Part shown: positions 1 through 37,790 of the stretch, one piece after another
Layout of the letters: each line of letters begins with the position of its first letter
Numbering within the stretch: the first letter of the stretch is position 1
Notes under the pieces: generated by a model
Databases searched by the model: none
What the model was told of the DNA's origin: nothing
Seen by the model: only the letters and a program-made list of their open reading frames with translations
Position numbers and translations under genes: made by a program
Assembly: GCA_017403985.1 (NCBI GenBank)
Contig: JAFRDE010000022.1
Coordinates: 1-37,790 of the forward strand
DNA: 37,790 bases
DNA from: Ruminococcus sp.
GTDB lineage: Bacteria; Bacillota; Clostridia; Oscillospirales; Acutalibacteraceae
Direction: 5' to 3'

Positions 1-133
1 AATAAACCCCTTTAGAAGTAGCCAAAGAGGCAAAGACAATAAGGCTTGAACAAAGTTAAAGCCCGCGCCTTGAGACGCGGGTCAGTAACAGGGGCTTATA
101 GCCCCAGAGCAAACCACCCGTTTGACGGGTGGT
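1..133 (+). mobile_element. Right end of an IS200/IS605-type (TnpB-associated) element, remnant
   Basis: Three hairpins lie in series: CCCGCG/CGCGGG (62-67 with 76-81), GGGGCT/AGCCCC (91-96 with 100-105) and ACCACCCG/CGGGTGGT (113-120 with 126-133). Closely spaced stem-loops ending in such an ACCACCC hairpin resemble the 3' ends of IS200/IS605 elements that carry tnpB, where this part also encodes the guide (omega/reRNA) scaffold; that comparison is from memory. One frame before the hairpins (6-59) reads a short basic tail ending in a stop, which could be the last residues of a degraded tnpB, but a stop lies directly upstream of it. The element's body would be left of the window. Confidence 0.42.
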
Positions 134-167
134 CATGATTTGGTTGGTCGCTTCGCTCCATTTGTAC

Positions 168-220
168 AATTCCTCAGTCAGCTTGCGCTGACAGCTCCCT
201 TTCCCAAAGGGAGCCTTTTA
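168..220. repeat. Dispersed double-hairpin repeat (GACAGCTCCCTTTCC type)
   Basis: Two adjacent hairpins, GTCAGC/GCTGAC and GCTCCCTTT/AAAGGGAGC, sit between the IS-like end and the rpsT terminator. The same unit recurs inside the element after nadE (about 10618-10770), where the second stem reads GCTCCTTTT/AAAAGGAGC, so both arms changed together. It is a small non-coding dispersed repeat. Confidence 0.6.
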
Positions 221-225
221 GGCAA

Positions 226-252
226 ACAAAAAAAGCAGGCGGAAAGCCTGCT
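226..252 (-). terminator. rpsT intrinsic terminator
   Basis: On the minus strand the stem AGCAGGC/GCCTGCT with a five-base loop is followed by a run of seven T (complement of 228-234). It lies 25 bases past the rpsT stop codon. Confidence 0.9.
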
Positions 253-276
253 TTTAAAGTATTACTTGACTGTTGA

Positions 277-537
277 TCACGCGGACGCGTTCAGACGCTT
301 CGCCAGAGAAGACTTCGCTCTCGCGGCAGTGTTCTTGTGCAGAAGACCCTTCGCAACGGCCTGATCGATTTTCTTTGTAGCAAGACGTACCGCCTCAGCC
401 TTGTCATCAGCGTTTGTATCTACCGCGATGTATGCCTTCTTGATGTAGGTCTTGAGGGCAGACTTGGTGGCTTTGTTCTGAGCAGTCTTGGTCGCGATGA
501 CCTTAACGCGCTTCTTAGCTGATTTAATATTCGGCAT
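277..537 (-). CDS. rpsT: 30S ribosomal protein S20
   Basis: The 86-residue product is the small basic S20 protein, which binds 16S rRNA early in 30S assembly. The sequence starts MPNIKSAKKRV and ends KSSLAKRLNAS, the usual N- and C-terminal signatures, and has normal family length. An AAGGAGG ribosome binding site lies 6 bases before the ATG. The gene stands alone, with its own promoter (629-657) and terminator (226-252). S20 expression is translationally autoregulated in E. coli; whether the roughly 85-base leader does this here cannot be seen. Confidence 0.97.
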   Translation of the reverse strand: MPNIKSAKKRVKVIATKTAQNKATKSALKTYIKKAYIAVDTNADDKAEAVRLATKKIDQAVAKGLLHKNTAARAKSSLAKRLNASA

Positions 538-628
538 TGTCCCACCTCCTTAAAATTCAATAAATAGTAATCCGAAAACGGCTTAACACGGCGCCGGAAT
601 CGGGTATTAACGTTTTCACGTACAAGTT

Positions 629-657
629 ATCATACCATTAATACGCGCAAAATGCAA
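629..657 (-). promoter_or_regulatory. Sigma-A type promoter of rpsT
   Basis: Read on the minus strand, -35 TTGCAT (652-657) and -10 TATGAT (629-634) are separated by exactly 17 bases. The start codon is about 85 bases downstream. Confidence 0.8.
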
Positions 658-659
658 GC

Positions 660-963
660 ATTTTATGGATTTTTAAAGGATTTTTTTGACGGTAGTAGCT
701 CCGGCACGGCTCGGACACAAGATGTTGTGGGGATATTAGTGACAAGTGGCCGGTGGCAAGTGACCGGTTTAAGTGGCATCTCACACGTTGATCGAAAAGA
801 AAGGCTTTCACCTCATCCGTCTCAGCTTTGCCGAGCCACCTTCCCCATCAAGGGGAAGGCTGTGTGTGCTTCGCGATTAGATCGCTATATCGGAAAGGCT
901 GCGGACGAGCAATGCTCGTCCCTACGAGTTTGGTATCTCGCTTTGCTCGGGCAATTGATGTGA
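660..963. repeat. Gene-free stretch made of dispersed repeats
   Basis: No convincing gene is present. The stretch holds a short near-repeat (AGTGACAAGTGGC and AGTGGCAAGTGACC, 738-764), a hairpin block of the widespread clostridial type containing CCTTCCCC/GGGGAAGG (about 815-865), and a GGACGAGC/GCTCGTCC palindrome with a terminal CCCTAC (901-925). The palindrome lies 39 bases beyond the end of the membrane protein gene 964-1221 and may act as its 3' hairpin, although no T-run follows it on that strand. Confidence 0.6.
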
Positions 964-1221
964 TCAATCCCGGTGGCGCAGGATGAAGCACCAGATCAGA
1001 CACATGACCAGCACGACGGCGGCGACGCCGCGGTAGATCCAGCCGAAAGCGCCGCTCTTCAGGTCGACTGCGGTGAGCATATTCGCGAGCTCCCATACGC
1101 CCAAAAAGACCATGAAGCCCGACAGGATGAACATCAGCGGCGTGCGGTAGCGCCGGACGGTCACATAGATCAGATAAGCCGCGAGCGCGAACCACACGGC
1201 GACATATAACCAGCCCATCAT
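964..1221 (-). CDS. Small membrane protein, function unknown
   Basis: This 85-residue protein has three hydrophobic stretches (about 3-20, 28-48 and 62-80) separated by short basic turns such as VRRYR, and ends in a charged RHRD tail. I do not recognise a family. Its ATG overlaps the stop of the upstream gene (ATGA), so the two are translationally coupled and probably act together. It could be a subunit of a small membrane complex; nothing in the residues points to an activity. Confidence 0.72.
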   Translation of the reverse strand: MMGWLYVAVWFALAAYLIYVTVRRYRTPLMFILSGFMVFLGVWELANMLTAVDLKSGAFGWIYRGVAAVVLVMCLIWCFILRHRD

Positions 1222-1505
1222 GATTTATCCCTGTCCTTTTTCTTGCGCTTTGACTTCACGCGCGTCATAAAGAGCATGAAGATGTAATACAGGACGATCA
1301 GGATCGTGCCGATGCGGTTGACGTAGCCCGGTACCGGCGAGGTGGGGTAGAGCTCGTAAATAAAATACGAGAATATCTGCCACGCGCCCTGAAAGATTAG
1401 GAAGAACGCCATCGGGCGCAGCAGCGTCAGCCTGCGGAAGTACGGCGTGAGCATGATGATCGCCGCCGCAAAGCAGAGGATCGCGGTGACAAAGGTAAGG
1501 ATCAT
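1218..1505 (-). CDS. Small membrane protein, function unknown
   Basis: The 95-residue protein begins MILTFVTAIL and has about three membrane segments (3-20, 30-50 and 64-82), followed by a very basic tail (KSKRKKKDRDKS) expected in the cytoplasm. The start at 1505 has GGAG eight bases upstream; longer readings to 1619 lack such a site and run into repeat sequence. It is the first gene of a two-gene unit with 964-1221 (four-base overlap). No known domain was recognised. Confidence 0.72.
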   Translation of the reverse strand: MILTFVTAILCFAAAIIMLTPYFRRLTLLRPMAFFLIFQGAWQIFSYFIYELYPTSPVPGYVNRIGTILIVLYYIFMLFMTRVKSKRKKKDRDKS

Positions 1506-1527
1506 AGGATCAGCTCCAATAATAATA

Positions 1528-1552
1528 GTAGGGGAGCGGCTTGCTGCTCCCG
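1528..1552. repeat. GTAGGG-type palindromic repeat, copy 2
   Basis: The unit GTAGGGGAGC-GGCTTGCT-GCTCCC forms a GGGAGC/GCTCCC hairpin. It lies just upstream of the start of the small membrane gene pair. Related units are at 901-925, 20692-20716, 22860-22884, 22944-22968 and 28224-28248. Confidence 0.65.
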
Positions 1553-1570
1553 ATTCATTACAGGTGTGGG

Positions 1571-1866
1571 TAAAGCCTGGGGAGAGTGTATTCGAACACC
1601 AATCGGTTTTTGTCGGCATATTTATGCCTGCTCTTCGTCAAAATCCTCGTGAATACGGGGCAGTATTCACTGTGGTTTTTCCTCGATCTGACACAAATCT
1701 ACTCAACAAAAACTGCTTTGCACCGAGAATGAGATGATTTTTCTTGGATTTATTGGTGCAGAGGAGGAGTAACCCTGACGGGTTGCGACCGACGATAAGC
1801 CGATAAAAACTGAAAATCACTCATTATCGGCGATTGCGGTTCGAATATACTCTCCCTACCTTTAGT
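1571..1866. mobile_element. MITE-like element with 27-base terminal inverted repeats
   Basis: Bases 1579-1605 and the reverse complement of 1831-1857 match at 23 of 27 positions (core GAGAG, ATTCGAAC, CAATCG). The similarity continues outward to a TAAAG pair (1571-1575 and 1860-1864). Inside, GTTTTTGTCGGC on the left matches GTTTTTATCGGC on the right after about 20 extra bases. No credible reading frame lies between. Size (about 290 bases) and layout fit a miniature inverted-repeat element. No clear target duplication was found. Confidence 0.65.
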
Positions 1867-1926
1867 ATAAAGATTTTGGCGGGAAATGTCAAATGCTTCA
1901 AACAGCTTATCATTCCATACAAACGC

Positions 1927-1965
1927 CCCCGCCCGAATGGATCGGACAGGGGCTGCATCACAGTG
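1927..1965 (-). terminator. Probable 3' hairpin of the secreted-protein gene
   Basis: On the minus strand a GC-rich imperfect stem GCCCC..CCGA / TCGG..GGGGC is followed by GTTTGT. It lies about 30 bases past the stop at 1996. The T-run is short, so this is a weak intrinsic terminator at best. Confidence 0.5.
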
Positions 1966-1995
1966 TTATCGTTTGTCTTTCAGACGGACGAAAGA

Positions 1996-3081
1996 TCAAT
2001 ACGCCCAGGTGTAGTCGTTCACGCTGGTGAGGAGCTCGTCGTCATAGACGCCTTCGCCGGAATTGTTAGCGACGAATACATCCGCGCTGCCGAGCATATC
2101 TTCGCCGGCATAAGCGCTGCAGGTGATGGTGGAGCCGAGCGGAAGGTTGACGGAAAGGCTCTCGAGAGGCGCATTGACGACCTTCTCGATACCGGTCTTC
2201 TTGCCGTAGCCTTCATGCTCAAAATGGAATCTGTACGCCATGAAGAAGTTGTTGACGTCAGTCTCAAGGTGCGTATCGTCAGCGTCGCAGTTGACGATGA
2301 TCATCTTTGCTTCATTGTCGATGATATCGATACCCTTTACGGTGTATCTCTCGGGGTTTTCCTTAGCGGCGCGTGCGCGCTCGAGGAAATCGTCGCGATG
2401 AAGAGCGATCATTCTGTAAACGACGGTGCCGCGGATGCCGTTGTCGGCTCCGTCAAAGATACCGTTCTCCCAGTTGACAGAGCACATCTGGAAGGTGTAC
2501 TCCTGACCGACGACGAACTCTTTCATCTCGCCGCCATAGTATACGGTACCGTCCGTAAAAGCGACAGCCATCTTCTGGGGAGCGTCGACACGGATGCTGA
2601 CCTTCTCGCCCTCTTCAGGAGCGGTGGTTTCTTCGGGAGCGGTGGTTTCATCTTCTGCGGCTGCGGCGGAACCGATGACACAGTGGCTGTAATCGCCGTC
2701 GATGCTCAAAACGAGCTTTCCGTCTTCATCGGCAACGGTGACAGTCGCCTGAGAACCGTGAGTGTTGGGAGTATCGGCGACGCCGAGACCCTTCATAACG
2801 GTAAACTCGGTAACGGAATTGGCAAGGGAAGGATCCGCTGCCTTTGCCTGCGCGATGATTTCTTCATCGCTGCGGGAGTCGTCAGCGTCTACCCAGATAA
2901 TCAGCGCGCCGTTCGCCTGCTTGACCCAGGCGATGGTCGCGTCGGTGATGTCAAAGCTGCTGCCTTCGGTCAAATGCTCCGAATAAGTGATCGAGGGAGC
3001 TTCTTCGGCATAAGCGCCGATAACCGGGAGCGCAGCGAAAACCATCACGAGCGCGAGGATTAAAACTAACATTCTTTTCAT
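1996..3081 (-). CDS. Secreted protein of unknown function under a tandem riboswitch
   Basis: The 361-residue protein starts with a clear signal peptide (MKRMLVLILALVMVFAALP, cleavage probably after the AYA near residue 25). The N-terminal half (about 26-145) is followed by an acidic Thr/Pro/Glu linker containing a repeated TTAPEE (about 150-162), then a second region (about 165-361) that looks beta-rich. There is no LPXTG motif or dockerin, so it is probably released or loosely held at the surface. I recognise no catalytic domain. GGAGG lies seven bases before the ATG. Its leader contains two GEMM-like aptamers, each followed by a hairpin and T-run, which implies control by a cyclic dinucleotide and suggests a surface or lifestyle-switch role. 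Confidence 0.85.
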   Translation of the reverse strand: MKRMLVLILALVMVFAALPVIGAYAEEAPSITYSEHLTEGSSFDITDATIAWVKQANGALIIWVDADDSRSDEEIIAQAKAADPSLANSVTEFTVMKGLGVADTPNTHGSQATVTVADEDGKLVLSIDGDYSHCVIGSAAAAEDETTAPEETTAPEEGEKVSIRVDAPQKMAVAFTDGTVYYGGEMKEFVVGQEYTFQMCSVNWENGIFDGADNGIRGTVVYRMIALHRDDFLERARAAKENPERYTVKGIDIIDNEAKMIIVNCDADDTHLETDVNNFFMAYRFHFEHEGYGKKTGIEKVVNAPLESLSVNLPLGSTITCSAYAGEDMLGSADVFVANNSGEGVYDDELLTSVNDYTWAY

Positions 3082-3118
3082 AGCAGTACCTCCTGATTTC
3101 TCAGTGCTGCGCGGGCAT

Positions 3119-3226
3119 AAAAAAACCGCCCGTGCAAAATCGTTTGATTTGCAGCCGGACTGTCATTACAATCAATGTATTAGACTCCAGAGCTTTCCGT
3201 CCCTGCGTTTCCGCAGGTTTGGCAAT
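3119..3226 (-). ncRNA. c-di-GMP-I (GEMM)-like riboswitch, gene-proximal copy
   Basis: On the minus strand the aptamer (3226 down to 3151) has the GEMM layout: CAAACC, a CCTGCG-GAAA-CGCAGG stem with a GNRA loop, GGGACGGAAAGC, then a second arm opening with CTGGA and GTCTAA and closing with ACAGTCCGGCTGC, in which CTGGA pairs with TCCGG and CATT with AATG. Immediately downstream TGCAAATC pairs with GATTTTGCA (one bulge) and a T7 run follows (complement of 3119-3125), giving a terminator-like expression platform. The family assignment rests on remembered GEMM consensus features (the GNRA loop plus the GGGACG and AAAGC segments); the bases around CAAACC differ somewhat from the usual GGCAAACC. 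Confidence 0.65.
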
Positions 3227-3258
3227 ATACTGATATCGTTTTCCGATCTCACGGACAA

Positions 3259-3366
3259 ATAAAAAGCAGCCCGTGCAAAATCAGTTGATTTGCAGCCGGA
3301 CTGTCATCACGATCAAGTATTAGACTCCAGAGCTTTCCGTCCCTGTGTTTCCGCAGGTTTGGCAAT
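3259..3366 (-). ncRNA. c-di-GMP-I (GEMM)-like riboswitch, distal copy
   Basis: This second copy of the same aptamer (3366 down to 3292) is nearly identical through CAAACC, GGGACGGAAAGC, GGAGTCTAA and ACAGTCCGGCTGC. It again has TGCAAATC/GATTTTGCA followed by a T-run (complement of 3261-3265). Differences lie in the GAAA-capped stem (CGCAGG has become CACAGG, leaving one C-A mismatch) and in the apical part of the second arm. It is the first copy transcribed, so RNA polymerase must pass two gated hairpins before the coding region. Confidence 0.62.
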
Positions 3367-3386
3367 TATTCTTTTCAGCACCGCCT

Positions 3387-3415
3387 ATACTATCATATTA
3401 CAGTCGAATTGTCAA
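3387..3415 (-). promoter_or_regulatory. Sigma-A type promoter of the riboswitch-controlled gene
   Basis: On the minus strand a perfect -35 TTGACA (3410-3415) and -10 TAGTAT (3387-3392) are spaced by 17 bases. Transcription would start near 3380, giving a leader of about 300 bases that covers both aptamers. Confidence 0.82.
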
Positions 3416-3420
3416 TGCAA

Positions 3421-3634
3421 AAATTCATTTTTATTGACCGGTGACCAAAGACCGATTTTGATGGTATAATACCCCGCCGCTTGCGGCGAAAGAGCCTGCA
3501 GAGGGAGGATTTTCCCGGTAAAATAGATATGATGATCGGCGAGCTGTTGTCGGTATACTATAATATATGCGGCTTACGGAGATAAGATGACAGGCGGAGG
3601 ATTTGCCTTTTACAAAAAATTCATAATTTAAATA
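3421..3634. other. Intergenic stretch without a supported gene
   Basis: This gap lies between two divergent promoters. One short frame (3530-3586, 18 residues, MMIGELLSVYYN...) has a GGGAGG upstream but at a poor distance, and nothing supports it as a gene. A small CCGCCGC/GCGGCG hairpin lies near 3475-3490. Confidence 0.5.
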
Positions 3635-3662
3635 TTGACTTTTTCTGATTTTGGGTTATACT
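3635..3662 (+). promoter_or_regulatory. Promoter of the hrcA-grpE-dnaK-dnaJ operon
   Basis: A -35 TTGACT (3635-3640) and -10 TATACT (3657-3662) are spaced by 16 bases, with the CIRCE operator starting 11 bases downstream of the -10. This is a vegetative promoter placed for repression by HrcA. Confidence 0.85.
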
Positions 3663-3673
3663 ATGTAGTGTAG

Positions 3674-3700
3674 TTAGCACTCGAACATCGAGAGTGCTAA
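3674..3700 (+). promoter_or_regulatory. CIRCE operator (HrcA binding site)
   Basis: The exact consensus TTAGCACTC-N9-GAGTGCTAA is present. It covers the start of the transcript, so bound HrcA dimer would block transcription of its own operon. HrcA needs chaperonin help to fold; unfolded protein load in heat shock removes repression. Confidence 0.97.
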
Positions 3701-3737
3701 AACAAGTCAAAGGGAAGAAAAAGCATTTCGCTTTTTC

Positions 3738-3785
3738 GGCAACCCTCCGCCGCTTCGCGGCACCTCCCTTAGGAAAGGGAGGCTT
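3738..3785. repeat. Hairpin repeat in the hrcA leader (GGCAACCCTCCGCC type), copy A
   Basis: About 47 bases contain a CCGC-TTCG-CGG hairpin followed by CCTCCCTT/AAGGGAGG. A second copy at 26270-26316 is nearly identical except that its first stem reads CCCC-TTCG-GGGG, a paired change. The repeat lies between the CIRCE operator and the hrcA ribosome binding site, so it is transcribed as part of the leader. Just before it, GAAAAAGC/GCTTTTTC (3717-3737) forms another hairpin. Confidence 0.7.
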
Positions 3786-3829
3786 AAGGCGCTCCGGATG
3801 TTCACGGTTAAGGCAAAGGAGGCGACAGT

Positions 3830-4849
3830 ATGGGGCTCGCTTTACGAAAAGAGAAGATACTGTCCGCCGTTGTGGAGACCTACATCCGCTCGGGCGAGCC
3901 GATCGGCTCCAAGGCGCTGCTGGAGGAAACGGCGCTCGGCGTATCGTCGGCGACCGTCCGCAACGAGCTCAAGGCGCTGGATGAGGAAGGCTATCTCAGA
4001 CAGCCGCATACCTCGGCGGGACGCGTGCCGACCAAGAAGGGCTATCGCTACTACATCGATAACCTGATGAAGCCGGCGATCCTGCCCGAACACCTGCGCG
4101 AGAATATCGAGCGCGGGATACGCTCCGGCGCGGGCGCTCCCGAGACCATCCTCAGCCGATGCGTTTCGGTGCTGTCACAGCTGACATCCGCCGCCGCCGC
4201 GGCGACGACTCCCTCCTCGGATGAGGCGAGAGTCCACCGTATCCGCTTTGTGTCTACCGGACGGCACACCTCGATGGTGGTGCTGGTCGCCTCGAACGGC
4301 GTGGTCAAGTCGAGGCTGTTCCGCTGTGAGTTCGTCCTCACGCCTCAGCTGCTCGCGCTGTTCGACAAGGCGGTGAACGAGGCGTTCGCGGGCGTGAAGC
4401 TCAGCGACGTGACGCAGGGCTTTTTGCAGACGGCTGCTTCGGGCATGGGAGAGCTGACGCTCTTCATCCCGGATGTGCTGGTCGCGATCTACGACGCGGT
4501 GCAAAGCGCGCTTCAGATCAGCGTGAGCGTCGCGGGTCAGACGAATCTGCTGTTTTCGGACGGCTACGATTTTGACTCGGCGCGGAACGCGATCCGCTTT
4601 CTGAGCGATACCAAAACGATCTCGGGTCTGCTAAACAACAGCCGCACCCATATGATATATCTCGGCGAGGAGAGTAAGATCCCCGAGCTGAAGAACAGCG
4701 CGGTGGTGACCGCACGCTATGAGATCGGCGGCGAAAACGCTGGCGCGGTAGCGGTGATCGCGCCGCTGCGGATCGATTACAAAACCATTATGAGCGAGGT
4801 CATCTTCGCCGCGGGATGCGTTTCCCGCGCGATAGGCGAGCTGCTCTGA
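3830..4849 (+). CDS. hrcA: Heat-inducible transcription repressor HrcA
   Basis: The 339-residue product is HrcA, which binds CIRCE operators and represses class I heat-shock genes. An N-terminal winged helix (about 1-75) includes GEPIGSKALLEE, SSATVRNELKALDEEGYL and the HTSAGRVPTKKGYRYYID signature. The rest is the GAF-like and dimerisation region ending in the IGPxRIDY-like stretch (APLRIDYKTIMSEV). Length is typical. The ATG at 3830 is preceded by AAAGGAGG seven bases upstream. It is the first gene of the chaperone operon, 13 bases before grpE, and sits behind its own operator. Confidence 0.97.
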   Translation: MGLALRKEKILSAVVETYIRSGEPIGSKALLEETALGVSSATVRNELKALDEEGYLRQPHTSAGRVPTKKGYRYYIDNLMKPAILPEHLRENIERGIRSGAGAPETILSRCVSVLSQLTSAAAAATTPSSDEARVHRIRFVSTGRHTSMVVLVASNGVVKSRLFRCEFVLTPQLLALFDKAVNEAFAGVKLSDVTQGFLQTAASGMGELTLFIPDVLVAIYDAVQSALQISVSVAGQTNLLFSDGYDFDSARNAIRFLSDTKTISGLLNNSRTHMIYLGEESKIPELKNSAVVTARYEIGGENAGAVAVIAPLRIDYKTIMSEVIFAAGCVSRAIGELL

Positions 4850-4862
4850 GGAGGCTGATACA

Positions 4863-5432
4863 ATGAGCAAAGAAAAGAAAAAGCCCGAAAAGGAAAAAAC
4901 CGAACCGGTGACCGAAGAGGTCGTCGAGTCGGCGGAAACGGTTGAAGAGACCGCAGAAGTTAAAGAAGAAAAGAAAGAGCCGACTGCGGAGGAAAAGCTG
5001 CAGGAAGAGCTGAAAGCGGAAAAGGAAAAGTACATCCGCCTGTACGCCGAGTACGACAACTACCGCAAGCGTACCGCGGCGGAGAAGCTCCAGATCTATG
5101 ACGACGCGACCGCGCACGCGGTCAAGGAGCTGCTCCCGATGGCTGACAGCATGACGCAGGCGCTGGCGCAGTTCGAAGGCAAGGAAGTCCCCGAGGAATT
5201 CAGCAAGGGTGTGGAAATGATCGCCGCTCAGCTGAAAACCTGCTTTGAAAAGCTCAAGGTCGAGCCGTTCGGCGAGGTAGGCGACGCCTTTGATCCCGAG
5301 CTGCATAATGCGGTGTCGATGGTAGAGGATGAGAGCCTGCCGGAGAATTCGGTCTCGGCGGTCTATCAGAAAGGCTACAAGATCGGCGACAAGATCATCC
5401 GCCACGCGATGGTGGTCGTGGCAAATGCTTAA
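4863..5432 (+). CDS. grpE: Nucleotide exchange factor GrpE
   Basis: The 189-residue GrpE releases ADP from DnaK. The first 50 or so residues are highly charged Lys/Glu (disordered). They are followed by a long coiled coil (about 52-130, including YIRLYAEYDNYRKR) and the C-terminal beta domain (about 138-189) with DPELHNAVSMVED and GYKIGDKIIRHAMVVVA. A GAGGAGG site precedes the ATG, 13 bases past hrcA, so it is co-transcribed. Confidence 0.97.
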   Translation: MSKEKKKPEKEKTEPVTEEVVESAETVEETAEVKEEKKEPTAEEKLQEELKAEKEKYIRLYAEYDNYRKRTAAEKLQIYDDATAHAVKELLPMADSMTQALAQFEGKEVPEEFSKGVEMIAAQLKTCFEKLKVEPFGEVGDAFDPELHNAVSMVEDESLPENSVSAVYQKGYKIGDKIIRHAMVVVANA

Positions 5433-7462
<2,030 letters not shown>

Positions 7463-7731
7463 GGCGCTTTCAGCGCAGTGAAGAGTTAAGAGTGAACATT
7501 GAAGAGTTAAGGGCGGACTCCGTCCGCACCTGATTCCTATTTGATTTACCCTTTACAGTTAATTGACAACAGACAATGTGATATCATGCGAGGGGCGCAT
7601 TCCGCTCCTCGCATATCGCGTATAAGATGAGTGAATAGTGATGGTGATTATTTTTCAATAGGTGCGGGCACAGCCCGCCCGACACCATTCATTATTCATC
7701 ATTCATTATTCATTTGAAACGTGGTGACACC
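7463..7731. other. Spacer between dnaK and dnaJ, rich in repeats
   Basis: This 269-base spacer contains two GAAGAGTTAAG units (7480-7511), a GGGCGGA/TCCGTCC palindrome, a longer GCGAGG..GC/GC..CCTCGC hairpin (about 7588-7613), a GCGGGC/GCCCGC palindrome (about 7663-7679) and a run of CATTATT-like units (7686-7712) before dnaJ. A TTGACA lies at 7562, but no convincing -10 follows at proper distance. It looks like accumulated repeat elements rather than a gene. Confidence 0.5.
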
Positions 7732-8865
7732 ATGGCAGATAAACGAGATTATTATGAAGTCTTAGGCGTGAGCAAAGGCGCCTCGGACGATGAGATAAAG
7801 AAAGCCTATCGCCAGTCGGCGAAAAAGTACCATCCCGACCTGCATCCCGGCGACAAAGAGGCGGAGGAAAAGTTCAAAGAGGTCAACGAAGCCTACGAGG
7901 TGCTCTCCGATAAGGAGAAGAAAGCGCGCTACGACCAGTTCGGTCACGCGGGCGTCGATCCCAACTTCGGCGCAGGCGGCGCGGGCTCTCCCTTCGGTCA
8001 GGATATCGACTTCGGCGACATCTTCTCGAGCTTCTTCGGCGGCTTCGGCGGCAGACGTTCGGCGAACCCCAACGCGCCCCGACGCGGCTCGGATATCGAG
8101 ACCCAGCTGTATATCAGCTTTGAGGAGGCGGCGAAGGGCTGTCGGAAATCGGTGCAGTATCAGGCGATATCCACCTGTAAGGACTGTAACGGTACCGGCG
8201 CGCAGAAGGGCACCTCGCCCAAGACCTGTTCCGCCTGCGGCGGCAGAGGTCAGGTGACCATCAACCAGCGTACCCCCTTCGGCGTGGTACAGACCTCCCG
8301 TCCCTGCGACGCGTGCAAAGGCAGGGGAAAGATCGTCGAGACCCCGTGCCGCACCTGTAACGGGCGCGGTCAGGTGCGCCGCAAAAAGACCGTGGAAGTG
8401 AATATTCCCGCCGGCATCAACGACGAGCAGGTACTCAACGTATCCGGTCACGGCAATTCCGGTATCAACGGCGGTCCCGCGGGCGATCTGCATGTCTATA
8501 TCGGCATCCGTCCGCATCCGATCTTTGAGCGCAGAGGCGACGACGTATGGTGCGATCTGCCCATCACCTTCACACAGGCGGCGCTGGGCGCTACCGTGAC
8601 CGTACCGACGCTGGACGGCAAGGCGAGCTATGATATACACGAGGGCACCCAGCCGGGCGACGTCTTCAAGCTCAAGGGCAAGGGTATCCAGCACTTAGGC
8701 GGCAAGGGCAGAGGCGACCAGTATGTCAGGGTCGTGATCGAAGTCCCGAAGAACCTGAACGGCAAACAGAAGGATATGATCAGGCAGTTTGATGCCGCCC
8801 TGAGCGATAAGAATTATCAGAAGCGCAAGGGTTTTATGGATAAAATAAAGGATATTTTCGGTTGA
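7732..8865 (+). CDS. dnaJ: Chaperone protein DnaJ (Hsp40)
   Basis: This 377-residue type I DnaJ delivers clients to DnaK and stimulates its ATPase. The J domain (5-70) has the HPD triad at 34-36. A Gly/Phe-rich region follows (about 76-105). Four CxxCxGxG zinc-binding repeats ([32 protein letters not shown]) lie at about 149-213, then the two C-terminal beta domains. I chose the ATG at 7732 because [12 protein letters not shown] is the usual N-terminus; an in-frame TTG 18 bases earlier has no better signal. It is last in the operon, followed by a strong terminator. Confidence 0.97.
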
Positions 8866-8886
8866 TATTTGCATGAAGCGTTTTCG

Positions 8887-8914
8887 GCGGCCGCGTTTCG
8901 GCGCGGTCGCTTTT
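8887..8914 (+). terminator. Intrinsic terminator after dnaJ
   Basis: The stem GCGGCCGCG/CGCGGTCGC (nine pairs, one G-T) with a six-base loop is followed by TTTT. It ends the heat-shock operon 22 bases past dnaJ. Confidence 0.85.
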
Positions 8915-8967
8915 GCCGTGCATACGGCGTATGTTGTTTGCTTGAAAAACAAATAACGGAAAAGCAC

Positions 8968-8996
8968 TTGACTTTTGACGCAAAATTATATACACT
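8968..8996 (+). promoter_or_regulatory. Probable promoter of the small membrane protein 9093-9680
   Basis: A -35 TTGACT (8968-8973) and -10 TACACT (8991-8996) are spaced by 17 bases, about 95 bases before the start codon. The region is markedly AT-richer than the genes around it. Confidence 0.6.
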
Positions 8997-9092
8997 ATCA
9001 ACAGAAGGAAATATAGGTTTTTATGCAATTTAAACAAACAACCGGTTAGTTTTCTGCTCCGGTTCGTATATATTGAGAAAGAAGGTGTTTTT

Positions 9093-9680
9093 TTGCGCAG
9101 AGACAGTAACAAAGGTCCGATTTGCGGTATTTTCGGAATACTGTTTGTTATTGCGGGCGTAATCACGATCATCTTCGGCAATAATATCTATGACAACTTT
9201 TATGAGCAGGTGCAGTATTATTATCAGCACGGCGGATTGGATGACACCGGCAAGAATATCGTAACGGTCGGAATCGTTCTGATCGTTATCGGCGGCATCC
9301 TTCTGTTCCTCAGCCTGTATTTTACGTTAGCCGCCCGCCGTCAGTTTGCAGGCGTCATGCATAATCAGGAATTTGACGAGGTCGACGACGTCATCGAACA
9401 GATGGCAGGCACCCATTCGATCTTTGACGTGTTTCACAGTGAGGACAACACGAAGATCTTCAGCTTTTCCCGCGATAAGACCTGTAAGCTCAAGGAAAAC
9501 GGCGAGATCTATCACGGTAAGATGGAGCCGTTGGAATGGGCGAACGGTAAACCGACGCTTTGGCGCATCACGCTGGATTACAAGGGACACAAGGAAGTCT
9601 GTGAGATCAGCAAGGTGGAAGTAAATATCAAAGTCAAAAACGACAGCGGAGAGCTGATCTTCTACCGCGGGATGTCATAA
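9093..9680 (+). CDS. Two-pass membrane protein with cytoplasmic domain, function unknown
   Basis: The 195-residue product has two membrane segments (about 9-28 and 54-77) with a short loop rich in Tyr and Asn between them. A soluble C-terminal part follows (about 80-195), predicted mixed alpha/beta, that includes a Lys-rich stretch and ends SGELIFYRGMS. Translation most likely begins at the TTG at 9093, which has GAAGGTG nine bases upstream; there is no suitable ATG. It is a single-gene unit with its own promoter and a terminator. I do not recognise the family. Confidence 0.78.
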   Translation: MRRDSNKGPICGIFGILFVIAGVITIIFGNNIYDNFYEQVQYYYQHGGLDDTGKNIVTVGIVLIVIGGILLFLSLYFTLAARRQFAGVMHNQEFDEVDDVIEQMAGTHSIFDVFHSEDNTKIFSFSRDKTCKLKENGEIYHGKMEPLEWANGKPTLWRITLDYKGHKEVCEISKVEVNIKVKNDSGELIFYRGMS

Positions 9681-9692
9681 TCGAAAAGTGTC

Positions 9693-9725
9693 ACAGGGGT
9701 GCTGTTAAGCGGTATCCCTGTTTTT
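9693..9725 (+). terminator. Intrinsic terminator before nadE
   Basis: ACAGGG pairs with CCCTGT around an imperfect inner stem (GCT/AGC), followed by TTTTT. It lies 13 bases past the preceding stop codon. Confidence 0.75.
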
Positions 9726-9737
9726 GTTTAGTCGGAC

Positions 9738-9766
9738 TTGCGATGCTTTGGCTTTCGTGCTAAAAT
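9738..9766 (+). promoter_or_regulatory. Probable promoter of nadE
   Basis: A -35 TTGCGA (9738-9743) and -10 TAAAAT (9761-9766) are spaced by 17 bases. The nadE start codon follows 29 bases after the -10. Confidence 0.7.
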
Positions 9767-9795
9767 ACAGGTAATACTTGATGGAGGTGCTTTTT

Positions 9796-10536
9796 ATGTT
9801 TGACGCGAATAAAATGAAGGACGCCTGTGTACAGTGGATACGCGGCTGGTTTGAAGAAAACGGAAGGGGCTGCAACGCCGTGATCGGTATCTCCGGCGGC
9901 AAGGACAGCTCGATCGTCGCGGCGCTGTGTGTGGACGCGCTGGGAAAGGACAGGGTCATCGGTGTACTGATGCCCTGCGGCGAACAGGCGGATATCGATA
10001 AGGCGCAGCTTTTAGTCGATCATCTCGGGATCAGACACTTTATCGTGAATATCAAGGATGCGGTAGAGGGCATTACCTCGGCGATACCCTTCGAGCTGAG
10101 CGATCAGAGCAGGATCAATCTGCCGCCGCGCATCCGTATGGCAACGCTGTACGCGGTGTCGCAGAGCCACAACGGACGTGTCGCGAACACCTGCAACCTC
10201 AGCGAGGACTGGGTCGGCTATTCGACGCGCTACGGCGACAGCGTGGGTGATTTCAGCCCGTGTTCCCACTTTACCGTCGACGAGGTCAAGCAGATCGGCA
10301 GGCTGCTCGGGCTGCCCGCGGAGCTGGTGGACAAGGCGCCCTCCGACGGCTTGTGCGGCAAGACGGACGAGGATAATCTCGGCTTCACCTATGCGGTGCT
10401 CGACCGCTATATCCGCACCGGCGAGATCGACGATCCGGTGAGCAAGGAGCGCATCGACCGCCTGCACAGGATCAACCTGTTCAAGCTGCAGCTGATGCCG
10501 TCGTTTGAGACCGGCTTGCCGGAAATAGCAGAATAA
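9796..10536 (+). CDS. nadE: Ammonia-dependent NAD+ synthetase
   Basis: NadE adenylates and amidates nicotinic acid adenine dinucleotide to NAD+ using ammonia, the last step of NAD biosynthesis. The 246-residue product has the ATP-pyrophosphatase loop SGGKDS at 33-38, NTCNLSEDWVGYSTRYGD around the NaAD-binding region, and KAPSDGLCGKTDEDNLGF. It lacks an N-terminal glutaminase domain, so it uses free ammonia. I chose the ATG at 9796 because GGAGGTG lies six bases upstream; the upstream in-frame codons would overlap that site. A MITE-like element begins directly after its stop codon. Confidence 0.95.
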   Translation: MFDANKMKDACVQWIRGWFEENGRGCNAVIGISGGKDSSIVAALCVDALGKDRVIGVLMPCGEQADIDKAQLLVDHLGIRHFIVNIKDAVEGITSAIPFELSDQSRINLPPRIRMATLYAVSQSHNGRVANTCNLSEDWVGYSTRYGDSVGDFSPCSHFTVDEVKQIGRLLGLPAELVDKAPSDGLCGKTDEDNLGFTYAVLDRYIRTGEIDDPVSKERIDRLHRINLFKLQLMPSFETGLPEIAE

Positions 10537-10537
10537 G

Positions 10538-10811
10538 AAAAAAACGAAGCTTTGTTTAAAGCGCAATGTCATTATTGTTAAGAAAATGTATCTCGCTGAC
10601 GCTCGGTCAATTGATACAATTCCTCAGTCTCGTCGTCGTTCGCTGTACTCGCTGAGAGTGGTCAAGCATGACCTCTCTCGTGCTCGTGACGCGACTCCTC
10701 CTCTCCCCAAAAAGCAGGGACTTTTCGGGGACCCCGGATGGTGACAGCTCCTTTTCCCAAAAGGAGCCTTCTTAACATAATGACAACGGTAAAGCAAAGC
10801 TTCGTTTTTTT
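10538..10811. mobile_element. MITE-like element with long terminal inverted repeats after nadE
   Basis: Bases 10538-10584 and the reverse complement of 10769-10811 match along about 45 bases with a few substitutions and two small gaps (AAAAAAACGAAGCTTTG at the outer ends, GTCATTAT and GTTAAGAA at the inner ends). The 275-base element has no gene. Its centre carries the GACAGCTCC..GGAGCC hairpin repeat (about 10740-10770) and several CTCGCTGA-like short palindromes. It begins one base after the nadE stop. GAATA occurs close to both ends (10531-10535 and 10815-10819), which may be a target duplication, though not exactly at the ends. Confidence 0.7.
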
Positions 10812-10831
10812 ATTGAATATACCGCGAATGA

Positions 10832-11731
10832 TTATTGTGAAAAGTCGAGGGAATAAAAGCCGAAGTGCGGGAAGGCGGCTTCATCCGCGACGGCGGCCAG
10901 CAGGACGCCGTCGATATCGGGAAAGCCCTCGACCCTCATCAGGTAAACCGATTCCCTGTTAAGGCTCCATTCGGAGGTCAGCAGGGTGTTTTTTCGGCTT
11001 TGGCAGCACTCGCCGAGGCGGTTCGCGACGCCCATGATCCAGAGGCTTTCGATTTCGTAGCCCTCGACGGGCTTTCTGCTGACGCCCGGCGCTTCGGTGA
11101 AAAGCGCGTCATGGGGGAGCGGCTTTCGAAAGCGGATGCTCAGCCGCTCGTCGCCGACGACGCTGCGGCAGGAGCAGCAGAAGGTACCCTCCGTACGGAG
11201 ATATTCCTTGTCGGTCAGGGTATCGAGCGCTTCGCAGAATGCCTTCAGCGCGGCGGCTTCGCTTTCGGAAAAGCCTTCAAAGGGCGGTTCCTGCGAGGCG
11301 ATTTGGGTCAGCAGGGCGGCTTTTTCGATACATTCGTTGTAGACGGACAGCTTCATATCTCCCTTATCCAGCTCCGACAACAGCCGGCGGTTGAATTCGT
11401 CAAAGCTGAGATCCCGGCTGTAGGCGAGCCCGAAGTCGCGCTCGTGCTCGGGATAACGGTGCCATCGGCGGCAGATGAGCCGCCCCTTACCGTTGGTGCC
11501 GTAGACGGAGTATTCTTCAAAGATGTCGTTGCGCTCGCGGCGCTCGATCCCGCCGTGAACCTGCGAGCGGCACCATTCGACGAAATCGTCCGCGGGGGCT
11601 TTTTCTTCGGGAGGTGGGACTGTGGGCTCCTCCTGCTGAGGAGCGGGTTCCTCGATTTCTGTTTGCGGTTCCTGCTGCGGGATTTCTTCCTTTTCCCGTG
11701 ATGATCGGAATCGTTTGAACGGGTTTTTCAT
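10832..11731 (-). CDS. Hypothetical protein with acidic proline-rich N-terminus
   Basis: The 299-residue protein begins with a basic patch (MKNPFKRFRSSREKEE). A Gln/Glu/Pro-rich linker follows (about 16-47), then a folded region from about residue 48 with conserved-looking aromatics and a Cys cluster (CCSCRS, about residue 180). There is no signal peptide or membrane segment. I do not recognise the family. The start at 11731 has GGAGG five bases upstream; an earlier in-frame ATG at 11764 overlaps the -10 element and was rejected. It is monocistronic, pointing toward nadE, with the MITE between the two as a shared 3' region. Confidence 0.75.
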   Translation of the reverse strand: MKNPFKRFRSSREKEEIPQQEPQTEIEEPAPQQEEPTVPPPEEKAPADDFVEWCRSQVHGGIERRERNDIFEEYSVYGTNGKGRLICRRWHRYPEHERDFGLAYSRDLSFDEFNRRLLSELDKGDMKLSVYNECIEKAALLTQIASQEPPFEGFSESEAAALKAFCEALDTLTDKEYLRTEGTFCCSCRSVVGDERLSIRFRKPLPHDALFTEAPGVSRKPVEGYEIESLWIMGVANRLGECCQSRKNTLLTSEWSLNRESVYLMRVEGFPDIDGVLLAAVADEAAFPHFGFYSLDFSQ

Positions 11732-11762
11732 GACTTCCTCCGTGACGCTTGATCTGATACTC

Positions 11763-11791
11763 ATGATAACAGAATCAAAAGAGTTTGTAAA
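11763..11791 (-). promoter_or_regulatory. Probable promoter of the hypothetical gene 10832-11731
   Basis: On the minus strand -35 TTTACA (11786-11791) and -10 TATCAT (11763-11768) are spaced by 17 bases, about 30 bases before the chosen start codon. Confidence 0.65.
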
Positions 11792-11812
11792 TCATATCCT
11801 GCAAAATAATGA

Positions 11813-11841
11813 TTGCGGAAGCGTCGGAACTATGGTACAAT
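11813..11841 (+). promoter_or_regulatory. Probable promoter of the hydroxyacid dehydrogenase gene
   Basis: A -35 TTGCGG (11813-11818) and -10 TACAAT (11836-11841) are spaced by 17 bases. The start codon lies about 20 bases past the -10, so the leader is very short. Confidence 0.65.
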
Positions 11842-11860
11842 CGAAAGAGAGGTGATGACC

Positions 11861-12808
11861 GTGAAAATCGTGTTGACAGACGCACAGACAGTGGTAGACG
11901 AGCTGGTGACCGCCGAATGTCTGAGTGAATTCGGCGAGGTGGTCCCGCACGGACTGCTGGCGTATGAAGAGGTCGCCGAAGCGCTTGCCGACGCGGATAT
12001 CGCGATCGTCAACAAGACGCTTTTGAACAGCTATACCCTGCGCTTTGCGAAAAAGCTGCAATATATCGGACTGTTCGCGACGGGCTACAATAATATCGAT
12101 ATCGATTACTGCCGCGCGCACGGTATCACGGTGTGCAACGCGGGATCCTATTCGACGAATGCGGTCGCCCAGCAGACGTTCGCGCTGATTTTGGCGCATT
12201 ATAACAAGGTGGCTCAGTATCATCAGTTTGTCAGGGACGGCATGTGGATGCGCAGCCCGACCTTCTCGCCCTTTGTGTATCCGCTCAACGAGCTCTGCGG
12301 CAAAACGCTCGGCATCGTCGGACTGGGCGCGATCGGCAGGGAAGTAGCGGCGATCGCGAACGCTTTTCATATGCGCGTGATTGCCTATAACCGCAGCCGA
12401 CGCGACGTATCGGGTGTTGAGCAGGTGGATTTTGAGACCTTACTCAAAGAGAGCGATATCGTCAGCGTCCACTGTCCGCTGAATCCCGATTCAGAGGATC
12501 TGTTCAACAAGGATACCTTCCTGAAAATGAAGCGGGGAGCGCTGTTCGTTAACACGGCGCGCGGCGGCGTCATGGTCGAGCAGGATCTGTACAACGCGCT
12601 CGAAAGCGGTCATCTCGGCGGCGCGTGTATCGATGTGCTGCGCGTGGAGCCGATGGAGGAAAGCTGTATACTGACTGAGGCGAAAAACTGCATCATCACG
12701 CCGCATGTCGCGTGGGCGCCATTGGAGACCCGCCTGCGGCTGATGGGGATCGTCGCCGATAATATCAGGAGCTTTTTGAACGGCACGTCGAAGAACGTTG
12801 TGAGCTGA
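11861..12808 (+). CDS. D-2-hydroxyacid dehydrogenase (NAD-binding, glycerate/phosphoglycerate dehydrogenase-like)
   Basis: The 315-residue member of the D-isomer 2-hydroxyacid dehydrogenase family reduces 2-oxoacids or oxidises D-hydroxyacids with NAD(P). The nucleotide-binding motif GLGAIG is at 154-159. Catalytic residues match the family: Arg234 in NTARGG, Glu263 in DVLRVEP and His282 in ITPHVAW. The sequence resembles hydroxypyruvate/glycerate dehydrogenases more than SerA (no ACT domain). I chose the GTG at 11861 because AGAGAGG lies eight bases upstream; an ATG at 11855 would be only two bases from it. A GNAT gene follows 13 bases later. Confidence 0.9.
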   Translation: MKIVLTDAQTVVDELVTAECLSEFGEVVPHGLLAYEEVAEALADADIAIVNKTLLNSYTLRFAKKLQYIGLFATGYNNIDIDYCRAHGITVCNAGSYSTNAVAQQTFALILAHYNKVAQYHQFVRDGMWMRSPTFSPFVYPLNELCGKTLGIVGLGAIGREVAAIANAFHMRVIAYNRSRRDVSGVEQVDFETLLKESDIVSVHCPLNPDSEDLFNKDTFLKMKRGALFVNTARGGVMVEQDLYNALESGHLGGACIDVLRVEPMEESCILTEAKNCIITPHVAWAPLETRLRLMGIVADNIRSFLNGTSKNVVS

Positions 12809-12821
12809 TAAGGAGATAATC

Positions 12822-13289
12822 ATGATACGAAGAGCTGAAATCAAGGATATCGACAGTCTGAACCGGTTGCTGTATCAGGTACAGACTCTGCATGCCGAGA
12901 AGCGTCCCGATATCTTCAAGCTCGGTGCGAAGAAGTACACTTCACAGGAGCTGGCAAGGATCATCGCGGACGATATGACGCCGATCTTTGTTTATGAAGA
13001 GGAAGGCGTCGTGATGGGATACGCCTTTTGTATCTATCAGATAACAGAGGAAAACGATCAGCTTTATGAAAGAAAGGCCCTGTATATCGACGATCTGTGT
13101 GTGGACAAACCGTATCGCAGGAAGCATATCGGACAAAAGCTGTATGAATACGTACTGGAGACCGCGCGTGAAAACGGCTGTGACAGTGTAACGCTGAACG
13201 TGTGGCGCGTGAATCCGTCGGCGGAGCGGTTCTATCAAAAGATGGGGATGCAGCCGCTGAAAACAACGATGGAAACGATTTTGGATTGA
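12822..13289 (+). CDS. GNAT family N-acetyltransferase
   Basis: The 155-residue protein is a single GNAT domain that moves an acetyl group from acetyl-CoA to an amine. The acetyl-CoA binding motif A is visible as DDLCVDKPYRRKHIGQKL (about 90-107), followed by a typical NVWRVNPSAERFYQKMGM (about 126-143). The substrate cannot be told. AAGGAGA lies upstream of the ATG, and the gene is 13 bases behind the dehydrogenase, so the two are co-transcribed. Confidence 0.92.
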   Translation: MIRRAEIKDIDSLNRLLYQVQTLHAEKRPDIFKLGAKKYTSQELARIIADDMTPIFVYEEEGVVMGYAFCIYQITEENDQLYERKALYIDDLCVDKPYRRKHIGQKLYEYVLETARENGCDSVTLNVWRVNPSAERFYQKMGMQPLKTTMETILD

Positions 13290-13372
13290 TTTTGACCGTA
13301 TTGCTTTGCGCGACGACGCCCTGACCGCCCGCGCAGAGAGTTATCACGCGGCGGGAGGGCTAAGGGAAAGAT

Positions 13373-14140
13373 ATGAGTTTTTTAGCGACAGTATATTCGG
13401 ACGTCGGCATCAGAAAAGAAACCAATCAGGATTCGGCTTTGCTGACGGAAGCAAGGACTGATTTCGGCAGCGTTCTGCTGTCGGTCATCTGCGACGGCAT
13501 GGGCGGTCTTGAAAAAGGAGAGGTCGCCAGCGCGACCGTGCTCGAGGCGTTCGGGAACTGGTTTCAAAAGGATCTGCCGAAGCTCCTTCATCGCGAGGAT
13601 CGGGAGAGAATGATCTTCGGCGAATGGGAAGAGCTGATCATGGACTGCAATCAGAAGATCGCGGCATATGCGGACGGTCTGCATATCAGCATGGGCACGA
13701 CGCTGAACGCGCTGCTGTTCATGCGCGATCGCTATTATATCGTCAATGTCGGCGATTCCCGCGCTTATCTGCTGTCCGAAGATCTGTGTCAGCTGACGAG
13801 AGATCAGAGTCTGGTACAGCGCGAGGTGGACTTAGGACGCATGACCGCTCTGGACGCGGCTGTCAGTCCGCGGCGCAACATCCTGCTGCAGTGCGTCGGC
13901 GCAAGTCCTATCATCACGCCCGATTATTACAGCGGCGATTATGCCGCCGGTCAGGTGTTTATGCAGTGCTCCGACGGATTCAGGCACGTGATCACGCCCG
14001 AGGAGATATACCGCTGTCTCAAATCCGACGTGCTGACGGACGAGCAGATGATGCGGGACAAAATCGTTTATCTGACGGAGCTGTGCAAGAGCAGGAGAGA
14101 AACGGACAATATCACCGCGGCAGCGGTGAAGGTGATATAA
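13373..14140 (+). CDS. PP2C-family protein serine/threonine phosphatase
   Basis: The 255-residue PP2C-type phosphatase would remove phosphate from Ser/Thr residues using two metal ions. Conserved motifs in order are NQDS with Asp20, CDGMGG (40-45, Asp41), a Gly-Thr-Thr (108-110), VGDSRAYLL (126-134), CSDGFRH (199-205) and TDNITAAAV (244-252). These Asp residues are the metal ligands of the family. It is soluble, with no membrane segment. It lies 35 bases before the kinase gene, the standard pairing in Gram-positive bacteria, where the phosphatase reverses the kinase's targets. Confidence 0.95.
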   Translation: MSFLATVYSDVGIRKETNQDSALLTEARTDFGSVLLSVICDGMGGLEKGEVASATVLEAFGNWFQKDLPKLLHREDRERMIFGEWEELIMDCNQKIAAYADGLHISMGTTLNALLFMRDRYYIVNVGDSRAYLLSEDLCQLTRDQSLVQREVDLGRMTALDAAVSPRRNILLQCVGASPIITPDYYSGDYAAGQVFMQCSDGFRHVITPEEIYRCLKSDVLTDEQMMRDKIVYLTELCKSRRETDNITAAAVKVI

Positions 14141-14175
14141 CGCGGTTGAATGATCGCCATAAAGAGGGAGAATGA

Positions 14176-15246
14176 ATGCTGGAGATCGGTTCTTTGGTTG
14201 ACGGAAAGTACAAGGTGCTCCGCGTCGTCGGCAAGGGCGGCATGAGCGTCGTTTATCAGGCGGTAAACGAAAAGGAAAATAAAATATGGGCAATCAAAGA
14301 GATGCACAGGGAAAGCGTGCAGAACCCCGAGGGAGTCAATCAGAATCTGGTCGTCGAAACGGAACTGCTCAAGCGGCTGGATCATCCGAACCTGCCGAAG
14401 ATCGTCGACGTCATCGATACCGAAGAATCGCTTCTGATCGTGATGGATTATATCGAGGGCAATACGCTCGCGAAGGCGATCGAAGAGAGCGGCGCGCAGG
14501 ATCAGGACGACGTAGTCGACTGGGCGATGCAGTTGTGCGATGTGCTGGGCTATCTGCATTCGCGCGTTCCGCCGATCATCTATCGCGATATGAAGCCCTC
14601 CAACGTGATGCTCAAGCCCGACGGCAGTATCGCGCTGATCGACTTCGGCTCCGCGCGCCTGTTCAACGCTTCCAGCGCTGAAGACGCTACATGGCTGGGC
14701 ACGATGGGATATGCCGCGCCCGAACAGTACGGCGGTCACGGTCAGACCGACGCGCGTACTGATATCTACGGCTTAGGCGCGACGATGTACCATCTGGTCA
14801 CCGGGCACGATCCGAGCAAGCCGCCGTATGAGATGGTCCCCGTCAGAAATCTAAACCCCTCTCTGTCCTCGGGGCTCGAGAAGATCATCCTCAAGTGTAC
14901 CCAGCGCGATCCCCGTGAAAGATATGATAACTGCGCCGAGCTGACGGTCGATCTGCAGCACTACCGCGAGCTCGACGACGAGTATATCAGAGAGCAGGAT
15001 AATAAATGGAAGATCTTTCTCGTCTGTGCTGTCATTGCGCTGATCGCCGCGCTGAGCGCGCTCGGCTTCAAAATCGGCGAAAACAGCATGCGGTCTGCGG
15101 CTCATGAGATCTCTTTGGAAGAGGAGATCATCAAGGAGGCGGAGTCGCCGGATTATGACGATCTGAACCTTTCGTCGGAACGCGCGAAGGAAGACGTTGA
15201 AAAAAGCGTCCATGACCACGGCAGCGGCAGCGCCGCTTCTGAGTAA
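14176..15246 (+). CDS. Membrane-anchored serine/threonine protein kinase (PknB-like, no PASTA domains)
   Basis: The 356-residue protein has an intact kinase domain (about 10-265): Gly-rich loop GKGGMSVVY (19-27), Lys41, Glu62, catalytic loop YRDMKPSN (136-143, Tyr in place of the usual His), DFG 156-158 and APE 181-183. One membrane segment follows (about 279-300). The outside part is only some 55 residues, acidic and unstructured, without the PASTA repeats that sense cell wall fragments in PrkC/PknB. Its signal must therefore come in another way. It is flanked by the PP2C gene and a membrane protein gene 9 bases downstream, an apparent three-gene signalling unit. Confidence 0.94.
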   Translation: MLEIGSLVDGKYKVLRVVGKGGMSVVYQAVNEKENKIWAIKEMHRESVQNPEGVNQNLVVETELLKRLDHPNLPKIVDVIDTEESLLIVMDYIEGNTLAKAIEESGAQDQDDVVDWAMQLCDVLGYLHSRVPPIIYRDMKPSNVMLKPDGSIALIDFGSARLFNASSAEDATWLGTMGYAAPEQYGGHGQTDARTDIYGLGATMYHLVTGHDPSKPPYEMVPVRNLNPSLSSGLEKIILKCTQRDPRERYDNCAELTVDLQHYRELDDEYIREQDNKWKIFLVCAVIALIAALSALGFKIGENSMRSAAHEISLEEEIIKEAESPDYDDLNLSSERAKEDVEKSVHDHGSGSAASE

Positions 15247-15255
15247 GGCGGTGGA

Positions 15256-15744
15256 ATGATGGAAACTTATCAGATGATGCAGATCGGTTTTTATGTCTGT
15301 CTTGCCGTAGCGGTACTGTTTTTTATCGTCAGCGTTCTGCTCTTTTTCAGGTTCGATATCCGAACGATCCTGTCCGAGAAGAGCGGCAAAAAGAAAGAAA
15401 AAGCCGTCAAAGAGCTTTTGGAGGAGAACCGCGCGACCGGTAGGATGTACCGTCGGAATCAAAACGCAGTGAAGAATCCAGGCGCGGGAAGAGCCGCCGT
15501 ACAAAACGCGGATCGGGCGCTCTATGCGCGCAGCGCCGCGGCGGCGCAAAACAACGATTTGCTCAGCGACGACGTTGAGGCGAACCGCCTCGACCCTTCG
15601 GTGTTCGACAGCCCCACGGTGCGGCTTGACGCGGTGGATTCGGCGATGCTGGTTCAGTCCGCGACGATCCCCGAGGTAGAGGGCGTACGCTTTGATATCG
15701 TCAGGAATACGGTATTGCGCGCGACGGATGAGATAATCGAATAA
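15256..15744 (+). CDS. Single-pass membrane protein, third gene of the kinase/phosphatase unit
   Basis: The 162-residue protein has one membrane segment (about 9-32), then a basic juxtamembrane part (KSGKKKEKAVKELL). A long Ala/Asn/Asp-rich region of low complexity contains FDSPTVRLD (about 117-125), a Thr followed by an Arg-containing acidic stretch of the sort kinases phosphorylate. I recognise no domain. The place right after the kinase suggests it is a substrate or partner; that is inference. ATG codons at 15256 and 15259 are both possible. Confidence 0.78.
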   Translation: MMETYQMMQIGFYVCLAVAVLFFIVSVLLFFRFDIRTILSEKSGKKKEKAVKELLEENRATGRMYRRNQNAVKNPGAGRAAVQNADRALYARSAAAAQNNDLLSDDVEANRLDPSVFDSPTVRLDAVDSAMLVQSATIPEVEGVRFDIVRNTVLRATDEIIE

Positions 15745-15752
15745 GCTTTAGT

Positions 15753-15786
15753 AAAAAAACTCCCGCTCGGCTGAGCGGGAGTTTTC
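15753..15786. terminator. Bidirectional intrinsic terminator
   Basis: The stem ACTCCCGCTC/GAGCGGGAGT with a four-base loop has an A7 run on the left (15753-15759) and TTTT on the right. It can end the kinase unit from the left and the DUF4340 operon arriving from the right. Confidence 0.93.
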
Positions 15787-15806
15787 GGTTATAACAGATA
15801 ATCGGT

Positions 15807-17474
15807 TTACAGACTTTCGACGGTTTTGCTCTCGATCAGGTTCTGCGCGCCCTTGATCAGGTTGTCGATATACGACTTGCTCGCGGTGCCGATCGTAACG
15901 CCGTTGAGCTCCATGATATAATTCGTCGAATCGCCCGCATAGACCTTGAGCGTGTCGGGGGAGCGGTCGGTGGTGTAGGTCAGCGTGACGCTCATCACCG
16001 GGCTGCTGCCGGAGCCTTGCGCTTTGCCGAGATTCTTGATCGCCTGCAGGTTCTGGAAGAAGACGTTGAAGTCGTCCTCTTTCAGTTCTTTGCCGTTATA
16101 GGACGCCGTTGATGTGTAGGACTCCTGCTCGTTGCCGTCATCGTCGGTGACTTCCTCGACGACCGTCTTGACGTCGATGGAGTAATCGCTGCTGCCGTCG
16201 GAAAAATCGATGGCGCTGACGTATCTGAGCTTCGCGGGCAGCGGATTTTCGGGCATAAGCAGATCGATGCTTGTCTTAGCCCAGCATACCGCCGCGAGCT
16301 GGATGGTATAGATGATATTTTTGTCGGGATTGTAAAGATTCACGACGCCGTTGTCGTCCGGAGCGGAAGCATGCAGGGTGATATCCGTGTCGGGATAGGA
16401 CGCTTTGACGGTCGCGTAGGGCTCGCTGAGTCCGTAGGTCTCAAGGTGCTCGGCGGTCGGGTTGACGCAGACGACGGAGTCGGCGTGCAGTCCGCGGATG
16501 TTGCCCGCTACGTCGCCGGCTTCGATCGCGTCGGCGACCGTGCTGACCGGAGAGGTCACGAGATAAGCCGCTTCGAGCGCTTCGTCGGTGTTGGGCACGA
16601 GCGTGATGGGTTCGTCGAAATTGGTTCCCGAGATCGTCATCGTCGAAAATGCGGCGTTATCGCTGTCCTCGTTTGGATCGGTGACCGACAGGCTGATAAA
16701 TCCGTTGATGCTGAACAGGAAGTTTTCAACGTTTTCATTGCTGACCAGATACACGGTATCCGTCGTGCCGAAGCTGATATAGGTGCCGGCTTCGCCCGCC
16801 GCCTCATTGCCGACGCGGATGACGGCGGAGGTGCCGTCTTTGAACTGCACGTTGACGGTGGCGCGCGGATGATCCAGACCGTATTCAGCCAAATCGGCGT
16901 CGAGCTTGATCACGCGGATGAAATCGATGTTCGCGCTGTGGGTGGCGATCTCGTCGGCTATGTCGCTTTGCAGGTCATAGTCCTCATATCCTTTGATGGT
17001 GTAAACGGTCGACCCGTCTTCGGGGGTGGAGGAGATAACGGTGAAAGAGCCGCTTTCATTTTCGACGTCGATCTTTTCGATATCGGCGGTAGCGTATTCC
17101 AGCAGGACGCCCGCGCCGTCTTTTAAGAGCTTGCCGTTTTCGTCGAGAACGACAGCCGCCTCGTGGACGCCGTCGTCGTTGACGCTCTGTGTGATATCGG
17201 CGGGCTGTGCCGTTTCGTCCTGCGTGACGCCGGGCTGCTTGTTCACGAAGATCAGCACCGCGACGAGGATCGCGATGACGACGACCGCGCCGATGATGAT
17301 CAGCAGCGTCTTGCGGGATTTTTTCATCGGCTTTTTGGAGGACGCTTTATCCTCCTGCTCGCGGCTGAGAAAGCTGTCGAGCGCCGCGTCGTCGTCTTTT
17401 ACGCTGCTATCATCCGGGAGGGAGGTGTTTTCGACCGCTTCCTCCGGGGTGTTTTTTATTGTTTTTTCATCCAT
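15807..17474 (-). CDS. DUF4340-type membrane-anchored protein of the Gld-like ABC operon
   Basis: The 555-residue protein has an acidic cytoplasmic N-terminus (1-50), a Lys-rich patch and one membrane segment (about 54-77). A large extracytoplasmic region follows, with internally similar beta-rich parts, including a ...TVYTIKGYEDYDLQ and ...YGLDHPRATVNVQFKDG pattern. The repeated YGLxxPxATV motif (about 200-210 and 350-360) is characteristic of DUF4340 proteins, which are found next to GldG-type transporters. Its ATG overlaps the GldG-like stop codon (TAATG). It is probably the accessory outer part of the exporter; the substrate is unknown. Confidence 0.85.
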   Translation of the reverse strand: MDEKTIKNTPEEAVENTSLPDDSSVKDDDAALDSFLSREQEDKASSKKPMKKSRKTLLIIIGAVVVIAILVAVLIFVNKQPGVTQDETAQPADITQSVNDDGVHEAAVVLDENGKLLKDGAGVLLEYATADIEKIDVENESGSFTVISSTPEDGSTVYTIKGYEDYDLQSDIADEIATHSANIDFIRVIKLDADLAEYGLDHPRATVNVQFKDGTSAVIRVGNEAAGEAGTYISFGTTDTVYLVSNENVENFLFSINGFISLSVTDPNEDSDNAAFSTMTISGTNFDEPITLVPNTDEALEAAYLVTSPVSTVADAIEAGDVAGNIRGLHADSVVCVNPTAEHLETYGLSEPYATVKASYPDTDITLHASAPDDNGVVNLYNPDKNIIYTIQLAAVCWAKTSIDLLMPENPLPAKLRYVSAIDFSDGSSDYSIDVKTVVEEVTDDDGNEQESYTSTASYNGKELKEDDFNVFFQNLQAIKNLGKAQGSGSSPVMSVTLTYTTDRSPDTLKVYAGDSTNYIMELNGVTIGTASKSYIDNLIKGAQNLIESKTVESL

Positions 17475-19000
17475 TATTTATGCCTCCTGCGTATCCATAC
17501 GATCAGTCCGACGATCAGGATGCCGATCGGAATGACGAATCGTACCAGTATCGAGGGGAAGGTGATCGCGTCGATCGAGGTGACGCCCAGCTCGTTGGCG
17601 GAGGGGTCCTTGCCCTCGATCACGACGCTGACGTCGTCGCGGTCGGACAGCGTATTGAAGAGATTGACGAAGTATGCCGCGTTGTTATAGGAGCTGATGG
17701 ACAGGTAGTTGGAGGTCACCGCCTCATAGGAGCCGATGACGACGATCGAGGAGTTCTTGCCGTCCTCCGTACCGTCGTTGCGTACGCCGACGGCGGCGCC
17801 GTTGAGCGCCTGATAATCGGGATCAAAGCTGTCGACGTCCTCCTCTTTCAGATCCATGGGGAAGAGGAAGCTCTTCTCGGAGGACAGCAGCAGCGGCGTC
17901 GCGATGGTGCTGTCGGTGATCGTGACCGGCATCGTCAGCATCATGACGACGGGGATATTCTGGTTGCGCAGTCCCTCGGTATAGGTGGTATCGTCGCCGT
18001 AATCGTATACGGAAACATAATGATTCGCGCCGGGGATGGTGTAGCTTTCGCTCGTTTCAAAGATGTAGCCGTACTGCACCTCCATGCCGTAATCGGTCAG
18101 CAGCGCGTTCAGGTTCGGGAAGTCCTTGACCTCGTGCTGATCGTTCGGGAAGTAGAAGAGGTGATGTCCGTACTTGCCGTCGTTGTTCAGCCAGTCGGAG
18201 AGGGTGGTGTAGGCGCTCTCGTCGATGTCGACGTCCGGATCGTAGATGATCACGAATTCGCTGTCCTCGGAGATGGAATCGGTCAGCAGGCTGACCTGTT
18301 CGACCTCGTAGGCGTTGTTCTCGAGGAGGGTGGTGAACGGCGTCATATCCTGTTCGCCCTGACCGCTGAGCACGGTCACCTTGGTTTTTTCGGCGGTGGT
18401 GACGTTCATGATCGCCGTCATGATCGCCTGTTCGACATGCTGTGCGTTGATGACGACGGTGCCGTAATAGGTGTACTGGCTCTCGTCAAAGGTAAACAGA
18501 TCGGTCATATCGACCGCGCGGTATTGGTCGCCGGATACGACGAGGACCGCGTGGCTGGACGACCAGTCGACCTGCGGGTAGTCAGCGGTAAAGGTGGGAT
18601 CGGCGGTGATGTCGACATAGTGCAGCTCGACATTGTCGGAGCTGTTTTCAATCGCGTGCAGCAGCTTGTTCGCCTGTACGCGGTACTTGTAGTTGTTGCT
18701 GTCGCCGCTCTCGAAGTCGGTCTCCTTCTGCAGGACGTAGAGTTCGACCGGTTCGGTCACCTCGGAGAGATAATCCACGGTCTCCTGCTGGAGCCGGTAG
18801 GAGGCGTTCTCCGTCACGTCAACGTACAGCGGATATCTATCGGCGACTGCCGACAGGACAATATTCAGCAGGACGATCGCCGCGATGAACAGGACCGTCA
18901 GCAGGATCGACACGGCGCCGCGGCGGGTGCCGCGCTGCTTGAGGAAGCTCTTGAAGCCGCCCTTTTTCTTTGTCTCGGAGGTTTTCTTATCGTTATTCAT
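17474..19000 (-). CDS. GldG-like ABC transporter auxiliary protein
   Basis: This 508-residue protein has a Lys-rich N-terminus, one membrane segment (about 30-52), a long extracytoplasmic region and a C-terminal membrane segment (about 485-503) ending RRRHK. The outside region has the GldG/ABC-type_uncharacterised layout (LYVDVTENASYRLQQETVDYL near residue 57, a KVTVLSGQGEQDM stretch, then DPDVDIDESAYTTLSDWL). GldG was named in gliding Bacteroidetes, but relatives occur in non-gliding Firmicutes beside an ATPase and permease. GGAGGTG precedes the ATG at 19000. It sits between permease and DUF4340. Confidence 0.9.
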   Translation of the reverse strand: MNNDKKTSETKKKGGFKSFLKQRGTRRGAVSILLTVLFIAAIVLLNIVLSAVADRYPLYVDVTENASYRLQQETVDYLSEVTEPVELYVLQKETDFESGDSNNYKYRVQANKLLHAIENSSDNVELHYVDITADPTFTADYPQVDWSSSHAVLVVSGDQYRAVDMTDLFTFDESQYTYYGTVVINAQHVEQAIMTAIMNVTTAEKTKVTVLSGQGEQDMTPFTTLLENNAYEVEQVSLLTDSISEDSEFVIIYDPDVDIDESAYTTLSDWLNNDGKYGHHLFYFPNDQHEVKDFPNLNALLTDYGMEVQYGYIFETSESYTIPGANHYVSVYDYGDDTTYTEGLRNQNIPVVMMLTMPVTITDSTIATPLLLSSEKSFLFPMDLKEEDVDSFDPDYQALNGAAVGVRNDGTEDGKNSSIVVIGSYEAVTSNYLSISSYNNAAYFVNLFNTLSDRDDVSVVIEGKDPSANELGVTSIDAITFPSILVRFVIPIGILIVGLIVWIRRRHK

Positions 19001-19011
19001 GCCGCACCTCC

Positions 19012-19716
19012 TTAGCTCCAGCGGCGCTTCTCAAACACTCTGACGCACAGGAAAAGGAAGATGGCGATGACAGAGAGGAAGAAGACAACGCTGGTCAAAC
19101 TGATGATTCCGTTGATGAAGTTGGTAAAATGCGCGTCGAACGAAATGCGGTGCAGAATCGAGGTGAACCATTCCGCGCTGATCAGATTCGACAGGGAGTC
19201 GAGCATATAGATCAGCAGTCCGACGCCGATGGAGATGACCGCCGCGATGACCTGGCTCTCGGTCAGAGCGGAGATGAACAGGTCGATGGCGATCAGCGCG
19301 CCGCCCATAAGCAGCATGCCCAGCATGGTGGTCAGAAAGACCGCCCAGTCGGGAGAGGCGTAGCACGCGATGATGAAGATATAGATGATATAGACCGCGT
19401 TGCAGATGCAGTACAACAGGAACGCGCCTAAGAACTTGCCCAGCACCATTTCCGTCAGGCTGATCGGAGCGGTCAGCAGGGCTTGGTCGGTCTTTTGCTT
19501 GCGCTCTTCAGAGAAGGAGCGCATCGTGATGATCGGGATGACCAGCATGACGATCATCAGCATGCTCAGGAACACATAGCTCATCGAGGTCGTGTTCGAC
19601 AGCAGGCAGTACATGTAGAAGAACAGTCCGGAGAAGAAGGTGAACACGGCGAGGACGATATAGCCGATCGCCGAATTAAAGTAGGAGCTCAGCTCTCTTT
19701 TAATGATCGCGGTCAT
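19012..19716 (-). CDS. ABC transporter permease (GldF/ABC-2 type)
   Basis: The 234-residue protein has about six membrane segments and no soluble domain. It begins MTAIIKRELSSYFNSAIGYI, the typical amphipathic interface helix of ABC-2 permeases of the GldF/NosY kind. A charged cytoplasmic loop (RSFSEERKQKTDQALL, about 66-81) is the family's coupling region. Its ATG overlaps the ATPase stop codon (TGATG). It would form the membrane channel together with the GldG-like protein. Confidence 0.92.
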   Translation of the reverse strand: MTAIIKRELSSYFNSAIGYIVLAVFTFFSGLFFYMYCLLSNTTSMSYVFLSMLMIVMLVIPIITMRSFSEERKQKTDQALLTAPISLTEMVLGKFLGAFLLYCICNAVYIIYIFIIACYASPDWAVFLTTMLGMLLMGGALIAIDLFISALTESQVIAAVISIGVGLLIYMLDSLSNLISAEWFTSILHRISFDAHFTNFINGIISLTSVVFFLSVIAIFLFLCVRVFEKRRWS

Positions 19717-20636
19717 CAGTCCTCACCTCCCTCGGTCAGTTTCAGGAAGCTCTCTTCGAGCGTCAGACCGCCCGGACGCATCATCAGGATGGGGCAGCCC
19801 GCCTTCGCGAGAGCGTTGAAGATACCGCGGCGTACGTCTCTGCCGCTTTCGTATTCGACGGTGTAGGTTTTGCCTTTTGCGGTGACGCGGGTCACGCCGT
19901 CGACGGAGCTGACGGCGTCGCGTACGGCGCTCGCGGAACCCTCCGCCTCGAGGATCAGTACGCCGCTGCCGCTGACGGCTTCGGATAATTCGTCGGTCTT
20001 CGCGTCGGCGACGATTTTGCCGTTGTTGATCATGACGATGCGGTCGCACACGGCGGAAACCTCGCTGAGCACATGGGACGAGAAGATGATGGTGTGCTTC
20101 TTGCCCAAGCTCTTGATCAGCTTGCGGATGTCGATGATCTGCTTGGGATCGAGACCGACGGTGGGCTCGTCGAGGATCAGCACGGGCGGGTTGCCCATCA
20201 GCGCTCCTGCCAAGCCTACGCGCTGGCGGTAGCCCTTCGACAGGTTGCGGATCACGCGTCCGGCGACGTCGGAAATCTTCACGACCTCCATGACCTCGCT
20301 GACATGCTCTTTCTTCGGCAGGCGTACCTTCTTCAGGTCAAAGACGAATTCAAGGTAGCGCTGCACGGTCATATCCTGATACAGCGGCGGCAGCTCGGGC
20401 AGATAGCCGATCTTCGCCTTTGCCGCCTTGGGGGTTTCGAGGATGTCGACGCCGTCGATCAGGACGTCGCCCGACGTCGCGCCCAGATACCCCGTGATGA
20501 TGTTCATCGTGGTGCTTTTGCCAGCGCCGTTGGGACCCAGCAGACCGACGACCTCGCCGCTCTCGGCGGTGAAGCTGACGCCGTCGACCGCTTTCACGCC
20601 ACCGTAGCGCTTGCACAGATTTTTCACTTCTATCAT
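19716..20636 (-). CDS. ABC transporter ATP-binding protein (GldA/CcmA type)
   Basis: The 306-residue ATPase has Walker A GPNGAGKST (34-42), a signature region LSKGYRQRVGLAGAL (about 133-147), Walker B LILDEPTVGLDP (about 154-165) and an H-loop SSHVLSEV. The C-terminal third (about 220-306) is the extra domain common in ABC-2 exporter ATPases. It is the first gene of a four-gene operon (ATPase, permease, GldG-like, DUF4340) joined by overlaps of a base or two or by short gaps. Confidence 0.95.
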   Translation of the reverse strand: MIEVKNLCKRYGGVKAVDGVSFTAESGEVVGLLGPNGAGKSTTMNIITGYLGATSGDVLIDGVDILETPKAAKAKIGYLPELPPLYQDMTVQRYLEFVFDLKKVRLPKKEHVSEVMEVVKISDVAGRVIRNLSKGYRQRVGLAGALMGNPPVLILDEPTVGLDPKQIIDIRKLIKSLGKKHTIIFSSHVLSEVSAVCDRIVMINNGKIVADAKTDELSEAVSGSGVLILEAEGSASAVRDAVSSVDGVTRVTAKGKTYTVEYESGRDVRRGIFNALAKAGCPILMMRPGGLTLEESFLKLTEGGED

Positions 20637-20649
20637 AGATTTATCTCCT

Positions 20650-20735
20650 TTGATACCGCAGGGAAAAGACGGAAAATCATTAGATTTCCGTCGGGAGGAG
20701 CAAGCCCCTTCCCTACAAGAGGTGAGATTGATACC
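20650..20735. repeat. Palindromic insert flanked by TTGATACC direct repeats in the ABC operon leader
   Basis: TTGATACC occurs at 20650-20657 and 20728-20735. Between them lie a GACGGAAA/TTTCCGTC hairpin (20669-20692) and the GGGAGGAGC/GCCCCTTCCC unit of the GTAGGG family (20692-20716). The eight-base direct repeats could be a target duplication left by insertion. The whole piece is in the 5' leader of the ABC operon. Confidence 0.5.
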
Positions 20736-20783
20736 TTAAGCCTTTTGTATCCCTGTACGGTATCCCATATTAAACCAATTTAC

Positions 20784-20792
20784 ATTATAGCA
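20784..20792 (-). promoter_or_regulatory. Extended -10 promoter of the ABC exporter operon
   Basis: On the minus strand TGCTATAAT combines a perfect -10 (20784-20789) with the extended TGN element. No good -35 is seen 17 bases upstream, consistent with an extended -10 promoter. The leader would be about 140 bases. Confidence 0.6.
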
Positions 20793-20838
20793 CAGAGAAT
20801 GGCATTAATCCAGTAAATTTATTGTAAATAATCTGTGA

Positions 20839-20875
20839 TAAAAAACAGAACCACCCGCCAAACGGATGGTTCTGA
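20839..20875 (-). terminator. Terminator of the CBM21-like secreted protein gene
   Basis: On the minus strand CAGAACCATCCG pairs with CGGGTGGTTCTG around a short loop, followed by a T6 run (complement of 20839-20844). Confidence 0.88.
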
Positions 20876-20913
20876 TAACAGTAATTTATTATATATGATC
20901 GACAGAATCGTTA

Positions 20914-21669
20914 TCAGTGATAGATGTAGTAGGATCTGTCGTAGTTCTCGCCGAAGTTGTTCGCCCAGTACTCTCTGCCGTTGACCTGATAGCAGATCGC
21001 GTACTCAAAGCCCTCGCCGGAAGCCTCAGCGCCGCTGATCGGGAGATAGGTGGTCCATTTCTCGGTACCGTCGTCGTTCGAAGCGGAATAGTGCATGGGC
21101 TCATCGTGGCAGGTGTTCCAGCCGTCGGTGGTGTAGCGAACGAATACGTTCTTGTGATAAGCGTAGTTCTGGAGCAGAGCGTTGACCATGAAGCCCTGAT
21201 AAGGATACTGATAGCCGAGCTTCTCGGAAACGATGTCAGCGCTGCCGATCACGTTGCCGTAGGTGTAATCCTTGCCGTTATTGTTATCCCAGTACGTCAC
21301 GCCGTTCGCGACATACTTGATGCAGTATTTGGTGTTGTAGCTGGTGAAGTTGGCTTTCCAGATCTTGGAGCCGTCGTTGAGGATGGTGTAGAGCTCGGCT
21401 TCCTGATCGCGCCACTGCTGACCGTCCATGTAGTTATAGTGGACATAGACCTTCTGGTTTTTGCAGTCGTCTCTGGTCTGGATGTATACTTCATAGCTGG
21501 TAAAGCCGTACTTGGAGAAGTAGGGGCTCGCGCAGTAGACGCTGACTCTGTGGTTTGCGGAGATGGGAGCGGCGCCTGCCGAAACGGTTCCCGCGACACA
21601 GAAGATGCTGAGGATCATGACAAGTGTAAGTACAATAGAAGCGATTCTGGTAATGCTGCGTGTTTTCAT
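20914..21669 (-). CDS. Secreted protein of two tandem CBM21-like carbohydrate-binding domains
   Basis: The 251-residue protein has a signal peptide (1 to about 33, ending VSAGA) and then two similar domains of about 100 residues (about 40-135 and 150-245). Each ends with a WDNNNGKDY or WANNFGENY motif, and the second contains VFVRYTTDGW; these are the ligand-binding signatures of CBM21-type (glycogen/starch-binding) modules. Key aromatics are present in both. No catalytic domain, dockerin, sortase or cohesin module is seen, so it is a free-standing binding protein, perhaps helping an amylase elsewhere. AAGGAGAG precedes the ATG. It is monocistronic. Confidence 0.85.
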   Translation of the reverse strand: MKTRSITRIASIVLTLVMILSIFCVAGTVSAGAAPISANHRVSVYCASPYFSKYGFTSYEVYIQTRDDCKNQKVYVHYNYMDGQQWRDQEAELYTILNDGSKIWKANFTSYNTKYCIKYVANGVTYWDNNNGKDYTYGNVIGSADIVSEKLGYQYPYQGFMVNALLQNYAYHKNVFVRYTTDGWNTCHDEPMHYSASNDDGTEKWTTYLPISGAEASGEGFEYAICYQVNGREYWANNFGENYDRSYYIYH

Positions 21670-21790
21670 AAGTAGTTCTCTCCTTTGTTATCGTTGGTAT
21701 TGTGCTTGAACTGTTTTCAGTCTGTTTCTATCGGGGAAAACGGAGAATGTTTTCGGAGGAATTCTCATTTCTTTCCCTGACTGCAAATAC

Positions 21791-21819
21791 ATCATAGCAG
21801 ACAAAAAACAGGAATTCAA
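21791..21819 (-). promoter_or_regulatory. Promoter of the CBM21-like protein gene
   Basis: On the minus strand -35 TTGAAT (21814-21819) and -10 TATGAT (21791-21796) are spaced by 17 bases. The leader is about 115 bases. Confidence 0.7.
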
Positions 21820-22093
21820 GGAGTTTCTTCAATTTCGATTTACTTTCTATTTTTTGTTGATATACGACAGTTTAGAGGGCTTTAGATTGTTGATAATGCA
21901 CAATAAAATTGCGTTTTTTCGCAGTGCGGTAAAAATCGGGCAGGATAAATTTTCGCCATTGTGCAAGATTTGACAGGCAGAAAGAATCGTGATCCGATTT
22001 GAATAAAAGACAAAAAACAGGAAGGGTTAAAATATCTGTAATTTGAACAGAACGAAGGTTGATAAGCATAAGTCTGTTGGAAGGATAAGAAAA
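21820..22093. other. AT-rich stretch without a supported gene
   Basis: I see no gene here. Overlapping minus-strand open frames of about 82 codons (21872-22130) lack ribosome binding sites and run through the terminator at 22094-22117, so I do not accept them. Base composition is clearly lower in GC than the neighbouring genes. Confidence 0.5.
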
Positions 22094-22117
22094 GAGCAGG
22101 ACAAACGCCCTGCTCCC
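22094..22117 (-). terminator. Terminator of the PH/SHOCT pseudogene
   Basis: On the minus strand GAGCAGG and CCTGCTC pair around an eight-base loop, followed by TTTTCTT. It lies about 20 bases past the final stop of the broken gene. Confidence 0.8.
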
Positions 22118-22133
22118 CAAATTGAAACAATTA

Positions 22134-22747
22134 TTATAAACCTAAAAGCTGTTTTTTCTTCGCGTCGAATTCTTCCTGAGTAATTGCGCCTATATCGAGT
22201 AATTCTTTGAATTTTCTGATTTCGTCGGCAACTGAAAAAGCTGCGGCGTTATTCTGCACAGGAGCCGGCTGATACTTTTGCTTCTTTATAGTATCAATTT
22301 GTTTCTTGACATAATTTGCAACTTCTTACATTTTTTCATTTGAAATAACGGATAAGTCATAAGTAAAAGAGTTTTCGTTAAAGAAATTGCTCTGGCGATT
22401 ATTGCCTGAGGAAGAAGCTGTTTCAAACTGAATATAGCCGATTGTCAGTCCCGACGGTTTATACTGAATTCCTATACAATCGGAAAAGTAAATCGTTTTT
22501 TCACCATCTGTTGCATTATGGGTCAATACAGAGCCAAAAGTAACTTTTGTGTTTATGACGACTTTATCTTCGTAGATATCAATATGTCTGCCTCTTACAC
22601 CATCAATAGAGTACACGTGATACTGCCCCTCGAACGGACCGACATGATTGTAACGAGAAATCGCCTTTTCTTTAGCCAGCTTATCTGTTTCTTGTTTATT
22701 TGAATCAATAAATCCATGAATTCAAGTAACAAGTTTGGTATCATCAT
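22134..22747 (-). pseudogene. Broken bacterial-PH (DUF4429-like) / SHOCT domain gene
   Basis: From 22616 down to 22329 one frame encodes a PH-like domain (YSIDGVRGRHIDIYEDKVVI, later IQYKPSGLTIGYIQF and NENSFTYDLSV). It stops at a TAA (22326-22328), yet the same frame goes straight on for 64 codons: EVANYVKKQIDTIKKQ, a linker, then a clear SHOCT motif IRKFKELLDIGAITQEEFDAKKKQLL ending at 22134. Upstream, sensible coding continues in the PH frame back to about 22705 (KQETDKLAKEKAIS) without a start codon. A start with MIPNLLLEFMDLL (22744) lies in the next frame, implying a frameshift in the A-rich tract near 22700. One nonsense codon and probably one frameshift therefore separate this from a single roughly 200-residue protein. 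Confidence 0.75.
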
Positions 22748-23065
22748 TGTATCACGCCTATTCCGTTTTTCAATCCCTAAAAGCGCAAATGTATAATTTT
22801 TCTGACGGTAAGCCGACGCGGGGGATAGCGGAAGATAAAAGGGAGATATCCGCTTCTCCGTAGGGGCGACCAGTGGTCGCCCGCAGAATGACGGGCGTTT
22901 CATTGATCGAAAACGTGAGATAGGAGAAAAACGTTTCTGCCAAGCGGACGAGCAATGCTCGCCCCTATGGAAACGTTGGTTCTTTACCTTAAGTATATGA
23001 TATAGCCACGCAGGGCCTTTTCGATGAAGTCGGAATCATCAAATCCGCTTCTACAACTAACGCAA
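22748..23065. repeat. Gene-free stretch with two GTAGGG-type palindromes
   Basis: The stretch holds GTAGGGGCGACCA-GT-GGTCGCCC (22860-22884) and, in the other orientation, GGACGAGC-AAT-GCTCGCCCCTAT (22944-22968), two members of the dispersed palindrome family, 60 bases apart and inverted. The minus-strand open frames crossing it read through both palindromes and have no start signals. Confidence 0.6.
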
Positions 23066-23090
23066 AAAGGGACTCCAGACGGAGTCCCTT
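23066..23090 (-). terminator. Terminator just outside the IS1182-like element
   Basis: A perfect 11-base stem AAAGGGACTCC/GGAGTCCCTTT with a four-base loop is followed, on the minus strand, by a T-rich run. It ends transcripts that leave the transposase gene. Confidence 0.8.
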
Positions 23091-24656
23091 TCAGTCTGTA
23101 GAAAAAGCCATGTTTCGGCGAAAGTCGAAGCATGGCTTTAGCGTTTGGAAAAGGAATTCTAAAAAACATAAGCCGTAACGAAAGAAAATGCAAGAAAACA
23201 AGTCATGAGAGTGGTGTTTCCTGCTCTTTGCTTTCCATAGCGCCAGCTTTTTGAGATTCATGGCAGCAAACTTAAGCCTGACCCAGTTGGTAACTGCGTT
23301 CAAGCCTCTGTATGGAGTGTATCGCATGGCGTGCTTTTCTTTCGCGTCTGCGAATACTCGCTCGATCTTCTCTTTTCTCTCTTTATACAAGTCTGCATAC
23401 TCAGGCGTTTGACGAACATCTTCGCAACGCTCTATGTATTCATACCAGATATGCTTGGTTACCGTCTTTACAAAATCCTTTGAAGCTGTGCACAAGTGCC
23501 TTGTAGGACAATTCTTACATATCTCGGGATCGCTCTTGTATTCTCTGTATCCTTCTCTGTTAGTCGTGCTGTAGTTCAGTATTTGGTATTCAGGACAAAT
23601 AATGCAGTCATAGTATTCATCATAGACATACTCGTAATACGGATGGTTACCTTTCTTTGTCTGCGGTCTGGTATATGGCGTATTTAATGCTCTGCCGTCG
23701 TCAATTACTTTCTTTGCTATGTGGGGAGTTTTGTATGCTGCGTCTACTGTAACCGTCTTTACCTCAGGATGTTTCTCTACTACTTTGTCATACACATCGT
23801 CAAAAGCAACACTGTCATGTACGTTGCCGGGTGTTACTTCCGTTTCTAATACAAACCCGTTTTTGTCGCAGGCAGTATGCGCTTCATAAGCAAACTGCTT
23901 TTTGTGCTCGCCCTTTACAAACAATCCGCTTTCGGGATCGGTTGTGCTTTTGGTGACTTCTTTGGTTTTCTTCTTGGCTTCTTTCTTGCGCCTTTTCAGC
24001 TTTTTCTTTGAAGTGTTATCTCTTTTCTTTTTAGGCTTGTCGGGAGTATTGTTATCTTTGCCGATGTTATCTTCTTCCTTCAAAGGCTTTTTGCCGTGAG
24101 CTATCCTATCCTCGTTGATTTCTTCGAGAAGTTCGTCGGCATATCTTTTTGCCGCGACAGGTACTTCTTCCTTGATCTTTTTCTTGGTGTTGGCATTGGC
24201 TTTGATGTGTGTTCCGTCAATGAATACTGCTTCGGCGTTCAGATATCCGGCTTCTGCTACTTCATCCAGTATCCAGTAGAATACCTTGTCTACTGTTTCT
24301 TTGTTGAATCTTTTCCTGAAATTGTAGCTCAATGTGGAAAAGTGCGGCGTTTCATCATGCAAACTGTAACCCAAGAACCAACGGTAACATACATTTGCGC
24401 GGACTTCACTTGCCACACGTCTGAGTGACGGAATCCCGTACAGATGCTGAATGAGCACCATCTTGAACAAGATTACCGGATCAATACTCGGTCTGCCGTT
24501 ATCCTCACAATACAGATCTTCTACAAATTCATATATCTTGCTGAAGTCTACCGCCGCCTCTATCTTTCGCAAAAGATGATCCTCCGGCACTAAATCCTCT
24601 AAGCACACAATCTCTACTAACATTCTGTTATTCACGTTCTTTTCCAACATTTCCAT
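23091..24656 (-). CDS. IS1182-family (DDE) transposase
   Basis: The 521-residue transposase has the DUF772 N-terminal region (EDLVPEDHLLRKIEAAVDF, then GRPSIDPVILFKMVLIQHLYG) and the DDE_Tnp_1 core with FIDGTHIKANANTKKK (first Asp about 150), VDAAYKTPHIAKKV and the late ERVFADAKEKHAMRYTPYRGL (catalytic Glu region). It is full length and apparently intact. Codon use is AT-richer than the neighbours, which fits recent arrival. The last codon is a TGA whose final base lies outside the terminal repeat. The start could also be the GTG at 24659. Confidence 0.95.
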   Translation of the reverse strand: MEMLEKNVNNRMLVEIVCLEDLVPEDHLLRKIEAAVDFSKIYEFVEDLYCEDNGRPSIDPVILFKMVLIQHLYGIPSLRRVASEVRANVCYRWFLGYSLHDETPHFSTLSYNFRKRFNKETVDKVFYWILDEVAEAGYLNAEAVFIDGTHIKANANTKKKIKEEVPVAAKRYADELLEEINEDRIAHGKKPLKEEDNIGKDNNTPDKPKKKRDNTSKKKLKRRKKEAKKKTKEVTKSTTDPESGLFVKGEHKKQFAYEAHTACDKNGFVLETEVTPGNVHDSVAFDDVYDKVVEKHPEVKTVTVDAAYKTPHIAKKVIDDGRALNTPYTRPQTKKGNHPYYEYVYDEYYDCIICPEYQILNYSTTNREGYREYKSDPEICKNCPTRHLCTASKDFVKTVTKHIWYEYIERCEDVRQTPEYADLYKERKEKIERVFADAKEKHAMRYTPYRGLNAVTNWVRLKFAAMNLKKLALWKAKSRKHHSHDLFSCIFFRYGLCFLEFLFQTLKPCFDFRRNMAFSTD

Positions 24657-24723
24657 CACCGTATCTATTATACCATAGATACAACAAAAAGCCCAGCCTT
24701 AGCTGGACTTTTTCGACAGACTG
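23092..24723 (-). mobile_element. IS1182-like insertion sequence, complete
   Basis: The ends CAGTCTGTAGAAAAAGCC (left) and, inverted, CAGTCTGTCGAAAAAGTC (right) match at 16 of 18 positions and enclose a single transposase gene. Length is about 1630 bases. No direct target repeat was found: CTTT precedes the left end and GGGC follows the right. Confidence 0.88.
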
Positions 24724-24750
24724 GGGCGGCTGTATGCCGCCTTATTTTTT
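24724..24750 (+). terminator. Hairpin between the insertion sequence and gerA
   Basis: GGCGGC-TGTAT-GCCGCC is followed by TTATTTTTTTT on the plus strand, a strong terminator for transcripts leaving the insertion sequence to the right. In the gerA direction the same stem has no T-run after it now, because the insertion sequence starts there. Confidence 0.75.
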
Positions 24751-24753
24751 TTG

Positions 24754-26154
24754 CTAATTTTGCTTCATCCTTGTGCGGGTGAGTTTCTTTTTCAGTTCCT
24801 TCGGCTTGAAGGGGATGAGGGGGTAAAGGTAGCTTTTGCCGCTGATGGTCTTGTTGGTCGCGAGCAGGACGATCAGAATGACGATACCGATGATGAAGCC
24901 GACGAGATTGCCGATATAGGTCGCCGTCAGGAGAATGAAGCGCGCGTATTTCAGCGAGAAGCCGAGCTCATAGTTGGGCTGGCTGTAGTTGGCGATGGTG
25001 ACGAAGGCGACGTAGAGGGTGGAGGCGGTGGTGAACCATCCCGCGTCCACCGCGAACTGGCTGAACGCGATCGCGCCGATGATGCCGATTGCCGAAGTCA
25101 GGGAGCTCGGGGTGTGGAGCGCCGCGAGGCGCAGACCGTCGATGCACAGCTCCATGATGATGAGCTGCCAGTAGATCGGCAGACTTGTCGGCTCAACCAT
25201 CAATACGAATTGAAAGACCTGCGGGACGTGCTCTGGATTTTGCAGACACAGCAGCCACAGGGGCGTGAGCAGGACGGAGGCGATGGTGATCAGGTAACGC
25301 GTGATGCGGATATAGGTGCCGGTGATGGGCGGGAAGTAGTAGTCGTCCGCTTCTTCGAGGACGTCGAAGATGGACGTCGGGATCAGCAGCGCGGAGGGAG
25401 AGTTGTCCACGAGGATGACGATGTTGCCCTTAAGACAGACTGCCGCGGCGACGTCGGGACGCTCGGTGTATTTAATCTTCGGGAAGGGGTTGAGCCACTT
25501 CTTCTGATAGAGCGCTTCGATTAAACTTTGCTGATTCATGCTCAGGTTGGCGATATCGAGGTTTTTGATGCGGTCGGTGATATTCTTCAGCAGGGTATGG
25601 TCGACCTTGTTGTCCATATAGCAGATGATGACGTCGCTTTTGCTCTCGCGTCCGACGGTCATCGCCTTGGTGACGAAGTTCGCGGAGCGGATACGGCGGC
25701 GGATCAGCGCGGAGTTGAAGATGACGGTCTCGACAAAGCCGTCCTTGCTGCCGCGCAGTACCTTGTCGTCCTCGGGCTCGGAGGTGGAGCGCTGAGGATA
25801 GGTGCGCATGTCGAAGGCGATCGCGGCGGTGAAGCCCTCGGCGATCAGGCAGGGGATGCCGCTGAGGACGTTTTTGACGACCTCGTCGGGCTGATCGACG
25901 ATGCTGATCTCGACGTAGGGCACGCAGTGGCGGCAGAATTCCTCGACAGAGCTGAGGTATTCGGGGCGGGTGCTGCTGTAAAAGAATTCCATCAGCTTTT
26001 CCATGATATCGTCCTTGATCAGTCCGTTGATGTAGAAGATGACGGCTTTTTTGCCGGAGATGACGATGTTGCGCTCGATGATGTCGAAGCAGTCGCCGCA
26101 CCGCAGGAGATGCGCGAGGGTGCGGCGGTTGGTTTCATAGGATGAGGTGAACAT
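24754..26154 (-). CDS. GerA/SpoVAF-family spore germination membrane protein
   Basis: This 466-residue GerA-type protein is a subunit of the nutrient-responsive germinant receptor (or the related SpoVAF channel) in the spore inner membrane. The N-terminal soluble region (about 1-245) includes CFDIIERNI, GLIKDDIMEKLMEFF and the GSKDGFVETVIFNSALIRRRI signature. About five membrane segments follow (about 270-450, with ITGTYIRITRYLITIASVLL and the PTSLPIYWQLIIMEL stretch). Start chosen at 26154 (AAGGA eight bases upstream); the longer frame runs into repeat sequence. No GerB or GerC partner gene is adjacent, so it is an orphan A subunit. Confidence 0.93.
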   Translation of the reverse strand: MFTSSYETNRRTLAHLLRCGDCFDIIERNIVISGKKAVIFYINGLIKDDIMEKLMEFFYSSTRPEYLSSVEEFCRHCVPYVEISIVDQPDEVVKNVLSGIPCLIAEGFTAAIAFDMRTYPQRSTSEPEDDKVLRGSKDGFVETVIFNSALIRRRIRSANFVTKAMTVGRESKSDVIICYMDNKVDHTLLKNITDRIKNLDIANLSMNQQSLIEALYQKKWLNPFPKIKYTERPDVAAAVCLKGNIVILVDNSPSALLIPTSIFDVLEEADDYYFPPITGTYIRITRYLITIASVLLTPLWLLCLQNPEHVPQVFQFVLMVEPTSLPIYWQLIIMELCIDGLRLAALHTPSSLTSAIGIIGAIAFSQFAVDAGWFTTASTLYVAFVTIANYSQPNYELGFSLKYARFILLTATYIGNLVGFIIGIVILIVLLATNKTISGKSYLYPLIPFKPKELKKKLTRTRMKQN

Positions 26155-26164
26155 GGGATCGGTC

Positions 26165-26325
26165 CTTTCAGAATCATTCAGGCCCCCTTTCCTAAGGGGG
26201 CTGGCATCGGACGCTTGCGGACGATGCCCGGGGGTTGCTCGATCATATAACGTTTTCCAGCCGCTTCGCGGCAACCCTCCGCCCCTTCGGGGCACCTCCC
26301 TTAGGGAAGGGAGGCTTTTTCGTTA
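26165..26325. repeat. Cluster of hairpin repeats between gerA and the phage module, with copy B of the GGCAACCCTCCGCC repeat
   Basis: The cluster has GCCCCCTT/AAGGGGGC (about 26181-26200), a GGCATCG/CGATGCC pair, and at 26270-26316 the second copy of the roughly 47-base repeat found in the hrcA leader, ending AAGGGAGGCTTTTT. It occupies the boundary where host genes stop and phage genes begin. Confidence 0.65.
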
Positions 26326-26354
26326 TCAGCGAAACATTTTTAATTATTTTTTTC

Positions 26355-26384
26355 GGAGTTGCATAAATTTATGCAACTTTTTTT
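26355..26384 (+). terminator. Perfect palindrome with T-run upstream of the phage module
   Basis: AGTTGCATAAATTTATGCAACT is fully self-complementary and is followed by TTTTTT on the plus strand. With no gene ending just before it on the plus strand, it may insulate the phage block or be an element end. It lies about 85 bases before the small terminase gene. Confidence 0.6.
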
Positions 26385-26468
26385 ATTATCTCGGCATAGG
26401 TGGGAGATGAAAGATCGTGAAAACGGTTCTTATCTCCGTTAACTCAGTATGAGGAAAGGAAGGAAACA

Positions 26469-26954
26469 GTGAAGCCGAGAGAAAAAGAATTCTGCCGTTT
26501 GATGACGGTGTATGCCGATCCGATCCGGGCGGCGCGGGAGGCGGGATATAAAGAGCCGGAAAAGGCTTGGTCCGAGCTTTCCGCGCGCGAGGAGATCGCC
26601 GGTGAGATCCGCCGCCGGTGCGAGAATATCCGCTCGATATACGAGAGTACCGCTGTCAGCGGTTTATATGGGCTCGCCTACGGCGGCGTGAGCGACGCGC
26701 TGACGTTCATCAATCGGGAGATCATCCGCGAGGAGGATCTCAGAGCGCTCGACCTGAGAAACGTATCGGAGATCAAGCGCACCGACAAGGGCGTCGAGAT
26801 CAAATTCTGCGACAGGATGAAAGCGGTCGACAAGCTGCAGGAGCTTTTGGGGGCTTCTGCGGAAAGCGCGGGTGGCTCGGGACTTCTGGACGCGATACTG
26901 CTGTCTGCCGAAGCGCTCGGCAATCGCGGAGGAAGTGAATCCGATGCAGTATAA
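26469..26954 (+). CDS. Phage terminase small subunit
   Basis: The 161-residue protein binds phage DNA and hands it to the packaging motor. The N-terminus KPREKEFCRLMTVYADPIRAAREAGYKEP (about 2-30) is a terminase-small helix-turn-helix of the type found in PBSX-like phages, followed by a helical oligomerisation region (VDKLQELLGAS near 125). GTG start with GGAAGGAA upstream. It overlaps the large subunit gene by 11 bases. It is the first gene of the phage block, and no phage regulatory gene precedes it. Confidence 0.85.
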   Translation: MKPREKEFCRLMTVYADPIRAAREAGYKEPEKAWSELSAREEIAGEIRRRCENIRSIYESTAVSGLYGLAYGGVSDALTFINREIIREEDLRALDLRNVSEIKRTDKGVEIKFCDRMKAVDKLQELLGASAESAGGSGLLDAILLSAEALGNRGGSESDAV

Positions 26955-28209
26955 GCCGCTGTCGGAAAAACAGCTTCGGGCGATGTTCTGGTGGGCGAAG
27001 GGTTCGGGTACCGAACACTATGACGCCGTGATTTGTGACGGCGCGGTGCGCTCGGGCAAGACCTTTTCGCTCTCGCTGTCCTTTGTGATGTGGGCGAGCT
27101 TACGCTTTGACGGCGCGCTGCTGGGCTTTTGCGGCAAGACGATCACGGCGCTGCGGCGCAACGTGATCATACCCCTCCTGCCTTGCCTGAAAGAGCTCGG
27201 CTTCGACGTGCGCGAGAACGTCAGCAGTAACCGTCTGCATATCCGCTATCAGAAGCATGAAAACACCTTTTTTCTGTTCTCGGGAAAGGACGAAGGCTCC
27301 GCTTCGCTGATACAGGGCGTTACCCTGTCGGGTATCCTGTTCGACGAGGTAGCGCTGATGCCGCGCTCCTTTGTGGAGCAGGCGCTGGCGCGATGTTCGG
27401 TCAGCGGTTCAAGGTTCTTCTTTAACTGTAATCCCGAGTACCCCTCACACTGGTTTTATCGGGAATGGATCAAAAACAGGGAACGCAAAAACGCCTTGTA
27501 TATCCATTTCCGCATGCGGGACAACCCATCTCTGAGCGAGAAGATGCTCCGGCGATATGAGAGCCTGTACACGGGCGCGTTTTACCGCCGCTTTGTCGAG
27601 GGAGAATGGGTGAGCGTCTCGGGCGCTGTCTATCCCTTTATGGGCGACAGCGGTATGTTCATCCCGCCTCCGAACGGCTCCTGTGAGGAATACTGTGTCT
27701 CCTGCGATTACGGCACGGTGAATCCTGCGTCGATGGGTCTGTGGGGGCGAAAAGGCGATATCTGGTATCGCCTGCGTGAGAGTTATTATGACGCGCGCAA
27801 GGAAGGCAGAAGCAAAACAGATGAGGAACATTATGATTCTTTAAAGGAATTATTGGGTGAGCTTATGCCAGCCGCGGTGATCGTCGATCCGTCAGCCGCC
27901 AGCTTTATCGAGGTGATCGAGCGACACGGGCGCTATCCTGTCGTCAGAGCGGACAACAACGTCATCGACGGGATCCGCAGGACAAGTCAGGCGCTCCGGG
28001 ACGGCGAGATCGTGATCTGCGACACCTGCGCCGACGCCATCCGCGAGTTTTCGCTCTATCGCTGGGACGAGAACAAGCCGATGGACACGGTGATCAAGCG
28101 CGACGACCACGCGATGGATGACATACGCTATTTTGTCAGTTATATAAAGGCGAGAGAGGAAAAACTCGGCTTTGCCTTTATTGATCGACATCAAGATCGA
28201 GGTTGTTGA
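26944..28209 (+). CDS. Phage terminase large subunit (PBSX-like)
   Basis: The 421-residue DNA-packaging ATPase and nuclease has Walker A DGAVRSGKT (32-40), Walker B GILFDEVAL (130-138) and a C-terminal nuclease domain beginning with SCDYGTVNPASMGLW (Asp255), then VIVDPSAASF and DDHAMDDIRY near the end. All three acidic nuclease positions seem present, so it looks functional. I chose the ATG at 26944 because MQYKPLSEKQLRAM begins the conserved part and GGAGG lies 11 bases upstream. The gene is followed by a 108-base gap holding a host-type palindrome. Confidence 0.96.
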   Translation: MQYKPLSEKQLRAMFWWAKGSGTEHYDAVICDGAVRSGKTFSLSLSFVMWASLRFDGALLGFCGKTITALRRNVIIPLLPCLKELGFDVRENVSSNRLHIRYQKHENTFFLFSGKDEGSASLIQGVTLSGILFDEVALMPRSFVEQALARCSVSGSRFFFNCNPEYPSHWFYREWIKNRERKNALYIHFRMRDNPSLSEKMLRRYESLYTGAFYRRFVEGEWVSVSGAVYPFMGDSGMFIPPPNGSCEEYCVSCDYGTVNPASMGLWGRKGDIWYRLRESYYDARKEGRSKTDEEHYDSLKELLGELMPAAVIVDPSAASFIEVIERHGRYPVVRADNNVIDGIRRTSQALRDGEIVICDTCADAIREFSLYRWDENKPMDTVIKRDDHAMDDIRYFVSYIKAREEKLGFAFIDRHQDRGC

Positions 28210-28223
28210 TATGATCCCGAAAA

Positions 28224-28248
28224 GTAGGGGAGGGGCTTGCTCCTCCCG
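28224..28248. repeat. GTAGGG-type palindromic repeat inside the phage operon, copy 6
   Basis: The unit GTAGGGGAGGGGC-TTG-CTCCTCCC lies between the large terminase and portal genes. It belongs to the same family as the copies in host intergenic regions (901, 1528, 20692, 22860, 22944). All other junctions of the phage block except the two ends are 17 bases or shorter. Confidence 0.65.
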
Positions 28249-28317
28249 TTATGAATCGGGTTTGGGCACAGCCCTCCTATATTCATATTCCTCGATCCGA
28301 TAAACAGGAGGTATATC

Positions 28318-29451
28318 TTGCGATTATTTTCAAAAAGAAAGAGCCCCCGAGTGCCCGAGGTGCAGACCTGCACCACAGCGGACAGGGGCATTATCCCTCC
28401 GTTACACAACTTGGACAACCCTGCTGAGTTTCGTCTTTACCGCGAGCTGAGAGAAAAGGTCCCGGTCATCGACGCAGCGATCATGAAGCTTGTGCGGCTG
28501 CTGGGAGAATTCAGGATCGTTTGCGCGGATGATCAGGCGCAGAAGGCGATGGATGAATTTGTGTCAAGGGTCCCGGTCGGCGGCGTGTCGACGGGACTGT
28601 ATATGTTCATCTGTACCTATTTCGATCAGCTGCTGACTTGCGGCAAGGCAGTGGGCGAGATCGCGGTCTATGAGGACGGCGGTATCGCGGCGCTGTATAA
28701 CGCTCCCGCCGACGCCGTGACGCTGTGTGCGGGTGATAACCTTGTAGACGCGAGGATGGTTCACAGCGGCGTCGGAAAGAAGGAGATCGAACATCCTGAA
28801 CGCATCTGCGTGACCCTGCTGAATCCTCAGCCGGGAACCCTGCGCGGCACATCCATCCTCAGCGGCCTGCCTTTCGTCAGCGATCTGCTGATGAAGATAT
28901 TCCGTTGTGTGGGGCAGAACTTTGAGCGCGCGGGCAACGTGCGCTTCGCCGTGACCTATAACCCTCCCGCGGGCGCGGGGGCTGTCAACGCGCGTCAGCG
29001 CGTCAAAGAGATCGCCGAGCAGTGGAGCAGCGCGATGCGCGACAAAAGCAGGGTATGCGACTTTGTATCTGTTGGCGACGTGAACATCCGCGCGATCGGC
29101 GCGGACAGTCAGATCCTCGACTGCGATGTTCCGATCCGCCACGTGCTCGAACAGATCGTTGCAAAGCTCTCTGTCCCGCCGTTCCTTTTGGGGCTGTCTT
29201 GGTCCTCGACCGAGCGGATGTCCTCCCAGCAGGCGGATATCCTGACCTCGGAACTGGAGCATTACCGCTTTTTGCTGACGCCCGTGATCGAAAAGATCGC
29301 GCGGGCGTATCTGAACGCGGAACGGCTCGATCCAAGGGTAACGGTCGAATGGAGCAATATCAGCTTACAGGATGAGACAGAGCTGGCGGCGGCGCGTCTG
29401 GATAACGCGCGAGCGATGCAGCTCGAGCAGAGTATGGAGGTGAACGGATGA
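28318..29451 (+). CDS. Phage portal protein
   Basis: The 377-residue portal forms the ring at the capsid vertex through which DNA passes. The order directly after terminase and before the protease supports this. Visible family features are VPVIDAAIMKLVRLLG near the start, a central QPGTLRGTSILSGLPFV stretch, and LSVPPFLLGLSWSSTERMSSQQADI toward the end, typical of PBSX/HK97-like portals. It begins at a TTG with AGGAGGT seven bases upstream, and its stop overlaps the next ATG by four bases. Confidence 0.93.
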   Translation: MRLFSKRKSPRVPEVQTCTTADRGIIPPLHNLDNPAEFRLYRELREKVPVIDAAIMKLVRLLGEFRIVCADDQAQKAMDEFVSRVPVGGVSTGLYMFICTYFDQLLTCGKAVGEIAVYEDGGIAALYNAPADAVTLCAGDNLVDARMVHSGVGKKEIEHPERICVTLLNPQPGTLRGTSILSGLPFVSDLLMKIFRCVGQNFERAGNVRFAVTYNPPAGAGAVNARQRVKEIAEQWSSAMRDKSRVCDFVSVGDVNIRAIGADSQILDCDVPIRHVLEQIVAKLSVPPFLLGLSWSSTERMSSQQADILTSELEHYRFLLTPVIEKIARAYLNAERLDPRVTVEWSNISLQDETELAAARLDNARAMQLEQSMEVNG

Positions 29452-30398
29452 AATACGGACAGGTGATCAAGGGCGTCAAGCCCGATGATATCACAAAGGA
29501 AATGGAACTGGTCAATCGCTATTCCCGTCGCGAGCTCACTGAGGATGAAGTGTATCTTTTTTCGGTCGTGCTGTGCGACAACGATATCGACCGCGACTAT
29601 GAACGCTTTACGGTGGAGTCGCTCTTTGCGCTTGAAAAGCTCTTTGTCGGCAGGACCGGTATCATTGACCACGATCCGACCGCAAAGAATCAGAAGGCGC
29701 GGATCATTTCCTGCAAGGTCGAGAGCACGGAAGGCAAACGTACCGCCAACGGCGATCAGCTCTTCCGCCTGACAGCAAGGGCGTATATACGCCGTACACC
29801 GGGAAACGCCGAACTGATCGAGGCGATCGAAGCCGGTATCGTCAAGGAGGTTTCCGTGGGCTGCAGCGTAGGGCGTACGGTATGCTCGATCTGCCGCAGC
29901 GATATCCACTCGCCGCTTTGCAGCCATCAAAAGGGCAGAGTCTACGATGGCGAACTGTGCTTCGGCGAGCTGTGCGAACCGAAGGACGCGTATGAATTCA
30001 GCTTTGTCGCGGTGCCGGCTCAGCGCGCGGCAGGTGTAACGAAAGGATATGAAAAGAAAGATATGAACGATATTTGTAAATCTCTTGCGGGAGATCACGA
30101 AGTCACATTGACCAAGGATGAGGCGACGAGCCTTAAAGCATATATCGAGCGCCTGGAGAGCGAGGGCGAATACGCGAAGGCGTATCGCGAGGAGCTGACC
30201 GATCGGCTCAGAACCGCTCTCAGAGAAAAGGGCGTCGAGCTCGATTATGTCGTCGAGAATTGTATTCTCAAAAAGCTCAGCGTGCATGAGGCACAGGCGC
30301 TTATCAAGGCGCTCAGCCGCAAAGAGCGCAAGGTGATCACACAGCTGGGCGAAAACAAAGCCGATGAAGCGATCGGCAACACCGAATTCAGAATTTAA
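29448..30398 (+). CDS. HK97-type prohead protease with C-terminal scaffold-like region
   Basis: The 316-residue protein would mature the capsid. The protease part (about 30-200) has the catalytic His in GIIDHDP (His75), Ser136 in KEVSVG, and YEFSFVAVPAQ (182-192), all standard. A Cys/His cluster (Cys146, Cys149, Cys158, His160, Cys171, Cys176) suggests a small zinc ribbon, seen in many Firmicutes prophage proteases. The last 110 residues are charged and helical, consistent with an attached scaffold domain, so no separate scaffold gene is needed. It is coupled to the portal by an ATGA overlap. Confidence 0.9.
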   Translation: MKYGQVIKGVKPDDITKEMELVNRYSRRELTEDEVYLFSVVLCDNDIDRDYERFTVESLFALEKLFVGRTGIIDHDPTAKNQKARIISCKVESTEGKRTANGDQLFRLTARAYIRRTPGNAELIEAIEAGIVKEVSVGCSVGRTVCSICRSDIHSPLCSHQKGRVYDGELCFGELCEPKDAYEFSFVAVPAQRAAGVTKGYEKKDMNDICKSLAGDHEVTLTKDEATSLKAYIERLESEGEYAKAYREELTDRLRTALREKGVELDYVVENCILKKLSVHEAQALIKALSRKERKVITQLGENKADEAIGNTEFRI

Positions 30399-30409
30399 CG
30401 GAGGCAGGA

Positions 30410-30739
30410 ATGGATATTAAGTTTAACGGATATATGGAAAACGTTCTGACGCTGGAATGCACGAGCACCGTTGAAGCGGGCGATCTCGTCAAGATGTCAG
30501 CGTCCGGCAAGGTGACGAAGGCGAGCGCTAACGATACCTTTGTCGGCGTTTGCGTCAGCGCCTGCGGCGATTACGCCGCCGTACAGCTCAACGGCTATGT
30601 CGAGACGGCAAAGTCCGGCACAGTGAACGTCGGCTACAACAAGCTCGTTGCCGCTTCTTCCGGCGTGAAGACCGCCGAGAGCGGCGTCGACAGACTGGTC
30701 ATCTACAGCGACGAGACAACCGTCGGCTTTATTCTGTAA
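30410..30739 (+). CDS. Small beta-rich head protein, probable capsid decoration (DUF2190-like)
   Basis: The 109-residue protein is predicted all-beta, Gly/Ala/Val rich, with ECTSTVEAGDLVKMSASGKVTKA and VGVCVSACGDYAAVQLNGY. The same pattern occurs in DUF2190 and lambda gpD-like head stabilisers encoded just before the capsid protein. GGAGG lies upstream of the ATG. It is 10 to 13 bases before the capsid gene. Confidence 0.78.
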   Translation: MDIKFNGYMENVLTLECTSTVEAGDLVKMSASGKVTKASANDTFVGVCVSACGDYAAVQLNGYVETAKSGTVNVGYNKLVAASSGVKTAESGVDRLVIYSDETTVGFIL

Positions 30740-30752
30740 GAGGAGGGATATG

Positions 30753-31760
30753 ATGGCAGCATTTGAAAAGATCAATTTGGAAAAAGGCATGTATCAGACA
30801 GGCAGAAGCCTGACCGAGATCCTCGAGGAGATGGATCCCAGCGAGAATTACAAGGGTTCTGCTCTCGAGGGACTGGACGCGTTCTCGCGTCAGCTCAAGC
30901 GCTTTGATATCAAAGTCAGCGGCAAGGGCTCCGATACCATCGAGAAGTTCTTCGCGACTTCCAACTCGGCGGCGCTCTTCCCCGAGTATGTCAGCCGCGC
31001 GGTCAACGCCGGCATCGAGGAAGCGAATATGCTGGACGACGTCGTCGCGACCGTTACCAAGATCGACGGCATGGATTACCGCTCCTGCACCTCGAGCATG
31101 ACCGACGATGACAAGAGCCTCAAGCGCGTCGCGGAGGGCGCTTTCATCCCGGTCACCGAGATCAAGACCAGCGACAATCTCGTGCATCTGCACAAGCGCG
31201 GTCGTATGCTCGTCGCGAGCTACGAGGCGATCCGCTTTCAGCGCATCGACCTCTTTACCGTGACTCTCAAGCAGATCGGCGCGTATATCGCCCGTTCTCA
31301 GATGGCTGACGCGGTGGACGTCATCCTCAACGGCGACGGCAACAACAACGCCTGCGCGAGCGTCAGCCCCGCTTCCTCCGGCAGCCTTAGCTACGCCGAT
31401 CTCATCAGCATGTGGAGCGCTCTGTCTCCCTTTGAGCTGAACACTGTGCTGGCTTCCACCAACGCGATGACAGCCTTGCTGACCATGACGGAGATGAAGG
31501 ACGCGGTCGCGGGTCTGAACTTCCAGGGCAGCGGCAAGATGATCACGCCTCTGGGCGCGAACCTGATCCACACCACCGCGCTGAGCGGCAATAATATCAT
31601 CGGTCTGGACAAGAACTGCGCGCTCGAGATGGTCGTCGCGGGCGACGTCGCCGTCGACTACGATAAGCTCATCGACCGTCAGCTCGAGAAGGCTTCGATC
31701 AGCTGTATCGCGGGCTTCGCGAAGATCTACAACGGCGCGGCGAAAAAGCTGACTTACTAA
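30753..31760 (+). CDS. Phage major capsid protein
   Basis: The 335-residue product is a likely HK97-fold capsid protein. The N-terminal arm and E-loop region (about 1-110) precede a P-domain with IRFQRIDLFTVTLKQIGAYIARSQMADAVDVILNGDG (about 155-190) and an A-domain ending CALEMVVAGDVAVDYDKLIDRQLEKASISCIAGFAKIYNGAA. Position after protease and decoration protein is standard. Two ATG codons (30750, 30753) follow AGGAGGG; the second has the better distance. Confidence 0.93.
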   Translation: MAAFEKINLEKGMYQTGRSLTEILEEMDPSENYKGSALEGLDAFSRQLKRFDIKVSGKGSDTIEKFFATSNSAALFPEYVSRAVNAGIEEANMLDDVVATVTKIDGMDYRSCTSSMTDDDKSLKRVAEGAFIPVTEIKTSDNLVHLHKRGRMLVASYEAIRFQRIDLFTVTLKQIGAYIARSQMADAVDVILNGDGNNNACASVSPASSGSLSYADLISMWSALSPFELNTVLASTNAMTALLTMTEMKDAVAGLNFQGSGKMITPLGANLIHTTALSGNNIIGLDKNCALEMVVAGDVAVDYDKLIDRQLEKASISCIAGFAKIYNGAAKKLTY

Positions 31761-31774
31761 GGAGGTCGTGACAC

Positions 31775-32131
31775 TTGCGCTTGAATAAGATCATCGAACG
31801 ATTTTCGCTGGTGTCGGGCTTTGAGATGAAGGATGTGTCGCGTTATCTGCCGATCATCGCGGACTGTAAGGCGTACTTTGAAAGCCTGCTCCCCGAGCTG
31901 AACGAGAACGATCTGCGCCGCGCGGAATACGCCTGCGCCGTTTACGCGTTCTACCGTATCAGTCAGCTGGGAAGGCTGGACGATCTGAAATCGTTCAAGG
32001 TCGGCGACGTGCAGATGAACGTCGAGGCGATCGGCGAGGCGGCGAAAAAGCTGTGGGAAGCAGAACGTGAGAACATATCCGATATTTTGGATATCAGCGG
32101 TGATTTTGCTTTCAGGAGCGTGCGCGTATGA
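31775..32131 (+). CDS. Phage head-tail connector (gp6/YqbG-like)
   Basis: The 118-residue helical protein occupies the connector position right after the capsid gene. LNKIIERFSLVSGFEMKDVSRYLPIIADCKAYFES resembles the adaptor family that plugs below the portal. TTG start with GGAGG nine bases upstream, and ATGA overlap with the next gene. Confidence 0.78.
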   Translation: MRLNKIIERFSLVSGFEMKDVSRYLPIIADCKAYFESLLPELNENDLRRAEYACAVYAFYRISQLGRLDDLKSFKVGDVQMNVEAIGEAAKKLWEAERENISDILDISGDFAFRSVRV

Positions 32132-32496
32132 GAATGACGAATTATCTCGACCGCGCACTGAAGAAATTCGGCAACACCGTGCGTATCCGCCGCGGCGGCA
32201 GGACAGAGGTCTTTAAGGCCTTTGTCCAGCCGCTCAGGCGGCGACACAGGCTGTATATCAACGACAGGTATATCCCTGCCGGCTATTTCGATAACCGCTA
32301 TCTGCTGTATATCGGACCCGGCGACCGTCCGCTCGAGGACGGGATGCGCGTCGTGTGCAGAGGTACGGCATACACGGTGGTGACGGCGGAGATCTTCGCG
32401 GCGCACGACGAGGATATCTATGTATGGGCGATCCTGATGCCCGTATGCAAGGGTAAGGAGGATTATTATGACCTCATCGACAGAGAATCGGATTGA
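32128..32496 (+). CDS. Phage head-closure-like protein (XkdH/YqbH-like)
   Basis: The 122-residue basic beta-rich protein has RIRRGGRTEVFKAFVQPLRRRH and DGMRVVCRGTAYTVVTAEIF, a pattern shared with head-completion stoppers. It sits between connector and terminator-like genes, as expected. It overlaps the following gene by 29 bases. Confidence 0.72.
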   Translation: MRMTNYLDRALKKFGNTVRIRRGGRTEVFKAFVQPLRRRHRLYINDRYIPAGYFDNRYLLYIGPGDRPLEDGMRVVCRGTAYTVVTAEIFAAHDEDIYVWAILMPVCKGKEDYYDLIDRESD

Positions 32497-32905
32497 CGAA
32501 TGGATCGCCCGCGTGAAGCAGCGCGGCGCGATGCGCGCCTTCGCGTTCATCCCGGGCTATCCGGCACATAAAACGCCTAATCCTATCACAAAATATACGG
32601 TAGCCGTGACCGACAGCAAACAGAAGATCAGCCGCTTTTTTATCGGCGATCGCGTCGGCTCAAATACGAAAGGACGGCTGTATGAGGTCGAGCTGACGCT
32701 GAGGGTCTACGCGCCAGAGAACAGCTCCGGTTCATCGCTCCTGCGCGCGGGCGCTCTGCTGATGGACGCATTTGAAGCCGAGGATATCGACAGAGCGATT
32801 TATTCGCTGTCGCTGTCGGGCGTCGGCTTCGACACCGCCTCCCGCACCGAATACCGCGATGTGATCGCGCGGCTGGATTTCGTGGAAAAGGAGGCGGCGG
32901 TATGA
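32468..32905 (+). CDS. Phage tail-terminator-like protein
   Basis: The 145-residue protein has the alternating beta pattern of tail-completion/terminator proteins (KYTVAVTDSK, YEVELTLRVYAPENSSGSSLLRAGALLMDAF). These cap the tail tube before it joins the head. AAGGAGG precedes the ATG, and an ATGA overlap joins it to the next gene. Its presence implies that the particle does have some form of tail. Confidence 0.66.
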   Translation: MTSSTENRIDEWIARVKQRGAMRAFAFIPGYPAHKTPNPITKYTVAVTDSKQKISRFFIGDRVGSNTKGRLYEVELTLRVYAPENSSGSSLLRAGALLMDAFEAEDIDRAIYSLSLSGVGFDTASRTEYRDVIARLDFVEKEAAV

Positions 32906-33282
32906 ACGAACTGAGAATCGTCAGGGGAACCGATATCTGTCTCTATGCGGATGATGAGCCGCTCTTCGGCGTCACGTCGTTCACTGCGGAGGAGAAGCCG
33001 CTTTTCCATGAGGTGTACGAATATCTGGATTCAAAGCCGTGTGACCGCATCCCGCAGGGGACGAAATATGAGATCCGTATCGGCATGATGTCGCTGTTCG
33101 ATCATCAGCTCCCCGTCGTGGAGGAATTCACTTTGCGGCTGACAGACGGCGATGTGACCTATTGTTACGAAAATTGCCGCGTCGTCGGGCGCAGAACCAA
33201 GACGGAAGGCAGCGGTATGGCGACGGAGGAATTCACCGTCAAGGCGAATCAAATGGAAAAGCAGGTGGCAGAGGATGAATGA
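32902..33282 (+). CDS. Probable small tail tube-like structural protein
   Basis: This 126-residue predicted all-beta protein has short motifs reminiscent of PBSX XkdM-type tubes (DICLYADDEPLFGVTSF, then a C-terminal strand pair GSGMATEEFTVKANQ). It is the only candidate for a tube in the block. XkdM itself is a little longer, and it could instead be another connector or a baseplate protein. It takes the place where sheath and tube genes occur in PBSX-like phages. Confidence 0.5.
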   Translation: MNELRIVRGTDICLYADDEPLFGVTSFTAEEKPLFHEVYEYLDSKPCDRIPQGTKYEIRIGMMSLFDHQLPVVEEFTLRLTDGDVTYCYENCRVVGRRTKTEGSGMATEEFTVKANQMEKQVAEDE

Positions 33283-33400
33283 GAATATGAAGACACAGGA
33301 GATCGCATACGACAGCGAAGAGCTATCACGGGAGCTGGAGCGCGACGCGCGCCGATATAATCAGGCTTTTACGGAGGAAGAGGAGGTCAGGCTGATATGA
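33275..33400 (+). CDS. 41-residue acidic helical protein in the tape-measure slot
   Basis: This small frame encodes MNENMKTQEIAYDSEELS... and is very rich in Glu and Arg, predicted as one helix. It overlaps the gene before it by eight bases and the one after by ATGA. Unbroken coupling on both sides argues that it is a real gene. It fills the position normally held by tail-assembly chaperones and the tape measure. No family was recognised. Confidence 0.6.
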   Translation: MNENMKTQEIAYDSEELSRELERDARRYNQAFTEEEEVRLI

Positions 33401-33918
33401 GATTCGCACCGATGCGTTTTGACGGGATGAGCCTGCGCCACAATCCCGAAAAGCTGCATATCAGCGGCAGCGATCATGTGAAGGAATATCGTTCCCCCTG
33501 CTGTGAAGCGGACAGCGTCAGCCTCGGCAGAGAGCTGAAGCGTATCGCCGGAGAAGGCGAATTCTGCGGCGCGGACTGTATCGAACAGTATCGCGCATTG
33601 GAAAAGATGCAGATCAAAGCAAAGAGAGCGAAGTTAGCCCTGCCGCATATGCAGCCGATGTACGCCTATCTCAAGGAACTGGAGCTGACGGCAAAGCCGA
33701 TGGATAACGTGCTTTCCTATCGTTTTGTATTCGTTGAGGCGCAGAGTCCGCGTCCCGAGGCTCAGGGTACGGAATATTATCTGACAGTGTCCGAGGGCGA
33801 AAACCTGTGGGATATTTCCTATGAATACGGCGTGCCGATCGAGCGCTTGGTCGCGCTGAATCCGCATATCCCGCTGATCGGAGAGCTGAGCGGGGGAGAA
33901 AGGGTGCGATTATGCTGA
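33397..33918 (+). CDS. LysM-domain tail protein (XkdP-like)
   Basis: The 173-residue protein has an N-terminal region starting RFAPMRFDGMSLRHNPEKLHI and a C-terminal LysM domain (about 127-172: YYLTVSEGENLWDISYEYGVP, ALNPHI). In contractile phages such proteins sit between tape measure and hub and bind peptidoglycan or thread the tail tip. XkdP of PBSX is similar in order and ending. It overlaps both neighbours. Confidence 0.86.
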   Translation: MRFAPMRFDGMSLRHNPEKLHISGSDHVKEYRSPCCEADSVSLGRELKRIAGEGEFCGADCIEQYRALEKMQIKAKRAKLALPHMQPMYAYLKELELTAKPMDNVLSYRFVFVEAQSPRPEAQGTEYYLTVSEGENLWDISYEYGVPIERLVALNPHIPLIGELSGGERVRLC

Positions 33919-34853
33919 GATGTGTTTTGCGCGATGTGAAAGGAAAAGAATTCTCTTTACCGGAATTGCTCTCGCTGCAGGTGAATATCGACGAGGGCGT
34001 GCCTGCCGATTCGCTGTACGCGACTTTTGTGAACACGCCGACGGAGCAATTGGTCGGAATCACGCTTTATGACGACGATACGCCGCTGTTTATCGGTATC
34101 GTAGATGAAGAAGAGCGACAGCGCGATCAGAAGGGAGAATTCCTCAAGATATCCGCGCGCTCCTTGGCGGCGCATTTGCTGGATAACGAGGCGGCTCCCT
34201 GTGCGTACGATCATCCGTCGCTCGGGCTGATATACGAGCGATATGCGAAGCCCTACGGGATCGAGCTGTATGAGAGCGGCGCCGCTGTCTTCTTCGGCGA
34301 GCAAAGCGTGACAAAGGGCTCTTCCTGCTGGCGGGTGCTGAAGAACTTTTGCACGGCGTGTTATTCCGCTGTGCCGCGCGTCAGCTCGGTCGGCGTTTTG
34401 TATCCCAAGGGGATCCAAAATGACGGAGAGATCGCTTTCGGCAGCGAGGGGATCCGCTATACCGCGATCCGCGAGGTGCAGAAGCGCTGTGAAGAGATTT
34501 CGACGGTGTATGTCAAAGCGTCGAACGCGGATACCTATTCGCTGCCGATCGTGAATCCGCAGGCGGCGGAGCGCGGCGTCAGACGCGTGCGCTATCTGAA
34601 CGCCATGCTGACCGAAAGTCCGATGCGATGTGCGGACGCGATGATCAGAAACGGCGAAAAGAAAGCCTATGAGGTTCACCTGAGCTGTTCTTCCTGCATG
34701 CTCGGGAAGGAAGGATACCGCGCCGTACTGAAGGATGAAGCGCTCGGGGATCGGAATGATCTGTATATCAGCGCCGTCCATTATCGGATGACGAAGGACG
34801 GCGAAACAAGCAACATAACGCTTAAGAGGAGGCAGGATGATGTGGATCAATGA
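33912..34853 (+). CDS. Baseplate hub protein (gpD/XkdQ-like)
   Basis: The 313-residue protein matches the phage late-control gene D / XkdQ group, which forms the central hub beneath the tail tube. Features are an N-terminal SLQVNIDEGVPADSLYATFVN, GEFLKISARSLAAHLLDNEAAP and a C-terminal LKDEALGDRNDLYISAVHYRMTKDGETS. It overlaps the LysM gene by seven bases and the spike gene by 17. Confidence 0.86.
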   Translation: MLRCVLRDVKGKEFSLPELLSLQVNIDEGVPADSLYATFVNTPTEQLVGITLYDDDTPLFIGIVDEEERQRDQKGEFLKISARSLAAHLLDNEAAPCAYDHPSLGLIYERYAKPYGIELYESGAAVFFGEQSVTKGSSCWRVLKNFCTACYSAVPRVSSVGVLYPKGIQNDGEIAFGSEGIRYTAIREVQKRCEEISTVYVKASNADTYSLPIVNPQAAERGVRRVRYLNAMLTESPMRCADAMIRNGEKKAYEVHLSCSSCMLGKEGYRAVLKDEALGDRNDLYISAVHYRMTKDGETSNITLKRRQDDVDQ

Positions 34854-35178
34854 ATATATGACCGGACGCTCGGGCAAAACGAACGTCGCGGCGGCGGGTG
34901 AGATCCTGACCGCGAACAACGGCCGCGTAGCCGTCGGCTCGAACAGGAACTATAACGCGCTGCCGGTGATCGCGCCCGCGGGCGTCGCATATGTACCGGC
35001 GGCGGGGACTTCGACGATGGTGTTGGAGGGCGCGGGCGGCACGGTATGCCTGGGCGTGATCGCCGCGCCGCCCGAGCCGCTCGAAGCGGGAGAACTGATG
35101 CTGTATTCCGCCGGCGGCGCCAGCATCGTACTGAAAAACAATGGCAAAGTGCTGATCAACGGCAGGGAGGTGTCCTGA
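34837..35178 (+). CDS. Short baseplate spike protein (gpV-like)
   Basis: The 113-residue protein is Gly/Ala/Val-rich beta structure, with VAAAGEILTANNGRVAVGSN, an OB-like core and a short repeat-like C-terminus (GGASIVLKNNGKVLINGREV) like the membrane-piercing spike of contractile tails. It is shorter than P2 gpV (about 210 residues), so the needle would be small. GAGGAGG precedes two ATG codons (34837, 34840). Its stop overlaps the next start (TGATG). Confidence 0.72.
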   Translation: MMWINEYMTGRSGKTNVAAAGEILTANNGRVAVGSNRNYNALPVIAPAGVAYVPAAGTSTMVLEGAGGTVCLGVIAAPPEPLEAGELMLYSAGGASIVLKNNGKVLINGREVS

Positions 35179-35528
35179 TGGACGTTAAGGTTTCCGACGG
35201 CGATATCGCTATGGTGGCTTCGGGCGATTACCGGTATATCACCGGTATCGAAGAGGCGGTACAAAGGGTACGCATCTCCGCGCTGACGTTCAAGGGCGAC
35301 TTTATCTATGACAGGGAGCTGGGGACGGATTACAGCGGACTCAGCGCCGATGACGACATGCTGTGCGAAAAGCTGGAGCTGCTGCTTAAGGAAAGCTGCG
35401 TCGATATCCATGATACGACCGTCGAGGTAGCGTCGTGCGACAGCGAAAGCTTGATCGCGGTGCTGAAGATCACCTTCAGGAACCGCGAAACGACTACGGA
35501 GGTGAATTTATCTGGAATCATACAATGA
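35178..35528 (+). CDS. Baseplate wedge protein (gp25/W-like)
   Basis: The 116-residue protein has the gp25-like fold signature (AVQRVRISALTFKGDFIYDRELGTDY, then VEVASCDSESLIAVLKITFRN). It forms part of the wedge that links hub to baseplate J. The ATG at 35178 overlaps the previous stop by one base, with GGAGG upstream. A longer frame starting at 35046 overlaps the spike gene and has no signal. Confidence 0.86.
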   Translation: MDVKVSDGDIAMVASGDYRYITGIEEAVQRVRISALTFKGDFIYDRELGTDYSGLSADDDMLCEKLELLLKESCVDIHDTTVEVASCDSESLIAVLKITFRNRETTTEVNLSGIIQ

Positions 35529-36570
35529 GATTTTGAACCGTATGCTTGATACATATGAGGCGGAAAGCGGGTTCCGTCCGACCAACGAGTCGGATATTAT
35601 GCTCCGACTGCGTGTGCTGGCGGGCGAGATCTATCAGGAGCGTGTGTACGCGCAGTACATTATGCAGCAGATGTTTCCGTCTACTGCGGCGGGAGAGTAT
35701 CTGGACGCGCACGCGGCGCAGCGCGGTCTGACCCGCAAAAACGGGACGAAGGCTGTCGGCAGTCTTTATTTTACAGCTGCTGACGTCGACCACGATAATA
35801 TCCTGATCCCCGCAGGGACGGAGGCGTGCACAACGGACGGTACGCTTCGCTTTGTGACAGTTCGCGATACCGTTCTGCCGTCGACGTCCAATGCCGTATA
35901 TGCGGACGCTGAGGCGGCGCAGGTCGGAAGCGCCTATAACGTTCGCTACAACACGATCGGCATTATGGTGACGCCGGTGGTGGGGATCGCTTCCGTAAAA
36001 AACAACGCGAGCTTTAACGGCGGAACGAATGAAGAGAGCGATGAGATGCTCAGGGAAAGAGTCCTCGACAGCTATCGGAATATCGTCAACGGCGCCAACG
36101 CGGCGTATTACCGCTCAGTGGCGATGTCGGTGGACGGCGTGTATTCCGCGTCCGCGGTCGGCTGCGCGCGCGGCGCCGGAACCGTCGACGTCTACGCCTG
36201 TGCCAGAGGCGCGACACTGTCCTCGGCTAAGATCGCCGAGATCCAGGCGCTGCTGGATGAAAAACGCGAGGTGAACGTCGACGTCAGAGCGGTCAGCCCG
36301 ACAGCGATGAATATCAATCTTTATATCCGCCTGACAGCTGCAGAGGGTTATGATTTCAATACGGTAGCGGCGAACGTCCGCGCGGCGGTTATCGATTATA
36401 TCAACGGCCTCGGGATCGGAAACGACATGTATCTGAGCAAGGTCGGCGAGGTGATCTATCACATCGAAGGCGTAGCGGATTATAAATTCGTCGAAAGCTA
36501 CGGTTCGGACAGAGAGGTGCCGTCGGATCGCTTTGCGAAGGCGAATACCATCACGGTGAGGGATGAATGA
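35512..36570 (+). CDS. Baseplate J protein, apparent CTG start
   Basis: The 352-residue baseplate J-like protein (Baseplate_J family) is the main wedge subunit of contractile tails. It has GGTNEESDEMLRERVLDSYRN and GTVDVYACARGATLS typical of the family, and a C-terminal VITYHIEGV-like region (GEVIYHIEGVADYKF). The N-terminus LESYNEILNRMLDTYEAESGF matches the usual start of the family only if translation begins at CTG 35512, which has GGAGGTG seven bases upstream. No ATG, GTG or TTG in this region has a binding site. It overlaps the gp25-like gene by 17 bases. Confidence 0.9.
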   Translation: MESYNEILNRMLDTYEAESGFRPTNESDIMLRLRVLAGEIYQERVYAQYIMQQMFPSTAAGEYLDAHAAQRGLTRKNGTKAVGSLYFTAADVDHDNILIPAGTEACTTDGTLRFVTVRDTVLPSTSNAVYADAEAAQVGSAYNVRYNTIGIMVTPVVGIASVKNNASFNGGTNEESDEMLRERVLDSYRNIVNGANAAYYRSVAMSVDGVYSASAVGCARGAGTVDVYACARGATLSSAKIAEIQALLDEKREVNVDVRAVSPTAMNINLYIRLTAAEGYDFNTVAANVRAAVIDYINGLGIGNDMYLSKVGEVIYHIEGVADYKFVESYGSDREVPSDRFAKANTITVRDE

Positions 36571-37133
36571 TGACGGTATCGGAGCGATTGAATCATTACC
36601 TTTCGCCGGTCGGGATCTACCAAATCGGATCGGATGCGCTGAGTTGGGAGCTTACTGCCTATGCTGTCGAGCTGGAACGGCTGTATGCCGATCTCGGCAC
36701 CTTGTTCCGCGAACGATTCATCACGACCGCCGAAGGTATCGGACTTAAGGCGTTTGAAGAGCTGTTCGGACCCGAGAGGACTGGCGAAAGCACACAGGAT
36801 CGCAGAGAAAAGCTCCTGCTGCGTCTGAATCTGGGCGGCGGCGACTTTACGCCCGCGGGGATCCGCAGGGCGCTGGACAGCTTCGGTCTGGAATATACGC
36901 TCAGCGAGTTCCCGACGATCGGAAAGATGACGGTGACCGCGACGACGGATTATTCGCAGCCGCAGCAGGCTTGGATCAGGCGGGAGGTCGAAAAGATCAT
37001 TCCCGCTCATATCGAATTCCAGCTGACGTTCAACACCATGACATGGGCGCAGTGGGACGCTCTCGACAGGACCTTTGCCGCAATCGACAACGAAGATTTG
37101 ACTTGGCGTCAGATCGATAACCGCACACAGTAA
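36567..37133 (+). CDS. Baseplate/tail protein (gpI/DUF2313-like)
   Basis: The 188-residue protein follows baseplate J as gpI or YmfQ-like (DUF2313) proteins do; these complete the wedge and hold the tail fibre. Features are YLSPVGIYQIGSDALSWELTAYAVELERLY, ERFITTAEGIGLKAFEELFG and EVEKIIPAHIEFQLTFN near the end. ATGA overlap with baseplate J. Confidence 0.83.
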   Translation: MMTVSERLNHYLSPVGIYQIGSDALSWELTAYAVELERLYADLGTLFRERFITTAEGIGLKAFEELFGPERTGESTQDRREKLLLRLNLGGGDFTPAGIRRALDSFGLEYTLSEFPTIGKMTVTATTDYSQPQQAWIRREVEKIIPAHIEFQLTFNTMTWAQWDALDRTFAAIDNEDLTWRQIDNRTQ

Positions 37134-37150
37134 ATGAAAGAAGGATCTTT

Positions 37151-37615
37151 ATGGCAACCAGTAACTATACACCGAATCTGCACCTGAGCGCATGGGCGGA
37201 CGGCGACAGACCGAAGCGCGCGGATTTTGTATCCGATAACAATATCATCGACACACAGCTGGGCGGTCACATCGCCGACGCCGGTATCCATGTGACGGCG
37301 CAGGAAAAGGCTAAGATATCGGAGCCTTTTACTACCGCTCTGTATTCCGGCTCGGGCGAGAGCTCGCGCGCGATCAGTCTCGGCTTTCAGCCGAAGATGG
37401 TATTCGTCTACAAGCGCGGCGTACCGTTCGTCACGTACAGCGGCGGAGTCAACAACGTCAACGCCGCGTGCGGCTGTTACGGCAACGGCGCGAGCGTGGG
37501 GATCAGCATCACCTCGACCGGGGTGAATGTATCCCAGTCGGCGCAGGCGTCGGACGGGGTCAAGGTGTGTCTGAACGAAAGCGGCTGTCAGTATACGATC
37601 GTCGCGTTCAAGTAA
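37151..37615 (+). CDS. Short tail-fibre or receptor-binding protein
   Basis: The 154-residue protein starts ATSNYTPNLHLSAWADGDRPKRADFVSDNNIID, the N-terminal pattern of phage fibre proteins that bind the baseplate. A Gly/Ser/Asn-rich beta part follows (about 70-154, VSGDG-like repeats, Cys-rich ACGCYG). It lacks the long shaft of typical fibres. An AAAGAAGGAT site precedes the ATG. It is the last visible gene of the block; an IS3-type element begins 35 bases after its stop. Confidence 0.78.
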   Translation: MATSNYTPNLHLSAWADGDRPKRADFVSDNNIIDTQLGGHIADAGIHVTAQEKAKISEPFTTALYSGSGESSRAISLGFQPKMVFVYKRGVPFVTYSGGVNNVNAACGCYGNGASVGISITSTGVNVSQSAQASDGVKVCLNESGCQYTIVAFK

Positions 37616-37649
37616 TTTGATACAAATTAAAAAAGCCCTTTTGAGCGTT

Positions 37650-37790
37650 TGAACTGCCCCAAATTGTACGGACAGCACAAAAAAGCCCCCTAAAGGCAGA
37701 ATATTAAGATTTAAGCAACATACTGACGTCGGTATTCGATCGGCGTCAGTTTTGTTTTGAGTTGAATCCGTTGGTTGTTGTAAAAGTAGA
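37650..37790 (-). mobile_element. IS3-family insertion sequence, one end visible
   Basis: The end begins TGAACTGCCCCAAATTGTAC at 37650 with the TG that marks IS3-family termini. The transposase gene 37711-37790 reads inward from the window edge. The rest lies beyond the window. Confidence 0.8.
37711..37790 (-). CDS. IS3-family transposase OrfB, C-terminal end only
   Basis: Only the last 25 codons are visible: YFYNNQRIQLKTKLTPIEYR followed by a few residues and a TAA. The YNNxRIQxKLxxLTPxEYR pattern is the conserved end of IS3/IS150-group integrase-type transposases. The remainder is cut by the window edge, so completeness cannot be judged. Confidence 0.9.
   Translation of the reverse strand, partial: YFYNNQRIQLKTKLTPIEYRRQYVA

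Follow-up and report, generated by a model that had tools for sequence, protein, structure and literature searches.

The window, that is, the whole stretch of DNA analysed here (37,790 nt), is one complete contig out of the 63 that make up a draft genome of 2.68 Mb. The nearest named relatives of this genome are mostly MAGs labelled Ruminococcus. In the genome searches it belongs to family f1, presumably the Acutalibacteraceae of GTDB. A head-plus-baseplate block of 18 genes, all on the (+) strand, occupies about 11 kb (26469..37615, Table 1). Products were assigned to families with PHROGs and Pfam profiles, and PHROG matches cover terminase, portal, capsid, hub, gp25-type, J-type and I-type products, in agreement with the head and contractile-type baseplate recognised in the initial annotation. 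The coordinates of the three overlapping junctions behind the terminator position (32905/32902, 33282/33275 and 33400/33397) were also confirmed.

Table 1. Genes of the head-plus-baseplate block (positions in the window) and the basis of their assignment.
Feature	Position (strand)	Basis
Terminase small subunit	26469..26954 (+)	PHROG 2606/51, E 1.4e-5 and 5.1e-5
Terminase large subunit	26944..28209 (+)	PHROG 2, E 3.6e-49
Portal	28318..29451 (+)	PHROG 30703, E 2.3e-116
Probable head maturation protease/scaffold	29448..30398 (+)	PHROG 16951 (unknown), E 2.2e-82; weak head-protease match, E 2.2e-5; role from position
Head decoration/cement	30410..30739 (+)	PHROG 4588 virion structural protein, E 8.3e-13; Pfam Phage_cement_2, E 0.0022, below cut-off
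Major capsid protein	30750..31760 (+)	PHROG 3922, E 1.4e-100
Neck protein 1 (adaptor position), 118 aa	31775..32131 (+)	No family match; role from position and conservation
Neck protein 2 (head-stopper position), 122 aa	32128..32496 (+)	No family match; role from position
Terminator-position protein, 145 aa	32468..32905 (+)	No family match; role from position; fused to tube or fibre in relatives
Tail tube protein (predicted), 126 aa	32902..33282 (+)	Profile match, AF2 model, Foldseek
Probable minimal tape measure (anchor end only), 41 aa	33275..33400 (+)	Position before LysM; shared C-terminal motif
LysM baseplate/hub-associated protein (XkdP position)	33397..33918 (+)	Pfam LysM, E 1.2e-5, above cut-off
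Baseplate hub (gpD type)	33912..34853 (+)	PHROG 177, E 1.9e-11
Small protein, spike/OB position, 113 aa	34837..35178 (+)	PHROG 25991 (unknown), E 2.7e-12; role from position
gp25-type baseplate wedge/sheath initiator	35178..35528 (+)	PHROG 120, E 1.2e-8; Pfam Sheath_initiator, E 0.0015, below cut-off
J-type baseplate wedge	35533..36570 (+)	PHROG 6, E 8e-65
I-type/Mu gp48 baseplate protein	36567..37133 (+)	Pfam Phage_Mu_Gp48, E 8.1e-12, above cut-off
Short fibre	37151..37615 (+)	No family above cut-off; role from position and fusion of its relatives to terminator

In PBSX of Bacillus subtilis and related contractile phages and tailocins, the genes are arranged in the order terminase, portal, capsid, neck, tube, LysM, hub, gp25, J, I. 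The block follows this order from terminase to I and has the tail tube and the gp25/J/I-type baseplate of this group. It differs from PBSX in having no sheath, chaperones or long tape measure; only 41 aa are encoded at the tape position. In 92 of the 96 loci having both genes, capsid and LysM are 1528-1706 bp apart (521, 2149, 2293 and 3187 bp in the other four), and the compact layout is therefore not due to chance.

The 126-aa product was modelled by AlphaFold2 with 57 sequences (mean pLDDT 89.1). Tail tubes rank top in the Foldseek comparison of this model with the PDB; the best match is the tube of phage 812 (8q01, E 1.4e-7, TM 0.61), and the RcGTA tube (6tba) is at rank 22 of the list. 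The profile of the 126-aa family also matches the solved tail tube 8q01 (E 5e-5), which is still first, though weak (E 0.008, unrelated proteins from 0.022), once four divergent members are removed, two of which come from sheath-bearing loci. By its predicted fold and its profile, the 126-aa product is a tail tube, which rules out that the tube gene is also missing. A tube or sheath fold hidden in this region had been considered possible: the tube fold was found in the 126-aa product, and neck genes 1 and 2 and the terminator-position gene gave no family match. The initial description of the block as devoid of sheath, chaperones and tape measure stands for the sheath, the chaperones and a tape measure of normal kind; it does not stand for the whole gap, where a predicted tail tube gene is followed by what looks like a tape-measure remnant.

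The 41-aa product carries ERDARRYNQAF near its C-terminus, and sheath-bearing relatives have a low-complexity tape-position protein ending in a motif such as RRDARRYDGGF. The strict motif directly precedes LysM in 79 of the 158 loci having LysM; the remaining half, being without it, counts against the gene-transfer-agent reading given below. Where the strict motif is present, the tape-position protein is 25-64 aa long in 66 sheathless loci and 73-229 aa long in 13 sheath-bearing loci. The pattern is broken by the sheath-bearing f1 loci L190 and L198, where tube and LysM are separated by 227 and 51 bp. Judging by position and C-terminal motif, the 41-aa gene is probably the hub-anchoring end of a tape measure, retained as a remnant.

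The absent tail genes could be located elsewhere in the genome. Profile search found no sheath in the window or in the window's genome, contrary to the suggestion that the missing genes lie just past the IS3 element. Across 43 genomes, the sheath profile recovered all five genomes with a sheath in the block, whereas 36 of the 38 others gave no match and two gave weak ones. The window's genome and four congeners gave no tape measure of the PhageMin_Tail family (PF10145); this is an incomplete test, since that family was found in 7 of 14 control genomes. A location of the missing tail genes elsewhere is ruled out by these genome searches, which covered the sheath and one tape-measure family (PF10145).

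Relatives with a sheath are found in two other families of the order, f13 and f24, and in a small number of f1 genera (loci L148-L154, L157-L160, L163, L165, L166, L169, L170, L183, L190, L197, L198 and L214; in L148, Pfam sheath domains have E 4.3e-15 and 1e-11). Their head, neck, tube and baseplate genes are those of the window, in the same order in most. Unlike the window, they have a sheath and, in most loci, a chaperone-position gene with an overlapping second frame, followed by a tape that is short, though longer than the 41-aa product. The sheath lies between terminator and tube, which corresponds to the closed junction 32902-32905 of the window, and the chaperone and tape genes lie between tube and LysM, which corresponds to 33275-33400. 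The missing genes thus map to two junctions, and not to the single insertion gap 33282-33397 assumed initially. Relatives with a sheath and a tape measure at the gap, named in the initial annotation as evidence against a distinct particle, do exist; however, their tape is short, and the sheathless form is itself conserved, so the absence of the sheath is not a recent deletion.

The shortness of the tape was assessed in viral contigs scanned with the LysM profile (best 80 of 104) and the sheath profile (best 80 of 145), which gave 124 usable loci, 117 of them with a sheath. Among these best matches, tube and LysM are both present in 105 loci; the motif is found in 80 of the 105, with a tape-position protein of 107-298 aa, and the largest tube-to-LysM gap among the 105 is 1854 bp. 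The tape therefore seems to be short in the contractile relatives as well.

The locus survey comprised 80 loci from 79 genomes and the window (81 in total), of which L167 and L181, having no portal and capsid, were left out. L167 (weak capsid match, genome G449) is an ordinary long-tailed prophage and was dropped from the counts. The remaining 79 loci are divided into 21 with sheath, tube and baseplate; 21 sheathless loci with separate tube and baseplate, including the window; six with fused terminator-tube and baseplate; seven with a baseplate and no recognised tube; seven with fused terminator-fibre; four with a hub and neither J nor gp25; and 13 without the full recognised baseplate set. 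Of the latter, five end 3.1 kb or less from the end of the stretch, and L216 lacks only the recognised hub and the next small gene. Sheathless forms were inspected for loss of the gp25 end that faces the sheath, and none showed it. One carrier of the block is the isolate titled Ruminococcus sp. FMBCY1 (NZ_CP074197, locus L116), for which a fibre was not recognised.

In 18 loci, counting at least one that was fetched twice, terminator and tube are joined in a single reading frame. Such a fusion would give one tube copy per terminator copy. The tube would then be limited to one ring, provided that no free tube arises from an internal start; separate tube and terminator genes, such as those of the window, do not impose this limit. 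For the model of the fused protein, solved relatives were found for the tube half only, with no solved terminator. In seven loci the terminator is fused to a fibre domain and the baseplate genes are absent there; a J-type gene was found nowhere in the genome in six of the seven cases, and the seventh gave a weak match (E 9e-18). In L173, L179 and L210, the distance from the second neck gene to LysM is 158-248 bp, too little for terminator and tube.

The capsid gene is present in 112 of 200 f1 genomes, with one match each and no internal stops (two matches are partial, at contig ends); it occurs in 100 of 158 good genomes and 79 of 135 genera. Its absence from the other 88 genomes counts against a gene transfer agent. 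In the order, the capsid profile matches 83 of 396 genomes, with two matches in two of these; G449 with its ordinary prophage is among the 83. When a tree of four block proteins was compared with the rpoB tree for 68 genomes, 39 of 65 splits were shared (permuted mean 0.235, maximum 1 in 200 runs). Among strongly supported splits of these 68 genomes, 31 of 38 block splits are found in the rpoB tree and 23 of 28 rpoB splits in the block tree, and the Mantel r between block and rpoB is 0.66 (at most 0.21 in 2000 permutations). The block descends largely vertically with its host, as is expected of a gene transfer agent.

Selection was estimated from 22 close loci forming 202 pairs, which were chosen by capsid dS of 0.15-1.2 and are not independent. 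The median dN/dS is 0.11-0.29 for each of the 18 genes (terminase 0.106, portal 0.17, the 41-aa gene 0.151). All 18 genes are under purifying selection; maintenance by selection is likewise expected of a gene transfer agent. Conserved synteny and low dN/dS, regarded at the outset as signs of a functional system, were both found, in the capsid-to-LysM spacing and in every gene of the block, and decay in relatives was not seen, either as stops inside the capsid matches or as raised dN/dS.

These data bear on the plain alternative of the initial annotation, a defective prophage with its missing genes elsewhere, and on the variant in which these genes were deleted. Some gene loss did occur, given that related families retain sheath, chaperones and a longer tape. 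Nevertheless, the genome searches for sheath and PF10145, the uniform capsid-to-LysM layout in 92 of 96 loci and the low dN/dS, that of the 41-aa gene included, largely refute this alternative, which is very improbable.

An autonomous short-tailed phage, or a satellite borrowing the functions of a helper, could also carry such a block. IMG/VR holds 10-12 kb contigs with the block, and the two sheath-bearing relatives L390 and L058 are situated in contigs of 55 and 80 kb. On the other hand, inspection of the gene layouts of the loci surveyed revealed neither an integrase nor a replication gene next to the block, and the neighbours are host genes. In 58 long loci of the closest relatives, GerA is upstream in 31, and two unnamed host genes and Mfd are downstream in 32, 32 and 26, respectively; in another clade an HflX-like gene (by inspection) adjoins the block in 10 genomes of nine genera. 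The site is common within clades and not family-wide, which counts against the gene-transfer-agent reading. Further evidence against a phage or satellite is that the block tree tracks the host and that close capsid matches are few among 50,697 phage records: 11 records match, of which only five, all unannotated faecal scaffolds (59-68% identity), exceed 31%, the other six being at 23-31%. A phage or satellite is therefore improbable. A set of head and packaging genes unaccompanied by replication or integration genes, as found in the gene layouts, is characteristic of gene transfer agents.

In one of the faecal scaffolds, MT835508 (41,002 of 46,673 bases covered), the block up to the terminator lies between host genes, ribosomal protein genes among them by inspection; in MT835952 host genes lie upstream and the block runs to the end of the record. 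The label of both records, human fecal samples from Mexico, resembles the study of DNase-treated virus-like particles in PMC8361208, the available text of which does not tie these accessions to it. If the scaffolds do stem from the particles of PMC8361208, host chromosome would be present in the particle fraction, contamination being an equal reading.

Among known gene transfer agents, RcGTA of Rhodobacter capsulatus resembles the block in being a head-tail cluster that is inherited vertically and lacks replication genes. Its tail is long, non-contractile and siphophage-like and has a normal tail tip. The block differs from RcGTA in the contractile-type baseplate and the near absence of a tail. 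In the open-licence PMC literature (without preprints), nothing pairing Oscillospirales with a gene transfer agent was found among the matches listed, and PMC12946183 was the one paper among them that proved directly relevant.

According to the available text of PMC12946183 (2026), GTA-like packaging takes place in Ruminococcaceae and Oscillospiraceae. The packaged host DNA is 8.4-8.9 kb for Faecalibacterium and Gemmiger and 4.6 kb for Ruminococcus callidus, for which that text names no gene cluster. The FpGTA of Faecalibacterium prausnitzii has, by that account, heads of about 40 nm on which no tails could be identified, and is most likely podovirus-like. It is encoded by two loci of about 9.6-10.5 and 5.5 kb, holin and endolysin being in the second; the paper places both on CP030777. 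The cluster search reported covers four MAGs and 16 reference genomes of Onthomonas, Gemmiger, Faecalibacterium and Subdoligranulum, and FpGTA homologues were sought in all scaffolds of that study.

Compared by description, FpGTA and the block are both small inherited-looking head and packaging clusters of related families with baseplate and fibre genes; FpGTA has no visible tail, whereas the near absence of a tail in the block is read from its genes alone. FpGTA is split in two loci with holin and endolysin, whereas head and baseplate of the block are in one 11 kb stretch, in the surroundings of which no lysis genes were seen, a point against the gene-transfer-agent reading. Two f24 loci, L161 and L168, were considered as FpGTA and rejected: they span 6.9 and 7.3 kb (G+C 0.48 and 0.37), versus about 9.6-10.5 kb in the text of PMC12946183. 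With a podovirus-like example published in PMC12946183, as its available text describes it, the block can be filed with the gene transfer agents, and not in a new category.

The available text of PMC12946183 does not decide between DNA delivery and a PBSX-like action of FpGTA, and a domesticated particle with another job (antibacterial as PBSX, or a protein carrier), DNA delivery being lost or secondary, could also be considered for the block, the baseplate and fibre of which are retained and conserved. Yet terminase and portal are strongly constrained and are kept even in forms without a baseplate, which points to DNA packaging as the retained function. Another job is thus unlikely, though less so than the alternatives above.

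The block probably encodes a functional, host-domesticated, phage-derived particle working like a gene transfer agent, as far as can be judged from its genes. The packaging of host DNA published for Ruminococcaceae is in its favour. Inherited, conserved genes for a head and baseplate, together with the stepwise dismantling of the tail across related genomes, suggest a DNA-carrying particle that the bacteria have made their own. The earlier idea of a very short-tailed or tail-less domesticated particle is upheld in its core by conservation, tree congruence, purifying selection and the absence of the missing genes elsewhere; it is modified in that the 126-aa product is a tube and the 41-aa product resembles a tape-measure remnant. 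Terminase and portal would fill a small capsid with DNA, probably that of the host, because no replication or integration gene accompanies the block, and neck proteins would close the filled head. About one ring of tube could then join the head to the contractile-type baseplate with its fibre, the putative 41-aa tape-measure remnant being anchored at the hub. DNA may exit as in a short-tailed phage, without contraction.

A wider proposal is favoured by a small margin. An ancient gene transfer agent family, passed on with the chromosome in several families of a single order, would have dismantled its tail in visible steps: a short contractile tail; a tube ring with the 41-aa tape and no sheath; a tube fused to the terminator; a baseplate almost on the head stopper; and a tailless head, the terminator of which carries the fibre. 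This family could be the source of the 4.6 kb host-DNA particles of Ruminococcus.

The block is a candidate for GTA-like activity in Ruminococcus relatives, a group in which packaging has just been reported and most gene clusters are still unnamed. The tail series would represent a natural experiment on what a tail needs, with readable losses of sheath, chaperones, tape length, tube and baseplate. The fusions would tie the copy number of the tube to that of the terminator, which makes tape-measure and terminator function directly testable. If the gene-transfer-agent reading is true, Ruminococcus relatives of the gut and rumen possess an inbuilt particle by which chromosomal DNA may pass from cell to cell.

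In seven loci (L193, L201, L202, L217, L220, L221, L224), a fibre domain and the protein of the terminator position constitute one reading frame. Host genes come after this terminator-fibre fusion wherever the stretch continues, and the J-type gene, which encodes a baseplate wedge product, is absent from six of the seven genomes carrying the fusion. These loci are apparently tailless forms. A different fusion, in which the tail tube and the terminator are joined in a single reading frame, is observed in L096, L110, L112, L113, L115, L118, L121, L122, L125, L132, L139, L189, L192, L204, L205, L207, L216 and L227.

In L148–L154 and other sheath-bearing loci, the interval between the tube and the LysM gene contains a gene in the chaperone position with an overlapping second frame, which together look like a programmed frameshift pair. 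This gene is followed, in the tape-measure position, by a low-complexity protein of 107–298 aa. The gp25-type sheath initiator (see the table for its position in the window) retains its length in the sheathless forms (median of 115 versus 116 aa).

Coordinates of individual features in the window
Feature	Position	Strand	Remark
Transposase-like reading frame	23091-24659	minus	adjoins GerA-type gene
GerA-type gene	24754-26295		
gp25-type sheath initiator	35178-35528		

The capsid gene precedes the portal gene in L149 and the protease gene in L162. Genome G443 contains two capsid matches (L181 and L182), one of them without the remaining genes of the block. An internal stop is found in the capsid frame L034:4277-5284 (IMG/VR contig), the sole case among the frames listed. 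In two scaffolds of a faecal phage collection from Mexico, L308 (MT835952) and L309 (MT835508), the block adjoins host chromosomal genes.

In loci of family f24 (L161, L162, L164, L168), the head, neck and hub genes are present, the tube, gp25-type and J-type genes are absent, and the J-type gene was not found elsewhere in the genomes of these loci. In L173, L179 and L210, the second neck gene (the head stopper position) is separated from the LysM gene by only 158–248 bp, so that the terminator and the tube cannot fit between them. In these three loci, the baseplate is apparently seated on the head stopper.
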